Position numbers and translations under genes: made by a program. A stretch of 64,000 bases of DNA from Pseudooceanicola sp. HF7 (GTDB lineage: Bacteria > Pseudomonadota > Alphaproteobacteria > Rhodobacterales > Rhodobacteraceae), in contig NZ_JAATOW010000005.1 of assembly GCF_011806405.1 (NCBI RefSeq), forward strand, positions 62,001-126,000. Direction: 5' to 3'. The notes under the pieces were generated by a model. It saw only the letters and a list, made by a program, of their open reading frames with translations. It searched no databases and was not told the origin of the DNA. Below, piece after piece: positions 1 to 64,000 of the stretch; positions within the stretch are counted from its first letter, which is position 1; every line of letters begins with the position of its first letter.

Positions 1-993
1 GTTGCCCTCGCGGCGATGCTGACAGCTGTCTGCCGCCGATCCCTGGACTTCGCGCCGGTCCATGCCTTCAATGCGCCGTCGCCCGAAACCGGCAAGAGCT
101 TGCTCAGTGACATCCCGTCCATGATGGCAACCGGCGAACCAGCCGCGAAGCACACGCAGGACCGGAACCCAGAGGAGGACAAGAAGACCCTCCTTGGGGT
201 CCTTCAGCAGGGCGACCCGGTTCTGGTGATGGACAACGTCGAACGCGCGGTGGAGGGCTCCACTTGGTGCCTGATCCTGACTTCGCCGGAATGGGAGGCG
301 CGCTGGCTTGGCGCGAACGAACAGCGCCGCGTCCTGACGAACGTGCTGTTCATCTTCAACGGCAACAACATCGAGTTCCGGGGCGACATGGCGACCCGCG
401 CTGTGATGGCGACCATCGACGCCGGGGTGGAGGAACCCGCCGCGCGGACCTTCGACGTGGACCTGCGCAAGGACGTGCCGCGCCGCCGGGGCGAATTGGT
501 TTCGGCGGCCCTGACGGTCCTGCGTGGCCATGCCGCCGCAGGGATGCCGGGGGCGAGGTCGGACACCCGCTTCTTAGGGTGGTCGCGCCTTGTGCGCGGC
601 GCGCTCCTCTGGCTGGGCGAGGCTGACCCTTGGGAGACCCGCCACGCCGTTCGCGGCGGTGACTCCGCGCGTGACGAGGCGGTGCGCCTGATGGATGCCC
701 TTGAAGCCAACTTCGGGCGTGAGCCGTTCTCCGCGCGTGACGTGTGCAGAGAGGGCGGGCGCTGGTCCGACGAGGCGACCGACATTCAAGCCGCCCTCGG
801 GGCCGCGTTGGAGGAGCGGCAGCCGTCTGTCATGGATGCGCGGGGTGCGCCTAGTTCGCTGAAGGTCGGCAAGGCCCTCGTGAAGATGTGCGGGCGGATC
901 GTCCGGGGGCGGACCATCGCGGCGGTCGGCCGCGACCGGCTGCGTGGGAACCTGTTCATGGTAACGAATGGGGGGCCTGAGGCCGGGCGCTGA
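1..993 (+). CDS. Phage/plasmid-type primase-helicase ATPase, C-terminal part (5' end outside window)
   Basis: The reading frame is open from base 1, so the visible 330 codons are the C-terminal part of a longer protein. A P-loop-like segment (PSPETGKS) is followed by a DNVERAV segment in the Walker B position, an FNGNN sensor-like motif, and an arginine-rich stretch before the ELVSAALTVLRGH helix. This order is typical of the superfamily III/DUF3987-like ATPases at the C-terminus of phage and plasmid primase-helicases. The canonical GxxGxGKS glycine pattern is degenerate (P-E-T-G-K-S), which may be natural divergence. The iteron cluster follows directly downstream, so a role in initiating replication of the element is likely. 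The N-terminal primase domain, if there is one, cannot be seen. Confidence 0.6.
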   Translation, partial: VALAAMLTAVCRRSLDFAPVHAFNAPSPETGKSLLSDIPSMMATGEPAAKHTQDRNPEEDKKTLLGVLQQGDPVLVMDNVERAVEGSTWCLILTSPEWEARWLGANEQRRVLTNVLFIFNGNNIEFRGDMATRAVMATIDAGVEEPAARTFDVDLRKDVPRRRGELVSAALTVLRGHAAAGMPGARSDTRFLGWSRLVRGALLWLGEADPWETRHAVRGGDSARDEAVRLMDALEANFGREPFSARDVCREGGRWSDEATDIQAALGAALEERQPSVMDARGAPSSLKVGKALVKMCGRIVRGRTIAAVGRDRLRGNLFMVTNGGPEAGR

Positions 994-1023
994 ACGTGTA
1001 GCTCGGGCGTGCGAGCAAAGCGC

Positions 1024-1317
1024 GAGATGATCGGAGAAGATAGCGAGATGATTTGGAGGTGAATCATCTCGCCATTTCCGCCCAGAAGATCAGGGGCTTA
1101 TCAGCCCGCGAGATGATCGAGATGATTCAGGCCATATCGCCTATACGCGGGCGTGCGCGTTCCCCTCCCGGAGCCCTAGTTTCTGCATTTCCCCCGCGCG
1201 CTAAGATTTAAGAAAATCATCTCTATCATCTCGGGACAGGCTAACCCTCTGAAACGGTGGCGGGAAAGTGGGAGATGATTTCGCGGTAAATCATCTCGGA
1301 TCATCTCGGATCATCTC
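1024..1317. repeat. Iteron-like cluster: 11 copies of GAGATGAT/ATCATCTC
   Basis: Eleven exact copies of an 8-mer lie in under 300 bp. Five read GAGATGAT (starting 1024, 1045, 1110, 1119, 1272) and six read ATCATCTC (1063, 1216, 1225, 1290, 1300, 1310). Several are 9-10 bp apart, about one helical turn; the last three are spaced exactly 10 bp and flanked by CGG. Most copies are followed or preceded by C/CG. The cluster begins 30 bp after the primase-helicase stop codon. Short iterons next to a Rep/primase gene are the usual form of a plasmid or satellite origin. An operator for an element-encoded repressor is the alternative. Confidence 0.7.
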
Positions 1318-1328
1318 GCGGTGTGCCG

Positions 1329-1560
1329 GGGGCGTTGCCCCTCTGGGTTAGAATGAAGCACCTCCACGTCTTGTGCTTCTGGAAAAAGGGACCAACACCC
1401 GCCCGCTGCCGCCGATCTGGGTCGGCGGCAGCCACCCCGAAAAGGCCATCCCGGAATGGCCCGGCGGAAGCCAGCGCCGATGGGCTCGCAGGACCCGGCC
1501 CGAGGCAACCCCCTAGCCGAACGTTTACGGGGTAGACCGCCCAACAGCGTACACGGTACG
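1329..1560. other. Cluster of five perfect inverted repeats between iterons and recombinase gene
   Basis: Five perfect inverted repeats are seen: 1329-1333/1337-1341 (5 bp), 1355-1361/1373-1379 (7 bp), 1405-1415/1422-1432 (11 bp, 6-nt loop), 1444-1449/1456-1461 (6 bp) and 1548-1552/1556-1560 (5 bp). No convincing gene lies here. Serine resolvases bind inverted-repeat subsites of a res region just upstream of their own gene, so this may be the recombination site. A structured RNA or single-strand origin is also possible. None of the hairpins has a T-tract that would make it a terminator. Confidence 0.45.
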
Positions 1561-1597
1561 TTCTACATGTGGGCAGAATGAACGGGGGAACCACAAC

Positions 1598-2197
1598 ATG
1601 AAGCGCCGCGCCGCGATCTACGCCCGGGTGAGCACCGGAGGCCAGACGCCTGACAACCAGCTTCTAAGGCTCCGGGATGTGGCGGAAAGGGCCGGTTTCC
1701 AGATCGTGGAAGAGTATGTGGACACCGCGTCCGGGGCCAGCCCCTCGCGCAGCGGGATGGACCGGATGATGAAGGATGCCGCCCGCCGCCGGTTCGACAT
1801 CCTGCTTGCTTGGGACGTGTCGCGCCTTGGGCGGTCCCTGACGCAGCTCGTCGCACTGTTCGACACCCTACGCGCCCTCGGGGTGGACCTGATCCTTGAA
1901 CAGCAGGGCGTGGACACATCGACCCCGGCGGGCCGGGCGCTGATGCAGATGAGCGCCGTGTTCGCTGAGTTCGAGCGGGCCATGATCGTAGAGCGCACCA
2001 AGGCGGGGATAGAGCGTGCCCGGGCGCGTGGCTCGCAGATCGGGCGTCCCCCGGCGTCTGACGCCCTGATTACCTCCATCCGGGCGCTTCGGGCTCGAGG
2101 CATGGGGATGGACAAAATCGCCCGAGAGCTTCGCTGCGGCAAGGGCCTCAGCCAGCGCATTTGCAAAGAGTACGACAAGGAGGCTGCCGAGCCATGA
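1598..2197 (+). CDS. Small serine recombinase (resolvase/invertase family)
   Basis: This 199-residue protein has the complete layout of a small serine recombinase. The nucleophile is Ser12 in YARVST, followed by the conserved SRLGR segment near residue 75, the F-A-E-F-E-R region leading into the E helix, and ERTKAGIERARARG. A C-terminal helix-turn-helix (about residues 148-190) contains the usual GRP hinge. Length matches resolvases/invertases (180-210 residues), not large phage integrases. The start is supported by a GGGGA ribosome site just upstream. Upstream inverted repeats may be its target. It could resolve replication multimers of the element or invert a segment; it is not obviously the integrase for the tRNA site. 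The next gene overlaps it (ATGA). Confidence 0.88.
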   Translation: MKRRAAIYARVSTGGQTPDNQLLRLRDVAERAGFQIVEEYVDTASGASPSRSGMDRMMKDAARRRFDILLAWDVSRLGRSLTQLVALFDTLRALGVDLILEQQGVDTSTPAGRALMQMSAVFAEFERAMIVERTKAGIERARARGSQIGRPPASDALITSIRALRARGMGMDKIARELRCGKGLSQRICKEYDKEAAEP

Positions 2198-2676
2198 CCG
2201 ACAACAGAGACCTTCCCGCCCGCCTCGTGCCGCCCGGCTCCGGGGAGTTGGGCCGATCCCACTGGCACGTGACCGAGCTTGGCCTAGCCGTGGTCGAGGA
2301 GATGGCCGGGCGCGGCTGCCACGTCGCCACGATTGCCCGTGCCCTCGGCATGAGCAAGGATGCCTTCAAGTCCTGCCGCGACCGCCAGCCCGAGGTTGAC
2401 GAGGCGTACCACCGGGGCCTCGCCCGCGAGCATGACCAGCTCGTGAGCAACCTCCGCGCCGCCGCCGATGACGGCAACATTGTCGCCAACATCTTCCTCC
2501 TGAAGGCCCGCCACCAGTACCGCGAGGGCGAGGCGCTTGAGGCGAACCTGAACCTGAGCGTGAACACCGGCGGCGTTTTGGTTGTGCCACAAAAGCAATC
2601 AGTACAGGATTTTCTTGACGGCATCGAAGACCAAGAGGCTCTCGCCAAAAATCCGCAGAAGTCGCTTCAAACATAG
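2194..2676 (+). CDS. HTH protein resembling phage small terminase subunits
   Basis: The start codon overlaps the recombinase stop as ATGA, with an AAGGAGG ribosome site inside the upstream gene, so translation is coupled. The 160-residue product has a helix-turn-helix around residues 45-65 (VATIARALGMSKDAF), then a charged helix and the segment IFLLKARHQYREGE near residue 110. HTH plus an alpha-helical FLLKxRxxYRE tail is common in small terminase (TerS-like) proteins of phages, where the HTH binds the packaging site. If so, it could redirect packaging to the element, as satellites do, but no large terminase is visible. The assignment rests on pattern only; a transcription regulator is possible. 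Its end overlaps the convergent gene by 10 bp. Confidence 0.5.
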   Translation: MTDNRDLPARLVPPGSGELGRSHWHVTELGLAVVEEMAGRGCHVATIARALGMSKDAFKSCRDRQPEVDEAYHRGLAREHDQLVSNLRAAADDGNIVANIFLLKARHQYREGEALEANLNLSVNTGGVLVVPQKQSVQDFLDGIEDQEALAKNPQKSLQT

Positions 2677-3713
2677 AATATGTACTCCGGCATCCTATAT
2701 TCAGCAATTACCTGAAGCCGCTCGTCATCGTGCGTCAAAGCACCGAAACCTTCCCGGATATGCTCGGGAAGAATTTCGCCCCACGGCGTCGGAATATACA
2801 CGTTTGGAGTATAAGGGTTTTGACTTAGATCGAACATGTGCCTGCGATCATCTGGCAAAGACCGCTCCGCAAGCGCTTCTTGGAAAACATTCATTTGTCT
2901 GGCGCAAACCACCGCATCGATAAAATCGTAGACGACCGCCTCTCCGCCTTCTCGGTGAAATGAGTTGGGCGTCAATAGCCCTGCGAACTCTGACAGTAAA
3001 CTTCCGATAGGCTCATAAATGAAATCATCCCAAACAATGACTAGGATATTTCCACCTGGGCCACGAGGAAATCCAGAGAATTTCTCGTTTGCACTCACCA
3101 GGAAGTCTTTTACAGGATTGTCTCTTGGAAGCAGCGCGTCAGGGTTTTTCAACTGCACGCTAGCTGTAAATTCCTTCGTGATGCGGACAGGCAACTGGAC
3201 ACTAGAAGATCCTCTTCGGCGTTGGTGCAATAACAGGCTCGGCGACTTAACCTCAAAGTTGTAGATTCGCTCCCCGTCTACAACTTGGAACTCCGGTCGC
3301 AAACCGTTTTTCCCTCTTGGCTCAAAATGAAAGTGCGCGCAACTACTCCAAGGCATTAGCAGAATCCTATTGATTGCATAGACTTCTGCAAAAAGCTGGA
3401 GCATCTGCTGGTACTGAAGCTCATCGCGTTCCCTACCACCAAGTCGAGCCAACTCAGTGATGTACCGAACCCCGAGGCCGGGAACTACGCGCTCGGCGGA
3501 TGCGCATAGCTGAGCAAACTTCCAAAGATCTTTGTTGACGATGGGAATAGAGTACAAATACCCAAGCCAGTGCCAATCCTTGGCCAAGACGCCATCCTGC
3601 GCTGCAAGGTAAAAGGCAACGGCGTCCGGGCACTGGGCAGCGACGTGCGGGACCGGAGGAGAGATTTGGGCTCTCCGGTTGTCGAAATAGTACGGCCTAA
3701 GAAACTCGTGCAA
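2667..3713 (-). CDS. Unrecognised protein with PD-(D/E)XK-like nuclease core; defence candidate
   Basis: This 348-residue soluble protein is not recognised as a named family. In its middle it has R-P-E-F-Q-V-V-D-G-E-R followed by Y-N-F-E-V-K-S (about residues 138-156). That is the E-x-K half of a PD-(D/E)XK active site preceded by acidic residues. A later strand GGNILVIVWDDF fits the hydrophobic core of such folds. The start is taken as TTG because a GGGGGAG ribosome site lies 8 bases before it and no in-frame ATG is near. The gene is less G/C-rich than its neighbours and is the only minus-strand gene in its part of the island, as for a self-contained cargo module. A restriction or abortive nuclease is a reasonable guess, not shown. 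Confidence 0.5.
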   Translation of the reverse strand: MHEFLRPYYFDNRRAQISPPVPHVAAQCPDAVAFYLAAQDGVLAKDWHWLGYLYSIPIVNKDLWKFAQLCASAERVVPGLGVRYITELARLGGRERDELQYQQMLQLFAEVYAINRILLMPWSSCAHFHFEPRGKNGLRPEFQVVDGERIYNFEVKSPSLLLHQRRRGSSSVQLPVRITKEFTASVQLKNPDALLPRDNPVKDFLVSANEKFSGFPRGPGGNILVIVWDDFIYEPIGSLLSEFAGLLTPNSFHREGGEAVVYDFIDAVVCARQMNVFQEALAERSLPDDRRHMFDLSQNPYTPNVYIPTPWGEILPEHIREGFGALTHDDERLQVIAEYRMPEYIFYV

Positions 3714-3954
3714 ACATTACACTCCCCCGAAATCGCGCTTCCGCGCCAAAATAAACGAGCAGGTACTACCAAGATGTAATATGGAGTGCCGTCTCAGTGA
3801 AGCACTTACCAAATCCAACCTCTCAGCAACAACGAATAGCGCTCTGAGCCGCATGGGGCTCAAGATATAGTCTCCCTAGGACAAACGCCGCCCGCTGGAG
3901 GGCGCGCACCGAGCAAGGCGCTCAGGCACGGCGGCGACCACCATAGGAGACCCC

Positions 3955-4680
3955 ATGCCCGAGCCCGCACACATCCCCGAAGGCACCGCAATCCCCGATC
4001 TGACCGCACCCCCGATGGGCAAGGCGGAGGTGATCGACTTCGCAGCAGTCGTGAGCCGCCGCACTGAGAAGTTCGGCCAGACCATTGGCACCCTCTCCGC
4101 TGGCATCGCCACGCGGGGCCGCGAGGCTGCCGAGAGCCTCGCCCGGGCTGACTTCCCGCCGGAGGCGCAGGCAGAGGCCGCGCGCAAGGCGGAGGCCAAG
4201 GCCCGCAAGGAGGTTGTGACCAACAGCACCGACCGCCGGTGGGAGATGCTGAAGGAGCTGAAGGCGGCGGAGGACACCACCCGCACCACCGCCGCGCTCT
4301 TTGCCTCGCCACAGGCCGTCCTCGCCCGGGCCGGTCTGGGCACCACCGAACGCACCAACTTTGAGGCGCAGCTCGCAGGCTCCGGCCCGGCGCAGCTGAT
4401 GAACCTCGCCACGTTCGCCGTCGCCACCAAGAATGCGGTCCTCGGGGCCGCCCTCTGCGCGGTGTGCGAGCGGATGCCCCGGCGTGACCGTCCCTTCTCC
4501 CCTGCTGACTTGGCCGACCGCCTCGTGGGCGAGGAGACCCGGGCCGTGCAGGCAGCCGTCGAGGCCATCCGCAATGCCGCCCAGCGCGCAATCGTCGCAA
4601 ACCGCGAATTTGAGCGCGGGCGGGTGAACCCGCTGGACCGCGTGAAGGTCGCACTCAAGAGCCAGAAGGAGGCCAACTGA
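3955..4680 (+). CDS. Orphan helical protein, first gene of a coupled trio
   Basis: The 241-residue product is rich in Ala, Glu, Arg and Lys and is predicted by eye to be mostly alpha-helical, with a long charged stretch (about residues 60-110) that could form a coiled coil. No signal peptide, membrane segment or catalytic motif is seen. The start has an AGGAG ribosome site 6-7 bases upstream. Its stop overlaps the next start (TGATG), so the three genes to 5308 form one translational unit. The composition is similar to phage structural or scaffolding proteins, and the island context suggests an element-specific function, but no family is recognised. Confidence 0.6.
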   Translation: MPEPAHIPEGTAIPDLTAPPMGKAEVIDFAAVVSRRTEKFGQTIGTLSAGIATRGREAAESLARADFPPEAQAEAARKAEAKARKEVVTNSTDRRWEMLKELKAAEDTTRTTAALFASPQAVLARAGLGTTERTNFEAQLAGSGPAQLMNLATFAVATKNAVLGAALCAVCERMPRRDRPFSPADLADRLVGEETRAVQAAVEAIRNAAQRAIVANREFERGRVNPLDRVKVALKSQKEAN

Positions 4681-4940
4681 TGCCGCTCTACCTTGTAAGC
4701 CGCCCGAAGGGGGCGGACCACCTGAAGAACCCCGCCGGGATGCACGGCGCTCTGGTCGAGGCCGCAGACGCCGCCGCCGCCATCGCCGCTGCCAACGCCC
4801 TTGCGCCTCGGATGAACACGCCCTTCGCCGGGTACGATGCGACCGAGGTGGCGACCGCCGCCGCCGGAGGCTTTGCACCGGCGCTGATCCAAGGGGCGGT
4901 CGTGGGCGATGCCTACAGCGGCCCGGCTCGGGGGGCGTGA
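4680..4940 (+). CDS. Small orphan protein, second gene of coupled trio
   Basis: This is an 86-residue protein whose ATG shares a base with the preceding stop (TGATG) and whose own stop shares a base with the next start. The sequence begins with a short beta-strand-like piece (LYLVSRP) and continues into an Ala-rich stretch (VEAADAAAAIAAANAL), a typical layout of small phage proteins. No catalytic or metal-binding motif is present. Stop-start coupling on both sides and strong G/C-rich third positions support it as a real gene. Function unknown. Confidence 0.6.
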   Translation: MPLYLVSRPKGADHLKNPAGMHGALVEAADAAAAIAAANALAPRMNTPFAGYDATEVATAAAGGFAPALIQGAVVGDAYSGPARGA

Positions 4941-5308
4941 TGAACCCCGAGACCATCGCCGCCGCATACCCTGACCTGTTCCCCCGCCGGGTCCAGCGCG
5001 CCCACATGGCGCTGCTGACTTGGGCGGAGGAGGCGAACCCCGACCGCTGGCCGACCCCGCCTGACGTGTGCCGGTTCGCCCGCCTCTACAGCGTCCCGCG
5101 CGCCACCTTGGGCGCGCTCGTGGGGATGCTCTCCATGCGTCACGACAGCCAGACCCGCGAGACGTGGGTGGACGCTGTGCGCAACCCGGAGGACGCCCCG
5201 CCGCGCCTGATCCAGCGCCACTCCCGGGACGTGATCCGGGCCTTCGGCTGGTTCTGCGCAACCACGGACCTCGGGTGGCTCCGCCTCCCGAGCCCCACCA
5301 TCCATTGA
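4940..5308 (+). CDS. Small orphan protein, third gene of coupled trio
   Basis: This 122-residue protein is coupled to the gene before it by a TGATG overlap; a GTG three bases earlier is an alternative start. It is rich in Arg, Trp and Pro (for example W-P-T-P-P-D-V) and has no recognisable motif, signal peptide or membrane segment. It may be a partner of the two upstream proteins, because tight coupling usually keeps subunits in fixed ratio. The gene ends 20 bp before the convergent AbiTii gene, with a 9-bp-stem hairpin between them. Confidence 0.55.
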   Translation: MNPETIAAAYPDLFPRRVQRAHMALLTWAEEANPDRWPTPPDVCRFARLYSVPRATLGALVGMLSMRHDSQTRETWVDAVRNPEDAPPRLIQRHSRDVIRAFGWFCATTDLGWLRLPSPTIH

Positions 5309-5314
5309 ATAATG

Positions 5315-5340
5315 GGAGGCGGCAGGCGTCAGCCGCCTCC
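5315..5340. terminator. 9-bp hairpin between convergent genes
   Basis: GGAGGCGGC (5315-5323) pairs perfectly with GCCGCCTCC (5332-5340) over an 8-nt loop, exactly where two convergent genes meet; it includes the stop codon region of the AbiTii gene. There is no T-tract on either side, so it may block transcription only weakly or stabilise 3' ends. Confidence 0.45.
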
Positions 5341-6267
5341 GAGCAGCTTAAGAAGACCGCCCACCAGCGCGATAGCCCCCTCTGCGGTGAGATTGCCAGC
5401 CGCTCCGGTCAAAGCAGTCCGCACATCCTGAACCAATCCCCTAAGGGCAGTCCTGTTTGGTGCTGGTTTCTCTGTTTCAACGATTACCGCGTCGATGGTC
5501 TCCGCAAGGTCCGAGCGAGCCCCGGCATCCACTAATTGCGGGGCGGCATCGCGCAGCTGTTGCATCGTATTGCGCACTTCGGAAACACTTGCATCTGTCA
5601 GAGCGATGTCACCCGAGGTGTTGCCTTCACCCATGTTGCCAGCGAAGTTTCCTATTCTACCGATGTTAAAAGTTGTCATGACGGTCTTCGCACTTTCCAT
5701 CTCAGTGGCGTTGAAGGTAAATCCCTCCCCCAAGACGCCGTTTCGCTCCATCTCGATAGACCAATCAAGGACCTTGTTTCGTACAAAATCCACAATGCCG
5801 ACAATTCCCCCTCTGGGAATTTGAACAACCATTCTCGCCGTCTGGAAATTCGTCATTTTGTTGATTTCGATCACTATCTCGGGCGGGATAGGAAAGTGAT
5901 AGAGACCGTTACCTTCTCGCGACACTAGATCACGAAGACTTCCGATGGACTGAGCCACACGAGCAGTGCTCAAGAGTTCCGTCATAAATTCGTCGGCAGT
6001 CTGAATGGGAATCCATCCGTTGTAAGGATTCCAGGCGGCTGGCTGGCCATGGAGCTTCCGGTGATCCGGAAGTTCACCGGATGTGTACCCGTTTAGCTCG
6101 CTGTCGACCCAAGTTTCGAGCTGCCCTAGCCCAAGCTTTGTCGCAGCTAATTTAACCCGCCGAAGGAGTGACTCGACAGAAATGTTGTCATCGAGGCAGC
6201 CGCGCTGAATTTCATTAATTAGTCCGTTCAATCGCTCACTCCCAATCCAACTTGCCCAACCGACCAC
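5329..6267 (-). CDS. AbiTii-family protein (putative abortive-infection factor)
   Basis: The N-terminal 70 residues match the AbiTii domain pattern: a first helix (LINEIQRGC), SVESLLRRVKLAATKLG, then LETWVDSELNGYTSGELPDHRKLHG. The middle region (IPPEIVIEINKM ... VVQIPRGGIVGIVDFVRNKVLDWSIEME) is also usual for this family. The C-terminus is a helical tail ending LLKLLGGG that could touch membrane. AbiTii was first described in lactococcal phage resistance; the biochemical role of the domain is unknown. The start is GTG. Its lower G/C content than flanking phage-like genes and its place between the coupled trio and another minus-strand orphan fit a defence cargo gene. Confidence 0.75.
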   Translation of the reverse strand: MVGWASWIGSERLNGLINEIQRGCLDDNISVESLLRRVKLAATKLGLGQLETWVDSELNGYTSGELPDHRKLHGQPAAWNPYNGWIPIQTADEFMTELLSTARVAQSIGSLRDLVSREGNGLYHFPIPPEIVIEINKMTNFQTARMVVQIPRGGIVGIVDFVRNKVLDWSIEMERNGVLGEGFTFNATEMESAKTVMTTFNIGRIGNFAGNMGEGNTSGDIALTDASVSEVRNTMQQLRDAAPQLVDAGARSDLAETIDAVIVETEKPAPNRTALRGLVQDVRTALTGAAGNLTAEGAIALVGGLLKLLGGG

Positions 6268-6336
6268 TTAGATATGTGCTGGCAAAGCGTGATGCACAAG
6301 CGGACCGATTACCCCGAAACCGACCGTCCAGAGGGT

Positions 6337-6361
6337 GGCGCTCCCGGTGACCGGAAGCGCC
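6337..6361. other. Compound hairpin upstream of AbiTii gene / downstream of orphan gene
   Basis: GGCGCT (6337-6342) pairs with AGCGCC (6356-6361) and encloses a second inverted repeat, CCGGT/ACCGG (6344-6348/6350-6354). It lies about 50 bp past the stop of the minus-strand gene ending at 6414 and about 70 bp before the AbiTii start. It lacks a T-run, so it is either a weak terminator or an operator. Confidence 0.35.
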
Positions 6362-6413
6362 TTGCCCCGTGGACTGCGCCGGATGGCCCGGGCGTGACCT
6401 TTTCGGGGTGGTG

Positions 6414-7103
6414 TCAGGAGGCTTCAGCTAGGTGAGACCGGAGAGCCTCAAGTGCCTGCTCTGCATCCTTTACGAGTTCCAGTGCCACCGGGTCATCCCC
6501 AGAAGGACAGAGGCGCTCCCATGACAGGTAGCCTTGGACATGGCTCAAGACGGCTTGGGAGCCAGCCGTCCATTCGTCGTCTTCCTCCGCCGCACGGGCC
6601 GCGACCGCGACCAGAGTGCCGAAGTTGCGCAGGATGTTTTCCACCCACATGCAGCCGCCCCATTCGGCCCACCATCCTTCTTCAGTCAGGGCCTCAAGCT
6701 GGTTTAGGTGGAACGCTATCTTGTGGAAGTCCGGTTCTGATCCCCCATCGGGCGAGGATGGCATTACTTCGATTACCCGCCGAGCGTGCGCGGCGGCCTG
6801 CTTGACTCCCTCAAGGGCTTCCGCCGCAGGGCGTTCCTCCGGCTCAAAATATTCCAAAGACAGCTCGCCTGCCCAATTGGCGACGGCTTCCAACATGACC
6901 GGGTAGAGGTTCTGGTCGCGTGACTGGACGGCAAGGCCCAGCTCCACCTCTCGGGCAACCAAGGTCCCGAAGTGGCGCAGCAGGTTATTGAGACCGATGC
7001 AATCCAGCGCGGGTTCGGCGGACAGTCCCTTTAGATCGGCCATCAATTCGCGGATTGCGGCGCGGTCGTCAGCGTTTAGGCCGTTGTGGTCAATGTTGCT
7101 CAT
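6414..7103 (-). CDS. Orphan protein built of two related halves
   Basis: This is a 229-residue acidic, helical protein. Its two halves share a motif: N-N-L-L-R-H-F-G-T-L-V-A (near residue 44) and E-N-I-L-R-N-F-G-T-L-V-A (near residue 155). Each is preceded by a Cys (DCIGLNN; GGCMWVEN) and followed by an acidic helix and a W/Y-rich segment (VANWAGELSLEYF; VQGYLSWERL). This is an internal duplication of roughly 100 residues. No known domain is recognised. The ATG is chosen because a GGAG site sits 8 bases before it; a GTG three codons upstream is too close to that site. It may share a transcript with the AbiTii gene 147 bp downstream, so a defence role is plausible by association only. Confidence 0.6.
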   Translation of the reverse strand: MSNIDHNGLNADDRAAIRELMADLKGLSAEPALDCIGLNNLLRHFGTLVAREVELGLAVQSRDQNLYPVMLEAVANWAGELSLEYFEPEERPAAEALEGVKQAAAHARRVIEVMPSSPDGGSEPDFHKIAFHLNQLEALTEEGWWAEWGGCMWVENILRNFGTLVAVAARAAEEDDEWTAGSQAVLSHVQGYLSWERLCPSGDDPVALELVKDAEQALEALRSHLAEAS

Positions 7104-7747
7104 GTGAAGCACTCCTTTGTTTGGAGCGCTGGCATCGAATGTGATGGATCATGCCGACACACTAACGCCAGCACCCGATTGTGGGTGTTGATGTTAAAGT
7201 GGTCGGCGCCATGTTCGGTCCCGGTCTGCCGGATCGGCAGCCTGCCTTATGGTTGGATGGAGGGGTGGCCTCCCGCCGGTCTTGCCCCCGGGCCGTATAC
7301 CGGACTCTGGCGTGGCCCGTCGCCGGGCGCTCCTATCACAAGACATGACGATGGTGACTCAGGCGCGCAGCGGTTGCAATGCAATCTTTTCCCTGAGCAA
7401 GGGTGTCAAATGCTGCGAAAGAACGAAAAAAGAACTTAGCAGGTCTTGTGCCGCTGCGGCAGCGACCCCATATTGATGGTATGGCGCCCAATTGGGGGCG
7501 TTCCAGTCACGTGTTTAAACTGTCAAGGCCAGTTTCGCAGCCGGTGCAAGACGCGAGTTCGATCATTCGGGCTCCTCTCGCCAGCCACGCGGGCGGCTTT
7601 GCGGCAATCCGGCAATACCACATTGCCAGGTGCTTCACAGTATACACGACCACGTCGAAGACGAACGCACACCGCAGAACGGCGGGGGCGGAGATGTTAA
7701 GGGTCGGTGCGTTGACCCGAAGCTCTTGCCCCCTCTCGCGGAGGCCG
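7104..7747 (+). other. Hairpin-rich non-coding leader of the reverse transcriptase gene; ncRNA candidate
   Basis: No convincing coding frame exists across these 644 bp. Perfect short hairpins are frequent: CTGCCG/CGGCAG (7226-7231/7235-7240), CGGGCC/GGCCCG (7289-7294/7314-7319), TGCCG/CGGCA (7449-7453/7457-7461), and a CGCCC/GGGCG type stem at about 7484-7500. Known defence reverse transcriptases such as DRT2 and DRT9, and retrons, have a non-coding RNA template or cofactor encoded just upstream of the RT gene. The position, size and structure fit that arrangement. This is inference: neither a promoter nor RNA boundaries can be fixed from the sequence. Confidence 0.4.
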
Positions 7748-9223
7748 ATGGAAGACGAGTTCGATTTCACCGCCAAAGACCTAAAGCACTATCCGCATTT
7801 CGATGCGCCGATCACGCTGAAGGAAATTCGCCGCCTCGTCACAGACCCGAAGAGGGTGGCATCCAACTCCTTCTACCCCTTTTTCCTGTACGAAGAGTCA
7901 TGGCAACCGTACCGCTCCACGGATGCGGCCAAGCCTGACAAGAAGACGCGACCGATCCGATACGGCGCGCGGCGAGACGCCTACATCTTTGCCTTCTACC
8001 GCCGGAAACTCTCCCGCCTCTATGAGGCGCGCCTCCGGGAGATGGGCATTGAAGATTGCCCAATTGCCTACCGGCAGGTGTTGAAGCCGGGGCGGGGTGG
8101 CGGGAAATGCAACATCGACTTCGCCAAGGACGCCTTCGATGAAATCGACCGGCTCGGGGATTGCGTGGCGGTTGCGCTCGACGTCAAAGGCTACTTTGAG
8201 AACTTGGACCACAAGCGGATCAAGCGCATTTGGTGCGACCTTCTGGGTGTTGCAGAACTTCCGCCGGACCACTACGCGGTCTTCAGGAACATCACCAAGT
8301 ACAGATATGTCGATCAGCGCTCTGTCTATTCGCGGCTTGGCTATTTCGGGATGCGAGAGCGCAACGGGCACATGATCCCGGGCTTTCTGATGCCCTTCCG
8401 CGACATGCCCAAGCAGCTATGTTCCAACGCAGACTTCCGCGCCAAGATTTGCGGCGGTGATCCGAAGCACGGTCCCTCGCTCGTCCAGAAGAACGTTCTA
8501 CCGCATGGTGTCCCGCAAGGTGCGCCAATCTCAGACCTGATCGCGAACTTCTACATGTTGGAGTTTGACGCAGTGATGGCTGAGTTCGCCAGAGCTGGGG
8601 GCGGGCGCTACATGCGTTACTCAGATGACATTTTGCTGATACTGCCCGGGGGGAGCCCTGAAGCACGGGCCGCAATCGACTTCGCCACGGCTGAGATGCG
8701 CAAGCATGGGCCGGAGTTGCGAATCAAAGACGCTAAGACCTGTGTTGCGCAGTTCCAGCAAGCGCCGGGCGGGCTGCGGTTCCACCATTTGAAACAGAGG
8801 CCCGACGAGGCAGCGAAGAACGGCTTTGAGTACTTGGGCTTCCGGTACGATGGGCGGCGGGTCTATGTGCGCGACAGCACCATATCCCGGTTCTACGGCA
8901 AAGTGGCAGGGGCGGCGAAACGTGAAGGGCGGCGTCACGTCGAGAGCAACCCGGCGATGGACGCTGGGACTTTGATTGGCAGCTTCGACTATCCGCTGTT
9001 CTCCCAGCGCTTCAGCAAGGTCAAGAAGTCCAACCTGACCAGCGACTACCGCAGCTGGACGTTTTACTCATACCTCAAGCGGTCTGCCGAGGCGTTCGGC
9101 CCAAAGGGAGACCGCATCCTGCGGCAGGCGCGCGGCTTCGATGAATTCATGAAGGATCGCGTAAGGTTGGCCATCGTCTCGGGCGTCGCAAAGCGTAAGC
9201 CGCCGGTGCCGGAGACCAGTTGA
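7748..9223 (+). CDS. Reverse transcriptase of the bacterial defence (UG/Abi/DRT) type
   Basis: The 491-residue protein contains the ordered RT palm motifs. Motif A is ALDVKGYFENLDH (about 141-153), motif B is HGVPQGAPISDLIAN (about 250-265), and the catalytic motif C is YSDD at residues 291-294, with Asp293/294 as metal ligands. A YLGF motif E lies near residue 360. YSDD replaces the YADD of group II intron and retron enzymes. No maturase or HNH domain follows; the last 130 residues are a helical domain without known motif. It lies alone at the island edge, so a defence-associated RT (DRT) is more likely than an intron enzyme; the DRT class is not determined. GGAGG precedes the ATG by only 3 bases; ATG at 7694 is an alternative. 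Confidence 0.85.
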   Translation: MEDEFDFTAKDLKHYPHFDAPITLKEIRRLVTDPKRVASNSFYPFFLYEESWQPYRSTDAAKPDKKTRPIRYGARRDAYIFAFYRRKLSRLYEARLREMGIEDCPIAYRQVLKPGRGGGKCNIDFAKDAFDEIDRLGDCVAVALDVKGYFENLDHKRIKRIWCDLLGVAELPPDHYAVFRNITKYRYVDQRSVYSRLGYFGMRERNGHMIPGFLMPFRDMPKQLCSNADFRAKICGGDPKHGPSLVQKNVLPHGVPQGAPISDLIANFYMLEFDAVMAEFARAGGGRYMRYSDDILLILPGGSPEARAAIDFATAEMRKHGPELRIKDAKTCVAQFQQAPGGLRFHHLKQRPDEAAKNGFEYLGFRYDGRRVYVRDSTISRFYGKVAGAAKREGRRHVESNPAMDAGTLIGSFDYPLFSQRFSKVKKSNLTSDYRSWTFYSYLKRSAEAFGPKGDRILRQARGFDEFMKDRVRLAIVSGVAKRKPPVPETS

Positions 9224-9282
9224 GCCTGACTGCCGAGCCTTACGCGGACCTTACTTTTCAGCCTTACGCGAGAAAATCCGGA

Positions 9283-9317
9283 AAAAGAAAAACCCTCTAA
9301 GTCACTGACCTAGAGGG
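9283..9317 (-). terminator. Intrinsic terminator of tRNA-Asn
   Basis: Read on the minus strand, a 7-bp stem (9311-9317 with 9293-9299), with four further inner pairs, is followed by T5-C-T5. It lies just past the tRNA 3' end, so it terminates tRNA-Asn transcription and also separates it from the convergent reverse transcriptase gene. Confidence 0.8.
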
Positions 9318-9324
9318 CTTATCT

Positions 9325-9399
9325 TGGCTCCGGCGGTAGGGATCGAACCTACGACCAATTGATTAACAGTCAACTGCTCTACCGCTGAGCTACGCCGGA
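9325..9399 (-). tRNA. tRNA-Asn (GTT)
   Basis: The minus strand folds as a full cloverleaf: acceptor arms 9393-9399 and 9329-9335 pair over 7 bp, the D-arm contains AGCTCAGCGGTAGAGC, the anticodon loop is CTGTTAA (GTT), and the T-loop is TTCGATC. CCA is encoded (9325-9327). Its 3' end faces the island, making it the probable attachment site. Confidence 0.96.
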
Positions 9400-9534
9400 A
9401 CACTGGGCTTCGGACTTTAGCGCGTTGCGCTGCTGTCCTGCGGTGTGTGGGCGATATAGCAATGTGATTCAGGGGCCGCAAGAGGCATTTCGACATGAGT
9501 TCGTCATTTTTTCCGCGACCCCACGGAAAGCGGC

Positions 9535-10440
9535 TCAGATCAACCGGAACAAGGCCCGGGCATGCAGGTCTCCTTCGGGGGAGATCCGCTTTCTTGAAGT
9601 AAGATCAATGAGATGGGCGAGAACGTTTCGCTCGGCCGCAGGCATTAGCTGTGGTTCGATATCCGTGTAAACCCGTTCGGCCAGAGCCCTTGGCGTGGCC
9701 GCGCCGTGCCCAAGCTCCAGCAAAAGCGCTTCTTCGCGCCGCAACCGATGTTGAAGCAACCAGTCCAGGCGTTCATGCGGTTCATGGATCGCCGGACCAT
9801 GGCCCGGCAGGTAGATCCGGGCGGGCAGGGCGCGCAGGCGGCGGCAGGAGGCCATGAACTGCGTCAGGTCCCCATCGGGCGGTGACACGAGCGAGGTGGA
9901 CCAACCCATGACAAGGTCGCCGGTAAAGATCGTGCCCTGCCAGTCGAAGCACAGGTGATTACCGAAATGCCCCGGCGTCCAGAGGGCGCGGATCTGCCAG
10001 TCCTCGGACTCGATCAGCTCTTCATCTTTCACTAGGACATCGGGCTGAAAGGCCTCGTCGACCCCTTCACCGCCGCCGATGTCGGAGACGTTGGCGAGAT
10101 GCTCCATTACCTCAGACCGCCCGGCGCGGGCATCGCCGAACCCATGCACGGGCGCGCCGGTCACATCGGACAGGGACCGGGCGAGCGGCGAATGATCAAG
10201 GTGCGCATGGGTGACCAGGATATGGCTGATGCGCTGCTCCGGGCCAAGCGCGCCAAGGATGGCGTTCATGTGCACGGCATTTTCCGGTCCGGGATCGATG
10301 ACGGCGACCTGGCGTTCCCCCAGCAGGAAGGTATTGGTGCCCGGCCCGGTAAAGGGAGAAGGGTTTGGGGCCAGAATCCGCCGCACGCCCGGACTCACCT
10401 CTTCGACCTGCCCGGCCAGGGGGCTCATGGCCTGTGTCAT
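9535..10440 (-). CDS. Metallo-beta-lactamase-fold hydrolase (LACTB2/glyoxalase II-like)
   Basis: The 301-residue protein has the metal-binding signature THAHLDHS at about residues 77-84, the downstream metal ligands in TPGHFGNH (near 150) and FTGDLVMG (near 168), and a late YLPGHGP. The C-terminal winged-helix-like tail (RREEALLLELGHGAATPRAL) is the one found in LACTB2-like MBL proteins, some of which are RNA endonucleases. A hydrolase acting on thioesters or RNA is likely; the substrate is unknown. The start at 10440 is preferred over an ATG six bases upstream because AGGA is then correctly spaced. It is divergent from the kinase gene, with 45 bp between them for both promoters. Confidence 0.85.
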   Translation of the reverse strand: MTQAMSPLAGQVEEVSPGVRRILAPNPSPFTGPGTNTFLLGERQVAVIDPGPENAVHMNAILGALGPEQRISHILVTHAHLDHSPLARSLSDVTGAPVHGFGDARAGRSEVMEHLANVSDIGGGEGVDEAFQPDVLVKDEELIESEDWQIRALWTPGHFGNHLCFDWQGTIFTGDLVMGWSTSLVSPPDGDLTQFMASCRRLRALPARIYLPGHGPAIHEPHERLDWLLQHRLRREEALLLELGHGAATPRALAERVYTDIEPQLMPAAERNVLAHLIDLTSRKRISPEGDLHARALFRLI

Positions 10441-10485
10441 GTTCATCCTGCTTTTCTCTGCTCTGCACAGCGCCTAGGTTAGCGC

Positions 10486-11781
10486 ATGTCTTTCGAATGG
10501 CTCAAACACTATGTCCCCCGCGGAATCTACGGCCGCGCCGCGCTCATCCTGATCCTGCCGGTGGTCACGATGCAGCTCGTGGTTTCCGTCGTCTTCATCC
10601 AGCGCCATTTTGAAGGGGTGACCGTGCAGATGACGGATGCGGTCAGCCGGGAACTGCGGCTGGTGCTCTCGCCGCCCCTTGGCGTGCCCCGCGATGACCT
10701 GGCCGAAGCGCTGGAGATCGGGCTGGGCGCCGTTGCGCTGGAGGATGTGCCGACCTCCGATTATGCCCGGTGGTATGACCTGTCGGGAAGGGTGGTGATC
10801 AGCAGCCTGAACGAACGCCTGCCTGGTGTCGCCGCGGTAGAGCTTCCGGGCGATCACGTGGTGCACCTTTACGTCGAACGCGGCGGCCAGGCCTTCCGGC
10901 TCAGCTTTGCCCGTGCGCGGGTGTCCGCGTCGAACCCGCACCAGCTGCTTGTGAACATGGTGGTCTTCGGCGTCTTCATGACGATCATCGCCTTCATCTA
11001 CCTGCGCAATCAGCTGCGCCCCATCACCCGGCTTGCCGACGCGGCGGAGGCCTTTGGCCGGGGCCGCCACGTGCCTTATCGCCCCGGTGGCGCGGTCGAA
11101 GTGCGCGCGGCCGGAAATGCCTTCCTGGACATGCGCGCCCGGATCGAACGCCAGATCGAGCAGCGCACGCTCATGCTCTCCGGGGTCAGTCATGACTTGC
11201 GGACGCCCTTGACGCGGTTGCGGCTGGCGGTGTCGCTGCTGGAAGATGACGATCGCGTGCCGATGGAAAAGGACATCGACGAGATGCAACGGATGCTGGA
11301 TGAATTCCTGTCCTTCGCCCGTGGCACCACCGAAGAGGTCGCTCAGGAGGTCGATCCGGTCAGCCTTGTTCATGCCATCGTCGAGGATGCCCGCCGCTCA
11401 GGTCTGGACGTGACGCTGACCCATTGCAACGGCGCAGGTGAGATGCCCTTGCGCCCCCTGGCGGTGCGCCGCGCGCTGGAGAACCTGATCGGCAACGCCG
11501 TGCGCTACGGAACACGGGCCGAGGTCAGCGTTGATCTTGCGCCGAAATCCCTGCGTATCCGGGTGGAAGACGATGGCCCCGGCATTCCCGCGGACAAACA
11601 CGCCGAGGCGCTGAAACCCTTCACCCGGCTTGAGCCCTCGCGCAACCAGAACCGGGGCTCCGGTGTGGGCCTGGGCCTGTCGATCACCAACGATATCGCG
11701 CGTGCGCACGGTGGAACGTTGCGCCTGGGGCAGAGCGAAACCCTTGGCGGTTTGCAGGCCGATCTGATCATCGCGCGCTGA
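10486..11781 (+). CDS. EnvZ-like sensor histidine kinase
   Basis: The 431-residue inner-membrane kinase has a first membrane helix at about 17-39, a periplasmic domain of about 115 residues, a second helix near 152-172, a HAMP linker (LRPITRLADAAEAFGRG), and a HisKA box with the phospho-acceptor His236 in SGVSHDLRTPLTRLR. The ATPase domain follows with an N box (ENLIGNAVRYG), VEDDGPGI and GSGVGLGLSI. The short periplasmic domain and domain order are those of EnvZ-type kinases. No response-regulator gene is adjacent, so its partner (OmpR-like) is encoded elsewhere or upstream of the divergent gene. The stimulus cannot be inferred. Confidence 0.88.
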   Translation: MSFEWLKHYVPRGIYGRAALILILPVVTMQLVVSVVFIQRHFEGVTVQMTDAVSRELRLVLSPPLGVPRDDLAEALEIGLGAVALEDVPTSDYARWYDLSGRVVISSLNERLPGVAAVELPGDHVVHLYVERGGQAFRLSFARARVSASNPHQLLVNMVVFGVFMTIIAFIYLRNQLRPITRLADAAEAFGRGRHVPYRPGGAVEVRAAGNAFLDMRARIERQIEQRTLMLSGVSHDLRTPLTRLRLAVSLLEDDDRVPMEKDIDEMQRMLDEFLSFARGTTEEVAQEVDPVSLVHAIVEDARRSGLDVTLTHCNGAGEMPLRPLAVRRALENLIGNAVRYGTRAEVSVDLAPKSLRIRVEDDGPGIPADKHAEALKPFTRLEPSRNQNRGSGVGLGLSITNDIARAHGGTLRLGQSETLGGLQADLIIAR

Positions 11782-11814
11782 TCCGCGGCGGCTTGGCGGG
11801 AAGGGAAGGGTGGT

Positions 11815-11890
11815 TGGTAGGCCCGGCAGGATTCGAACCCGCAACCAAAGCGTTATGAGCGCTCTGCTCTAACCGTTGAGCTACAGGCCC
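11815..11890 (-). tRNA. tRNA with CAT anticodon (probably Ile2, lysidine-modified; possibly elongator Met)
   Basis: The cloverleaf is complete with CCA encoded (11815-11817), anticodon loop CTCATAA, T-loop TTCGAAT and D-arm AGCTCAACGGTTAGAGC. It is not an initiator tRNA because the anticodon stem lacks three G:C pairs of GGG/CCC. The variable loop TTGGT resembles ileX-type tRNA-Ile(CAU) more than elongator Met. The acceptor has G:T pairs at positions 1-72 and 6-67. Confidence 0.9.
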
Positions 11891-12184
11891 ACCTTGGCCG
11901 ATGTGGTAGTCAGCGCGGTCTCTGTCGTCAAGACTTGCCGAGAGGAAGCAAAGCCTCCGTCCGCCGATTGCAGTTGAAGGTCTCCGGTTTGCGCCAAGGT
12001 CATGTCCTGACCGATGAACATGACACGCGCCGGCTTGCAGGACCATAGCAAGGGGTAAGCCGGGATCCGTCGGAATCCAGCCATGGGGGGCTTTCGCGTT
12101 GCGTGACCCCCTCAGATCGGCTACCGGGTGCCGCAATGTTATCGCGCTGCCCGCGATGGAGGCCGCGCCATGAGGGAGCCTGCC

Positions 12185-13228
12185 ATGACCGAGCGCAAGA
12201 ATGGTATCAGCTATGCGGATGCGGGAGTTGATATCCAGGCCGGGAACGCCCTGGTTGAGCGGATCAAGCCCGCAGCCAAGCGGACCAGCCGCCCCGGCAC
12301 CATGTCCGGCCTCGGCGGCTTCGGCGCGCTTTTCGATCTGAAGGCCGCCGGGTACACGGATCCGATCCTTGTTGCTGCCACCGATGGCGTGGGCACCAAA
12401 CTGCGTATCGCGATCGACACGGGCCATGTCTCCACCATCGGGGTGGATCTTGTGGCCATGTGCGTCAACGATCTGGTCTGCCAGGGCGCAGAGCCGCTGT
12501 TCTTCCTAGACTACTTCGCCACCGGCCATCTTGAGGTCGATCAGGCCGCGTCCATCGTCGAAGGCATCGCCGCCGGGTGCGAGGCCTCTGGCTGCGCGTT
12601 GATCGGGGGTGAGACGGCGGAAATGCCCGGCATGTACCATGACGGCGACTTCGATCTTGCCGGCTTCGCCGTGGGCGCGATGGAGCGCGGTGCCGACCTG
12701 CCGAAGAATGTGGCTGCGGGCGATGTGCTGTTGGGCCTTGCCTCTGACGGTGTACACTCCAACGGCTATTCGCTGGTGCGCAAACTGGTCGATGTCTCCG
12801 GACTTGGCTGGGATGCAGACTGCCCCTGGGCAGAGGGCACCCTGGGCCAGGCGCTTCTGACCCCGACGCGTCTTTACGTCACTCAATGCCTTGCAGCCGT
12901 GCGGGCAGGGAGCGTGCATGGCCTTGCCCATATCACCGGCGGCGGCCTGACGGAAAACCTGCCCCGCGTTCTTGGCGGTCTGGGCGCCAAGGTCGACCTG
13001 GGCGCCTGGGAACTGCCGGGCGTCTTCAAGTGGCTGCAACAGGTTGGCGGTACCTCGATCGAAGATATGCTGCTGACCTTCAACTGCGGCATCGGAATGG
13101 TTCTGGCCGTGGCCCCGGAAGAGGCAGAGGCCATCGCACAGCTACTGACAGAGGAAGGCGAAACCGTCTACCGCATCGGGGAAGTGACCGAGCAGGCGGG
13201 CATGGTCTACGAAGGCAAGCTCACTTGA
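12185..13228 (+). CDS. purM: Phosphoribosylformylglycinamidine cyclo-ligase
   Basis: PurM closes the imidazole ring to give AIR from FGAM with ATP, step five of purine synthesis. The 347-residue protein begins [13 protein letters not shown] and contains the family segments [21 protein letters not shown] (nucleotide/phosphate binding), [25 protein letters not shown] and [15 protein letters not shown]. Length is standard. The ATG at 12185 follows GGGAG by 6 bases and matches the usual N-terminus, so longer versions are rejected. The stop overlaps the purN start (TTGA), giving a coupled purMN operon. No clear operator was found in the 294 bp between the tRNA and this gene. Confidence 0.97.
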
Positions 13229-13794
13229 AACGGGTTGCCATTCTGATCTCCGGCGGCGGGTCCAACATGGTCCGCCTGCTGGAAAGCATGACCGGTGACC
13301 ATCCGGCGCGGCCCGTCCTGGTGCTGTCGAACGATCCGGAAGCGGGCGGCCTGAAGAAAGCCGGCGACATGGGCGTGCCCGTGGCCGCCGTGGATCACAA
13401 GCCCTTCGGCAAGGATCGCGCCACCTTCGAGGCGAAGCTGCTGGAGCATCTGGATGCCGCCAAGCCCGACATCCTGTGCCTGGCCGGGTTCATGCGGATC
13501 CTCACACCGGATTTCATTCGCCACTTCGAAGGGCGGATGCTGAACATCCACCCCTCCCTGTTGCCGAAGTACAAGGGCCTGCACACCCATGCACGGGCGC
13601 TTGAAGCTGGCGACAGCGAAGCGGGCTGCACCGTGCACGAGGTGACGGCAGAGCTCGATTCCGGCCGAATCCTGGGGCAGGCGCGGGTGCCTGTGGTCGC
13701 GGGCGACACGCCCGGTACCCTGGCCGCGCGGGTCCTGCATGAGGAACACAGGCTCTACCCCGAAGTCCTCAGGAGCTTCGCGGAAGCGCTTTAA
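13225..13794 (+). CDS. purN: Phosphoribosylglycinamide formyltransferase
   Basis: PurN transfers the formyl group of 10-formyl-THF to GAR, step three of purine synthesis. The start is a TTG overlapping the purM stop; the protein then opens with the expected first strand [14 protein letters not shown]. The catalytic set is present: Asn/His in [13 protein letters not shown] (about residues 107-119), the following HTH, and the active Asp in the segment [13 protein letters not shown]. Length 189 residues is normal. The 3' end overlaps by 4 bp a convergent small gene. Confidence 0.96.
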
Positions 13795-13967
13795 CGCAGC
13801 GCTTCCGGGCGTCCGGAATTCCCGCGCCACGCCATGTCAGCGGAGACCTCTGAGGGGGGGAAGACAGCCGACCCCGCCAGAAGCAGAACGACGAAGGCCC
13901 CGACCGTCAAGGTCTTTACGGGAAGCCGCAAATGCGGCGCGGAGTGCAGTGCAATGGGCTGTGCCAT
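13791..13967 (-). CDS. Small (58-residue) predicted membrane/secreted protein
   Basis: A short minus-strand gene is read here. The protein starts MAQPIALHSAPHL, has a basic residue then a hydrophobic stretch of about 17 residues (TVGAFVVLLLAGSAVF, 21-36), and ends with a hydrophilic tail [16 protein letters not shown]. An AAAGGA ribosome site lies 6 bases before the ATG. Its stop overlaps the purN 3' end by 4 bp. The hydrophobic helix may be an anchor or a signal peptide with cleavage near SADMA. No family is recognised. It is credible for its ribosome site, codon use and helix, but too short to be certain. Confidence 0.55.
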   Translation of the reverse strand: MAQPIALHSAPHLRLPVKTLTVGAFVVLLLAGSAVFPPSEVSADMAWRGNSGRPEALR

Positions 13968-14064
13968 GACAGGTCCTTTCGAGGAAAGTTGACCCGGTCA
14001 TAGCACCGCCCAAAACGTCAAGAAAATGAATGATTTAGAGGGCCCGCGTCACGAATACTGATGA

Positions 14065-14454
14065 TCAGCCCGCGCGGGTATCATAACTGCTGCGCGCAGC
14101 CTCCACCTGATCCAGGTTCTCTTTCGTCCACTGGTAGAGCGCGCGGAAGGGCGGCAGCACGGAATGTCCCAGAGGGCTCAGGTCGTATTGAACGGCTACC
14201 GGGGCGGTATCCACGACCTCCCGCGTGATGATGCCGTTACGCTCCAGTTTGCGCAGGGTCTGGCTGAGGCTCTTCTGCGAAATCCCCTCAAGCCGCCGCT
14301 TGAGCGCGTTGAACCGCGTCGGCCCATTGGCCAGGACGGTCAGCACCATCATGGACCATTTGTCCGAAAGCTCACCAAACAACACCCGGTGCGGACAATC
14401 GACCGAGAACTGCTCAGCCGCGCAGGACGAGTAATCGTGGCTCTGGTCCTCCAT
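14065..14454 (-). CDS. HxlR-family winged-helix regulator
   Basis: The 129-residue protein shows the HxlR layout: an N-terminal Cys (D-C-P, near residue 20), the helix VLFGELSDKWSMMVLTVL, the recognition region RFNALKRRLEGISQKSLSQTLRKLERNGII (about 47-76), and a wing VQYDLSPLGHSVLP. Such regulators act as dimers and many sense electrophiles, quinones or oxidants through Cys. The gene is divergent from an Old Yellow Enzyme gene, with 117 bp between them containing paired direct repeats. A repressor of that enzyme is the simplest reading. Confidence 0.9.
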   Translation of the reverse strand: MEDQSHDYSSCAAEQFSVDCPHRVLFGELSDKWSMMVLTVLANGPTRFNALKRRLEGISQKSLSQTLRKLERNGIITREVVDTAPVAVQYDLSPLGHSVLPPFRALYQWTKENLDQVEAARSSYDTRAG

Positions 14455-14466
14455 GCGGTTCCCTCC

Positions 14467-14540
14467 TGGTGACTTGGTGGCGGTTTGGTGACGTAGTGAA
14501 ACTCAGGTGCGCAATTGACACCAGGTTTCCTGAATATACC
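14467..14540. promoter_or_regulatory. Candidate HxlR operator and promoter in divergent intergenic region
   Basis: TGGTGAC occurs at 14467-14473 and 14486-14492, two direct repeats 19 bp apart, close to two helical turns, which suits a dimeric winged-helix regulator. A TTGACA element (14515-14520) and the AT-rich TATACC (14535-14540) follow towards the oxidoreductase gene, but the spacing of 14 bp is short for a standard sigma-70 promoter. Confidence 0.35.
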
Positions 14541-14571
14541 TAGGGCGAGACCAAAGGAAAAGGAACTTCCC

Positions 14572-15681
14572 ATGTCTCATCCCAACGATGTTCTCTTCCG
14601 TCCCTTCAAGCTGAAGGGTCTGGAGCTGAAGAACCGCATCGTCATGGCCCCGATGACCCGTGGCATGGCGCCCGAAGGCCAGCCCGGTGAACCCAACGCC
14701 GCCTATTACCGCCGTCGCGCGGAAAACGAAGTCGGTCTCATCCTGTCCGAAGGCACGGTGATCGACCGCCCCGCCTCTCGCAACCTGCCGGGCATCCCCT
14801 TCTTCCACGGTGACGCGCTGGATGGCTGGAAACAGGTCATCGACGGCGTGCACGAGGCCGGCGGCAAGATGGGCCCGCAGATCTGGCACACCGGCTCTAC
14901 CCGGGCCAGCAAGTGGGAACCTGAGGCGCCGGTGGAAAGCCCCTCTGGCCTGATTGGCCCCGATGATCCCCGCGGCGTCGCAATGACCGAAGCGGATATC
15001 GAGGCAACCATCGCCGCCTTCGCCAGCGCCGCGGCGGATGCCAAGCGCCTTGGCTTCGACGTGGCAGAGCTGCACGGGGCCCATGGCTACCTGATCGATC
15101 AGTTCTTCTGGGACGGCACCAACCTGCGGGACGACGCCTGGGGCGGCAAGACGATCCAGGAGCGCTCCCGCTTCGCAGTCGAGGTGGTCAAGGCCGTGCG
15201 CGCCGCCGTTGGGCCGGACTTCCCGGTCATCCTGCGCCTCAGCCAGTGGAAACAGCAGGATTACAAGGTCAAGCTGACCTCGACCCCGCAAGAGATGGAA
15301 GACTGGCTTGGCCCGCTTTCTGATGCCGGCGTCGATATCTTCCACTGCTCGCAGCGTCGCTTCTGGGAACCCGAGTTCGCGGAGATCGACGGGGAAGAGG
15401 GGCTGAACTTTGCAGGCTGGGCCAAGAAGATCACGGGCAAGCCGACGATTTCTGTCGGCTCGGTTGGGCTGTCCGGCGAATTCTTCTCTGCCTTCAAGGG
15501 CGAAGGATCCCAGGCGACCTCGCTCGACAAGCTGACCGCGCGGATGGAGAAGGACGAATTCGACCTGATCGCCGTGGGGCGCGCGCTGATCTCCGATCCG
15601 GCCTGGGCCGCCAAGGTGCATCGCGCCGCCTCGGACGAGCTGACCGGCTTCAACGCAGAGGACCTGGCCGAACTGGTCTGA
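14572..15681 (+). CDS. NADH:flavin oxidoreductase, Old Yellow Enzyme family
   Basis: The 369-residue TIM-barrel flavoenzyme has the FMN-binding start (LFRPFKLKGLELKNRIVMAPMTR), Q-I-W-H-T-G in the substrate pocket, the pair H-G-A-H-G-Y-L-I-D-Q-F (active-site His positions, about residues 174-184), and the phosphate-binding end ISVGSVGL with AVGRALISDPAW. Family members reduce activated C=C bonds in enones, quinones or nitro-compounds using NAD(P)H. The ATG has GGAA-type sites upstream. The divergent HxlR gene suggests induction by reactive electrophiles. A strong terminator follows 30 bp after the stop. Confidence 0.9.
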   Translation: MSHPNDVLFRPFKLKGLELKNRIVMAPMTRGMAPEGQPGEPNAAYYRRRAENEVGLILSEGTVIDRPASRNLPGIPFFHGDALDGWKQVIDGVHEAGGKMGPQIWHTGSTRASKWEPEAPVESPSGLIGPDDPRGVAMTEADIEATIAAFASAAADAKRLGFDVAELHGAHGYLIDQFFWDGTNLRDDAWGGKTIQERSRFAVEVVKAVRAAVGPDFPVILRLSQWKQQDYKVKLTSTPQEMEDWLGPLSDAGVDIFHCSQRRFWEPEFAEIDGEEGLNFAGWAKKITGKPTISVGSVGLSGEFFSAFKGEGSQATSLDKLTARMEKDEFDLIAVGRALISDPAWAAKVHRAASDELTGFNAEDLAELV

Positions 15682-15711
15682 TCCTCGGGCTGAATTCAGG
15701 TCTGAAATTCA

Positions 15712-15743
15712 GGCAGGGCGCCCCCGGGGTGCCCTGCCTTTTT
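15712..15743 (+). terminator. Intrinsic terminator after oxidoreductase gene
   Basis: GGCAGGGC (15712-15719) pairs perfectly with GCCCTGCC (15731-15738), followed by TTTTT (15739-15743). Confidence 0.92.
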
Positions 15744-15857
15744 ACTGCCTGACGCCCAGCCGATCGCCTTGCGTCACCCATGGTCTTTCATTTGGCCCAA
15801 GAGCGATATATGACAGGCGGTTGAAGCGGGATGAGCCCGTGACAACGAAAGAGCGAC

Positions 15858-17015
15858 ATGCAGACGATTACCAGTACCGATGGCCTGGCGGCCTTTTGCG
15901 AAAAGGCCAGCAATCACCCTTATGTCACCGTCGATACGGAATTCCTGCGGGAACGGACATATTATTCCCAACTTTGCCTGATCCAGCTTGCCGTGCCCGG
16001 CGATGCAGAGGATGACGCGGTTCTGGTCGATCCGCTGGTCGAGGGTCTGTCGCTGGAACCGCTTTACGCGCTGTTCCGCAACCCCGACGTGGTCAAGGTC
16101 TTCCATGCCGCACGGCAGGATCTTGAGATCTTCTTCGTCGATGCCGGCGTCATTCCGCAGCCGCTCTTTGATACGCAGATCGCTGCCATGGTCTGTGGCT
16201 TCGGCGAGCAGGTCGGCTATGAGACACTTGTGCGCAAGATCGCCAAGCAGGCGCTCGACAAGTCGTCGCGCTTTACGGATTGGTCGCGCCGCCCGCTGAC
16301 CGATGCCCAGAAGCAATATGCCCTGGCCGATGTGACCCACCTGCGCCAGATCTATGAATACCTGGCCGCCCAGCTGAAGAAGCAGGGCCGAGAAAAATGG
16401 GTGACCGAGGAACTGGGCATCCTGCTCAACCCCGAAACCTACGTCGTGCGCCCCGAGGACGCCTGGCGCCGGGTGCGCACGCGCACGAACTCAGGCCGCT
16501 TTCTGGCGGTTCTGCGGGAACTCGCGCGGTTCCGTGAAAACTACGCCCAGACGCGCAACGTGCCGCGCAACCGGGTCTACAAGGACGACGCGCTGGTCGA
16601 GCTGGCCTCGACCAAGCCCAAGTCACACCAGGATCTTTCCCGCTCGCGCCTGTTGCTGCGCGAAGCCCGCAAGGGCGATATCGCGGATGGGATCCTGGCG
16701 GCTGTTCAGGCCGGGATCGATTGCCCGGATGCCGATCTGCCGCGCCCGGATAAGGAGGCCGAGAAGCTTCAGGTAAACCCCGCTCTGGCCGATCTGTTGC
16801 GGGTCCTCCTGAAAGCCAAGAGCGACACCGCAGGGGTTGCGGCCAAGCTGATCGCGGCCACCTCTGAACTGGACGCTCTTGCGGCGGGTCAGCGGGATGT
16901 CCCCTCGTTGCATGGCTGGCGTCATGACGTCTTCGGCGGCGATGCGCTGCGCCTGTGCGACGGTGAAATCGGTCTGGCCACCAAGGGCCAGAAGGTCATC
17001 ACGGTCGAGCTTTAA
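15858..17015 (+). CDS. rnd: Ribonuclease D
   Basis: RNase D is a 3'-to-5' exonuclease that trims tRNA and other small RNA precursors. The DEDD active site is visible: VTVDTEFLRE (Exo I, about residues 24-33), FHAARQDLEIFF (Exo II, about 81-92) and YALADVTHLRQIYE (Exo III, about 152-165). The C-terminal part (about 200-385) has an HRDC-like helical region (RELARFRENYAQTRNVPRNRVYKDDALVELA). Length 385 matches the family. The gene is monocistronic: a terminator lies on each side. Confidence 0.95.
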   Translation: MQTITSTDGLAAFCEKASNHPYVTVDTEFLRERTYYSQLCLIQLAVPGDAEDDAVLVDPLVEGLSLEPLYALFRNPDVVKVFHAARQDLEIFFVDAGVIPQPLFDTQIAAMVCGFGEQVGYETLVRKIAKQALDKSSRFTDWSRRPLTDAQKQYALADVTHLRQIYEYLAAQLKKQGREKWVTEELGILLNPETYVVRPEDAWRRVRTRTNSGRFLAVLRELARFRENYAQTRNVPRNRVYKDDALVELASTKPKSHQDLSRSRLLLREARKGDIADGILAAVQAGIDCPDADLPRPDKEAEKLQVNPALADLLRVLLKAKSDTAGVAAKLIAATSELDALAAGQRDVPSLHGWRHDVFGGDALRLCDGEIGLATKGQKVITVEL

Positions 17016-17040
17016 CAAAGCGACCACGGATGAACTTAGA

Positions 17041-17064
17041 AGGGCCCCGATAGGGGCCCTTTTT
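17041..17064 (+). terminator. Intrinsic terminator after rnd
   Basis: AGGGCCCC (17041-17048), loop GATA, GGGGCCCT (17053-17060), then TTTT. Confidence 0.93.
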
Positions 17065-17116
17065 CGTGCGTCGCGAATGATTTACGGGCCACGCAAGCAG
17101 CCTGCAGCCAGCCGCG

Positions 17117-17584
17117 TTACGGGCGCAACGCCAAGACGTTGTCGCCGCCGGCCACCTCGATCCGGTCCATGGCGGAAAGCTCCATATCGTTGAACCGGGT
17201 AGCCGTGGTCACCGCGCGCGTGGCGGCACCGCCAACGACCGGGCCATCGCGACCGACCGCGATATTGGAAACCAGCGTGTAGCGCATCACGCCATCGACA
17301 GGCTCCACCGTGCTGGGGCGCAGCGCCAGATTGTAGGAGCCCTGCACGGCCGCCGTCGCATTGACCACCAGGACGGCCCCACCGGGAAAGCGCTCAAGAC
17401 TGAGGGAATCGATATGCTGGACGGGCGGGCGGCGATCCGTCGTGGCCACCACAGCGTCGCCCGGCAGCAGCGGGTTCATGGGGTTGTTCGTTACCCCGCC
17501 ACCGCCGCAGGCGGCCAGAACGGCCACGCCGGCAAGGGAAAGGGGCAGTCGGACAGCGCCCGCGCGGGGAAGAAATTTACGCAT
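17117..17584 (-). CDS. Small outer-envelope lipoprotein, unknown function
   Basis: The 155-residue product has a signal peptide with a basic start (MRKFLPRAG), a hydrophobic core and the lipobox L-A-A-C at Cys26, followed by GGGG, the flexible linker usual in lipoproteins. The mature part is beta-rich by eye and repeats V-A-T, V-N-A-T and V-S-N-I segments. No enzymatic motif is seen. The gene is divergent from the sufE side and not in an operon. Function unknown. Confidence 0.8.
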   Translation of the reverse strand: MRKFLPRAGAVRLPLSLAGVAVLAACGGGGVTNNPMNPLLPGDAVVATTDRRPPVQHIDSLSLERFPGGAVLVVNATAAVQGSYNLALRPSTVEPVDGVMRYTLVSNIAVGRDGPVVGGAATRAVTTATRFNDMELSAMDRIEVAGGDNVLALRP

Positions 17585-17752
17585 CGATCGGGAGCCTCCG
17601 AGACCTGCTCAATGTACCTCTCCCATCGTCTATCCCAGACGCGCCCCCTTGAAAAGGCGGTGCTTTGCGCCGGCGATCCGCGGGCAGGGGCTGGACGCCG
17701 CCCTCCCTGCGGCTTAGGTCACTCAGGCGCGCTTTTGGACAAGAGGAATGCA

Positions 17753-18157
17753 ATGGCACAGGACGCTTTCGAGGACATCGTCGCGGATTTCGAATTCCTT
17801 GAGGATTGGGAGGACCGCTATCGGCACGTCATCGACCTGGGCAAGGCGATGGAACCGCTGCCCGATGCGCTGAAGGTGCCCGCCACCAAGGTTGACGGCT
17901 GCGCAAGCCAGGTCTGGCTGCATCCGCGCCCCGAAAACGGCACCTTCTACTTCGACGGGGAAAGCGATGCGATGATCGTGCAGGGCCTGATCGCCGTTCT
18001 GCGAGCGCTTTATAACGGCGTCCCGATGGAGGCGCTTGCAAAAGTCGATGCCCAGGCAGAGCTGAAACGGATCAGCCTTGAGGATCACCTGTCCGCGCAA
18101 CGGTCCAACGGGCTGCGGGCGATGATCAAGCGGATCAAGGAACAGGCACCCGCCTGA
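17753..18157 (+). CDS. sufE: SufE-like sulfur acceptor protein
   Basis: SufE takes persulfide sulfur from the cysteine desulfurase SufS and passes it to Fe-S cluster assembly. The active Cys50 lies in VDGCASQVW, preceded by a helix W-E-D-R-Y-R-H-V-I-D-L-G-K and followed by the FYFDGESDAMIVQGLIAVLRALYNG core. At 134 residues the length is right. The ATG with GAGGA 6 bases upstream fits the family N-terminus. The rest of the suf operon is not in this window. Confidence 0.93.
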   Translation: MAQDAFEDIVADFEFLEDWEDRYRHVIDLGKAMEPLPDALKVPATKVDGCASQVWLHPRPENGTFYFDGESDAMIVQGLIAVLRALYNGVPMEALAKVDAQAELKRISLEDHLSAQRSNGLRAMIKRIKEQAPA

Positions 18158-18190
18158 TCCACACTCGCCGGGCCCGGCGCGCTGCCCGAC

Positions 18191-18688
18191 TCAGCGGGGC
18201 ACGTACCTGCGCAGGCCATGGAAAAAGATGTCGATTTCCAGCGCCATGCCGACCTCGAAATCGTTCAGCTCAGGCCCGGACCAGTGGAACTGCTCCAGCC
18301 GCGCCAGGTAGTCGCGGCGGGTCTGTTCATCCGCCGGCTCCAGCGGCAGGGTCTCTGCGGCGCGCAGCAGGTCGATGCGCTTGTGGACCTCTCTCATGCC
18401 GGAGAAGGCTTCCATCATCGGGCGGGTCAGCTTGGGGTCGTCCTGCCAGGAGCGGCCTGCAAAGACCTCTTGCACGACGCGGTTGCCGGAGCCGAGGCAA
18501 TCATACTTCACGCAACCCGGAAATCCTTTTTCTTCAAGACTTTCGTGGATGGAGCAAAGGTGATGCTTCAGGTTGGGGCAGGGCTGTCCGGGGTTCTTGT
18601 CAAAGGCAAAGTCGCGCCCCTTGTCAAAGGCCAGTGCCAGGCAGCAGAGCGCCGCGCATTGACTGCAGTCGGTCTTGAGTCGGTCCAT
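18191..18688 (-). CDS. Cys-rich protein of unknown function, coupled to DUF1638
   Basis: The 165-residue protein opens with C-S-Q-C-A-A-L-C-C (residues 8-16), followed by G-Q-P-C-P-N-L, H-L-C-S-I-H and F-P-G-C-V-K-Y-D-C. Such a C-x-x-C-x-x-x-C-C pattern with later Cys/His pairs resembles the Cys-rich module before some pentapeptide-repeat proteins and suggests bound zinc or iron-sulfur. The last 90 residues are helical without motif. Its ATG overlaps the DUF1638 stop (ATGA), so the two are co-translated and may act together in the corrinoid cluster. Confidence 0.7.
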   Translation of the reverse strand: MDRLKTDCSQCAALCCLALAFDKGRDFAFDKNPGQPCPNLKHHLCSIHESLEEKGFPGCVKYDCLGSGNRVVQEVFAGRSWQDDPKLTRPMMEAFSGMREVHKRIDLLRAAETLPLEPADEQTRRDYLARLEQFHWSGPELNDFEVGMALEIDIFFHGLRRYVPR

Positions 18689-19329
18689 CAGATATTCTCG
18701 GCCAGTACGGTGGCTAGTTCACCGTAGCCCGTGTAGCGCCTTTCAAAGGCAAGGCCCAGCCGGTCAGCGGCGGCCCGCGCACGGGTTGTCAGCTCTGCGT
18801 CTTCGGTCTGGGCCAGGTAGACGAGGGTCTCGTAATTGCCGAAGTACATGTCCCGCAGCTCTGGATGACGATCAAGGCCAAGGGGCTTCCAGATCACGCT
18901 TTCGAACTGCCGGGCCAGGAAATCGGTCAGGTAGAAGGCGGTCAGCTCTTCGCGGGCGGCAAAGGTGGCCAGGCCATCGAAGAAGGCATAGCAATGCGCG
19001 CCCGGGATCATCTGCACGCCCAGCCTCTGGCAGGTTGCCTCTAGCAGCCCGCCGGTGCCGCAATCGGCATAGGCGACAAAGGTCTGTTCGTAGTCCGCGC
19101 CCCGGCGGCTGACGGCCTCTTCCACGGCGGCGGGGATCCGGTCGGGGCGGTTGTGCAGCAAGGCCGGCAGGCAGTGCAGGTCGACGTGATCCCAGCCGTT
19201 CAACTCGATCAACGCCAGGATTTCCCGCGCGAGCGCGCCGCAGGCCAGCACCAGCACCCGGCCCGAGCGCGTTTCCGGCACGAAGCCGTCACGGGTCAAC
19301 GTGGCATCATCTGGCAGCGTCAGGTCCAT
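18688..19329 (-). CDS. DUF1638 protein (corrinoid methyltransferase-associated)
   Basis: This 213-residue protein matches DUF1638: V-L-V-L-A-C-G-A-L-A-R-E-I at the start (near residue 25), D-L-H-C-L-P-A-L-L-H-N-R-P, then FVAYADCGTGG (near 86) and GAHCYAFFDG (near 108). Conserved Cys and His suggest metal or corrinoid contact. DUF1638 genes commonly neighbour corrinoid methyltransferases; from memory, genetic work in Phaeobacter tied one to function of a split B12-dependent methionine synthase. Here it is next to the corrinoid protein gene and near bmt, supporting that role. Confidence 0.85.
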   Translation of the reverse strand: MDLTLPDDATLTRDGFVPETRSGRVLVLACGALAREILALIELNGWDHVDLHCLPALLHNRPDRIPAAVEEAVSRRGADYEQTFVAYADCGTGGLLEATCQRLGVQMIPGAHCYAFFDGLATFAAREELTAFYLTDFLARQFESVIWKPLGLDRHPELRDMYFGNYETLVYLAQTEDAELTTRARAAADRLGLAFERRYTGYGELATVLAENI

Positions 19330-19371
19330 GATAGCCCCTTTGCGTCAATGGTTTGTCGGGCGCAGCCCGGC

Positions 19372-19410
19372 AAAAAGAAAGCGCCGCCCAGGATATGCCG
19401 GGGCGGCGTC
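19372..19410 (-). terminator. Intrinsic terminator downstream of corrinoid-protein gene
   Basis: On the minus strand, an 8-bp stem (19401-19408 with 19382-19389) is followed by TTTCTTTTT. It lies between the corrinoid-protein stop and the DUF1638 start, so the two minus-strand genes are probably separate or only partly joined transcripts. Confidence 0.85.
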
Positions 19411-19436
19411 TGGCCGGTCAGGCGATCTTAGCCGGG

Positions 19437-20144
19437 TCAGGCTTCCGCTGGCGGACGGTTGTGCTTGCGCGCCATGTAGGTCTTGGCGGTTTCCACCGCA
19501 ACGGCGGCGTCCCGGCAATAGGCATCAGCCCCAATGGCCTTGCCGAATTCCTCGTTCAAGGGGGCGCCGCCCACCAGCACGATGTAATCCTCTCGGATGC
19601 CCTGTTCCTTCATCGTGTCGATCACGACCTTCATGTAGGGCATCGTGGTGGTCAGCAGGGCGGACATGCCGATGATATCGGCGCCTTCCTTGGCCGCGGC
19701 CTCAAGATAGCTTTCCACGGCATTGTTGATGCCAAGGTCCACGATCTCGAATCCAGCGCCTTCCATCATCATGGCAACCAGGTTCTTGCCGATGTCGTGA
19801 ATGTCGCCCTTAACCGTGCCGATCACCATCTTGCCGATCGTCGGCGCGCCGGTTTCCACCAGCAGCGGCTTGAGGATGAACATCCCGCCCTTCATGGCGT
19901 TGGCGGCCAAAAGCACCTCTGGAACGAAGAGGATCCCGTCGCGGAAGTCCGCACCCACGATCGTCATGCCCCCGACCAGTGGCTTGGTCAGGATGTCGTA
20001 GGGGCCCCAACCACGGTCCAGCAGGATTCGGACGCCCTCTTCGATCTCTTCCTTGAGGCCGTCATAGAGGTCATCCATCATCTGCTGGACAAGTTCTTCG
20101 TCATCCAGTTCGGAGAGGATGATATCGTCTTCTTCGTCGGACAT
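19437..20144 (-). CDS. Corrinoid (B12)-binding protein of split methionine synthase
   Basis: The 235-residue protein has an N-terminal acidic helical cap (about 1-95, LVQQMMDDLYDGLKEE ... EVLLAANAMKGGMFILKP) and a Rossmann-like B12 domain. The cobalt-ligand motif G-D-I-H-D-I-G-K-N (His116) is followed by MMMEGAGFEIVDLG, S-A-L-L-T-T-T and V-L-V-G-G-A-P-L-N. This is the MtbC/MetH middle-domain fold that carries the methyl group on cobalamin. With the bmt gene 1.4 kb away and DUF1638 behind it, it likely shuttles methyl between a folate-binding protein and homocysteine. The folate and reactivation parts are not in the window. Confidence 0.9.
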   Translation of the reverse strand: MSDEEDDIILSELDDEELVQQMMDDLYDGLKEEIEEGVRILLDRGWGPYDILTKPLVGGMTIVGADFRDGILFVPEVLLAANAMKGGMFILKPLLVETGAPTIGKMVIGTVKGDIHDIGKNLVAMMMEGAGFEIVDLGINNAVESYLEAAAKEGADIIGMSALLTTTMPYMKVVIDTMKEQGIREDYIVLVGGAPLNEEFGKAIGADAYCRDAAVAVETAKTYMARKHNRPPAEA

Positions 20145-20180
20145 ATGCGTTCCTGTATCTTTGCGACGCGCCTCTTTGGA

Positions 20181-20208
20181 TCAGCCTCTCCCCGAACGGG
20201 AGACCTGA
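20181..20208 (-). promoter_or_regulatory. Leader hairpin upstream of corrinoid-protein gene
   Basis: In the minus-strand leader, TCAG/CTGA (20205-20208/20181-20184) encloses TCTCCC/GGGAGA (20198-20203/20187-20192) with loop GTTCG, 37 bases before the start codon. It may be a small regulatory structure; it does not match a riboswitch that I can recognise with confidence. Confidence 0.25.
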
Positions 20209-20285
20209 CTGGTCGAAATGCGACAGATCGCGTCATTGTGCCGACTTATACTCCTCCGGTTGGAAAGAAATACTGAAAAAAATTC

Positions 20286-21410
20286 ATGGAGATCATGGGG
20301 CGAAGGCAGTATGTTCCCCCTATGTTCCGAACCTATGCCCATCAGATTGACAGCGATGCCCGCAAAGGTCGCGGGGCGGCCAGCAATGCGCCCGGTCGCT
20401 TTGAGCGCCAGGAGCGCGCGCCGGAACATGACGGTTGGGAGATTGCCGAAGACATGCAGCAGATCCGCACGGAGGTGAGCGATGAGCACCCCAGGAGCCT
20501 GATCAACTACACGACGTCCCCGGATCTGCCTTTCGAGCGGACGATCAATCCTTACAGGGGGTGCGAACACGGCTGCATTTATTGTTTCGCGCGCCCGACC
20601 CATGGCTACCTGGGCCTGTCGGCAGGTCTGGACTTCGAGACCAAGCTTGTCGCGCGACCCGATGCGGCAGAGGTTCTGGCGCGGGAGTTGGGCCGGAAAA
20701 GTTACAAGGTGGCCCCGATTGCGATCGGCACCAATACCGACCCCTACCAACCGATCGAGCGCGACCGCAAGATCATGCGCAGCTGCCTTGAGGTGCTTGA
20801 GGTGCATCGCCATCCTGTGATGATCACCACGAAGGGGACGGGTATTCTGCGGGACCTGGATATTCTGAAACGGATGGCGCGGCTGGGGCTGGTGCAGGTG
20901 GGGATCTCCATCACCACGCTGGATCCGGAGATCGCGCGCCGGATGGAGCCGCGCGTGCCAAGGCCGGAGAAGCGGCTGGAGGTGGTCCGGGGGCTGGCCA
21001 GGGCCGGGGTGCCGGTGCGGGTCATGGTCTCTCCGGTGGTGCCCGGGCTGACGGAGGCAGAGATCGAGGCGATCCTGGCCGCAGCAAATACAGCCGGTGC
21101 CTCTTCGGCTAGCTGGATCATGCTGCGCTTGCCGCACGAGGTGTCACCGCTGTTCCAGGACTGGTTGGCAGAGCATTACCCGGCACGGGCCGCACGCGTA
21201 ATGGCGCGGCTCAGGGAGATGCATGGAGGCAAGGAATACGAGGCCGAATGGTTCCGCCGCATGCGCGGGACGGGGCCATATGCGGCCATGATCGGGCAGA
21301 GGTTTCGCCTTGCGGTCAAGCGGTTGGGTCTGGATCAGGCGCAGCCGGAATTGCGCTGTGACCTGTTCCGGGTGCCGGTGAAACCGGGAGAGCAATTGTC
21401 GCTGTTCTGA
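20286..21410 (+). CDS. PA0069-family radical SAM protein (SplB-like)
   Basis: The 374-residue protein contains the radical-SAM cluster motif C-E-H-G-C-I-Y-C (Cys93, Cys97, Cys100) after the family-specific Y-T-T-S-P-D-L-P-F-E-R-T-I-N-P-Y-R-G-C. It continues with IAIGTNTDPYQPIE and the TTKGTGILRDLD strand of the barrel. The enzyme should bind [4Fe-4S] and cleave SAM; its substrate is unknown, although related SplB repairs spore photoproduct. Several ATGs are close (20286, 20295, 20322) and none has a strong ribosome site, so the start is uncertain. It is divergent from the corrinoid gene. Confidence 0.85.
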   Translation: MEIMGRRQYVPPMFRTYAHQIDSDARKGRGAASNAPGRFERQERAPEHDGWEIAEDMQQIRTEVSDEHPRSLINYTTSPDLPFERTINPYRGCEHGCIYCFARPTHGYLGLSAGLDFETKLVARPDAAEVLARELGRKSYKVAPIAIGTNTDPYQPIERDRKIMRSCLEVLEVHRHPVMITTKGTGILRDLDILKRMARLGLVQVGISITTLDPEIARRMEPRVPRPEKRLEVVRGLARAGVPVRVMVSPVVPGLTEAEIEAILAAANTAGASSASWIMLRLPHEVSPLFQDWLAEHYPARAARVMARLREMHGGKEYEAEWFRRMRGTGPYAAMIGQRFRLAVKRLGLDQAQPELRCDLFRVPVKPGEQLSLF

Positions 21411-21443
21411 TGGCCTAGGTGCGAGCCAGGCGGTGCGGGCGGC

Positions 21444-21520
21444 GGGGGCTTTGCCCCCACGCTCCCTGACCCCTCGATGGGGTTAGGGAGCGTTCCCCCA
21501 GAGTTTTCCGGCAAGAAGAA
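21444..21520. repeat. Dispersed intergenic repeat, copy 1
   Basis: The unit consists of a GGGGGC/GCCCCC hairpin (21444-21458), a second hairpin CGCTCCCT/AGGGAGCG with inner CCCC/GGGG (21460-21492), then a conserved single-stranded end TCCCCC(A/G)GAGTTT followed by CCGGCAAGAAGAA. The last 27 bases match the copy at 41914-41938 with about two differences. It lies between convergent genes and may also act as terminator. Such elements are frequent in Rhodobacterales intergenic DNA. Confidence 0.75.
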
Positions 21521-21587
21521 ATCAGGCGGGGCGGCGCGCGGATCTTGTTTAGGTTCGGCGCGCAGGCCTTTGATTTAAAACCAGAAA

Positions 21588-22604
21588 TTAGCCGCGACGG
21601 CGGCGTGATTTGCGTGCGGGGACGGCGTTGGCGTCATCGCCGGTGCCATCGCTGGCCGAGGAGAAGCCACCGAGTTTCTCGGTGATCTGCTCGAGCGTCG
21701 GGCGCGGCCCGCGGGGGCGGCTTTCCAGCGCTTCGTGCATCTTCTCGAGGTGCTCGGCCATGGTGCCGCAGCAGCCGCCGATGATTGTGGCACCGCAATC
21801 GCGGGCCATAATGGCATATTCCGCCATGAGGTCCGGCGTGCCGTCATAGTGGATGTGGCCGTCTTCGTATTTCGGGATGCCGGCGTTGCCCTTGGCGATG
21901 ATGGGCCGTTCGACACCGGAGGCGGAGAAGCCCAGCACCGTGCGCAGCAGGTCGGAGGCACCGACGCCGCAGTTTGCGCCATAGGCGATGGGGGGATTTT
22001 CCAGCTTTTCCACCATCTTGACCATGGCTTCGGAGGTGACGCCCATCATGGTGCGGCCCGCGGTGTCAAAGGACATGGTCCCGCACCAGGGCATATCGGC
22101 CAGTTTGAAGGCCTCGGCCGCGGCACGGTATTCCTCGGGCGCGGAGATGGTTTCGAGCCAGAGCACGTCTGCGCCACCGGCCTTCAGGCCCTCGGCCTGC
22201 TCATGGAAGATCTCGACCGCCAATTCGTGGGTGAGCGGGCCCATGGGCGCCATGATTTCGCCGGTGGGTCCGACGGAGCCTGCGACAACGACCGGGCGGC
22301 CGGCCTTGTCAGCTACGTCGCGGCCCAGCTCGGCGGAGATGCGGGAGAGCTCGCCCGCGCGCTTTTCGGCGCCGTGCAGCTTCAGGCGAGAGGCGTTGCC
22401 TCCGAAGGAATTGGTCAGGAAGAGGTCCGAGCCCGCATCCACGGCCAGGCTGTAGAGTTTCTTGATCCGGTCCGGATGTTCCTCATTCCACATTTCCGGC
22501 GCATCGCCGGAGCTGAGGCCCATGTTGAAGAGGTTGGTACCGGTTGCGCCATCGGCCATCAGCCAGTCACGTGTCTCCAGCAGGCGGGAGAGGGCATTGG
22601 TCAT
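21588..22604 (-). CDS. bmt: Betaine/B12-dependent homocysteine S-methyltransferase
   Basis: The 338-residue TIM-barrel protein is of the homocysteine S-methyltransferase family. It has the start L-M-A-D-G-A-T-G-T-N-L, F-L-T-N-S-F-G-G-N, the zinc Cys in Y-G-A-N-C-G-V-G (near residue 209) and the zinc Cys pair in I-I-G-G-C-C-G-T (near 278). The C-terminal tail is short and basic (KSRRRRG). It corresponds to the N-terminal homocysteine domain of MetH as a stand-alone protein; with the corrinoid and DUF1638 proteins it can make methionine, or it may use glycine betaine directly. It follows the MprF-like gene by 34 bp in the same direction. Confidence 0.9.
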   Translation of the reverse strand: MTNALSRLLETRDWLMADGATGTNLFNMGLSSGDAPEMWNEEHPDRIKKLYSLAVDAGSDLFLTNSFGGNASRLKLHGAEKRAGELSRISAELGRDVADKAGRPVVVAGSVGPTGEIMAPMGPLTHELAVEIFHEQAEGLKAGGADVLWLETISAPEEYRAAAEAFKLADMPWCGTMSFDTAGRTMMGVTSEAMVKMVEKLENPPIAYGANCGVGASDLLRTVLGFSASGVERPIIAKGNAGIPKYEDGHIHYDGTPDLMAEYAIMARDCGATIIGGCCGTMAEHLEKMHEALESRPRGPRPTLEQITEKLGGFSSASDGTGDDANAVPARKSRRRRG

Positions 22605-22638
22605 TTCGGACTCCTTGCGATTTCAGACGCCGGGCGGG

Positions 22639-24555
22639 TCAACTCCGCAGGGCGCAGGCTTTTGCCGTCTCCCCGTCATACGATGCCTGTTGGCGGGTGG
22701 AAAGGGGCTGGGCCCTTGGCGCCGGGCGGCGCATGGCCAGGGCCAGGTCCGCTGCTGCAAGGATCAGCGACAGGTGGCTGGGCGCGGTCATGTAGAGCGG
22801 TATGCGGCGCGGCGCGAAGCTGTCCTTGAAACGGATAAGGCCAGCGCCGCCGGACTGCCGGGCGATGCGATTGCGCAGGCGCGCCATCAGGGGATGTTCG
22901 CGCAGGTCGCGGGCGGGCATGGCGGCGAGGGAGAGGGGCAGGCCTTCTGCGCGGGCGTCTTGCAGCGCGGCCGTGATCAGCAGGTGCATGGTGCCGTCAG
23001 GCAGGTCCGCGCCATGGCGCATCAGGTCAAGGCAGAGCTGTTGGCGGTTCTCGTGGAAGGTGACGAAGGCCACCAGCTTTTCGCCCCGCCAGGCCAGGTA
23101 GCATCTTTGGTCGGCGACGTAATCCGGGTCATAGCGCCCGGTGGAAAGGCCGCGCGCCTGACCATGTTCTGCGCTCCAGGAGAGGTCCAGCGCCGCCATC
23201 TGATCAAAGGGCAGCTGGCGCGCGCGGGTGACCGAGATCCCTGCCTTCTCTGCATTGCGAAGCTTGCGGCGCAATTGACGGAAGCGAGACCCTTCAAGGG
23301 TGAAATCCTGAGGCATGACAATGGCTTCATCGGCGACCCTGAGGCATTTCCAGCCCAAATCCCGGGCCCCGACCGCGTTGCGGGCCGAGCATTTGTAGGC
23401 CACCGCGATCCGGTTGGAAGACCGCGCGGCTGCGGCCAGTCGTGGCAGCAACGGCTTCAGCGGCCCACAGAGGGGATCGAAGAGCAGCGTGAGGCTTTGC
23501 GGCGTGTCGATGACAAGCGCGCTGTTATGGCTAGTGCCCAGCATGCGGGCACCGTTCTGTCGGGCCAGTCCACATTCACTTCGGGGCGCAAGGTCCAGCA
23601 AGAGCTCGGGGATGTCGCGGGGGACATGACGGCGCGGCACGTGGTCTTCCCAGTGGCGCGCGCGATGCAGGCCCTGGGCCATGGCGTAGCCAAGCGCGAT
23701 TGTGGCGGGGGCGGCGTAGTAGACCAGGCGGAAGGCCAGGATGGTGGCCATAAGCTCTGCCTCTGCCACTTGCGGCAGGAGGGCCAGTAAGGTCAGCTCG
23801 AACGGGCCGACACCGCCGGGGGTGCTACCGAAAAGGCCAGCGCCGAGGGCCAGCAGGAAGCAGGGCAGCAGCAGGGTGAAGGGCACGGCACCGGGCAGCA
23901 GGACATGCAGAGCGACGGCCGCGGCGAAGGTGTCTATGACCGCGAAAAAGGCAATGGCGGCAATAGCATGGAGGGAGGGGATGCGCAGGCGCCAGCGACC
24001 GAGGCGCAGTTGCGGGACGAAGAGGCTGAGTGCCGGAAGGCCCAGCCCGAGGAAGAGCGCCATAAGCGCCAGCCCGACGGGCAGCAGCCCCGGCGCCAGA
24101 ACTAGGCAGGCCAGTCCTGTGACCACGGCCCAGGCCAGCAGGAAGGACAGGGAGACGGCGGCGGTCACCTGCGCGGCCCGCATGGCCCCGAGGCCGGGCA
24201 CCAGTTTCCAGCGCGCCAGAGTGCCTGTGACCACGCCCAGCCCCAGCACCTGGGCAAAAGCGATGGCGGACGCGCCGGAAACCTGTGCCTCCGTATCGGA
24301 AACGCCTGTGCGCAGGTGGCGGTGCATGACGGCATCGTACCGACCAAGCGCCCAGAAGCTGAGCGCGGTGGCGGCGACGGCGGCAGCCCATTGGGGCGCC
24401 TGAACCGCGCGGAAGGCATCCCAGAGATGCGCGGGCTCAAGCGAAGAAAGACGCCCGGCCAGAAGCCAGAGGCAGACCGCGCCGATTGTCAGGGGAAGGG
24501 CAAGGCGCATCACTCCACGGCGCCCACGCCGGGGCGCGCCACTGGCCATTGTCAT
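22639..24555 (-). CDS. MprF-like aminoacyl-phosphatidylglycerol synthase/flippase
   Basis: The 638-residue membrane protein has two parts. Residues 1-330 carry about 8 hydrophobic helices of the lysyl-PG flippase family, with G-S-T-P-G-G-V-G-P-F-E in the conserved loop. Residues 340-600 form the cytosolic DUF2156 synthase domain (MPQDFTLEGSRFRQLRRKLRNAEKAG, Y-L-A-W-R-G, LDLMRH), which moves an amino acid from aminoacyl-tRNA to PG. Such lipids lower surface charge and resist cationic peptides. The size is below that of Firmicutes MprF (about 840 residues), as in many Proteobacteria. The amino acid is unknown. The stop is 34 bp before bmt, so it may be co-transcribed with it. Confidence 0.85.
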   Translation of the reverse strand: MTMASGAPRRGRRGVMRLALPLTIGAVCLWLLAGRLSSLEPAHLWDAFRAVQAPQWAAAVAATALSFWALGRYDAVMHRHLRTGVSDTEAQVSGASAIAFAQVLGLGVVTGTLARWKLVPGLGAMRAAQVTAAVSLSFLLAWAVVTGLACLVLAPGLLPVGLALMALFLGLGLPALSLFVPQLRLGRWRLRIPSLHAIAAIAFFAVIDTFAAAVALHVLLPGAVPFTLLLPCFLLALGAGLFGSTPGGVGPFELTLLALLPQVAEAELMATILAFRLVYYAAPATIALGYAMAQGLHRARHWEDHVPRRHVPRDIPELLLDLAPRSECGLARQNGARMLGTSHNSALVIDTPQSLTLLFDPLCGPLKPLLPRLAAAARSSNRIAVAYKCSARNAVGARDLGWKCLRVADEAIVMPQDFTLEGSRFRQLRRKLRNAEKAGISVTRARQLPFDQMAALDLSWSAEHGQARGLSTGRYDPDYVADQRCYLAWRGEKLVAFVTFHENRQQLCLDLMRHGADLPDGTMHLLITAALQDARAEGLPLSLAAMPARDLREHPLMARLRNRIARQSGGAGLIRFKDSFAPRRIPLYMTAPSHLSLILAAADLALAMRRPAPRAQPLSTRQQASYDGETAKACALRS

Positions 24556-24743
24556 TACAGGTCCTCTCCACTCACTCCGCGAGAAGGACTAGGGCCTGCG
24601 CCTTGCCAGAAGCTTAAACGCCCGGTCCGAAACCCTGTGAATTTGACCTGTTGGCATCGCAGAGCAACCTTCACGCACAACGTAAGGGGCGGCTGAAAAT
24701 CAAGCGGTTCCAGAAGCTTGCCTGCCGGGCTTGATCTGATGGG

Positions 24744-25055
24744 TCAGGCGGCCTCGGGGTCTTCCGCGGCCTGGACCAGGTAATCGGCCATGCGTTCGGC
24801 GATCTGGGCTTCCGTGGCATATCCGGTCAGATCCTGCGTCAGGCGTGCCAGCACGCCCTGGCCTGACGTGCCCGCCAGCCCTGCCTGCACGTTGGACTGA
24901 GCATAGGTTTCGGCCTCTGCTTCGGGCAGTCGCAGGATCCCTGCGGCCCAAAGCCCGACCAGCCTGTCGCGGCGGGCGCGGATGGCGAAGAGACGATCCT
25001 GGTCGAGTGCGAACTTGGCCTCATAGGCGCGTTCGCGTTCGTCGAAGGTCCTCAT
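24744..25055 (-). CDS. F1-ATPase inhibitor zeta subunit (DUF1476)
   Basis: The 103-residue protein has the zeta pattern: T-F-D-E-R-E-R-A-Y-E-A-K-F-A (residues 3-16) in the inhibitory N-terminal helix, R-R-D-R-L-V-G-L-W-A-A (28-38), then a four-helix body. In Paracoccus, zeta blocks ATP hydrolysis by F1-ATP synthase. An unusual point is the reduced conservation after residue 45 (LRLPEAEAETYAQSNVQAG), so it could be a second, divergent copy. It is divergent from purC, a neighbourhood I associate with Rhodobacterales. Confidence 0.8.
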   Translation of the reverse strand: MRTFDERERAYEAKFALDQDRLFAIRARRDRLVGLWAAGILRLPEAEAETYAQSNVQAGLAGTSGQGVLARLTQDLTGYATEAQIAERMADYLVQAAEDPEAA

Positions 25056-25234
25056 GGCTTTCTCCCGCGTTATGCCCTTGTATCATGCCACGAAAGGGTC
25101 GATTTCCCAAGCGGAAGCGACAGGACGGTGGCGCGGGGGACCGCAGCCGCGCGGCTCTCTTGCGGGCGAGGCAGGCTTGCACTAAGAGGTCGCAACGGCG
25201 AGACTCTTCTCCCTGCTATTGAGAGGCCCAGGCC

Positions 25235-25993
25235 ATGGCGCGACGCAAAAAAATCTATGAAGGCAAGGCCAAGATTCTCTATGAAGGCCCGGAGCCCGGC
25301 ACCATCGTCCAGTATTTCAAGGACGACGCCACGGCCTTCAACGCCGAGAAGAAAGCGACGATCGAGGGGAAGGGTGTCTTGAACAACCGTCTCAGCGAGT
25401 TCTTCATGACCGGCCTCAACGGCATCGGCGTTCCCACGCACTTCATCCGTCGCCTGAACATGCGCGAACAGCTGTGCCGCAGCTGCGAGATCATCCCGCT
25501 GGAGATCATCGTGCGCAACGTGGCCGCCGGCAGCCTGTCCAAGCGCCTTGGCATCGAGGAAGGCACGCCGCTGCCGCGCCCGATCGTCGAGTATTGCTTC
25601 AAGGATGATGCGCTTGGCGATCCCATGGTCAGCGAAGAGCATATCGCCGCCTTCGGCTGGGCCAGCCAGCAGGACATGGACGATATCCTGCATCTTGCGC
25701 TGCGCGTGAACGATTTCCTGTCCGGCGTCATGCTGGCCGCCGGCATCCGGCTGGTGGACTTCAAGATCGAGGTCGGCCGCGTGTTTGAAGGTGACTTCCA
25801 ACGTCTTGTGGTTGCTGATGAAATCAGCCCCGACAGCTGCCGCCTTTGGGATATCGAAAGCGGTCAGCACCTGGACAAGGATGTCTTCCGCCGTGACCTG
25901 GGCAGCCTGACGGATGCCTATACAGAGGTCGCCCGCCGCCTGGGCGTGATGCCCAAGACCAGCGGCCCGAGCAAACCCACGCTGATCAACTGA
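25235..25993 (+). CDS. purC: SAICAR synthase
   Basis: PurC joins CAIR and aspartate with ATP to give SAICAR. The 252-residue protein starts [12 protein letters not shown] and has the conserved [33 protein letters not shown] and L-V-D-F-K-I-E, with [11 protein letters not shown]. All substrate-binding blocks are intact. It is 11 bp before purS, so they form one operon that ends at the terminator after purS. Confidence 0.97.
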
Positions 25994-26004
25994 GGAGCCC
26001 GCCG

Positions 26005-26235
26005 ATGAAAGCCCGTGTCCATGTCATGCTGAAGAACGGCGTTCTGGATCCCCAGGGCGAGGCCGTGCGCCATGCGCTCGGCAGCCTGGGGTTCGACGGG
26101 GTCGAAGGGGTCCGCCAGGGCAAGGTCATCGAGCTTGACCTGGCAGAGGGCACCACGGAAGCGACCGTCACCGAGATGTGCGAAAAGCTGCTCGCCAATA
26201 CGGTGATCGAAAGCTACTCCGTCGAGATCGGCTGA
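26005..26235 (+). CDS. purS: FGAM synthase, PurS subunit
   Basis: The 76-residue PurS joins PurL and PurQ in FGAM synthase. It has the standard form: K-A-R-V-H-V-M-L-K-N-G-V-L-D-P-Q-G at the start, then F-D-G-V-E-G-V-R-Q-G-K and L-L-A-N-T-V-I-E-S-Y. It follows purC directly. A strong terminator separates it from purQ, 383 bp away, although PurS and PurQ act in one complex. Confidence 0.95.
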   Translation: MKARVHVMLKNGVLDPQGEAVRHALGSLGFDGVEGVRQGKVIELDLAEGTTEATVTEMCEKLLANTVIESYSVEIG

Positions 26236-26278
26236 AAGTCTCTGAAAGATTAACGCGGTCTTCACGAAGACCGTGCGG

Positions 26279-26310
26279 AGCGCACCGACAGGACTGTCGG
26301 TGCGCTTTTT
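26279..26310 (+). terminator. Strong intrinsic terminator after purS, preceded by a second hairpin
   Basis: AGCGCACCGACA (26279-26290) pairs with TGTCGGTGCGCT (26295-26306) over loop GGAC and ends in TTTTT. Just before it, CGGTCTTC/GAAGACCG (26256-26263/26266-26273) is a second inverted repeat. Confidence 0.93.
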
Positions 26311-26370
26311 CGCGCCAGGCCATCGATTCACCGGTAAACGGTCTGAAATCCGGCGATTTTCCCATGTCTG

Positions 26371-26415
26371 TTTCACGTCCGTATCACGTCGGTATTACGT
26401 CGGTGCGCGTGTCGG
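26371..26415 (+). repeat. Four tandem ~11-bp repeats upstream of purQ
   Basis: The units TTTCACGTCCG, TATCACGTCGG, TATTACGTCGG and the 12-base TGCGCGTGTCGG follow without gaps; the spacing is one helical turn. They lie 204 bp before the purQ start in a gap of 383 bp that otherwise holds only the purS terminator. Direct repeats phased this way could bind a regulator cooperatively. Nothing else is seen in the gap; a basic reading frame inside it is judged spurious. Confidence 0.5.
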
Positions 26416-26618
26416 TAATTGGCCGGGTTAAGAGAGCGCGCGTTGCGTCGGGCCGTGATCGGGGCGCGGGATTCCGCGGCGGCGCTTCACAGGGCGCGCA
26501 AATGGCCCGCAAAGCCGGGACGGGTGGTCGGAAAGGCTTGCCTTCGCTGCCGCTTGGGACGTAAGAGGCAGCCAAGCCGGAACACCCATCCACATCCAAC
26601 CCCGCGAGGTGCCTGCCG

Positions 26619-27287
26619 ATGAAAGCCGCTGTCCTTGTTTTCCCCGGATCCAACTGCGATCGGGATCTGAAAGTGGCCTTCGAGGCCGTGGGCGCGGAGG
26701 TGACCATGGTCTGGCACAAGGAAAGCACCTTGCCGGACGGCGTGGACATCGTGGGCGTGCCGGGCGGCTTTTCCTACGGCGATTACCTGCGCTGCGGGGC
26801 CATCGCGGCCAATTCCCCGATCTGCACCGAGCTCAAGCGCCACGTCGATCGCGGCGGCTATGCCCTGGGCATCTGCAACGGCTTCCAGATCCTGACGGAA
26901 ACCCGCATCCTGCCGGGCGCGCTGATCCGCAATGCCGGGCTGAAGTACATCTGCAAGCATGTGCCGCTGACGGTCACCACCTCTGACAGCGTGTTCACCC
27001 AAGGGTACAACGCGGGCAGCACGGTCTCTATCCCGATTGCGCACCACGATGGCAACTACCAGGCCGATGACGCGCTGCGGGCGGCGCTGGCGGATGCGGA
27101 CCGGATCGCCTTTACCTATGAAGACAACCCCAATGGCTCTGCCGGGGATATCGCCGGCGTGCTGAGCGAGAACCGCCGCGTGCTTGGCATGATGCCGCAC
27201 CCGGAGCGGGCCGCGGACGAGGGCCACGGCGGCACCGATGGCGCGGCGCTGTTCACCGGCATCGCCGGGGCGCTTGTCGCCGCCTGA
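26619..27287 (+). CDS. purQ: FGAM synthase, PurQ glutaminase subunit
   Basis: PurQ supplies ammonia from glutamine. The 222-residue class I amidotransferase has V-L-V-F-P-G-S-N-C-D, G-F-S-Y-G-D-Y-L-R-C-G, the nucleophile Cys in L-G-I-C-N-G-F-Q (near residue 86) and the His/Glu of M-M-P-H-P-E-R (near 195). The ATG is the expected family start. It is separately transcribed from purCS. Confidence 0.96.
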   Translation: MKAAVLVFPGSNCDRDLKVAFEAVGAEVTMVWHKESTLPDGVDIVGVPGGFSYGDYLRCGAIAANSPICTELKRHVDRGGYALGICNGFQILTETRILPGALIRNAGLKYICKHVPLTVTTSDSVFTQGYNAGSTVSIPIAHHDGNYQADDALRAALADADRIAFTYEDNPNGSAGDIAGVLSENRRVLGMMPHPERAADEGHGGTDGAALFTGIAGALVAA

Positions 27288-27560
27288 GCGCGCAAAGCTC
27301 CCGCTCTGCCACGGGCGGGACTGGTTTCAGAGATCACCCAAGATTGCGCTGTCGCACCATGCGGCAGCGCATTTTGCTTTGCGGGGCACGTTCCAGGCCG
27401 CCGCGCCGCAGCAGGCACCAGCCCACAAGTTGTAACGTTTTTGAGTGAACGCTGCGCCACGCTTGCAAGCTTGCGTTGATAGAGGCAGAAGCAACGGGCC
27501 TTGGCCCGCCATCGGTGCGCGGGGCGTTCAGGCGTTGCGCGGCGCTCAATTGCCGTGGCT

Positions 27561-27604
27561 TGAAGGGACTGGGCTTTGAAGGGACTGGGCTTTGAAGGAC
27601 CTGG
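27561..27604 (+). repeat. 16-bp tandem repeat carrying three Shine-Dalgarno-like cores before a start codon
   Basis: TGAAGGGACTGGGCTT occurs twice in perfect tandem (27561-27576, 27577-27592), with a partial third copy TGAAGGACCTGG (27593-27604) ending one base before the ATG. Each copy has GAAGG(G/A), able to pair with 16S rRNA. Slippage at such repeats could vary translation. The rest of the 318-bp gap after purQ shows short G/C-rich palindromic stretches only. Confidence 0.8.
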
Positions 27605-27605
27605 A

Positions 27606-28697
27606 ATGACCATTCTGCTCTGCCGGCCCCGGGGTGGGTTCAACGATTGCCTTGTGCAGGTCGAGCTGGCCCGACGCTACGCACAGTCCCACGGACGGCG
27701 CCTGGTTCTGGACACCCGGCGATCGGGGCTGCACGCCCAGTTGACAGAGTATTTCCGCCCCGGTCCCGAGCTGCGCCCGGCGCCTGAGGACCTCACACCG
27801 GACCTGCTGGCCGCGCTTGACGCCGAAGACAGCCTGCGGCCAAGCGAAGTCGCGCACCGGCTCTCGAGTTATGTCCCCGAATATCGGGACGGCCACCACC
27901 GGGATGCCATGACCGGCGCGGTGCTGAGCTTCGACATGGGCAAGGACCATCCCGAAAAGGTGCTGCTGCGTGAGACCAGCGGCGGCGGTTACGAGAGCTT
28001 GCTGCTGCTGAGCCACCTCCAGCTGCATCCGCAGATCGCCTCTGAGATTGGCGGGCGCATCCTGGAGCTGGGCCCGGAGCATGACGCGGTGCATGTGCGT
28101 CACAGCGATTACCGAAGCGATTACAAGGCCTTCCTGACCCGTCTTGCACCGGCTCTGAAGCGCCGCCCGGTGCTGTTGTGCACAGACAGCCGAGAGGTGC
28201 AGGAGGTCGCGCCGGGACTGCTGCCCGGCATCGACCGCCTGCTAATGCTGGCCGAGGTCCCGGAGACCGACGGCAAGCCCCTGCACGTGCTGGCGGAGGG
28301 GGATGTTTCGGCGCGCAATATAGAGATGCTGACGGATCTCTTCGCCCTGGCATTCGCCCGCAGGCTCTGGTTCGGCTCCGTTCAAATCGGGGACGATCCC
28401 GGGCAGGTCTCCGGTTTCTCGCTGCTGGCCGAAGCGCTCAGGCGGCATCCGAAGGTGCTGAGCGGCCTCTTTGCCGGGGCCGCGCCAGAGGTGCGCGCGG
28501 GACTGGAGGCACGGGTGGCCGGGCGTGGGCGGGCGCGGCTTTCGCCGAGCCTGCGGATGGCGGCGCTGCGGATAAGACTGACCCGCAGGCGGTGGGACCC
28601 TGTCCTGGACGCCAAGATCTACCAGCTGGGGCGGACGTGCTGGCGCTTCGGAAAGGCCGGGCTGATTGAGACCTCTCCAGTCCCGCCGCTTTTCTGA
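27606..28697 (+). CDS. Fucosyltransferase-like (NodZ/GT23-type) protein
   Basis: The 363-residue cytosolic protein has features of the GDP-fucose transferase superfamily: R-P-R-G-G-F-N-D (donor loop) at the start, A-Q-S-H-G-R-R-L-V-L-D-T-R, A-V-H-V-R-H-S-D-Y in place of the H-x-R-x-G-D signature (near residue 164), and V-L-L-C-T-D-S-R-E-V for the later nucleotide-binding strand. In NodZ and FUT8 this Arg contacts GDP-fucose. The G-D of the signature is S-D here, so donor or activity may differ. The ATG is taken because the first strand starts immediately after it. No other glycan gene is nearby. Confidence 0.55.
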   Translation: MTILLCRPRGGFNDCLVQVELARRYAQSHGRRLVLDTRRSGLHAQLTEYFRPGPELRPAPEDLTPDLLAALDAEDSLRPSEVAHRLSSYVPEYRDGHHRDAMTGAVLSFDMGKDHPEKVLLRETSGGGYESLLLLSHLQLHPQIASEIGGRILELGPEHDAVHVRHSDYRSDYKAFLTRLAPALKRRPVLLCTDSREVQEVAPGLLPGIDRLLMLAEVPETDGKPLHVLAEGDVSARNIEMLTDLFALAFARRLWFGSVQIGDDPGQVSGFSLLAEALRRHPKVLSGLFAGAAPEVRAGLEARVAGRGRARLSPSLRMAALRIRLTRRRWDPVLDAKIYQLGRTCWRFGKAGLIETSPVPPLF

Positions 28698-28837
28698 CCG
28701 TCGCAGGCGGGGGCGACACCGCGCCTTGGGTCGCGCACCAAGCGCTTTTCCCGCAAGGGTTTGCCATAGGCGGCGCCTTGCCCATCCGAGCGCCGCGCTC
28801 TCTTGAGCGGCCCTGCGGCGCGGCGTAGTCTGGCGGG

Positions 28838-30616
28838 ATGGAACCAAACGCGTCCGACCGGGCCCGAAAGACCGCACCAACCCGACCTCCCGCCCGCACG
28901 GTAAGCTGGCGGGCGCGGCTGGCGCTTGGCTTCTTCGTGGTGCTGGTCGTGGCCGTGGTGGTGGTGACCAATGCCTTCCTGATGGGGCGCTTCACGGAGA
29001 CCACGCGCAACCGGGCAGAGCTGCGGCTGGCGCTTTTCGGGGCGAACCTGGTCAGCGAGTTGCGCCGCAACTCCATCGTGCCGCAACTGCTGGCCCGCGA
29101 TCCGGAGCTGATCAATGCGCTGAACTCGGGCGATTTCTCGACCTCGTCGCAGCGGCTGATCTCTTTCGTGGATGAAATCGGCGCGGCCAGCCTGATGCTG
29201 CTGGACCGCGACGGGCGCACGGTGGCGGCGACGGATCGCAACCGGTTGGGCGAACAGCACCGCAACGACGGCTTCTTCGTTGAGGCGCAGCGGTCCAACG
29301 AAACCGTCTTTACCGTCATCCCGCGCGAGGCGCCGGGGTTCAACTTTGCCTATTCGCGCCGGCTGGAAAGCCAGGGCCAGCTGATCGGCGTGATCGTCGT
29401 GGAAGTGGACCTGCAGAAGTTCGAGCGCAGTTGGGCGGGGATTTCCGATGCGCTGCTGGTGATGGACAGCCAGGGGCAGATCATCCTGTCGACGGAGCCG
29501 CGCTGGCGCGGGCTGACCGAGCCCGAGGCGGTGGCGCGCGAGACGCCCAGCTCTGCCATCCGACGCGCGCTTCAGGTCACGGCCGACTGGGCCTCTGACG
29601 TGGATGGCTATTACCTGGAGGGCGAGGCGGTGATGCGGGTCAGCAACCGCATTCCCTTCCGCGGCTGGACCGTGGCCAGCTACACCACATACGCCAGCGT
29701 TCGCGAAAAGGTGAACGGGGTCCTGGCGCTCGAGATCATGGGCTTTGCCATCCTGCTGGCGCTGGCCTTCTATGCGCTCAGCCGCAAGACCATGCTGCGG
29801 ATGGATATCTTCCGCCGCGACGCCGCCGACCTGCGCGCGCTGAACGAACGCCTGCAACGCGAGATCGCGGAGCGCGAGCGGATGGAGAAAAGCCTTGAGG
29901 TGGCCGAGCAGACCCTGGCGCAAAGCCAGAAGCTGGCGGCCCTGGGCGAGATGTCCGCTGCCGTCAGCCATGAGCTGAACCAGCCGCTGGCCGCGATGAA
30001 GACCTACCTGGCGGGTGCCAAGCTGCTGCTGCGGCGCAACCGCACGGAAGAGGCGCTGTCAAGCTTCGGGCGGATCGACGACCTGATCAACCGCATGGGC
30101 CAGATCACGCGGCAGCTGAAAAGCTTTGCCTCAAAGGGCGGAGAGACCTTCCAGCCGGTGAACATGGGCGACAGCCTGGCCTCGGCCCTGGCGATGATGG
30201 AACCCCAGCTGCGCCAGCGCAAGGTGCGCATCACGCGCGCCGTCCCGGACCGCCCCGTGCGGGTCATGGCCGACCGCGTGCGGCTGGAGCAGGTGATGAT
30301 CAACCTGCTGCGCAACGCGCTGGACGCGACCTCCAACACCGCGGAGGCCCATATCGACATCCTGCTCAGCGCCGGGGAAACCGCCACGCTGACCGTGCGT
30401 GACAATGGCACCGGCATCCAGGACCTGGATGCGCTGTTCGAACCTTTCTACACGACGAAGCAACCCGGAGACGGCACCGGCCTTGGGCTGGCGATCTCTA
30501 CCGGGATCGTCAATGACCTTGGCGGGCGGCTCACCGCGCGCAACGCCGAGGCGGGTGGGGCTGTTTTTGAAGTACAGCTGCCTATCTTATCAGATGAAGT
30601 TGAAGCCGCAGAATAA
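28838..30616 (+). CDS. dctB: C4-dicarboxylate-type sensor histidine kinase
   Basis: The 592-residue kinase has an N-terminal membrane helix (LALGFFVVLVVAVVVVTN, about 28-47), a periplasmic tandem PAS/Cache sensor of about 250 residues, a second helix near 300-318, a coiled-coil linker (LNERLQREIAERERMEKSLEVAEQ), the HisKA box with His378 in AVSHELNQPLAAMK and a HATPase with F-Y-T-T-K and GTGLGLAIS. The H-E-L-N-Q-P-L box is typical for DctB/NtrB-like kinases. The response-regulator gene follows by 31 bp. The effector is likely succinate/malate/fumarate, by family. Confidence 0.88.
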   Translation: MEPNASDRARKTAPTRPPARTVSWRARLALGFFVVLVVAVVVVTNAFLMGRFTETTRNRAELRLALFGANLVSELRRNSIVPQLLARDPELINALNSGDFSTSSQRLISFVDEIGAASLMLLDRDGRTVAATDRNRLGEQHRNDGFFVEAQRSNETVFTVIPREAPGFNFAYSRRLESQGQLIGVIVVEVDLQKFERSWAGISDALLVMDSQGQIILSTEPRWRGLTEPEAVARETPSSAIRRALQVTADWASDVDGYYLEGEAVMRVSNRIPFRGWTVASYTTYASVREKVNGVLALEIMGFAILLALAFYALSRKTMLRMDIFRRDAADLRALNERLQREIAERERMEKSLEVAEQTLAQSQKLAALGEMSAAVSHELNQPLAAMKTYLAGAKLLLRRNRTEEALSSFGRIDDLINRMGQITRQLKSFASKGGETFQPVNMGDSLASALAMMEPQLRQRKVRITRAVPDRPVRVMADRVRLEQVMINLLRNALDATSNTAEAHIDILLSAGETATLTVRDNGTGIQDLDALFEPFYTTKQPGDGTGLGLAISTGIVNDLGGRLTARNAEAGGAVFEVQLPILSDEVEAAE

Positions 30617-30647
30617 CATTCGCCAATAAGCGAGACCGGAGAACACG

Positions 30648-31982
30648 ATGCAAAAAGCCATGAAGATCGCGATTGTCGATGACGAGCAGGACATGCGTCA
30701 GTCGATCAGCCAGTGGCTTGCCCTGTCGGGCTATGACACGGAAACCTTCCCGAGCGCGGAAGAGGCATTGAAGAAACTTGGCCCGGATTATCCGGGTATC
30801 GTCATTTCCGACATCAAGATGCCGGGCATGGACGGGATGGCCTTCCTGAAGAAGCTGATGGGCAGCGACAGCTCTTTGCCGGTGATCATGATCACCGGGC
30901 ATGGCGATGTGCCCATGGCGGTCGAGGCGATGCGCCTTGGGGCCTTCGATTTCCTTGAAAAGCCCTTTAACCCCGACAAGATGACGGCGCTGGCCAAGAA
31001 GGCCGCCAATGCGCGCCGCCTGACCATGGACAACCGCCAGCTGCGCAAGGAACTGTCGGACGGCGGCCAGATCATGAAGAAGCTGATCGGCACCTCCCCG
31101 GTGATGGAGCGCCTGCGCGAGGATATCCTGGACCTGGGCCAGGCTGACGGTCACGTGCTGATCGACGGCGAAACCGGCACCGGCAAGACCCTTGTCGCCC
31201 ATGCGCTGCATGCGGTGGGGGCCCGGGCTGGCAAGAAGTTCGTCCTGATCTCCTGCGCGGCGCTGGAAGAGGATGCGCTGGCCAAGCGCCTGTTCGGCCC
31301 AATGCAGCCCGAGGACAGCCAGCTTCCCGCCATCGAGGAAGCGCGCGGCGGCACGCTGGTGCTGGAAGATGTCGAGGCGCTGTCCGACAGCCTTCAGGCG
31401 CGGCTGCTGAACGCGATCAATGAGCAGGGGATGCCCGGCGAGACGCGCATCGTGGCGATCTCCAACCTGCAGGAGCAGGACCGCACCTGCGAGGACGTGC
31501 TGCGCCCGGACCTGTTCTACCGCCTGGCCGCGCTGCGCATCACCGTGCCGCCGCTGCGCCAGCGGGGCGAGGATATCCTGACGCTCTTCACCCGTCTGGG
31601 TGAGCAATTCGCCGATGAATACGGCTGCGAGGCGCCGCAGGTCACCGCACAGGAGGCCGCGCAGCTTCTGCAGGCCCCCTGGCCAGGCAACGTGCGCCAG
31701 CTGATCAACGTGGCGGAGCGGGCCGTGCTGCAATCGCGCCGTGGCTCCGGCACCATCGCCAGCCTTCTGATGAGCGATCACGAGGAAATGCAGCCCGTGA
31801 TGACCACGGAGGGCAAGCCTCTGAAGGAATACGTGGAAGCCTTCGAGCGGATGCTGATCGACAACACGATGCGCCGCCACAAGGGCTCCATCGCCAGCGT
31901 GATGGAAGAGCTGTGCCTGCCGCGCCGGACCTTGAACGAGAAGATGGCGAAATACGGGCTGCAACGCGCAGATTACCTGTAA
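30648..31982 (+). CDS. dctD: DctD-like response regulator with altered AAA+ domain (no GAFTGA)
   Basis: The 444-residue protein has a receiver domain (acidic DDE near residue 10, phospho-Asp55 in ISDIKMPG, Lys in E-K-P-F), an AAA+ domain with Walker A GETGTGKT (near 175), and a Fis-type HTH at the C-terminus (ASVMEELCLPRRTLNEKMAKYG). Two hallmark elements differ. The GAFTGA loop that contacts sigma-54 is absent; between LFG and GGTL stand only about 15 residues (PMQPEDSQLPAIEEAR). Walker B reads LVLEDV, not LFLDEI. Arg-finger positions (L-R-P-D-L-F-Y-R-L) remain. It therefore probably does not activate sigma-54, and may act on sigma-70 promoters, as reported for Rhodobacter capsulatus NtrC. 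Confidence 0.88.
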   Translation: MQKAMKIAIVDDEQDMRQSISQWLALSGYDTETFPSAEEALKKLGPDYPGIVISDIKMPGMDGMAFLKKLMGSDSSLPVIMITGHGDVPMAVEAMRLGAFDFLEKPFNPDKMTALAKKAANARRLTMDNRQLRKELSDGGQIMKKLIGTSPVMERLREDILDLGQADGHVLIDGETGTGKTLVAHALHAVGARAGKKFVLISCAALEEDALAKRLFGPMQPEDSQLPAIEEARGGTLVLEDVEALSDSLQARLLNAINEQGMPGETRIVAISNLQEQDRTCEDVLRPDLFYRLAALRITVPPLRQRGEDILTLFTRLGEQFADEYGCEAPQVTAQEAAQLLQAPWPGNVRQLINVAERAVLQSRRGSGTIASLLMSDHEEMQPVMTTEGKPLKEYVEAFERMLIDNTMRRHKGSIASVMEELCLPRRTLNEKMAKYGLQRADYL

Positions 31983-32002
31983 GCCATTCTGCCAGATGAT
32001 CA

Positions 32003-32040
32003 CCGGCCCGCGGAACTCTCCGTGGGCCGGTTTGCTTTTT
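32003..32040 (+). terminator. Terminator after dctD
   Basis: CCGGCCC (32003-32009) pairs with GGGCCGG (32024-32030), with an inner CGGA/TCCG stem, followed by TTTGCTTTTT. Confidence 0.88.
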
Positions 32041-32297
32041 GCAATTCGCGCCACGCAAATCACCGCGCCGGCTGGCGGCAGGGCCGCTTCAACGTGCACG
32101 ATGGGGCCGGATTGGGCGCGCTGCGGGGGCTATTTGGTGGCGGACAGGCCGAATTGCCTGAAAGTTCCACATTCTTTTCAGTGGGCGCCAGCGCCCAAAA
32201 ACTGAGAAAACTCAGGCAAATCGCAGACAAAGCTCTGTCAAATCGCCGTATGGGCGCGAAAAACAGGGCCGCATCGCGGAAAGATGAATTTTCGCCA

Positions 32298-32735
32298 TTG
32301 TCAGCGCTGCCGTATGCACCTTATGTTCATAAGACGGTCCCTATGAAGGATCGAGAGAGTTTTACCGGATCCGGGTTGGCCCATAGAGGCCCTTGGCTTC
32401 GGACCTATTGAACCCGTTTACGGGTTTCGCACTTGCCGGACATTCCCGTGGCACACAGCTTCGAAATGGACCGGTTTGAAATGGGCGGGCGACCGTACCG
32501 GACAGGACCCGAAAAGGGTCCACCGGGCGGGTACAGCACCGTCGGAGAAGAAACGCGATGAGGCGTGCGAGGATCGAGACAGCCACGGGAGGCGCCGGAA
32601 GCGGCGCCCGCGACGCTGCCATATCCGCCGCACTCATCGCCCCTGACAGTCGCGTCATGAAATCCCTCGCTCCACCGGGCGGGCCCCCTGGGTCACTCCG
32701 GGGACGGGGGCGTTCATGCCGCGCAATTGGTTATC
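32298..32735 (+). promoter_or_regulatory. Candidate rne promoter and long structured 5' leader
   Basis: The 750 bp between dctD and rne holds no credible gene. A sigma-70-like promoter, TTGTCA (32298-32303), 18 bp, TATGTT (32322-32327), is present. The following ~400 nt contains hairpins AACCCGT/ACGGGTT (32411-32426), GGACCC/GGGTCC with loop GAAAA (32505-32521) and GGCGCC/GGCGCC (32591-32608). In E. coli, RNase E cleaves hairpins in its own 5' leader to regulate itself; this leader could do the same here. No strong ribosome site precedes the start codon. A TGGGCG/CGCCCA hairpin also lies near 32185. Confidence 0.45.
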
Positions 32736-35489
32736 ATGGCAAAGAAAATGCTTATCGATGCGACCCATGCGGAAGAAACCCGCGTGGTCGTCGTGGACGG
32801 AAACAAGGTCGAGGAGTTCGACTTTGAATCAGAAAACCGGCGCCAGCTTGCCGGCAATATCTACCTTGCAAAGGTCACGCGGGTAGAACCTTCGCTTCAG
32901 GCGGCTTTCGTCGATTACGGCGGCAATCGCCACGGCTTCCTGGCCTTTTCGGAAATCCATCCCGATTACTACCAGATCCCCGTCGCGGACCGTGAGGCCC
33001 TGATGGAGGAAGAGCGCGCCTATGCCGAGGCCATGAAGGCCAAGGACGAGGAAGACGAGAAACCCAAGCCCAAGCGGCGGTCCCGTTCGCGGGCCAAGCC
33101 CAAGGCGCAGGAGACCTCTTCCGAGGATGCGGTCGTCACTCAGGAGGTTCCTGAAGGAGGCGAGGCGCAGGCCAAGGACGCCAAGCAGATCGACGGCATG
33201 GAGACCATCGACCTGGACGAGGGCGATGACGTCGAAGAGGGCAGCTCTCCGATGGAGACGGTGCGCGATACGCCCGTGGAAGAGCCCGGTGCCTCTGGCG
33301 ATGACGCCATGGACAGCTCGGACGACGATGAGTCCGACGAGGACGAGGACGACACCCCCAAGCGGCGCGACGCCAAGTCCAAGGACAGCGAGATCGAATC
33401 TGTTGCGGATGACGATGACCACGAAGACATCCGCCCGCCGCGCAAGCCCCGGCCCAAGCGCTACCGGATCCAGGAAGTCATCAAGGTGCGCCAGATCCTT
33501 CTGGTGCAGGTCGTCAAGGAAGAGCGCGGCAACAAGGGCGCGGCCTTGACCACCTACCTCAGCCTGGCCGGTCGTTACTGCGTGCTGATGCCCAACACCG
33601 CACGCGGTGGCGGCATCTCCCGCAAGATCACCAATGCCGCGGACCGCAAGAAGCTGAAAGAGATCGCCAACGAGATCGACGTGCCCTCGGGCGCCGGTCT
33701 GATCGTGCGGACGGCCGGCGCACAGCGCACAAAGTCCGAGATCAAGCGCGACTACGAATACCTGCAGCGCCTCTGGGAACAGATCCGCGAGCTGACGCTG
33801 AAAAGCATTGCGCCCGCGAAGATCTATGAAGAGGGCGACCTGATCAAACGCTCGATCCGCGACCTTTACAGCCGCGAGATCGACGAAGTTCTGGTGGAAG
33901 GCGAACGCGGTTACCGCAACGCCAAGGACTTCATGAAGATGATCATGCCGTCCCACGCCAAGAACGTGAAGCATTACACCGAGCAGCTGCCGCTCTTCGC
34001 GCGCTTCCAGGTGGAAAGCTACCTGTCGGGCATGTTCAACCCGACCGTGCAGCTGAAATCGGGTGGCTACATCGTCATCGGGATCACCGAGGCGCTGGTT
34101 GCGATCGACGTGAACTCCGGCCGGGCGACCAAGGAAGGCTCCATCGAGGAGACCGCGACCAAGACCAACCTGGAGGCCGCCGAAGAGGTGGCGCGCCAGC
34201 TGCGTCTGCGTGACCTTGCCGGTCTGATCGTCATCGACTTCATCGACATGGACGAGCGCAAGAACAACCTGGCCGTTGAAAAACGGATGAAGGACAAGCT
34301 GAAGACCGACCGCGCGCGCATCCAGGTTGGCCGTATCTCCGGCTTCGGCCTGATGGAGATGTCGCGCCAGCGTCTGCGTCCGGGCATGTTGGAAGCCACG
34401 ACCCAGCCCTGTCAGCATTGCCATGGCACGGGCCTGATCCGGTCCGACGACAACGTCGCGCTGAACATCCTGCGCCAGATCGAGGAAGAGGGCACCCGCC
34501 GTCGGACCCGTGAAGTGCTGATCAAGGCGCCGGTGGCCATCGCCAACTACCTGATGAACCAGAAGCGCGAACATGTCGCCCAGATCGAGGCCCGCTACGG
34601 CATGGCCGTGCGGATCGAGGGTGAGCCGCATATCGTGTCGCCGGACTTCGAGATGGAGAAGTTCAAGACCGCGACGCGCCGCGTTTCCGAAGCCGCTCCG
34701 GTGGTTTCGGTCGATGCATCGCTGATGGAAGACATCGACGACGAGGTCCAGGACGCCACCCCCGAGGTCGAGGAGAGCCGGGAAGAGGCGAAATCCGAAA
34801 CCCGGTCCGAGCCCCAGGGCCAGTCCGAGCGCAACGACGACCAGCCCAAGCCGAAGCGGCGTCGCCGCCGGCGGCGGCGGAAGAAGGGCGGATCGGGCGA
34901 TGACAACATGTCCGACAACGGTTCTGGCGACGATTCGATGAACGGGTCCGATCACTCCTCGGACAGCGATGCGGCGGAGGAGAAATCTTCCAAGGCTGAC
35001 GCGCCGAAGGAGGCCCAGAAGGTCGCAGCAGAAGCGGCTGCGCCGGAAGCGGCCAAGGCAGAGGCCCCGGCAGACGCCAAAGCCGACGCGCCCAAGGCAG
35101 AGCCCGCAGCTGAAGAGGCCAAGGCCGAGCAGCCCGCGAAAGAAATGCCTGCTCCGGTAGAGGCCGCGGCACAAACGCCGGCCGAGGAAACCCAGGTCGC
35201 GGAAACACCGGTCGCGGAGGCCAAGGAAGAGGCCCCCGCAGTCGCCGAGGTCGCAACGCCTGCCGAAGAGCCGAAAGCGGAAGCCCCCGCAGCCGAGCAA
35301 ACGCCGGTTGCAGCGCAAGCCGAGGCAGAGCCCGAAGCCGCCCAGGCGGAAGCGGTGGCCGAAGAAAAGCCGGAGCCGAAGCCTGAACCCAAGCCGGAGC
35401 CGCAGCCTGCCATGGCAGACACCGCGCCGGCGCAGGAGAGCGAGCCGGACGACAAGCCCAAGCGGCGCGGCTGGTGGTCGCGCGGCTAA
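32736..35489 (+). CDS. rne: Ribonuclease E
   Basis: RNase E is the main mRNA-decay endonuclease and degradosome scaffold. The 917-residue protein begins AKKMLIDATHAEETRV and has an S1 domain that is interrupted by an acidic, low-complexity insertion (about residues 92-235, rich in D, E, S), as in other alphaproteobacteria. The catalytic core has the Asp in L-V-A-I-D-V-N-S-G-R (about 455) and L-I-V-I-D-F-I-D-M (about 500), and the zinc-link C-Q-H-C-H-G-T-G (about 563). A basic KPKRRRRRRRRKKG segment and an Ala/Glu/Pro-rich tail of about 200 residues follow, for RNA and protein binding. ATG at 32736 is used; a TTG 9 bases earlier is unlikely. Confidence 0.95.
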   Translation: MAKKMLIDATHAEETRVVVVDGNKVEEFDFESENRRQLAGNIYLAKVTRVEPSLQAAFVDYGGNRHGFLAFSEIHPDYYQIPVADREALMEEERAYAEAMKAKDEEDEKPKPKRRSRSRAKPKAQETSSEDAVVTQEVPEGGEAQAKDAKQIDGMETIDLDEGDDVEEGSSPMETVRDTPVEEPGASGDDAMDSSDDDESDEDEDDTPKRRDAKSKDSEIESVADDDDHEDIRPPRKPRPKRYRIQEVIKVRQILLVQVVKEERGNKGAALTTYLSLAGRYCVLMPNTARGGGISRKITNAADRKKLKEIANEIDVPSGAGLIVRTAGAQRTKSEIKRDYEYLQRLWEQIRELTLKSIAPAKIYEEGDLIKRSIRDLYSREIDEVLVEGERGYRNAKDFMKMIMPSHAKNVKHYTEQLPLFARFQVESYLSGMFNPTVQLKSGGYIVIGITEALVAIDVNSGRATKEGSIEETATKTNLEAAEEVARQLRLRDLAGLIVIDFIDMDERKNNLAVEKRMKDKLKTDRARIQVGRISGFGLMEMSRQRLRPGMLEATTQPCQHCHGTGLIRSDDNVALNILRQIEEEGTRRRTREVLIKAPVAIANYLMNQKREHVAQIEARYGMAVRIEGEPHIVSPDFEMEKFKTATRRVSEAAPVVSVDASLMEDIDDEVQDATPEVEESREEAKSETRSEPQGQSERNDDQPKPKRRRRRRRRKKGGSGDDNMSDNGSGDDSMNGSDHSSDSDAAEEKSSKADAPKEAQKVAAEAAAPEAAKAEAPADAKADAPKAEPAAEEAKAEQPAKEMPAPVEAAAQTPAEETQVAETPVAEAKEEAPAVAEVATPAEEPKAEAPAAEQTPVAAQAEAEPEAAQAEAVAEEKPEPKPEPKPEPQPAMADTAPAQESEPDDKPKRRGWWSRG

Positions 35490-35530
35490 GGCCGCAGCCA
35501 CGGCAAAGCCCGGAGCCTGAGAAACAAAAG

Positions 35531-35566
35531 AACGCGCCTTCGGGACCTTCCCGGGGGCGCGTTTTT
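35531..35566 (+). terminator. Terminator after rne
   Basis: AACGCGCC (35531-35538) pairs with GGCGCGTT (35556-35563) and ends in a T-run; a CGGGA/TCCCG type inner pairing extends the stem. Confidence 0.9.
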
Positions 35567-35608
35567 CTTTGGGGCGCGCGGTGGCTCGAACGGCGCGCGC
35601 GAAAAGGC

Positions 35609-35839
35609 TCAGGCGGGTTTGCGGATCAAGAAGACATGGGTGGCGCCGTCCTGTTGCGAGGACAGCAGCTCATGACCGCTTTCGTGGCAGAAATGGGGCA
35701 GGTCGATCTGCGCCATCGGATCATCGGCCAGCAGGCGCAGGCAAGTGCCCGGCGCAAGGTCGCGCAGGCGCTTCTGGGCGCGCAGCACCGGCAGGGGGCA
35801 GCGCAATCCGCGCGCGTCAATCTCTTCCGTGATCTTCAT
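35609..35839 (-). CDS. TusA-family sulfur-carrier protein
   Basis: The 76-residue protein shows the TusA/SirA fold: I-D-A-R-G-L-R-C-P-L-P-V-L-R (sulfur-carrying Cys14 in CPxP), then a helix, L-R-L-L-A-D-D-P-M-A-Q-I-D-L-P and the final strand THVFLIRKPA. Such proteins pass persulfide sulfur, for tRNA thiolation or other routes. The ATG at 35839 begins exactly at the first strand; the longer frame upstream has no ribosome site and unlike codons. It stands alone between rne and katG. Confidence 0.88.
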   Translation of the reverse strand: MKITEEIDARGLRCPLPVLRAQKRLRDLAPGTCLRLLADDPMAQIDLPHFCHESGHELLSSQQDGATHVFLIRKPA

Positions 35840-35895
35840 GAGGCAAGGCATAGGGCAGGCGGGCCGGGCCTGTCCAGCCCAAGTGCGCGGCAAGT

Positions 35896-35920
35896 GAAAA
35901 GGGGCCCCGTGGGGCCCCTT
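35896..35920 (-). terminator. Terminator of katG
   Basis: AAGGGGCCCC and GGGGCCCCTT (35911-35920 and 35899-35908, two-base loop) form a 10-bp palindromic stem, followed on the minus strand by TTTTC. Confidence 0.85.
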
Positions 35921-35952
35921 CTTGTCTGTCGGATTGTCCGGGGTTGCCGGGA

Positions 35953-38507
<2,555 letters not shown>

Positions 38508-39257
38508 ATGTTTGGAATCGAGATCATGGATGCGGCGCTTCTGCCCGCGATGTTGGTGGCGGCCCTGGCCGGTGTCATTTCATTCCTCAGCCCCTGCGTG
38601 CTGCCCATCGTGCCGCCTTACCTGGCCTATATGTCCGGGGTCAGCATGGCGGACTTGGGGCGCAGCGGGTCACGCGGCAAGGCGCTGCTGCCGGCGGTCT
38701 TCTTCGTGCTGGGGCTGTCGACGGTCTTCCTGCTGCTGGGGTTCGCGGCCTCTGCGCTTGGCGCCGTCTTCCTGAGCTACCAGGGCTGGTTCAACACCAT
38801 CGCCGGGATCGTCGTGATGGTCTTCGGGCTGCATTTCCTGGGCATCCTGCGCATCAGCTTCCTGAACAGAGAGGCCCGGCTGGACGCGGGCGACCAGGGC
38901 GGCACCGCCTTTGGCGCCTATATCCTGGGGCTGGCCTTCGCCTTTGGCTGGACGCCCTGCATCGGCCCGCAACTGGGCGCGATCCTGTCGCTGGCAGCTT
39001 CTGAAGCCTCGGTCAGCCGGGGCATGCTGCTGCTGGCGGTCTACGCGGCAGGACTGGGCATTCCCTTCCTGCTGGTCGCGGCCTTCCTGCCGCGCCTCAC
39101 CGGCACCATGTCCTGGATCAAGCGCCACATGGAAGCGATCGAGCGGCTCATGGGCCTCTTGCTCTGGACCATCGGCCTGCTGATGCTGACCGGCGGGTTC
39201 TCTCGCTTCTCCTACTGGTTGCTGGAAAGCTTCCCCGGCCTCGCCGTGCTTGGATAG
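38508..39257 (+). CDS. ccdA: Cytochrome c biogenesis protein CcdA
   Basis: CcdA moves reducing equivalents across the inner membrane to keep apocytochrome c or other periplasmic thiols reduced. The 249-residue protein has six hydrophobic helices, with the redox Cys pair in S-P-C-V-L-P (about residue 30) and W-T-P-C-I-G-P (about 153). The first ATG (M-F-G-I-E-I-M) has no strong ribosome site; an ATG 18 bases on (M-D-A-A-L-L) is equally possible. The following gene starts 58 bp downstream, possibly in the same transcript. Confidence 0.9.
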   Translation: MFGIEIMDAALLPAMLVAALAGVISFLSPCVLPIVPPYLAYMSGVSMADLGRSGSRGKALLPAVFFVLGLSTVFLLLGFAASALGAVFLSYQGWFNTIAGIVVMVFGLHFLGILRISFLNREARLDAGDQGGTAFGAYILGLAFAFGWTPCIGPQLGAILSLAASEASVSRGMLLLAVYAAGLGIPFLLVAAFLPRLTGTMSWIKRHMEAIERLMGLLLWTIGLLMLTGGFSRFSYWLLESFPGLAVLG

Positions 39258-39315
39258 TGCTTAACCTTCGGGTGGTTAGCCTTTACCCTGCTATGACCGA
39301 AAAACGGAGGTGCAG

Positions 39316-40545
39316 GTGAGCGCGGAGAGTCAGGCCCAGAGGACAGTGGCACGCCGTAAGGTGTTCTACATTCCCGGCTTTGATCCGATCCATCCGCGCC
39401 GCTACCGCGAGCTTTTCCGCAAGGAGGCCGCCGCGCAGGCGGCGATCAGCGGGTACGAGGTCACCCTGGCCGGAAAACCCGCTGCAAAAGGGCAGGACGA
39501 CCCGTATGGCTGGCGCCTCACGGGCCGGATGGAGGGGGCAGAGGTCGCAGCCGATGTCTCTGTCCTGGTCTGGACCGACATCGTGCGCGACAGCATGGGC
39601 TCCTCCATCGCGGCGACCTACCTGGCGCTGTGCCGCACGGCCTGGGTCTATATCGCCAGTGGTGCGCTGTTCCGGCTGATGCGCCTGCGCAAGGGGCCGG
39701 TGATCGCCGCCCTTTACCCGGTGGGCTTCCTGCTGGGGCAGTTGGCACTGGCGCTTGGCCTCGGCTGGGCCGCGGGGGCAGGGGCGGCGGCGGTGATCGG
39801 CTGGCCCGGTTGGCTGGCGGCGCTGGCGGTCATCCCGGCAGTGCTGACCTGGTTCCGCAAGCGTGACAACCGCTGGTTCGCCTATTACCTGATGCATGAT
39901 TACAGCTTCTCGGCGCAGGCGCGCGGGGGCAACCCGCCGGCGCTGGAGCAGCGCATGACCGAGTTCCGCGCCCTCATCGCAGAGGCGCTGACACAGGACT
40001 GGGATGAGGTGCTGGTGGTCGGCCACAGCTCCGGCGCGCATCTTGCGATCTCTGTCCTGTCCGATCTTCTTCGCGCCGATCAGCTGCCCGAAACCGGGCC
40101 GGAGCTGTCCTTCCTGTCGCTGGGGCAGGTGGTGCCGATGGTCTCTTTCCTGCCCAAGGCCGGACGGCTGCGGGCGGACCTGGCCTATCTGTCCGCGCAG
40201 AGGCGGATCTTCTGGCTGGACGTCAGCGCGCCGGGCGATGGCTGCGCCTTTGCGCTGTGTGACCCCGCAGGCGTCAGCGGCGTCGCTACGGAAGGGCAAT
40301 GCGCCCCGCTGATCCTGTCGGCGGCCTTCACCCAGACCCTCAGCCCGGAGCGCTGGAAGGCCCTGCGCTGGCGCTTCTTCCGGCTGCATTTCCAGTACCT
40401 CTGCGCCTTCGACCGGCCCGGCGCCTATGATTACTTCCGCGTCACGGCAGGGCCGCAGAGCCTGCGCGCGCGGTTCGCAGGACTTGCGCCGTCCAAGAGC
40501 CGGATCACCCGCCCAGTGAACCGCCATACCTCGGTGCGCCCATGA
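39316..40545 (+). CDS. Membrane-associated alpha/beta-hydrolase-like protein
   Basis: The 409-residue protein has a nucleophile elbow V-V-G-H-S-S-G-A-H-L-A (Ser near residue 242) of the alpha/beta-hydrolase fold and an opening strand K-V-F-Y-I-P-G-F-D. Two or three hydrophobic helices are inserted near residues 118-185 (GPVIAALYPVGFLLGQLALALGL split by short turns), placing it in the inner membrane. A GTG start 5 bases after CGGAGG is used. The C-terminal Asp/His of the triad are not clear. The P450 start overlaps its stop (ATGA), so the two are coupled and may act on the same lipid-like substrate. Confidence 0.6.
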   Translation: MSAESQAQRTVARRKVFYIPGFDPIHPRRYRELFRKEAAAQAAISGYEVTLAGKPAAKGQDDPYGWRLTGRMEGAEVAADVSVLVWTDIVRDSMGSSIAATYLALCRTAWVYIASGALFRLMRLRKGPVIAALYPVGFLLGQLALALGLGWAAGAGAAAVIGWPGWLAALAVIPAVLTWFRKRDNRWFAYYLMHDYSFSAQARGGNPPALEQRMTEFRALIAEALTQDWDEVLVVGHSSGAHLAISVLSDLLRADQLPETGPELSFLSLGQVVPMVSFLPKAGRLRADLAYLSAQRRIFWLDVSAPGDGCAFALCDPAGVSGVATEGQCAPLILSAAFTQTLSPERWKALRWRFFRLHFQYLCAFDRPGAYDYFRVTAGPQSLRARFAGLAPSKSRITRPVNRHTSVRP

Positions 40546-41903
40546 CACCGCCGAAACCGCCAAGCCGCGAAGGGCGGGTAGGGCTTCTGCGCTATGCCCG
40601 GCTGTTCCGGCGCGATATCCTGTCGGCCCAGCCGGAGCGGCTCTACCGCGCCTGGATGGCAGAGTTCCGCACGCCCTTCTTCCGCTCCTACCTGGTCAAC
40701 CAGCCCGACCTGGTGCAGCTGGTGCTGAAGCAACGCCCACAGGATTTTCCCAAGTCCGACCGGGTCAGCGAAGGCCTGCGGCCGTTGCTGGGCCAAAGCG
40801 TCTTCGTCACCAACGGCGCGCAATGGCAGCGCCAGCGGCGCATCATCGATCCCGCCTTCGAAGGCGGGCGCCTGCGAGAGAGCTTCCCGGCCATGCAGGC
40901 CGCCGCGGCGGAGTGCGTGGCCCGCCTGTCCCCGGGCGTCACGGAGATCGAGGAGGAGATGAGCCATGCCACGGCGGACGTGATCTTTCGCACGCTGTTC
41001 TCGATCCCGATCACCGATGACCTTGCCCGCGATGTCTTCCAGTCCTTCCGCGCCTACCAGCGCAGCCAGCCGATCCTGAACCTCGCCGCCCTGCTGCCAC
41101 TGCCGCGGATCTTTCCGCGCCTGTTCCGGCGAGAGACCCGCGCCAATGCCCGCCGCATCCGCGACCTGCTGACCCGGCTCACCGAAGACCGCCAGGCGCG
41201 CATTGCCGCCGGCACGGCGCCCAATGACCTGGCGACCAAGATCATGACCACCGCGGACCCCGAAACAGGCGCGCTCTTCGACTCCCCCGAGATGGTGGAC
41301 CAGGTGGCGATCTTCTTCCTTGCGGGGCATGAGACCAGCGCTTCCTCCCTGTCCTGGGCGCTTTACCTGCTGGCCACCCATCCCGACTGGCAGGAGAAAT
41401 GTGCAGCAGAGGCCGCAGGGCCGGTCGATTTCGCAGCCCTCTCCCGCCTGCGCCTGATCCGCGATGTCTACCGCGAGGCGCTGCGCCTCTATCCGCCGGT
41501 GCCGATGATGGTGCGTGAAACCACCCGCGCGGAAACCTTCCGCAAGCGCGCCATCCGGAAGGGCGCGCAGATCGTGCTGAGCCCCTGGCACCTGCATCGC
41601 CACGGCAAGCTCTGGGACAACCCCGATGGCTTCGACCCCGCCCGCTGGCAGACCGACAACGGCCGCCAGTGCCAGCGAGAGGCTTACATGCCCTTCTCCG
41701 CGGGCCCCCGCGTCTGCCCCGGCGCGGGCTTTGCCATGATCGAAGGCGTGCTGATCCTGGCCGCAATCCTGAGAGACTATCGGCTGGAGGCGATACCCGA
41801 TGACATCCCGCGCCCTGTGGCCCACCTGACGGTGCGCAGCGAAAACGGCATCCGGCTGCGCCTGGTCCGCAGGGCAGAGGGGGCGCTGCCCCCGCCTCGC
41901 TGA
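40542..41903 (+). CDS. Cytochrome P450
   Basis: The 453-residue P450 has the I-helix A-G-H-E-T-S (about residue 265), E-x-x-R in Y-R-E-A-L-R-L-Y-P-P (about 308), and the heme Cys392 in F-S-A-G-P-R-V-C-P-G-A-G. It is soluble, with no signal or membrane anchor. It resembles fatty-acid or alkane-type bacterial P450s, but the substrate is unknown. A ferredoxin partner is not adjacent. The last residues (GALPPPR) and the stop codon are encoded by an intergenic repeat that has entered the 3' end of the gene. Confidence 0.93.
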   Translation: MTPPKPPSREGRVGLLRYARLFRRDILSAQPERLYRAWMAEFRTPFFRSYLVNQPDLVQLVLKQRPQDFPKSDRVSEGLRPLLGQSVFVTNGAQWQRQRRIIDPAFEGGRLRESFPAMQAAAAECVARLSPGVTEIEEEMSHATADVIFRTLFSIPITDDLARDVFQSFRAYQRSQPILNLAALLPLPRIFPRLFRRETRANARRIRDLLTRLTEDRQARIAAGTAPNDLATKIMTTADPETGALFDSPEMVDQVAIFFLAGHETSASSLSWALYLLATHPDWQEKCAAEAAGPVDFAALSRLRLIRDVYREALRLYPPVPMMVRETTRAETFRKRAIRKGAQIVLSPWHLHRHGKLWDNPDGFDPARWQTDNGRQCQREAYMPFSAGPRVCPGAGFAMIEGVLILAAILRDYRLEAIPDDIPRPVAHLTVRSENGIRLRLVRRAEGALPPPR

Positions 41904-41990
41904 CGCGAGGCTCCCCCGGAGTTTGCCGGCAAGAAGAAGGGGACCGGTCCTGCTTTCTTCTTGCCGAAAAACTCCCGCCGGAGGCATTGG
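41879..41990. repeat. Dispersed intergenic repeat, head-to-head copies
   Basis: Copy 2 of the repeat seen at 21444: GGGGGC/GCCCCC (41879-41884/41888-41893), hairpin GCCTCGC/GCGAGGC (41894-41900/41905-41911), then TCCCCCGGAGTTTGCCGGCA with an AAGAAG end. An inverted half copy follows (41954-41976: TTTCTTCTTGCCG, then AAAAACTCCC), separated by the perfect palindrome GGACCGGTCC (41941-41950). The P450 stop lies in the loop of the second hairpin. The pair can fold as one long imperfect hairpin and may terminate P450 transcription. Confidence 0.75.
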
Positions 41991-42073
41991 AAGGTTTAAG
42001 ACGGCAAGAGGGTCGGAATGCCTTGGCCGGGCGGCAAAATGGGTTAGGTTCAGGCGCCTGAAGGAGAACGCCC

Positions 42074-43264
42074 ATGCTGCCGTCACTATTGCGAAAAATC
42101 CATGAATTCTCGCGCCGGCTCGTGGTGCGGGTGCTGCTGATCGCGGCGCTGGCGGTGCTGGCGGTGGGGCTGACCAAGCTGATGGGCCAGCTCATTCCCA
42201 TCGGTCTTGACGGGCTGGTGGGGGCAGAGGCCGTGGATCGCATCCTATCCGTCATCGCCAACTCCATGCTGGCGGTAACCACCTTTTCGCTGACCGCGAT
42301 GACGGCAGCGCATCGCAATGTCATGTCCCTCTGGACGCCGCGCGCCCACCAGGTTCTGCTGGAGGACACCACGACCCACACGGTCCTGGCGACCTTCGTG
42401 GGGGCCTACCTCTACGCGCTTCTGGCGATCATCCTGCGCGAGATGGACCTGTTCGACACCACCGGGATCGTGGTGCTGTTCGCCATGACGATCCTGGTCG
42501 TCCTGCTGATTGTCGCCGCGATCATCCGTTGGATTTCCCATCTTGAGCTTTTCGGCAGCCTGATCGGTACGGCGGAGACGCTGGAGGGGCGCACGCAGAC
42601 CGCTTTTCATATCCGGGCCCGTTACCCCTCGCTCGGGGCGCATCCGCTGAAGCCGGCAGAGGTCCCCGATCAATGTATCGACGTGGCGGCCACCGATACC
42701 GGCTATGTCACCCAGATTTACCAGGACCTGCTGCAGGATGCCGCGAAGAAGGCCGGGGGTCACATCTGGCTGATGCAGCCTGTCGGTGCTTTCGTGGTGC
42801 GCGGCCAGCTGCTGGCGCGGATAGACAGCCAGAACGAGGATTTGCTGCGCGCCCTGCGCGAGAACATCGAGATCAGCGAGCTGCGCAATTTCACCCAGGA
42901 TCCGGAATTCGGCTTCATCAGCCTGTCCGAGATCGGCGTGCGGGCGCTGTCGCCTTCGGTCAACGATCCCGGTACGGCGGTCGACATGCTGCGCCGCATG
43001 ACCCGTGTGCTCATGAGCTTCGACGAGCCGATGGACGGGCGGGGGCATGAGCTTCAGCATGACCGTCTTTACGTGCCGGCCCTGGACCGGGAGGAGATGA
43101 TCCGGCGGGCCTTTGCGCCCCTGCTGCGTGATGGTGCGGGGATGCTGGAGCTTCAGACGCCTGTGGCCGAGGTCATGGGGGCCTTGTCACACCATCCCGA
43201 TCCAGTCATTGCCGCCGCGACACGGGCGCTGCATGCCAGCTGGAAGGAAGGTGAGGCGGCCTGA
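42074..43264 (+). CDS. DUF2254 membrane protein
   Basis: The 396-residue protein has the DUF2254 layout: four hydrophobic helices (near 20-40, 62-80, 105-123 and 130-152), then a soluble part with P-D-Q-C-I-D-V-A, G-Y-V-T-Q-I-Y-Q-D, P-V-G-A-F-V-V-R-G-Q and the signature G-V-R-A-L-S-P-S-V-N-D-P-G-T-A. The last is the strongest mark of the family. Function is unknown. Start supported by GGAGA 8 bases before the ATG. It is not in an operon with neighbours. Confidence 0.9.
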   Translation: MLPSLLRKIHEFSRRLVVRVLLIAALAVLAVGLTKLMGQLIPIGLDGLVGAEAVDRILSVIANSMLAVTTFSLTAMTAAHRNVMSLWTPRAHQVLLEDTTTHTVLATFVGAYLYALLAIILREMDLFDTTGIVVLFAMTILVVLLIVAAIIRWISHLELFGSLIGTAETLEGRTQTAFHIRARYPSLGAHPLKPAEVPDQCIDVAATDTGYVTQIYQDLLQDAAKKAGGHIWLMQPVGAFVVRGQLLARIDSQNEDLLRALRENIEISELRNFTQDPEFGFISLSEIGVRALSPSVNDPGTAVDMLRRMTRVLMSFDEPMDGRGHELQHDRLYVPALDREEMIRRAFAPLLRDGAGMLELQTPVAEVMGALSHHPDPVIAAATRALHASWKEGEAA

Positions 43265-43316
43265 CCGACTTGGGGGGCCGCCAAGTGATCAATTGCTGAG
43301 GGGCACGGGTTCCGAA

Positions 43317-43564
43317 CGCTGACGTATGGAACAGGTCGGCGTGGAACGGCGACTAACTCCATTCGCTCTGGTATGGTTTGAAACCACGAAAGGCGTAAAC
43401 CGAGGCTTCTTCGTGGAGAACTGCTCGGCGCCGGTTGGGTGAGGACGGTTCGCTCTGCCCGTTTGAGCAGGATTCCATCTCGCGAGCTTGCCGAGGCTAG
43501 GTTGCGAAACCGGGGCGACCGACCGACTCTAGGCCGTCGTCGCCTAGCTTACCATACGTCAGCG
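43317..43564. mobile_element. MITE-like element or IS remnant with 13-bp terminal inverted repeats
   Basis: CGCTGACGTATGG (43317-43329) recurs as its exact reverse complement at 43552-43564, 222 bp apart, in a 349-bp gap with no gene. The inner flanks are also partly related, with AGG-CGGCG type matches on both arms. Inside lie further inverted repeats, CCACGAA/TTCGTGG (43385-43391/43411-43417) and CTAGGC/GCCTAG (about 43529-43547). No transposase remains and no clear target duplication is seen. It may be a non-autonomous element or a structured RNA gene. Confidence 0.45.
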
Positions 43565-43613
43565 CATTGCGATCCCAACCCGATCGCTGGGAAAGTCAGC
43601 CCCAGCCCCTCGC

Positions 43614-44930
43614 TTACAGCAGGGGCGGCGGCAGAGGGCGGATCTTCAGGCGGGTGATGCGGTTGTCCTTGCGCGCCGTGACCTCGAAGCGGAAGCCGTG
43701 GAAGGCAAAGACCTGGCCCACGGTGGGGATCATCTGGGCCTCGTGGATCACAAGGCCGGCGATGGTATTGGCCTCTTCATCCGGCAGGGTCCATTCCATC
43801 GCCCGGTTGAGGTCGCGGATCGTCATCGCGCCATCGACGATGTACTGGCCATCCGATCCCTTGCGCACGATCTCCTCGGGTGCGGCGGGGTCGTGTTCAT
43901 CGGTGATCTCGCCCACGATCTCTTCCAGGATGTCTTCCAGGGTGATCAGACCCTGGAGTGAGCCATATTCATCCACCACCAGCGCGAAGTGCGTCTTCAG
44001 CCTCAGGAACTGGCGCATCTGTTCGTCCAGCGTCGTGGTTTCGGGCACGAAGTAGGGCTGCATCATCACGTCGGAAAGCTTGAAATCCTTCAGCGCCTCG
44101 CTGCGCGGCGTATCCACCTGGCGCAGGGAATAGATCGAGCGCAGCAGGTCCTTGGCGTGCAGGATGCCGATGATGTTCTCCGGCTCGTCCTGGAAGACGG
44201 GGATGCGGGTGTGGTTCGATTTCAGGCAGTGGGTCAGGATGTCCTGCGGGCTGTCATCGGCATTGATCGTCTCGATCCGGGAGCGGTGCAGCATGATCTC
44301 TTCGACGGTCCGGTCGCTCAGGTCCAGCGCACCCAGGATGCGGTCGCGGTCTTCCTTTTCCACGATCCCCTCGGAATGGCCCAGGTGGAGCGCGCCGGCG
44401 ATTTCCTCTCGCACGGCCAGGATGTGGCTGTCCGGGTCGATCCGCACGCCGAAGACGCGCAGCACCGCGCGCACCAGAAGGCGCACTGCCGAGACGACAG
44501 GAGAGAAGACGCGAATGCAGATGGCGATGGGTGCTGCCACGGAAGAGGCCGCGGCCTCGGCATTGGTAATCGCGTATGTCTTGGGCAGCACTTCCGCGAA
44601 GATCAGCACCAGCAGCGTCATGACCAGCGTCGCCAGGGCCACGCCGCTGTCCCCGAACAGCGCCGTGAACAGGGAGGTGGTGAGCGAGGTCGCCAGGATG
44701 TTGACCAGGTTGTTGCCCAGCAGGACGGAGCCGATCAGGCGTTCGTTGTCCTCTGTAATCGTCAGCGCGCGCTGTGCGCCGCGCGATCCCTTGTCCGCCA
44801 GCGCGCGCAGTTTCCCACGCGAGGCCGCCGTCAGCGCGGTTTCGGAGCCCGAGAAGAAGGCAGAGCAGACCAGAAGTAACAGGATCGCCCCGGCGGTGAT
44901 CCAGAATGTCAGTTCGATACCGGAGTCCAT
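43614..44930 (-). CDS. CNNM/CorC-type CBS-domain membrane protein (hemolysin family)
   Basis: The 438-residue protein has an N-terminal CNNM transporter domain with four hydrophobic helices (about 8-165; motif F-F-S-G-S-E-T-A-L, L-G-N-N-L-V-N-I), a tandem CBS pair (about 205-335; M-L-H-R-S-R-I, D-E-Y-G-S-L-Q-G-L-I-T-L-E-D-I-L-E-E-I-V-G-E) and a C-terminal CorC/HlyC domain (DGAMTIRDLNRAM). Family members handle Mg2+ or Co2+ at the membrane; a hemolysin role is doubtful. Normal length, no missing part. Confidence 0.92.
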   Translation of the reverse strand: MDSGIELTFWITAGAILLLLVCSAFFSGSETALTAASRGKLRALADKGSRGAQRALTITEDNERLIGSVLLGNNLVNILATSLTTSLFTALFGDSGVALATLVMTLLVLIFAEVLPKTYAITNAEAAASSVAAPIAICIRVFSPVVSAVRLLVRAVLRVFGVRIDPDSHILAVREEIAGALHLGHSEGIVEKEDRDRILGALDLSDRTVEEIMLHRSRIETINADDSPQDILTHCLKSNHTRIPVFQDEPENIIGILHAKDLLRSIYSLRQVDTPRSEALKDFKLSDVMMQPYFVPETTTLDEQMRQFLRLKTHFALVVDEYGSLQGLITLEDILEEIVGEITDEHDPAAPEEIVRKGSDGQYIVDGAMTIRDLNRAMEWTLPDEEANTIAGLVIHEAQMIPTVGQVFAFHGFRFEVTARKDNRITRLKIRPLPPPLL

Positions 44931-45008
44931 ATGCCTTCAGGCCCTCTTGATTGGCGGGCCGGAAAGGCCCCTGTGTTCCAGCGGTTATGGGGTCAGCCCC
45001 GGCGGGTT

Positions 45009-46022
45009 TCAAGCCTTGCCATGGTCCGGCGCAGGGGGGTTCACGGCGCCGTCATCGGGGTCCGGCGCGGGGATGTCCTGCGGCGGGGGGCGGTTGAGCG
45101 GGTGGTTGTCTTCCACCAGCTCCTTCAGGCGGTCTTCCAGCACATGAGTGTAGATTTCCGTGGTGGTGAGGTCCGCGTGCCCCAGCAGGGTCTGGATGGC
45201 GCGCAGATCGGCGCCGTTGGCCAGCAGGTGGGTGGCGAAGGCATGGCGCAGACGGTGCGGCGTCACCCGGTCCGGAGAGACGCCCGCGGCTAGCGCGATT
45301 TCCTTGATCAGCAGGTAAAAGCGATGCCGGGTCAGGTGCCCTTCGCGCGAGCGCGAGGGGAAGAGAAAGCGCGAAGGCGGCTTGCCGGCAAGGCGCGCCA
45401 CCTCCTGGGCCGCGTCGCGTTCGGCCAACCAGGACGCCAGCGCATCCTGTGCCGGCATCGACAGCGGCACCAGCCGTTCGCGCCCGCCCTTGCCCTGCAC
45501 CAGCAGCATCTCTGGCCGGCCACGGGCGGCGGAGACGGGCAGGGTGACCAGCTCTGTCACCCGCATTCCGGTAGCATAGAGCAGCTCGACAAGGCAGGTG
45601 TTGCGCAGCTGGTCGGCAGGCGTGCGCCCGATGTCGCGGGCCGCCGTCAACAGGCGGTCGACCTCGTCCGTGGTGAGGGTCTGGGGCAGGCTGCGCGCGC
45701 GGCCCGGTCCCTTGATGCGGATGGCCGGGTTGTCGTCACGCCAGCCCTCCTCGAAGGCGAAGCGGTAGAGCTGGCGGATGGCCGAAAGGCGCCGCGCACG
45801 GGTGGCGCGGGACAGCCCCTGGGCATCGCAGAAGACCAGGTAGCCCTCCACATCGCCCTGGGTGGCGGTCTGCCAGCCCTTGCCCTTGCCCGTCAGCCAG
45901 TCGCGTGTGTCCTTCAGGTCGCGGCCATAGGCCAGCAGGGTGTTGCGCGCCGCGCCGGCCTCTGCCGCCTGGGCATCCAGGAAAGCGGGCAGCCAGCGGT
46001 CTTCGGGCACCGGATCGGCCAT
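45009..46022 (-). CDS. xerD: Tyrosine recombinase XerD
   Basis: XerD with XerC resolves chromosome dimers at dif. The 337-residue protein has an N-terminal SAM-like core-binding domain (about 10-95) and the catalytic domain with all residues: A-T-G-M-R-V-T-E (Arg), G-K-G-G-R-E-R (Lys), H-R-L-R-H (His/Arg), G-H-A-D-L-T-T-T-E-I-Y-T-H (His and Tyr nucleophile). The long C-terminal tail (PLNRPPPQDIPAPDPDD) is unusual. The gene overlaps the upstream gene by the ATG/TCA of adjacent codons. It is a core gene, not the island integrase. Confidence 0.93.
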   Translation of the reverse strand: MADPVPEDRWLPAFLDAQAAEAGAARNTLLAYGRDLKDTRDWLTGKGKGWQTATQGDVEGYLVFCDAQGLSRATRARRLSAIRQLYRFAFEEGWRDDNPAIRIKGPGRARSLPQTLTTDEVDRLLTAARDIGRTPADQLRNTCLVELLYATGMRVTELVTLPVSAARGRPEMLLVQGKGGRERLVPLSMPAQDALASWLAERDAAQEVARLAGKPPSRFLFPSRSREGHLTRHRFYLLIKEIALAAGVSPDRVTPHRLRHAFATHLLANGADLRAIQTLLGHADLTTTEIYTHVLEDRLKELVEDNHPLNRPPPQDIPAPDPDDGAVNPPAPDHGKA

Positions 46023-47893
46023 CAGCCGCGCCGTTCCAGCAGCAGCAGTTGCAGCGCGCCACGGCGGGCCGTTTCCTCAAGCCCCATGGCGCGGAAACCG
46101 GCCAGGGCGGCCTCTGCATCCTTCATCTCGCCCTCCATGGCATTGCCGTAAAGGCGCATGGCGACCAGGATCGCCTCTCCCAAACGGCCCTCGTTGAGAA
46201 GCGAGAGGATGCGCGCGGGCGGCCGGGTGGAGGGATCAAAGCCCCGCGCCACCGCATCCGAGGCGCGGTTGTAGGGCCGGGCGTCCTGCGGTTTGCCGGC
46301 GGCGAGCGCCAGGAGGAAGGCGCCTTCGGCCCCGCGTGGGGCAAGCGTGTCTGCCTGGATCGCGGGTTCGGGCGCCAGGAGGGCGGCGCGGAAGGCGATG
46401 TTGCCGGCCGTGCCCGGGGCGTCGGCGAACTCTGCCAGCCGTTCGCCGTAGATCTGGGCAAAGGGCACTTCAAGCTCGACCTCCGTGGCGGCCTGCCAGG
46501 CGCCCGGAAGGGCCTTCAGGACGGCCGCGCGGCGATCGCCCGGCGCATTCAGCGCCCGGTCCAGGGTCTGGATCGCATCGACCCGGTCCCAGATCCCGCC
46601 AGAGGCCGCCCGGCGTCCCTCTGAATAGATGCCAAGAAGCCGGTTGCCGGAGATCGCGCCGGTGGCGGCCAGCCGTTCGGCGGCCTCTAGCTGGGCCTTC
46701 CAGCCGCTGAGGCCGCGCAGGTCAGAGACCGCGAAGGCGCGGGGCAGCGAAGAGGTGGGCAGCGGTTCCCCGATCCCTTCGGACAGGCGGAACAGAAGCG
46801 GCGTGACCACGGGTGGCGGCGGCATGGGGACGGCGCCGTCATCCAGGTCATCCAGCATGAAGCGGGTCAGCAGGCGTTCCTGGTCCGGCCCGAAGCCGCC
46901 AAGCGCGGTCGCCGTGTCCAGGATCAGCGCCGCCGTGGCCCAGTCCTGTGCCCGCGCCAGGCAGAAGATCCGCGACGCGTGATCCGGTGCCAGCTCAGGC
47001 CGGTCGATCATCACCTCGCAGGCGTCGGTTTCATCCCCGGCGATCAGCGACAGGTCGAACCAGTCCGAAAACAGCGCCTTGCTGCGGTCCGGCCCGGCCA
47101 GGGTGATCAGCGCCAGCGCGGGATCCACGGCCCCCAGGGCGCGCAACTTGGCGATCCGGGCGCGCAGCAGCCGGTCTTCGCCGTCCGAGGCGGGCGGCTC
47201 TGCCTCGGCCAGAAGCAGCATGAAGAGCAGCTCCTGCATGGCGGGCGCACTATCCACGTCCAGCGCGGTGATCTGGCGCGCCAGCTCGCGGCTGTCAGCC
47301 CCTTGCCAGAGCGTGACGGGCAGGCCGGTGACGGTGGTGGGCAGCAGGCCGACGGTGGTGGCCCCGGCCTCTTCGAGGCGGCGGGTGCTCACCTGGGGGA
47401 TGCCCGCACTGTTGGTGACGGGGGGCTCTTCGGGCGCCGGTGCGCGGCGGCCGGGATCGTAGTTCGGCAGACCAACGGAGAGCGGGGCGGAGCCCTGCGG
47501 CGCGCCGGGGGCGATGCCAGGTGCAATCACCCGATCCGAGGGGCGACTGTCCAGCCATTCGATGGCCGAGAGCGGCTTTGCCGCCGCCGGAACATCAGAG
47601 GAGCGCACCTGCCGCGCGGCTGGTGCGTTGCCGGCGGGCCGGCGTACCGCATTGGAAGACGGTGCGGCCTGTCGCGGGGGCGACACCTGCGCGATTGCCC
47701 CGGAGTTTTCGCCTGGCGTCCCTGCGCCGTCGCGCCGGTCCATCAGTCCCGTGCCGGGCAGAAGCTCCAGCCCGCCGGACAATCCGCGCAAGTCAGGGCC
47801 GTCGTCCTGCGCAAGAGCGGGCAGGGCGGGCAGCGCCGCAAGGACGCTCGCCGCGCAGAGGCGGCGCAGGAGGTTCAGCCTGTCATTCGACAT
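46022..47893 (-). CDS. Periplasmic protein of unknown function with signal peptide
   Basis: The 623-residue protein has a signal peptide (basic RLNLLRRL, hydrophobic Ala-rich core, A-L-A-Q cleavage near residue 30). Then comes a disordered Pro/Ala/Arg-rich region to about 150, and a large helical, TPR-like rest (segments such as EEAGATTVGLLP and LRALGAVDPALALITLAG). No enzyme motif is seen. The ATG overlaps the 3' end of a small membrane-protein gene by 11 bp; its stop overlaps the xerD start, so the three genes form one coupled unit. An envelope assembly role is possible but not shown. Confidence 0.7.
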   Translation of the reverse strand: MSNDRLNLLRRLCAASVLAALPALPALAQDDGPDLRGLSGGLELLPGTGLMDRRDGAGTPGENSGAIAQVSPPRQAAPSSNAVRRPAGNAPAARQVRSSDVPAAAKPLSAIEWLDSRPSDRVIAPGIAPGAPQGSAPLSVGLPNYDPGRRAPAPEEPPVTNSAGIPQVSTRRLEEAGATTVGLLPTTVTGLPVTLWQGADSRELARQITALDVDSAPAMQELLFMLLLAEAEPPASDGEDRLLRARIAKLRALGAVDPALALITLAGPDRSKALFSDWFDLSLIAGDETDACEVMIDRPELAPDHASRIFCLARAQDWATAALILDTATALGGFGPDQERLLTRFMLDDLDDGAVPMPPPPVVTPLLFRLSEGIGEPLPTSSLPRAFAVSDLRGLSGWKAQLEAAERLAATGAISGNRLLGIYSEGRRAASGGIWDRVDAIQTLDRALNAPGDRRAAVLKALPGAWQAATEVELEVPFAQIYGERLAEFADAPGTAGNIAFRAALLAPEPAIQADTLAPRGAEGAFLLALAAGKPQDARPYNRASDAVARGFDPSTRPPARILSLLNEGRLGEAILVAMRLYGNAMEGEMKDAEAALAGFRAMGLEETARRGALQLLLLERRG

Positions 47894-48071
47894 CAAGTGT
47901 CAGCGGCGTGGTGATTTCCTGGGTGGGCGGGGCGAAATCCACACCAAGGAATGGACCGACATATGCATAGGCGACCAGCGCGATTCCGGCGAGGATCAGC
48001 AGATATACCAGCCACTTGATTATGCTCAGCATGAAGATGTCGCCCCATTTCCTTTTGGTTTTGCCCATCAT
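47883..48071 (-). CDS. 62-residue single-pass membrane protein
   Basis: The product starts MMGKTKRKWGDIF, a basic stretch, followed by one hydrophobic helix (W-L-V-Y-L-L-I-L-A-G-I-A-L-V-A-Y, about 20-36) and an extracytoplasmic tail with F-A-P-P-T-Q-E-I-T-T-P. By the positive-inside rule the tail faces the periplasm. The start has AAAGG 8 bases upstream; ATG at the second Met and a later M (M-L-S-I-I-K) are alternatives. It is coupled to the downstream periplasmic-protein gene by overlap and divergent from aroK. Confidence 0.7.
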   Translation of the reverse strand: MMGKTKRKWGDIFMLSIIKWLVYLLILAGIALVAYAYVGPFLGVDFAPPTQEITTPLTLDVE

Positions 48072-48154
48072 ATAGCTGGCCTTTCACGCAAGATCACGTC
48101 ATTCAGACGAGAAATTCGGGAAAAGGCAGGCAGGCGCCGAGGGCCGCGACAACG

Positions 48155-48706
48155 ATGAGCTGGAACCTCAAGAAAACGATCGTCCTCGTGGGCATGATGG
48201 GCGCGGGCAAGAGTGCCGTGGGCCGGGCCCTGGCCCAGGTCCTGCACGTGCCCTTCCGCGATTCCGATGCAGAGATCGAAAAGGCCGCGAACATGTCCGT
48301 GGCCGAGATCTTTTCCCGCGATGGAGAGGCCTTTTTTCGCCAGAAGGAATACCAGGTCATCGGCCGCCTGCTGGACGGTCAGCCCTGCGTGCTGTCCACG
48401 GGGGGCGGGGCCTTCATGAATGCCGATAATCGCCAAATCATCCATGACCGGGGGCTCTCCGTCTGGCTGGACGCGGACCTGGACCTGTTGTGGAACCGGG
48501 TGCGCCACCGCGATACCCGGCCGCTGCTGCGCACGCCTGACCCCTATGGCACGCTGAAGGCGCTCTATGAAAAGCGGGTGCCGGTCTATGCGCTGGCCGA
48601 TGTGGGTGTGCCCTCTGAACCGGGATGCAGCATCCACGAGATGGCCAAGAGAGTGGCCGCCTCTCTGTTGACCCGCCCCGATGTGCTGGAAAAGGAAGAA
48701 GCATGA
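48155..48706 (+). CDS. aroK: Shikimate kinase
   Basis: AroK phosphorylates shikimate with ATP in aromatic amino-acid synthesis. The 183-residue protein has the P-loop G-M-M-G-A-G-K-S (residues 13-20), D-S-D-A-E-I-E (Asp pair for Mg and shikimate), F-R-Q-K-E (Arg), S-T-G-G-G-A-F (shikimate-binding Gly-rich loop) and the adenine-binding R-D-T-R-P-L-L. The stop overlaps the aroB start (ATGA), so the genes are coupled. Confidence 0.96.
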   Translation: MSWNLKKTIVLVGMMGAGKSAVGRALAQVLHVPFRDSDAEIEKAANMSVAEIFSRDGEAFFRQKEYQVIGRLLDGQPCVLSTGGGAFMNADNRQIIHDRGLSVWLDADLDLLWNRVRHRDTRPLLRTPDPYGTLKALYEKRVPVYALADVGVPSEPGCSIHEMAKRVAASLLTRPDVLEKEEA

Positions 48707-49836
48707 CCGAAGTCCTGGATCAGCCGCGCGAGTCCCTGCGCGTCGAACTGGGCGCGCGCGCCTATGACATTCTGATCGGTCCCGGCCTGCTGGCCGAGGC
48801 AGGCCGCCACATGGCCCCCCTGTTGCGGCGCAAGCGCGTGGCGGTGCTGACCGATGAAACCGTGGCGCAGCTGCACCTGTCCACGCTGGAGCAGGGCCTG
48901 GCCGCCGAGGGGATCGAAATGGTCTCCCTCGCACTGCCCGCCGGCGAAGCCACCAAGGGCTGGCCGCAGTTCACCCGCGCGGTGGAATGGCTGCTGGAAC
49001 AGAAGGTCGAACGATCTGACGTCATCGTCGCCCTGGGTGGCGGCGTGATCGGGGACCTGGCCGGCTTTGCCGCCGCCGTGCTCCGCCGGGGCGTGCGCTT
49101 CGTGCAGATCCCCACCACGCTGCTGGCGCAGGTCGACAGCTCTGTCGGGGGCAAGACCGGCATCAACGCGCCCCAGGGCAAGAACCTGATCGGCGCCTTC
49201 CATCAGCCCAGCCTGGTGCTGGCCGATACCGGCATCCTGGCCACCCTTGCGCCGCGCGATTTCCTGGCCGGCTATGGAGAGGTCGTCAAATACGGGATGC
49301 TGGGCGATATCCTGTTCTTTGAATGGCTAGAGGCCATGGGTCCGAAACTGGCGGCGGGCGACATGCATGCCCGGGTCATGGCCGTCAAACGCTCTTGCGA
49401 GATGAAGGCCGAGATCGTTGCGCGCGACGAGACGGAGCAGGGCGACCGCGCGTTGCTGAACCTGGGCCATACCTTCGGCCATGCGCTTGAGGCCGCGACG
49501 GGCTATTCCGACCGGCTGCTGCACGGCGAAGGGGTTGCCATCGGCTGTGCCCTGGCCTTCGAGCTTTCGGCCCGGCTGGGCCTTTGTGCCCAGGAGGATC
49601 CCAGCCGCGTGCGCGCCCACCTGTCCGACATGGGCATGAAGGTGGACCTGTCCGATATCCCCGGCGAGCTGCCCGATGCAGAAGCGCTGCTGGCGCTGAT
49701 GGGGCAGGACAAGAAGGTGATCGATGGCCAGCTGCGCTTTATCCTGGCGCGCGGGATCGGTGAGGCCTTCGTCACCGCCGATGTGCCCCGCGATAGCGTG
49801 CTTGAGGTCCTGCAAGAGGCCCTCGCCCGTCGCTGA
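48703..49836 (+). CDS. aroB: 3-dehydroquinate synthase
   Basis: AroB makes 3-dehydroquinate from DAHP using NAD+ and Zn2+. The 377-residue protein has L-G-G-G-V-I-G-D-L-A-G-F-A-A (NAD loop, near residue 108), Q-I-P-T-T-L-L-A-Q-V-D-S-S-V-G-G-K-T, and the metal ligands E (G-Y-G-E-V-V-K-Y), H (L-N-L-G-H-T-F-G-H) and H (L-H-G-E-G-V-A). The start follows from the aroK overlap. A short tail after the stop leads into the DinB gene 138 bp on. Confidence 0.97.
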   Translation: MTEVLDQPRESLRVELGARAYDILIGPGLLAEAGRHMAPLLRRKRVAVLTDETVAQLHLSTLEQGLAAEGIEMVSLALPAGEATKGWPQFTRAVEWLLEQKVERSDVIVALGGGVIGDLAGFAAAVLRRGVRFVQIPTTLLAQVDSSVGGKTGINAPQGKNLIGAFHQPSLVLADTGILATLAPRDFLAGYGEVVKYGMLGDILFFEWLEAMGPKLAAGDMHARVMAVKRSCEMKAEIVARDETEQGDRALLNLGHTFGHALEAATGYSDRLLHGEGVAIGCALAFELSARLGLCAQEDPSRVRAHLSDMGMKVDLSDIPGELPDAEALLALMGQDKKVIDGQLRFILARGIGEAFVTADVPRDSVLEVLQEALARR

Positions 49837-49974
49837 GCGCGGCTGCAGGCGTTCGTTCGCCCGCGCCATGACCCAAATCGCAGGGCCGCAGCGGGGCGTA
49901 CCCCCCTGCGCCCCTTGCATTTTTCCCCGGCGCGCGGTGAAATCCCCCCGTCTTTGAAACGGCGGAGGCCCCCG

Positions 49975-50490
49975 ATGATCACCCCGGCCTATTGTCTGAC
50001 CATGGCGCGCTACAATGCCTGGCAGAACCGGAACATGCGCAAGGCGATGGAAACGCTCTCTCTTGAGGCGCTGACGGCAGACCGCGGTGCCTTCTTCCGC
50101 TCCATCCTGGGCACGGCGAACCACCTGCTCTGGGCCGATGCGATATGGATGTCGCGGCTGAGCACCTGGCCCAAGCCCGAGGTCCCCATCAAGGACGGCC
50201 CGCAGATGCATCCCACCCTTGGGGCCTGGTCGGCCGAGCGCTTTCGCATGGATGGTCATATCCTGGCCTGGGCAGAGAAGATCCGCGCGCTGGACCTGGT
50301 GGGGGATTTCACCTGGTTCTCAGGCGCGACCCAGAAGCAGCTGAGCCAGCCAAGGGGGCTGTTGGTGATGCAGGTCTTCAATCACCAGACGCACCACCGG
50401 GGCCAGATCCACGCAATGCTGACCCAGGCGGGCTGCAAGACCGAGGACACCGATCTGCCCTTCATGCCCAGCACCGGCCCTTGGATGTAA
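49975..50490 (+). CDS. DinB-family putative metal-dependent protein
   Basis: The 171-residue four-helix protein has the DinB metal triad: His in G-T-A-N-H-L-L-W-A-D (near residue 48) and His/His in F-N-H-Q-T-H-H-R-G-Q-I-H (near 138). Family members include thiol S-transferases and mycothiol-dependent enzymes; the substrate is unknown here. The ATG has GGAGG 8 bases upstream. In E. coli 'dinB' means DNA polymerase IV; this is a different protein. Confidence 0.85.
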   Translation: MITPAYCLTMARYNAWQNRNMRKAMETLSLEALTADRGAFFRSILGTANHLLWADAIWMSRLSTWPKPEVPIKDGPQMHPTLGAWSAERFRMDGHILAWAEKIRALDLVGDFTWFSGATQKQLSQPRGLLVMQVFNHQTHHRGQIHAMLTQAGCKTEDTDLPFMPSTGPWM

Positions 50491-50572
50491 ATCGGGGGCA
50501 GGGGCGCATCAGTTTGGCTTCGGCAACCTCTGCACCGACCTCGGCAAACCGGCCTTGCACCCATCAAACCCT

Positions 50573-50657
50573 GCGTCACCTAGCGCACCGGCGATGCAAA
50601 TTTGCTTCACGCGTGTACTTCTTTCTGGACAGCAGGGCGCGCGCCGCTAGGTGACGC
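50573..50657. repeat. Perfect 13-bp inverted repeat with central palindrome in 412-bp gap
   Basis: GCGTCACCTAGCG (50573-50585) is exactly inverted as CGCTAGGTGACGC at 50645-50657, with 59 bp between. The spacer has a perfect 10-bp palindrome, GCAAATTTGC (50596-50605). No gene is seen from 50491 to 50902. It could be a small structured RNA, an operator array for the downstream UspA/BCCT genes, or a remnant mobile end. The rest of the gap up to the uspA ribosome site (AAAGGAGGG) shows only AT-richer promoter-like DNA near 50810-50840. Confidence 0.5.
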
Positions 50658-50902
50658 CCACGGCTGCGGCTGGCGGAAATCCCGCGAAAAAACGGGACCC
50701 GGCGGTTCGTGATCGGGTGGGGCATGTCAAGAGGATGAGACGGATCTGCAAGAGGAATGGCCGGGAATGTCGCTTTCAGCGCAAGATCATTCGGCTTCCG
50801 CCTATGCCTATGTTAAGCTCTTGTTAACGTCGCGTAATAGCCGGAGACGGCCATTGCATCCGTCAGCCCGCCACAGAGCGGGGATCTGCAAAGGAGGGCA
50901 GA

Positions 50903-51316
50903 ATGTTCAAGAAAATCCTCATGCCGGTCGACCTGGCGCATCTTGAAAAGCTTGAGAAGGCTTTGAGTTGCGGCACGGAGCTTGCAAAGACATTCGACGC
51001 TGAAATTGTCTATGCCGGTGTGACCACGGCGCTTCCCGGTGCGCTGTCCCATACCCCTGCCGAATACGCCGAAAAGCTGAAGGCCTTCGCTCAGGAACAG
51101 AGCACTGCCAGCGGTGTGCGCTGTTCCTCGGTCTCCCAGATCAGCCACGACGTCTCCATCGACGTGGACAATGCGCTGCTCAAGTCAGTTGAGGAAACCG
51201 GCGCGGACCTGGTCGTGATGGCCAGCCACGTGCCGGGCATCGTGGATTACGTCTGGCCGTCCCACGGCGGGCGGTTGGCAAGTCACGCCAAGATCTCCGT
51301 CATGCTGGTGCGCTGA
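50903..51316 (+). CDS. Universal stress protein (UspA family)
   Basis: The 137-residue protein has the Usp fold: F-K-K-I-L-M-P-V-D-L-A-H at the start (Asp in the first strand), then L-V-V-M-A-S-H (near residue 110) and the C-terminal G-x-x-x-H-A-x-x-S-V-M-L-V-R. The second glycine of the ATP motif G-2x-G-9x-G(S/T) is not seen (H-G-G-R-L-A-S-H-A-K-I-S-V), so it may be a Usp that binds ATP, as in many transport-linked forms. A BCCT transporter follows after 79 bp, a pairing that suggests it modulates that transporter. Confidence 0.88.
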   Translation: MFKKILMPVDLAHLEKLEKALSCGTELAKTFDAEIVYAGVTTALPGALSHTPAEYAEKLKAFAQEQSTASGVRCSSVSQISHDVSIDVDNALLKSVEETGADLVVMASHVPGIVDYVWPSHGGRLASHAKISVMLVR

Positions 51317-51394
51317 CCCGGCAGATCACGGGGATCCGCCGCCAGGGGCTCCTCCCGCGCGGCACAGGAATTTATAATAACAAGGAGTGGACAG

Positions 51395-53035
51395 ATGACG
51401 GACGAAAATGCCGACCAGGGCATACCAGCCCCGGAAGGGGCTGCCGATATCATCGACACCGATTACGAGATCGGACAGGACAATATCGACGGTCAGGTCG
51501 GGCCTTTCGGCTTCGACATCCATAACCCGGTCTTCCTGGTTTCGGGCCTGGCGATCGTCGCCTTCGTCTTTTACACGCTGGCGCTGCCCGAGCAGGCCGG
51601 TTCGGGTTTCACCTGGCTTTTCAGCACGGTGACCACCAGCTTTGACTGGTTCTTCCTGGGGGCTGCAGATTTCTTCGTGATCTTCTGCCTGCTGCTGATC
51701 GTCTCTCCGCTGGGCAAGGTCCGGCTGGGCGGGGCGGATGCGACCCCGGATTACAGCTACATCGGCTGGTTCGCGATGCTCTTCGCCGCCGGCATGGGCA
51801 TCGGCCTGATGTTCTACGGCGTCTCAGAGCCGATGAGCCACTTCTCCAGCTCCTTCGGCGGCATCGCCAGCGAGGGCGGAGTGCGTACCGACTGGGCACC
51901 GCTGGGCGGCGCTGAAGGCGATGCAGAGGCCGCGACGCGCCTTGGCATGGCCGCGACGATCTTCCACTGGGGGCTGCACCCCTGGGCGATCTACGCCATC
52001 GTGGCGCTGGCGCTGGCCCTGTTCAGCTACAACAAGGGTCTGCCGCTGACGATCCGCTCTGCCTTCTACCCGATCCTGGGCGACCGGGTCTGGGGCTGGC
52101 CGGGCCACCTGATCGACATCCTGGCGGTCTTTGCGACGCTCTTCGGCCTGGCCACATCGCTTGGCTTCGGGGCAACCCAGGCCAATGCCGGCCTGAACGA
52201 GCTGTTTGGCGTGCCGATCAACGACACCGTGGAAGTTCTGCTGATCTCCGGCATCACCGCCATCGCCCTAGTCTCCGTGCTGCGGGGCCTGGACGGCGGC
52301 GTCAAGATCCTGTCGGAAATCAACATGGGCCTGGCCTTCCTGCTGCTGGTCTTCGTGCTGATCGCCGGTCCGACCATGCTGATCCTGACCGGCTTCGTGG
52401 ATTACCTGGTAGCCTATGTTCAGTACCTGCCTGGCCTGGCCAATCCCATCGGGCGCGATGACGTGAACTTCAGCCAGGGCTGGACCGCGTTCTATTGGGC
52501 CTGGTGGATTTCCTGGAGCCCCTTCGTCGGCATGTTCATCGCCCGCGTCAGCCGGGGCCGTTCGGTGCGCGAGTTCATCATCTGCGTGCTGCTGATCCCC
52601 AGCCTGGTCTGCGTGCTCTGGATGTCCGTCTTCGGCGGCGTCGCGATCGACCAGGTCGTCTCTGAGGGCTACACCGCCGCGCAAGAGGCCGATCTGCCCA
52701 TCCAGCTGTTCAAGATGCTTGATGCGCTGCCGCTGGCCGGCATCACCTCTCTGATCGGGATCGTGCTGGTCATCGTCTTCTTCGTGACCTCCTCGGACTC
52801 CGGCTCGCTGGTGATCGACACGATCACGGCAGGCGGCAAGGTCGACGCCCCGGTGCCCCAACGGGTCTTCTGGTGCATCTTCGAAGGCGCCGTGGCCATC
52901 GTGCTGCTGCTCTCTGCGGGTGGGCTGTCCAGCCTTCAGTCCATGGTGATCTCCACCGGGCTGCCTTTCACCATCGTGCTGCTCATCATGTGCTTCGCGA
53001 TCTGGAAGGGCCTGCGGTCAGAGATGAAGGCCTGA
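51395..53035 (+). CDS. BCCT-family transporter (betaine/choline/carnitine type)
   Basis: The 546-residue inner-membrane protein has twelve hydrophobic helices. The BCCT signature is A-A-G-M-G-I-G-L-M-F-Y-G-V-S-E-P (about residue 132), together with the aromatic W-A-W-W-I-S-W-S-P-F-V-G-M-F (about 370) that forms the substrate box, and F-F-V-T-S-S-D-S-G-S. Substrate is a quaternary ammonium or DMSP-type osmolyte; sodium or proton coupling is not decided. A terminator follows. With bmt and the corrinoid gene in the same window it could feed betaine methyl groups, although not in one operon. Confidence 0.92.
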   Translation: MTDENADQGIPAPEGAADIIDTDYEIGQDNIDGQVGPFGFDIHNPVFLVSGLAIVAFVFYTLALPEQAGSGFTWLFSTVTTSFDWFFLGAADFFVIFCLLLIVSPLGKVRLGGADATPDYSYIGWFAMLFAAGMGIGLMFYGVSEPMSHFSSSFGGIASEGGVRTDWAPLGGAEGDAEAATRLGMAATIFHWGLHPWAIYAIVALALALFSYNKGLPLTIRSAFYPILGDRVWGWPGHLIDILAVFATLFGLATSLGFGATQANAGLNELFGVPINDTVEVLLISGITAIALVSVLRGLDGGVKILSEINMGLAFLLLVFVLIAGPTMLILTGFVDYLVAYVQYLPGLANPIGRDDVNFSQGWTAFYWAWWISWSPFVGMFIARVSRGRSVREFIICVLLIPSLVCVLWMSVFGGVAIDQVVSEGYTAAQEADLPIQLFKMLDALPLAGITSLIGIVLVIVFFVTSSDSGSLVIDTITAGGKVDAPVPQRVFWCIFEGAVAIVLLLSAGGLSSLQSMVISTGLPFTIVLLIMCFAIWKGLRSEMKA

Positions 53036-53082
53036 TCACGGCGAAAGCGCCCCCCGATCAAGGGGACACCTGACCAACGGAG

Positions 53083-53116
53083 ACCCCGGCAGCCTGGCTG
53101 CCGGGGTTTTCTTTTT
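53083..53116 (+). terminator. Terminator after BCCT gene
   Basis: ACCCCGGCAGC (53083-53093), loop CTG, GCTGCCGGGGT (53097-53107), then TTTCTTTTT. Confidence 0.95.
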
Positions 53117-53169
53117 GATCTTCTGGAATTTTCCCTACGTAGACAGGGGAAGGAACAAAGGAAGACCGC

Positions 53170-54591
53170 ATGCCCGCTGCCACGATCCTCTGGTTTCGCC
53201 GCGACCTGCGGCTGAGCGATCACGCCGCCCTTGATGCCGCCCTCAAGCGTGGCGGCCCCATCATTCCCCTTTATATCCGCGACAGCACCACCGACGGGCT
53301 GGGGGCCGCCGCCAAGCTGCGGCTGGAGCTGAGCCTGAAAGCACTCGCCGATCAGCTTAGCCAGATGGGCGCGCGGCTGATCCTGCGCTCTGGCCCTGCG
53401 CGGGAGGTGCTGGAAGAGCTGCTGCGCGACACCGGGGCAGAGGCCGTCTACTGGCACCGTCTTTACGATCCCGAAGCGATCGAGCGTGACAGCCGGGTGA
53501 AATCCGCCCTTGGCGACGCCGGGATAGAGGCGCGCAGCTTCTCCGGCCACCTGCTGTTCGAACCCTGGAGCGTCTCGACCCAGCAGGGCGGCTATTACAA
53601 GGTCTACAGCCCCTTCTGGCGCGCGGTGAAGGACCGCGAGCTGCCCGATACGCTGACCGCCCCCGGCACGCTGCCCGCGCCAGACCGCTGGCCGGAGAGC
53701 GAAGACCTGGCGGACTGGGCCCTGAGCAAGGCCATGAATCGCGGCGCAGCTGTGGTGGCCGCCCATGTGGAGGCCGGCGAAGCAGCCGCCCAGCAGAGCC
53801 TTGCGATCTTCGCCCGCGACCGGATCGAGGACTACCGCGCGCGGCGCGACTTCCCGGGCGAAGCGGCGACCTCTGATCTGTCCCAGCATCTGACCACTGG
53901 AGAGATCTCTCCGCTGGCCTGCTGGCACGCGGGGCTGCGCGCCGTGGAGGCGGGCAAAGAGGGGGCCGGGACCTTCCTGAAGGAACTTGTCTGGCGTGAG
54001 TTCGCCTATCACCTGATGTTCCACACCCCCCGGATCCTGACAGACAACTGGCGCGAGGGCTGGGAGGAGTTTCCTTGGGACACCGATGCCGACAGCCCGC
54101 AGGTGCTGGCCTGGAAACAGGGCCGCACGGGTGTGGCGCTGGTCGATGCCGCCATGCGCGAGCTCTTCGTCACCGGGCGAATGCACAACCGCGCCCGGAT
54201 GATCACCGCCAGCTACCTGACCAAGAACATGCTTTGCGACTGGCGCATCGGGCGCGACTGGTTCGAGGACTGCCTGGTGGACTGGGACCCGGCGTCCAAC
54301 GCGATGGGCTGGCAATGGGTGGCGGGCTGCGGACCGGATGCCGCGCCTTATTTCCGCATCTTCAACCCGGAGACCCAGGCGGAAAAGTTCGATCCCGACC
54401 AGAGCTACCGCCGCCGCTGGCTGGCAGAGGGGCAGGGGAATCCGCCGGACACCGCGCTGGCCTTCTACGAGGCCATGCCGCGGTCCTGGGACCTGTCGCC
54501 CTCTGACGATCCGCCCCGGATGGCGCAAAGCCTGAAAGAGGGGCGTGAGGCCGCGCTGGCTGCCTACCAGGAGCTAAAGGCAGAGGATTAG
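53170..54591 (+). CDS. phrB: DNA photolyase (class I CPD type)
   Basis: Photolyase splits cyclobutane pyrimidine dimers with blue light. The 473-residue protein begins with the antenna-binding Rossmann domain (L-W-F-R-R-D-L-R-L-S-D-H). Its helical FAD domain has E-F-A-Y-H-L-M-F, W-K-Q-G-R-T-G-V-A-L-V-D-A-A-M-R-E-L, M-H-N-R-A-R-M-I-T-A-S-Y-L-T-K, and D-W-D-P-A-S-N-A-M-G-W-Q-W-V-A-G, which bear the FAD contacts and the Trp triad. Sequence alone does not exclude a cryptochrome, but these motifs are those of CPD photolyases. Confidence 0.93.
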   Translation: MPAATILWFRRDLRLSDHAALDAALKRGGPIIPLYIRDSTTDGLGAAAKLRLELSLKALADQLSQMGARLILRSGPAREVLEELLRDTGAEAVYWHRLYDPEAIERDSRVKSALGDAGIEARSFSGHLLFEPWSVSTQQGGYYKVYSPFWRAVKDRELPDTLTAPGTLPAPDRWPESEDLADWALSKAMNRGAAVVAAHVEAGEAAAQQSLAIFARDRIEDYRARRDFPGEAATSDLSQHLTTGEISPLACWHAGLRAVEAGKEGAGTFLKELVWREFAYHLMFHTPRILTDNWREGWEEFPWDTDADSPQVLAWKQGRTGVALVDAAMRELFVTGRMHNRARMITASYLTKNMLCDWRIGRDWFEDCLVDWDPASNAMGWQWVAGCGPDAAPYFRIFNPETQAEKFDPDQSYRRRWLAEGQGNPPDTALAFYEAMPRSWDLSPSDDPPRMAQSLKEGREAALAAYQELKAED

Positions 54592-54709
54592 GCGCAGGTC
54601 CACGACGATCCGCGCAGCCACGCTTCGCTGTACCCTCTGACCTTGTGCGCCCCCGGCGCGCCATCTACCACTAAGGCGAACAGCGACAAGACACTTTCCG
54701 GAGGCCCCC

Positions 54710-55834
54710 TTGGCGAGCAATCTCTTTCTTTTCGGCACGCTGCGCCATGCGCCACTGCTGGAGGCCGTCGCCGGCACCCTGCCGCCCCTGCTGCCTGCGG
54801 GGCGCGAGGGATTCCGCATTGCCCCCTCGGGCGAGGGCGACTGGCCGGTGCTGGTTCAGGAACCCGGCGCAACGGCCCACGGCCTGCTGATCCGGGACAT
54901 CCTTCCGGACATGCGCGATCGCATCGCCCATTACGAAAGCGCCTTCGACATGCACCTGCGCGAATGCCAGGTCGAGGTGAACGGGCAGGTGGTCCCGGCA
55001 GAGGTCTTCGTGCCGGCCAATCCGTCGAGCGTGCTCTCGGGCCATTGGAACCTGGACGCCTGGGTGGCCAACCGCGCCCCCGCCGATATCCTTGCCGCGC
55101 AAGAGATCATGGGGCTCTGGGGCCGCTACGAGGGCGATGAGCTGCGCTTTCGCGTCTCGCAGATCGAAGCGCGCGCCTATGCCCGCCTGCGCGCCCGAGA
55201 TCAGGCCGTGCCGCATCGTGTCGGCACCGGGCCCCATGACCCGCAGGTGGAGCTGCTGTCGCGCCAGGACGAACATGCGGGGTATTTCTTTACCAGGACC
55301 TACCAGCTGCGCCATCGCACCTTCTCTGGCGGGATGTCACCCGAGGTCCGCAGAGAGGTCTTCCTGGCCCCCGATGCCGCCATCGTGCTGCCCTATGATC
55401 CGGTGCGCGACCGGGTGCTTCTGGTAGAACAGTTCCGCATGGGCCCCTTTGCCCGCGGAGAGGATCTGCCATGGATGCTTGAGCCGGTCGCCGGGCGCAT
55501 CGATCCGGGCGAGGATCCCGAAACCTGCGCGCGCCGCGAAGCGAAGGAGGAAGCCGGGCTGGACCTGACGCGACTGCTGCACATCGCCTCCTGCTATCCG
55601 ACTCCGGGCTGCGTGTCGGAGTATTTCCATTGCTATCTTGGCATTTGCGACCTGCCGGACCGCGCCCCGGGCACCTTCGGACTGGAAGAAGAAGCGGAGG
55701 ATATCCGGACCCACGTCCTGAGTTTCGACGACGCAATGGAACTGATTTCTTCCGGCGAGGCCCGGAATGCGCCGCTCATCCTTTCGCTGATCTGGCTTTC
55801 GGGCAAGCGTTCCCAATTGCGGGGCGCAGCTTGA
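54710..55834 (+). CDS. GGCT-like/Nudix fusion protein
   Basis: The 374-residue protein is a fusion. Residues 1-165 resemble gamma-glutamylcyclotransferase/AIG2 proteins (start L-F-L-F-G-T-L-R-H, then ARAYARLRAR). Residues 190-370 are a Nudix hydrolase with box G-R-I-D-P-G-E-D-P-E-T-C-A-R-R-E-A-K-E-E, then A-G-L (about 260-285), of the ADP-ribose pyrophosphatase type, with E-Q-F-R-M and E-Y-F-H-C-Y nearby. The start is TTG, 5 bases after GGAGG. The Nudix part should hydrolyse ADP-ribose or a related nucleotide; the linked cyclotransferase domain may act on a modified peptide or be inactive. Confidence 0.82.
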   Translation: MASNLFLFGTLRHAPLLEAVAGTLPPLLPAGREGFRIAPSGEGDWPVLVQEPGATAHGLLIRDILPDMRDRIAHYESAFDMHLRECQVEVNGQVVPAEVFVPANPSSVLSGHWNLDAWVANRAPADILAAQEIMGLWGRYEGDELRFRVSQIEARAYARLRARDQAVPHRVGTGPHDPQVELLSRQDEHAGYFFTRTYQLRHRTFSGGMSPEVRREVFLAPDAAIVLPYDPVRDRVLLVEQFRMGPFARGEDLPWMLEPVAGRIDPGEDPETCARREAKEEAGLDLTRLLHIASCYPTPGCVSEYFHCYLGICDLPDRAPGTFGLEEEAEDIRTHVLSFDDAMELISSGEARNAPLILSLIWLSGKRSQLRGAA

Positions 55835-55890
55835 GTTAGCCTTGGGGCAGCGATACATCAGGATCGACAAAAGTTGGAAGGAAGTGCTCG

Positions 55891-56922
55891 ATGTTCATCG
55901 CCCAGGATCTGGCTAGCGCCATTGGCCACACGCCGCTGATCAAGCTGCGTCGCGTGAGCGAGGAAACCGGCTGCACCATTCTTGGCAAGGCGGAGTTCCT
56001 CAATCCCGGCCAGTCGGTCAAGGACCGCGCGGCGCTCTACATCATCCAGGATGCGGTCAAGCGCGGCGCGCTGAAGCCGGGCGGGACCATCGTGGAAGGG
56101 ACGGCTGGCAACACCGGCATCGGCCTTGCGCTGGTAGGGGCCTCCATGGGGTTCAAGACGGTCATCGTCATCCCCGAGACCCAGAGCCAAGAAAAGAAGG
56201 ACATGCTGCGCCTTGCGGGCGCTGACCTGGTGCAGGTTCCGGCCGCGCCCTACCGCAACCCCAACAACTTCGTGCATTACTCCGAACGGCTGGCCCAGGA
56301 GCTGGCGCGCACGGAAGAGAACGGCGTGATCTGGGCCAACCAGTTCGACAATATCGCCAACCGTCAGGCCCACGTGGAAACCACCGGCCCCGAGATCTGG
56401 GAACAGACAGGGGGCGAGGTCGATGGCTTTGTCTGCGCGGTCGGCTCCGGCGGCACGCTGGCAGGCGTGGCCGAGGCGCTGCAACCCAAGGGCGTCAAGG
56501 TGGCCCTGGCCGATCCCATGGGCGCGGCCCTTTACAGCTATTACAAGACCGGTGAACTGGCGGCAGAGGGCTCTTCCATCGCCGAGGGCATCGGACAGGC
56601 GCGGATCACCGCCAACCTGCAGGGCTTCACGCCGGACTTCGCCTACCAGGTCCCGGACGAGGAAGCGCTGCCCTATGTCTTTGACCTGCTCAGCGAAGAG
56701 GGGCTTTGCCTTGGCGGCTCTTCCGGCATCAACGTGGCGGGCGCCGTGAGGATGGCAAAAGAGATGGGGCCGGGACACACGATCGTGACTGTTCTTTGCG
56801 ATTATGGCACCAGATACCAGTCAAAACTTTTCAACCCCGATTTCCTGAGGGAAAAGGGGCTTCCGACGCCGGGCTGGCTTCGTGAAGCGCCCCGCTCCAT
56901 CCCGGGAGTATTCTCGGAATAA
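55891..56922 (+). CDS. Cysteine synthase A-type PLP enzyme
   Basis: The 343-residue enzyme has the PLP Lys in N-P-G-Q-S-V-K-D-R-A-A (near residue 45), the substrate-binding E-G-T-A-G-N-T-G-I-G-L, and the phosphate loop G-S-G-G-T-L-A-G-V (about 184), as in O-acetylserine sulfhydrylases. The C-terminal extension (residues 310-343, REKGLPTPGWLREAPR) is longer than in E. coli CysK and typical for a second family branch. It could make cysteine or another beta-substituted alanine. A large MscS gene follows after 15 bp. Confidence 0.88.
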   Translation: MFIAQDLASAIGHTPLIKLRRVSEETGCTILGKAEFLNPGQSVKDRAALYIIQDAVKRGALKPGGTIVEGTAGNTGIGLALVGASMGFKTVIVIPETQSQEKKDMLRLAGADLVQVPAAPYRNPNNFVHYSERLAQELARTEENGVIWANQFDNIANRQAHVETTGPEIWEQTGGEVDGFVCAVGSGGTLAGVAEALQPKGVKVALADPMGAALYSYYKTGELAAEGSSIAEGIGQARITANLQGFTPDFAYQVPDEEALPYVFDLLSEEGLCLGGSSGINVAGAVRMAKEMGPGHTIVTVLCDYGTRYQSKLFNPDFLREKGLPTPGWLREAPRSIPGVFSE

Positions 56923-56937
56923 GACGAAAGAAGGCCC

Positions 56938-59442
56938 ATGCTTCGGACCATCGCGACCCTCCTCCGCCTGCTGATCGTTGTGACATTGATGGCAGGGGGG
57001 CCGGGGATCGCGTTGGCCCAGCAGGCCGGATCCTCTGGTGCCGCCGCCCAGTCGGGCGAGGGCCCGCATGCACTGAGCGAGTCCGACCTGAAGGAATGGG
57101 AAGCCCTGGCCGACCAGGCCGAGGAGCTGGTCAACAACGACTCCGCCTCGGACGCCGCGCTGACAGAGGTGCGGGGCAAACTGTCCTACTGGCGCGGCCG
57201 CTTCGACGATGCCCAATCGGCCAACAGTGCGGCCATCCAGGCGGTGCAGGCCCAGCTGGACACCCTGGGCGATCCCCCGGCAGAGGGGGAACCGGCCGAG
57301 TCGGAAGCGGTCGCGGATCAGCGCGAAACGCTCCAGTCGCGCCTTGATGAGCTACGCGCGCCGGCCCGCGCGGCAGAGCTTTACTACGCAGAGGCCGACA
57401 GCCTCATCAGCTCGATCGACGCGATCCAGCGTAGCCGGCAGGCAGATGAGTTCCTGGAGCTCACTCCGACGCCGCTGAACCCGGCAACCTGGCCGACAGC
57501 ACTTAGCGACCTCACGGGCTACTTCGAGGCCATCGTCACCAATGTCTCCGGCAACTGGGACGATGCCGGCAAGCGGTCAGAATTCCGCAATAACCTGCCG
57601 CTAATCCTGATCATGCTGGTGGCCGCCGGGGTGCTGGTCATGCGCGGCGTGAGCTGGCTTGAGAGCCTGGCCAACCACTTCATCGGCGATGACCGCTCCG
57701 CACAGCGCTGGCTGCTGCGCTTCGTCGTGTCGCTGGCACAGATCGTCGTACCGGTCTCCGGCCTTGTACTTGTCTCTGTTGCCGCGGCCCGCAGCGGGCT
57801 TTTCGGGGCGGAGGGCAACGCGCTGCTGCACAGCCTGCCAGCGGTGGGTGTGCTGCTTTATACCGCGCGCTGGCTGGGGCATTACGTCTTCCCTGTCTCC
57901 GACAACGTTGATGCCTCAGTCTATCTCAGCACCACGCAACGGCGCGAAGGGCGGGTCTACCTAATCACCTACGGCGCGCTGATGGGCATCCTGGTTATGA
58001 TCAAGGCCGCTGCCGAGGCCGCGGACTGGCCCGATCAGACCTCGGATGTGCTGGTCCTGCCGGTGCTGGTGGTCATGGCGCTCTTCATGCTGCGGATTTC
58101 GCGCTTCATCATCCTGATGGGTCAGTACACCGAGGATGACGGGGAAGAGCACGGCTTCCGCAAGCAGCTGGTCATGGTGCTGGGGCGGGTCGTCTTTTTC
58201 GCCGCCATTCTGGGGCCGATCCTGGCCGGCATTGGCTATTTCACCATGGGCGAAGCGCTGATCACCCGGACCGGCAGCAGCCTGATGGTAATCGCGCTGC
58301 TGTTCATCCTGCAACGCCTGATCATCGAGATTTACGTTCTGATCACCCGGGACCGGGACGGCGTGAAGGACGCGCTGCTGCCGGTGCTGCTGGGCTTCCT
58401 GCTGACGCTCTGCTCTCTTCCGATTTTCGCCCTGATCTGGGGCGCGCGGGTCACCGACCTGCTGGAGCTCTGGACGCGCTTCCTGCAGGGCTTCTCTGTT
58501 GGCGGGCTCACGATCTCTCCCAGCAACTTCATCATCTTCGCGGTGGTCTTCGTGGCCGGCTACGTGGTCACGCGGGCGGTGCAGGGGGCACTGAAGACCT
58601 CTGTCCTGCCCAAGACCAAGCTGGACCTTGGCGGGCGCAACGCGGTGGTCTCAGGCCTTGGCTACGTGGGGATCTTCCTGGCCGCGCTGGTGGCCATCAC
58701 CATGGCGGGGATCGACCTCAGCTCTCTTGCCATCGTCGCCGGTGCGCTGTCCGTCGGTGTCGGTTTCGGCCTTCAGACCATCGTGTCGAACTTCGTGTCG
58801 GGGATTATCCTGCTGATCGAACGCCCGATTTCCGAAGGCGACTGGATCGAGGTCGGCGGGCAGATGGGCTTTGTTCGCTCCATCTCCGTCCGCGCCACCC
58901 GGATCGAGACCTTCGACCGCACCGATGTCATCGTGCCCAACGCCGACCTCATCTCTGGCCAGGTGACGAACTGGACACGCGGCAACCTGGTGGGCCGGCT
59001 GATCGTCAAGGTCGGCGTCGCCTATGGCACCGATACCCGCCGCGTGCATGGCATCCTTCAGGAAATCGCGGAAGAACATCCGATCATCGTGCTCAGCCCG
59101 CCGCCGGGCGTGGTCTTTGCCGGCTTCGGGGCAGATTCGCTCGATTTCGAGATTCGCGCGATCCTGCGGGACGTCACCCAGATCATCGACGTGCAGACAG
59201 AGCTGAACCACCAGATCGCCGAACGATTCGCCAAGGAAAACATCGAGATTCCCTTCGGTCAGCGCGATATCTGGCTGCGCAATCCCGAGGCGCTGGCCAA
59301 GGCGGCCATCGAGGCCCGCAAGGACGGGGCAGAACAGAAAACCGCGCCGCCCGCAAAGCCCGCCGATTCCTCGCATATTACGCGCGACGACATGCATGAC
59401 GGCGACGACGGAGAAGCAGAGGCAGACCCGGACGCCGAATGA
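56938..59442 (+). CDS. Large mechanosensitive channel (MscS family, DUF3772)
   Basis: The 834-residue protein has a signal peptide (VTLMAGGPGIALAQQ), a periplasmic coiled-coil DUF3772 region (about 40-200, repeats of ELVNNDSASD and QETLQSRLDELRAP type), about ten hydrophobic helices (near 220-600) and the MscS pore: T-K-L-D-L-G-G-R-N-A-V-V-S, G-V-G-F-G-L-Q-T-I-V-S-N-F-V-S-G (about 610-625), then the beta domain E-G-D-W-I-E-V and V-P-N-A-D-L-I-S-G-Q-V-T-N-W-T. It opens under membrane tension and protects against osmotic shock. It shares a transcript with the upstream cysteine synthase gene. Confidence 0.92.
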   Translation: MLRTIATLLRLLIVVTLMAGGPGIALAQQAGSSGAAAQSGEGPHALSESDLKEWEALADQAEELVNNDSASDAALTEVRGKLSYWRGRFDDAQSANSAAIQAVQAQLDTLGDPPAEGEPAESEAVADQRETLQSRLDELRAPARAAELYYAEADSLISSIDAIQRSRQADEFLELTPTPLNPATWPTALSDLTGYFEAIVTNVSGNWDDAGKRSEFRNNLPLILIMLVAAGVLVMRGVSWLESLANHFIGDDRSAQRWLLRFVVSLAQIVVPVSGLVLVSVAAARSGLFGAEGNALLHSLPAVGVLLYTARWLGHYVFPVSDNVDASVYLSTTQRREGRVYLITYGALMGILVMIKAAAEAADWPDQTSDVLVLPVLVVMALFMLRISRFIILMGQYTEDDGEEHGFRKQLVMVLGRVVFFAAILGPILAGIGYFTMGEALITRTGSSLMVIALLFILQRLIIEIYVLITRDRDGVKDALLPVLLGFLLTLCSLPIFALIWGARVTDLLELWTRFLQGFSVGGLTISPSNFIIFAVVFVAGYVVTRAVQGALKTSVLPKTKLDLGGRNAVVSGLGYVGIFLAALVAITMAGIDLSSLAIVAGALSVGVGFGLQTIVSNFVSGIILLIERPISEGDWIEVGGQMGFVRSISVRATRIETFDRTDVIVPNADLISGQVTNWTRGNLVGRLIVKVGVAYGTDTRRVHGILQEIAEEHPIIVLSPPPGVVFAGFGADSLDFEIRAILRDVTQIIDVQTELNHQIAERFAKENIEIPFGQRDIWLRNPEALAKAAIEARKDGAEQKTAPPAKPADSSHITRDDMHDGDDGEAEADPDAE

Positions 59443-59581
59443 TTTCGACCTGCCGGGGGCAGTTGACGCAGCGATCCATGGGGTCGCGGCACAGGGGCGC
59501 AAATCATTGGTCAGAAAAGTTGAAATTAGACGATCTTGGCCCTTGAACTCCCCCGGCTGGTAGGGCTAAAGAACGCCCCAC

Positions 59582-59671
59582 GGAGAGGTGGCCGAGTGGT
59601 CGAAGGCGCACGCCTGGAAAGTGTGTAGGCGGGAGACCGTCTCCAGGGTTCGAATCCCTGTCTCTCCGCCA
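59582..59671 (+). tRNA. tRNA-Ser (GGA)
   Basis: The class II tRNA has a long variable arm, anticodon loop CTGGAAA (GGA), T-loop TTCGAAT and a 3' end reading TCTCTCCGCCA. CCA is encoded (59669-59671). Confidence 0.96.
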
Positions 59672-59700
59672 TCATCACAAGCTGATGATATTGCAGCGGA

Positions 59701-59732
59701 AAACCGGGTCCCTTTGGGGCCCGGTTTTCGTT
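59701..59732 (+). terminator. Terminator after tRNA-Ser
   Basis: AAACCGGG (59701-59708) pairs with CCCGGTTT (59720-59727), followed by TCGTTTG. Confidence 0.85.
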
Positions 59733-59804
59733 TGTGCAGGGTCTACTGAGTTCAGGTGGCCCGATGTCCCCAAGGGGGCACCGGGCCGGGAAAGAGCGCT
59801 GCAG

Positions 59805-60161
59805 TTACTTCACCACGTGCCAGACACCGCCCACGCCATCGCCGTTGGTCTGCCCCGGGCGCTTGTCGCCCGCCCAGTAGTAAAGCGGCATCTCCTTGAA
59901 GGCCCATTGGGCCTTGCCGTCCGCGCGGGTCACAAGGGTGAAATCCCCCTCAGCCGCGGCATCCGAGCCGGCGAGGAAGGGTGGCCAGCTGTCAGCGCAG
60001 CCCCCGGCGCAGTTGCTGACACCGGGCGCGTCCTTGTCGAAGATGTAGAGGGTCATGCCGGCCTTGTCGGCCATCACGCCGGAGTCCGAGACGGCGGCAG
60101 GCGCGGCCAGTGCGGCGCTTGTGCCAAGGGTGAGGGCGGCGATCAGGGCAGTCAGTTTCAT
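59805..60161 (-). CDS. Secreted lipoprotein-like COG4315 protein
   Basis: The 118-residue secreted protein has a signal peptide (MKLTALIAALTLGTSAALA, cleaved near residue 20). Its repeated motif is L-Y-I-F-D-K-D-A-P-G (near residue 38) with S-N-C-A-G-G-C-A-D-S-W-P-P (Cys pair) and L-Y-Y-W-A-G-D-K-R-P-G (near 91), the Y-x-(F/W/Y)-x-x-D repeat of COG4315. Function is unknown; some members are thought to act in redox or metal stress. A longer upstream frame exists but the signal peptide fixes this start. Confidence 0.85.
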   Translation of the reverse strand: MKLTALIAALTLGTSAALAAPAAVSDSGVMADKAGMTLYIFDKDAPGVSNCAGGCADSWPPFLAGSDAAAEGDFTLVTRADGKAQWAFKEMPLYYWAGDKRPGQTNGDGVGGVWHVVK

Positions 60162-60507
60162 AGTGTGTCTCCTTGGATGGGCGACGGACCACCCTGGCCC
60201 GTTCGCTGACAAGGCTTTGTCGCCTTAGCTCGGGCAACGGTTCAAAAATCGTCGAAAGTTTCTTTGCCAGTTTTCTTTTTGGGGGCCAGGCCACGCGGCG
60301 AAGCCGTATCGGCAAGAAGACAGACGGGCCGGGAGGGCGCAAAAGTTTCCCTTGTCGCCTCAAGGTTGTGGCGTCACCTTGAAGAAAGATCTTGCCGTCC
60401 GCTGCAGGGAACGCCGCGTCAGACGCCTTCTTCCAGGCAAGGGCATGATTATGTGTGACATTCGGGACCGGCCAAACGCCCATCCCTGATCCAGAAGGAG
60501 ACAGTAG
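60162..60507. other. 346-bp intergenic region with no supported gene
   Basis: No gene, tRNA or clear repeat is seen. A long minus-strand frame crosses it, but its codon use is not coding-like and it has no ribosome site. A CGGCAAGAAGA tract (about 60308) matches the end of the dispersed repeat but lacks its hairpins. The last bases (AGAAGGAGACAG) form the ribosome site of the next gene. Confidence 0.4.
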
Positions 60508-61278
60508 ATGACCCCGCTCAAACGCGTGTTGCCGAAGGTGCTTGCAGGGGTGCTGGCCGCGCTCAGCGTCACGGCCCCGGCGCTTGCCCAATCCGAAACG
60601 GTCGAGGTGACAATCACTTACCGCGAACGAATGGCCCTGCCGCCGGACGCGGTGCTGGAAGTGAAACTTCTGGATGTCTCTCGCATGGACGCCCCGTCGA
60701 CCACCATCACGGAAGGCAGCTTTCCGATCTCGGGCGTGCCGGTCATGGTGCCCATCACCTATGACCCCGCAGAGATCGACGACCGGATGAGCTATTCCGT
60801 CTCGGCCCGGATCCTCTCTGGCGACAGCGTGATCTTCCGCTCGACCTCGGCCTATCCGGTGATCACCCGCGGCGCGCCGGACACCGTTGAAATGGTGTTG
60901 GAACGCAGCGCGACCCCGGTCACCCCTGCGGCCCCGCCCCCCTTTGCCGGCATCGCCTGGGCCGCGACCGAGATCACCGGGCGCGCCCTGGTCACCGATG
61001 ACCCGCCCACCATGACCGTGGACGGAGAGGGCAACATCGCGATCTACGCGGGCTGCAACCGCTACGTCAGCAAGATCGCGACCGACGGGGACAGCCTGCG
61101 CTTTCTCGGCCCGCTTGCCGGGACGATGATGGCCTGCCCGGACGCGCGCATGAAGCTGGAATCCGACACCATCGCGGCGCTGGATGACAGCGTCAGCTTC
61201 GTGCGCTACGGGAACAACCTGACCTTCTCGAACGAGGCGGGTATCGCCGTTCTGCGGTTCCAGGAACGGCCCGAGTAA
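60508..61278 (+). CDS. YbaY-like plus META-domain secreted protein
   Basis: The 256-residue protein has a signal peptide (APALAQ, cleavage near residue 28). A YbaY/YscW-type beta domain spans about 30-132 (V-E-V-T-I-T-Y-R-E-R-M-A-L-P-P-D-A, P-I-S-G-V-P-V-M-V-P-I-T-Y-D). A META/HslJ-type domain spans about 145-250 (I-A-W-A-A-T-E-I-T-G-R, A-G-C-N-R-Y, T-M-M-A-C-P-D-A-R-M). The two occur together in several Proteobacteria; both are linked to envelope stress, but no reaction is known. The start has AAGGAG 8-9 bases upstream. Confidence 0.85.
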   Translation: MTPLKRVLPKVLAGVLAALSVTAPALAQSETVEVTITYRERMALPPDAVLEVKLLDVSRMDAPSTTITEGSFPISGVPVMVPITYDPAEIDDRMSYSVSARILSGDSVIFRSTSAYPVITRGAPDTVEMVLERSATPVTPAAPPPFAGIAWAATEITGRALVTDDPPTMTVDGEGNIAIYAGCNRYVSKIATDGDSLRFLGPLAGTMMACPDARMKLESDTIAALDDSVSFVRYGNNLTFSNEAGIAVLRFQERPE

Positions 61279-61308
61279 GATCCGACGAAAAGCCCTGCAT
61301 CAAGGCAA

Positions 61309-61350
61309 AAGAGACCCCGTACCAGGGCTGGTGCGGGGTCTCTTCCTTTT
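61309..61350. terminator. Bidirectional terminator between META protein and HdeD gene
   Basis: AAGAGACCCC (61309-61318) pairs with GGGGTCTCTT (61335-61344), with T-rich flank on the plus side and A-rich flank on the other. Confidence 0.88.
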
Positions 61351-61362
61351 CGTGAGGCGCTG

Positions 61363-61887
61363 TCAGGCCGGATCTTCGGTGCGCTTGCGGCGCAGCGCCA
61401 GGCTGATCATGAAGGCGCCTACTGACAGCAGTTCGATTGCCAGCACGATGCCCAGGGCATTAGCCAGGAAGCCCGGGAACCCGGTCAGGATGATCAGGCC
61501 CAGAACCGCCGAAACAGCGCCCGCGATGAGCACGGGCAGAAAGATCTGGTCCCGCTGAAGATGGCGCACCGACCAGACCTTGGCCGCGCCGGAGCCCAGC
61601 AGCAGGAGGCCCAGCAGCAGCCGGACAAGGCTGCCATCCCCGAAAGGTCCGAAGGTCAGGGTCAGACCCATGAAGATCGCCAGCACCGCGAGGACGCCCG
61701 CGCCGGCGCGGGTCTGCAGGGAGGGCGACCTATAGGCCGAATAGGCCTGCAGGGCCCCCACGACCAGCAACGCCAGCCCCGTGATGGTGGCAGTGGTTGC
61801 GACGGCGGAGGCCGGGTTGAACAGGGCAAACAGCCCGCCAAGGACCGCGATGCCGCCGGTCCCCATAAAGATCATCCAGTGTTTCAT
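61363..61887 (-). CDS. HdeD-family membrane protein, copy 2
   Basis: The 174-residue protein has six hydrophobic helices in the HdeD pattern: M-K-H-W-M-I-F-M-G-T-G-G-I-A-V-L-G-G-L at the start, then L-L-L-G-L-L-L-L-G-S-G-A-A-K-V and a last helix with V-L-A-I-E-L-L-S-V-G-A-F-M-I-S-L-A. HdeD proteins are linked to acid resistance. It overlaps the preceding copy by 4 bp (ATG with TGA), so it is a tandem pair in one operon. Confidence 0.85.
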   Translation of the reverse strand: MKHWMIFMGTGGIAVLGGLFALFNPASAVATTATITGLALLVVGALQAYSAYRSPSLQTRAGAGVLAVLAIFMGLTLTFGPFGDGSLVRLLLGLLLLGSGAAKVWSVRHLQRDQIFLPVLIAGAVSAVLGLIILTGFPGFLANALGIVLAIELLSVGAFMISLALRRKRTEDPA

Positions 61888-62411
61888 GCGACAAGCTCCT
61901 CTTGGGATTTGCGGCCCAGCGAGATGGCGATCAGGCTGACCCCGTTAAAGAGCAGCTCGATCCCGAGGTAGATCCCCAGGACCGCCGTGGCCGAGGCCGG
62001 GAAGTTAGAAAAGATCATGAACGCCAGCAGGATGGAGACCGCGCCGGACAGGATCAGCAACCAACGGAACTGGGCGTATTCGGCCTTCATAGCCATGATG
62101 ATCCGCATCACGCCGATGACCAGCAGGGTCACGGCGGCGGCGATGGTCAGCGACACGATCCCGATCAGCGGGTGGCCGACAAGGTTGTAGCCCATCCAGG
62201 TGATCACAAGGCCCAGCAGGATCGCCAGGATCCGCGATCCCCAGCCGTTGTCCCCGAAGGCAGAGATGATCATCATCACCCCGACCACCATGAAGGTGCA
62301 GCCCGCCAGCAGGTTGGCTGTCAGCGAGGCCACGAAGGGATTGAACAGCGCCAAGAGCCCCCCGATGACGGAAAAGATCCCGGCCAGCAGCCAGAGAAAC
62401 CAGTATTTCAT
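61884..62411 (-). CDS. HdeD-family membrane protein, copy 1
   Basis: The 175-residue protein has the same six-helix plan (M-K-Y-W-F-L-W-L-L-A-G-I-F-S-V-I-G-G-L-L-A-L-F-N-P split across helix 1; last helix with G-I-E-L-L-F-N-G-V-S-L-I-A-I-S-L). Matching starts (M-K-[YH]-W) and ends show that the two genes came from a duplication. The ATG at the hydrophobic start is preferred to a longer frame without a ribosome site. It probably starts the operon. Confidence 0.85.
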   Translation of the reverse strand: MKYWFLWLLAGIFSVIGGLLALFNPFVASLTANLLAGCTFMVVGVMMIISAFGDNGWGSRILAILLGLVITWMGYNLVGHPLIGIVSLTIAAAVTLLVIGVMRIIMAMKAEYAQFRWLLILSGAVSILLAFMIFSNFPASATAVLGIYLGIELLFNGVSLIAISLGRKSQEELVA

Positions 62412-62455
62412 GTCATTTACCCCCGTTTCGCTCCGGGCCGCCCTCTGGTCGACCT

Positions 62456-64000
62456 TCAGAGCATCCATTCCACCGGGAACACCCCGATGACCACGATCGC
62501 GATTTGCTGGAACCAGGTGGCGCCAGGCTCTTCCTGGTAGATCTTCATCTCTCCCTCCGGGTTCTGTTCGATCCAGGCCATCTTACCCTCGACCGTCAGG
62601 ACGGGCTGGTAGCTGACCCCGGGAACGCCCCGGTCAAAGGCCCGGCTGATGCGCTTGGCCATGGCCGGGCTGTCGATCAGGTAGCCCATTTCGCAGTTCA
62701 GCTGGGCCGAGCGCGGATCAAAGTTGAACGACCCGATGAACAGACGCTCGTCATCCATGGCAAAGGTCTTGGCATGCAGGCTGGCCCCCGAGAGGCCAAA
62801 GGGCCTGAGCTGCTTGGCCGGTACCGCGGGCAGGCCACCGCGCAATTTCAGCTCGAACAAGTCGACCCCGGCTTCCAGCAGCGCCCGGCGATACTTGGAA
62901 TAGCCCGAATGCACCATCAGGACATCGGTCGTGTTCAGGGCATTGGTCAAGATATTGACCTGCTTGCCGCCCATGGCCAGATCGCCGAAAACCTCGACCC
63001 CCAGCTTGCCAGGCACGAAATAGGCCGAGACCAGATCCAGCCGTGATGTCGTCTGACGCAGGATCTCGGCCAGTTTGACCACCGTCAATTGATCGGGGCG
63101 GGCGGTGCCCAGGCCCTTGACCGGATCATCCGCGATCAGCTGCACATCGGTCCATTCCAGCCGCGCCGTCTCAGGCCGGAAGCGCTCCATCGTGGCGATG
63201 CTTTCGCCAAAGAAGTCTTTGGCATCCTGGCCCTGCACGATCTCTTCAACGCGTGCCTGGAACCCGGGCAGATCGCCGTTTCCGTCGATCACCTTTTCCA
63301 CGCCATAGACCGACTGGCTGTTCCAATAGGCGTCAAATACCTCTTCGGTTTCGCGCACCACCTTGCCGGTCGCCAGCACGTCCAGGTCGACATAGAAGCT
63401 GTCCTGCCCAACCTTGAAGTATTCGTCCCCCACGTTGCGCCCGCCTATGATCGCGGCGACGCCGTCGACCACGAAGGACTTGTTGTGCATCCGCCGGTTC
63501 ATGCGGAAGAAATCAAGGGTATAGCCCATCAGCTTGGGCGAGCGCACGGTCGAGGGGTTGAAGAGCCGGATATCGAAGTTCTCATGGCTGTTCATCGCGG
63601 CCATGTAGGCATCCATGCCCGGCACGCCATTGTCATCCAGCAGCAGGCGCACCTTCGCCCCGCGCTCGGCCGCGCGGTAAAGCGCATCCATCAGCAGGAT
63701 GCCGGAGGTGTCGTCGGACCAGATGTAATACTGCGAGTCGATGGAGCGTTCGGCGGCCTCTGCCAGCGCGATCCGCGCGGCCAGCGCATCCGGGCCGGCC
63801 TCCAGGGACATGACGCCGGTCTTGCCCGGATGATCCGCCCCGATCCGCTTGGCAAAGGCCCCCAGGTAAGTGCTGTCATCGACGGGCAGGGCCAGGCTCT
63901 CGGCCCGGTCGGAGATATCAGGAAGGGGGTAAAGCAGGCGCCCGCCAAGGATGAAGACAGCCAGCAGGACGGTCAGGACCAGCAGCGCACGCAGGACTTT
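62456..64000 (-). CDS. Phospholipase D-family protein (5' end outside window)
   Basis: The frame is open to the right window edge: before the ATG at 63811 the codons continue for 63 residues with a membrane helix (A-L-L-V-L-T-V-L-L-A-V-F-I-L-G-G) and L-D-I-type linker, so the true start lies beyond. The PLD sites are M-H-N-K-S-F-V-V-D and L-H-A-K-T-F-A-M-D, each with H-x-K and N-G/S-F-N partners (G-G-R-N-V-G; G-S-F-N-F-D). This is the cardiolipin synthase/PLD superfamily, with a two-site organisation and an N-terminal membrane anchor. Lipid exchange or hydrolysis is expected. Confidence 0.88.
   Translation of the reverse strand, partial: KVLRALLVLTVLLAVFILGGRLLYPLPDISDRAESLALPVDDSTYLGAFAKRIGADHPGKTGVMSLEAGPDALAARIALAEAAERSIDSQYYIWSDDTSGILLMDALYRAAERGAKVRLLLDDNGVPGMDAYMAAMNSHENFDIRLFNPSTVRSPKLMGYTLDFFRMNRRMHNKSFVVDGVAAIIGGRNVGDEYFKVGQDSFYVDLDVLATGKVVRETEEVFDAYWNSQSVYGVEKVIDGNGDLPGFQARVEEIVQGQDAKDFFGESIATMERFRPETARLEWTDVQLIADDPVKGLGTARPDQLTVVKLAEILRQTTSRLDLVSAYFVPGKLGVEVFGDLAMGGKQVNILTNALNTTDVLMVHSGYSKYRRALLEAGVDLFELKLRGGLPAVPAKQLRPFGLSGASLHAKTFAMDDERLFIGSFNFDPRSAQLNCEMGYLIDSPAMAKRISRAFDRGVPGVSYQPVLTVEGKMAWIEQNPEGEMKIYQEEPGATWFQQIAIVVIGVFPVEWML

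Follow-up and report, generated by a model that had tools for sequence, protein, structure and literature searches.

The window, by which we mean the whole stretch of 64,000 nucleotides that was analysed, carries a reverse transcriptase (RT) gene preceded by a leader gap. This gap, between a minus-strand open reading frame (6414-7112) and the RT start, comprises 635 nt in which no sense-strand gene is found. The features of the locus are collected in Table 1.

Table 1. Features assigned to the RT locus and its surroundings (positions within the window)
Feature	Positions	Strand	Basis
AbiTii-domain abortive-infection gene, second minus-strand ORF upstream of DRT2	5329-6267	-	Pfam, PADLOC
Predicted DRT2 ncRNA	7478-7747	+	5' end placed by conservation; 3' end approximate
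5' handle hairpin, CGCCC/GGGCG	7485-7500	+	fold, bases checked
Mechanical antisense ORF that includes the linear portion of predicted neo	7507-7776	-	ORF list
Left arm at template mouth	7509-7514	+	fold
Predicted 141-nt template, with proposed jump motifs GU 7513-7514 and GU 7654-7655	7513-7653	+	exact junction inferred
-35 half of predicted neo promoter, TTGACA (RNA TGTCAA)	7521-7526	-	leader alignment, hexamer scans
Predicted neo start ATG, with AGGAG at 7572-7576 (-), 5 nt apart	7564-7566	-	leader scan, bases checked
-10 half of predicted neo promoter, TATACT (RNA AGTATA)	7639-7644	-	leader alignment, hexamer scans
Pseudoknot 5' strand AACGCAC, pairing with GTGCGTT 7707-7713	7664-7670	+	scaffold search, bases checked
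3' scaffold hairpin: outer helix 7684-7690/7727-7733, inner helix 7701-7705/7714-7718, loop 7707-7713 in pseudoknot	7684-7733	+	scaffold search, bases checked
Drt2/UG2 RT, 491 aa, YSDD active site	7748-9223	+	profile searches and homologue match starts
46-bp attachment repeat, tRNA-Asn 3' end	9325-9370		direct-repeat search

The RT reading frame as called mechanically spans 7403-9223, and the start was placed at ATG 7748 rather than at 7403 because of the points at which homologue matches begin and a GGAGG ribosome site seen in the sequence at 7740-7744. In PADLOC, two Drt2 profiles match this protein at 436.6 bits (PDLC03757) and 301.5 bits (PDLC02173), the next RT profile reaching 63.7 bits, and its best matches in the PDB are the solved Drt2 chains (E 5.9e-60). 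RVT_1 is the sole Pfam match at E values up to 0.1, and at that threshold Pfam shows neither a maturase nor an intron domain, in agreement with the initial annotation of an RT with a YSDD active site and neither kind of domain. The score of 346.8 bits against the NCBIfam equivalog for Drt2, NF041746, lies below its cutoff of 390, yet Drt2 is the best model by far, and we read the shortfall as divergence within the Drt2 family.

Placement of the RT in a tree, proposed at the outset, is consistent with such divergence. Among 28 RTs, the window RT belongs to a group of 12 with support of 100/99, separate from the rows with a YCDD active site (L037 from Photobacterium, L039 from Psychrobacter, L053 from Calothrix, L058 from Nitratidesulfovibrio and L052 from a viral contig), in a tree that was built without KpnDRT2 and in which several rows are long-branched and deep placements unsure. 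The tree leaves out the broken RTs L006, L008 and L042, together with L010, L016, L017, L036, L038 and L059; plasmid matches H9, H11, H17-H21 and H23-H30, phage matches H31-H33 and a partial match in G885 (L049) stand outside the comparison. Close relatives share 70-97% RT identity with the window RT. Viral contigs gave no match to the single RT protein, and the same search with an RT alignment retrieved L051 and L052. The active site of KpnDRT2 is YCDD (PMC12039810); YSDD is found in other branches too and is therefore no marker of the window's clade. By its sequence, the window RT appears to represent a divergent, alphaproteobacterial branch of DRT2 outside the Klebsiella-type (YCDD) group. 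Thus DRT2, which had been named as an analogy, is the right system but in fact the family itself, and the new class that had been suggested gives way to a divergent branch of a published one (PMC12039810, PMC11100668).

The extent of the RNA has likewise been narrowed. A structured leader of 640 nt had been proposed, and a conserved leader is indeed present in all nine close leaders (window included), with good conservation beginning at about 7478-7482, but only some 270 nt (7478-7747) are well conserved; the conserved leader is also present in L051. Upstream of this region, conservation is patchy from about 7420 (GAACGAAAAA..., TCTTG), in a block that occurs in most of the nine and is absent from L008 and L034, and 7113-7470 aligns with L002, a relative with a 97%-identical RT, at a mean column identity of 88%. 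From 7250 onward the upstream leader shows no visible alignment with L003, L004, L005 or L034, and a search of 7113-7470 against plasmids gave no match. The possibility that the whole gap forms the RNA was rejected, as its upstream part is well shared with L002 alone among the aligned relatives.

Across 394 genomes of the family, leader matches were found in eight. Six of these are strong, including the window's own, and five of the six lie beside an RT; the matches in G298 and G368, of 27 and 24 nt, were taken as chance. In G389 the match (L075 402-576) ends near window position 7653, the predicted end of the template, 401 bases from a contig end and near the start of that contig, and the leader continues beyond that point into unrelated DNA that may belong to an insertion sequence. 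The RT fragments of G013 (L010, L043, L044) have no fitting leader, and the leader of L038, which runs across the end of its record, was outside the scan. Rfam gave no match to the window leader at gathering score and two weak sub-threshold matches at E up to 5. A consensus scan of linear 7300-7760 found no sigma-70-like promoter on either strand; this favours a neo promoter that only concatenation would create, but the scan gave none for the ncRNA itself either, which counts against the DRT2 reading set out below.

Thermodynamic stability was set aside as evidence for a structured leader, as it is not significant: the fold of 7478-7747 has an energy of -108 kcal/mol, shuffled sequences average -101 (z -1.34), and 24 of 200 shuffles fold as well. 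The initial annotation had emphasized perfect hairpins in a gap with no coding frame; it was correct as to the sense strand, but the hairpins lie within chance and a frame on the antisense strand was overlooked. What exceeds chance in the leader is its conservation and the re-formation of helices across lineages, not the hairpins alone.

The 3' part of the RNA illustrates such re-formation. In the window the scaffold is built from an outer helix GGGGGCG/TGCCCCC and an inner helix GGGTC/GACCC, and the same layout is re-formed by other sequences in L009 (TTAGTGTTT/AAACACTAA), L042 (TTGCGG/CCGCAA), L046 (TGCC/GGCA) and L047 (GTGGT/GCCAC). Of 300 shuffles per leader, equally good scaffolds arose in one for the window, none for L007, one for L008, none for L009 or L042, three for L046 and four for L047; in L035 the search did not recover the scaffold (193 of 300 shuffles as good). 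Inside the close clade the pseudoknot pairs are invariant and show no covariation, while the covariation of the complete structure does not clearly exceed that of shuffled controls (53 of 500). A covariance search across homologues, also proposed initially, was carried out with a model lacking the pseudoknot; it recovered L009 (E 1.1e-5) but no other distant leader convincingly, and in 11 chosen genomes it gave five matches, those of the window's genome and of four close relatives. At the mouth of the template, pairing of 7510-7514 with 7644-7648 is favoured (pair probability 0.61-0.77). A basal stem of ACGTG (7509-7513) with CACGT (7651-7655) is possible, but at about 0.20 it is not the favoured fold.

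The genes termed neo cannot be read in any genome and arise only after repeat synthesis. In KpnDRT2, 91 bp separate the two promoter hexamers, which come together at a 17-bp spacing at the junction of 120-nt repeats (PMC12039810, PMC11100668). The two promoter halves in the window lie near opposite ends of the template, out of order in the linear DNA, so that head-to-tail copies of the template would create TTGACA-17 nt-TATACT together with an endless frame of 141 nt, or 47 codons. One antisense frame is stop-free through the 141-nt template in all ten close leaders (window included), and the other two antisense frames contain stops in each of them. Counting against the neo reading, eight of the ten have an open frame on the sense strand as well, and it is one frame in all eight. 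Within the repeat, the start region of the window reads AGGAG-CCCGA-ATG (7576-7564, minus strand), and a ribosome site with a start codon is found in seven of eight clade leaders, L042 being the exception.

Variation in the length of the template offers a more stringent view of this frame. The outer hexamer distance is 124 nt in nine close leaders and in L051, 121 in L009, 115 in L035, 112 in L046, 106 in L042 and 103 in L047, the value that by our own arithmetic corresponds to the 91 bp of KpnDRT2. Throughout this range of 103-124 nt, the distance is 1 modulo 3 in all eight clade leaders scanned, with the best match used where a leader holds several hexamer pairs. With a 17-nt spacer, repeat lengths would therefore be 141, 138, 132, 129, 123 and 120 nt, in the order of the distances given, all divisible by 3, a divisibility that depends on the predicted spacer. 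As a small control outside the template, the stretch between the -10 half and the RT start was measured: the window has 103 nt, L008 102 nt (with one gap), L035 129 nt and L042 122 nt, so that all three remainders occur.

Shuffled sequences provide a further standard of comparison. A strict pattern consisting of an exact TTGACA, a near match to TATAAT, the frame and a ribosome site is present in nine of 11 real leaders and in none of 33,000 dinucleotide shuffles; when the ribosome site is dropped, the figures are ten of 11 and nine of 33,000. The two leaders that lack the strict pattern are L007, whose -10 half is TATGCT, and L042, which has no ribosome site. Chance alone would leave the frame open with a probability of 0.03-0.29 per lineage in the nine lineages measured, a test that retained stop-free copies by design, yields only these shuffle chances as its result and leaves out L007 and L008; the other antisense frames each contain a stop in all nine. 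In all nine lineages, too, the predicted repeats exceed shuffled DNA in hydrophobicity (z 0.7 to 3.6), and a hydrophobic bias has been published for Neo (PMC12039810, PMC11100668).

Of 23 DRT2 leaders scanned, 15 have such a frame, comprising eight of eight in the clade and seven of 15 outside it; L054 fits only via a weak TACAGT, and no fit was found in L011, L012, L039, L053, L057, L058, L059 and L061. The leaders of L013, L055, L056, L037, L052 and L060, which range from Rhizobiaceae to Lactiplantibacillus, obey the frame rule, a hint that Neo may occur more widely across DRT2.

Another issue for understanding the predicted cycle is where the RT would jump from one end of the template to the other. 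At register 17 all eight clade leaders have the cDNA dinucleotide AC at either side of the junction, and the identity extends to 3-4 nt in L009, L046 and L047. ACA-1 is found at the place expected from KpnDRT2 in none of the eight, and neither it nor ACA-2 was found in its place. An alternative reading is that repeats are synthesized via CACGT (7508-7512 and 7651-7655), the longest identity at the window's template ends (5 nt in the RNA, at register 19), giving repeats of 143 nt and a 24-aa peptide, with the cDNA or the short peptide as effector. Register 19 would set the promoter halves 19 nt apart and break the frame, which meets a stop after 24 codons; it matches just 4 nt in L007 and 2 nt in L008, and it is register 17 that has the highest identity summed over 11 lineages (31, the next being 23). 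We regard this alternative as improbable, and ACG/ACG as a jump motif, with the same 143 nt and broken frame, was rejected. The comparison across lineages favours 141 nt as the better-supported repeat length, with GU/GU as a candidate for the exact junction.

Family membership, RNA conservation, the pseudoknot, the promoter halves, the frame and the ribosome site can all be read from sequence, and they indicate that the locus is very probably a DRT2 (UG2) phage-defence system with its own template RNA and a hidden, predicted neo gene. The RT-ncRNA defence pair envisaged initially is thereby supported by the Drt2 profile, the five of six strong leader matches that adjoin an RT, the DRT2-type pseudoknot, the promoter halves and the frame. 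By analogy with KpnDRT2, the leader and RT would be transcribed together, presumably yielding the ncRNA, and the RT would bind the pseudoknotted 3' scaffold and the 5' hairpin of that RNA. It would then copy the template (about 7513-7653) and, on reaching the template's 5' end, jump to the 3' end and begin again, producing head-to-tail cDNA repeats of 141 nt. Once a second strand had been made, every junction would set TTGACA 17 bp ahead of TATACT, a promoter absent from the linear DNA, and translation from AGGAG-N5-ATG in the stop-less frame would give a protein of 47-aa repeats (MIELASCTGCETGLDSLN|VVVYTVKHLAMWYCRIAAKPPAWLARGAR, with the junction at the bar). By the same analogy, the Neo repeat protein would be toxic, arresting growth of the infected cell and so providing defence.

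Comparison with KpnDRT2 illustrates how such a scheme may be retained while its details vary. The two systems, so far as the published accounts (PMC12039810, PMC11100668) describe KpnDRT2, share a homologous RT with an ncRNA directly upstream that has a pseudoknotted 3' part, out-of-order TTGACA and TATAAT-like halves that would join at 17 nt on concatenation, and a stop-free antisense frame of a length divisible by 3 that encodes a hydrophobic repeat. Unlike KpnDRT2, the window has YSDD in place of YCDD and lacks ACA-1/ACA-2, for which a GU pair is proposed; its predicted repeat is 141 nt, compared with the 111-129 nt given for 42 close KpnDRT2 homologues, and its start codon lies 72 nt after the -10 half by our own count, whereas in KpnDRT2 the ribosome site and start codon lie 13 nt past it (PMC12039810, PMC11100668). 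A start so far inside the repeat would imply an mRNA with a long leader. We consider it about evenly balanced whether these differences define a separate DRT2 branch with a modified neo cycle, characterized by a GU/GU jump, longer repeats of variable length (120-141 nt) and a start deep in the repeat; counting somewhat against it, the basal stem placed at the GU motifs has the lower probability of the two predicted pairings. Other alphaproteobacterial DRT2s (L013, L055 from Neorhizobium and L056 from Rhizobium) have the same promoter halves and follow the frame rule at D = 112, but their RTs are 30-34% identical and fall in a separate branch, and their ribosome site lies near the -10 half. More distantly, DRT2 has been compared with telomerase, which also synthesizes repeats on a template beside a pseudoknot but whose repeats are of 4-8 nt (PMC12039810), and DRT10, a tandem-repeat RT, resembles the system in repeat synthesis as far as its description goes.

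Some related loci are broken. The RT genes of L006, L008 and L042 are broken and their leaders retain the open neo frame; one internal stop apiece in the RTs of L006 and L008, the split RT of G428 and the cut leader of G389 might suggest that the window, too, holds a decaying copy without function in its host. Against this, the window's RT frame is uninterrupted for 491 aa and the elements of Table 1 are present in its leader; we judge decay improbable, slightly more so than the CACGT jump.

A further rival accepts a DRT2 relative but makes the RNA a cofactor with no protein product, the promoter halves and frame being by-products of RNA constraint. In the close leaders, variable sites number 19, 23 and 23 by codon position, with no third-position bias, and the share of synonymous differences is 0.313 in the neo frame, a value that the other five frames bracket (0.211-0.404), so that amino-acid conservation of the predicted Neo is not visible and the synonymous bias expected of a protein is absent. 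Most conserved Neo residues of KpnDRT2 relatives have themselves been ascribed to nucleotide conservation (PMC12039810, PMC11100668), and the preprint of Tang et al. calls annotation of Neo "more challenging" where DRT2 clades are divergent, which it takes to suggest that other mechanisms operate there (PMC11100668). RNA constraint does not, however, explain why templates of six different lengths all leave the same remainder modulo 3, or why seven of eight clade leaders have a ribosome site with a start codon, and we judge this rival less probable again than decay. That the locus is a retron or group II intron remnant can be set aside as exceedingly improbable, since the weak generic matches in NCBIfam (57.1 bits to TIGR04416, cutoff 300, and 38.5 bits to retron St85, cutoff 235) score far under those cutoffs and far under Drt2, RVT_1 alone is matched in Pfam, and neither class was found in NCBIfam, PADLOC or Rfam, where there is no intron match.

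What the DRT2 reading adds to a published family is the prediction of a neo gene, altered in some details, for one of its divergent clades. That such a gene can be predicted by a frame rule in so distant a clade suggests that gene-making RTs are not confined to the Klebsiella-type group, and the rule itself, a distance between promoter halves of 1 modulo 3, is a simple way to seek more neo genes. If true, the modified cycle would close for this clade the gap in Neo annotation left by Tang et al. (PMC11100668). A literature search for DRT2 together with alphaproteobacteria found no report; the journal version and supplements of Tang et al. lay outside its scope, and we do not claim that Neo of this clade is unpublished.

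The genomic setting of the locus is that of a mobile element. The left copy of the attachment repeat lies 13,034 bp leftward on the contig, outside the window (C48:58291-58336), and with the right copy (C48:71325-71370) it bounds a 13.1-kb element at tRNA-Asn (C48:58291-71370; window part 1-9370), of which DRT2 is the last cargo, just before the tRNA. An integrase, presumably of the tyrosine type, adjoins the left repeat. The element also encodes an 895-aa protein that matches phage families, among them one named DNA polymerase/primase, over its C-terminal 325 aa, as well as a resolvase, a small-terminase-like protein (E 6.3e-6) and AbiTii; two further cargo frames on the minus strand (2667-3713 and 6414-7112) have no convincing match in Pfam, PADLOC, NCBIfam or PHROGs. 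In its overall composition the element looks like an integrative phage satellite with two defence genes. When the flanks of the DRT2 locus were scanned in nine relatives, to a distance of about 500 bases, no tRNA gene was found in L003, L034, L035 and L051; one is present in the other five, namely tRNA-Asn in L002, tRNA-Phe in L004, L005 and L008, and tRNA-Met in L075.
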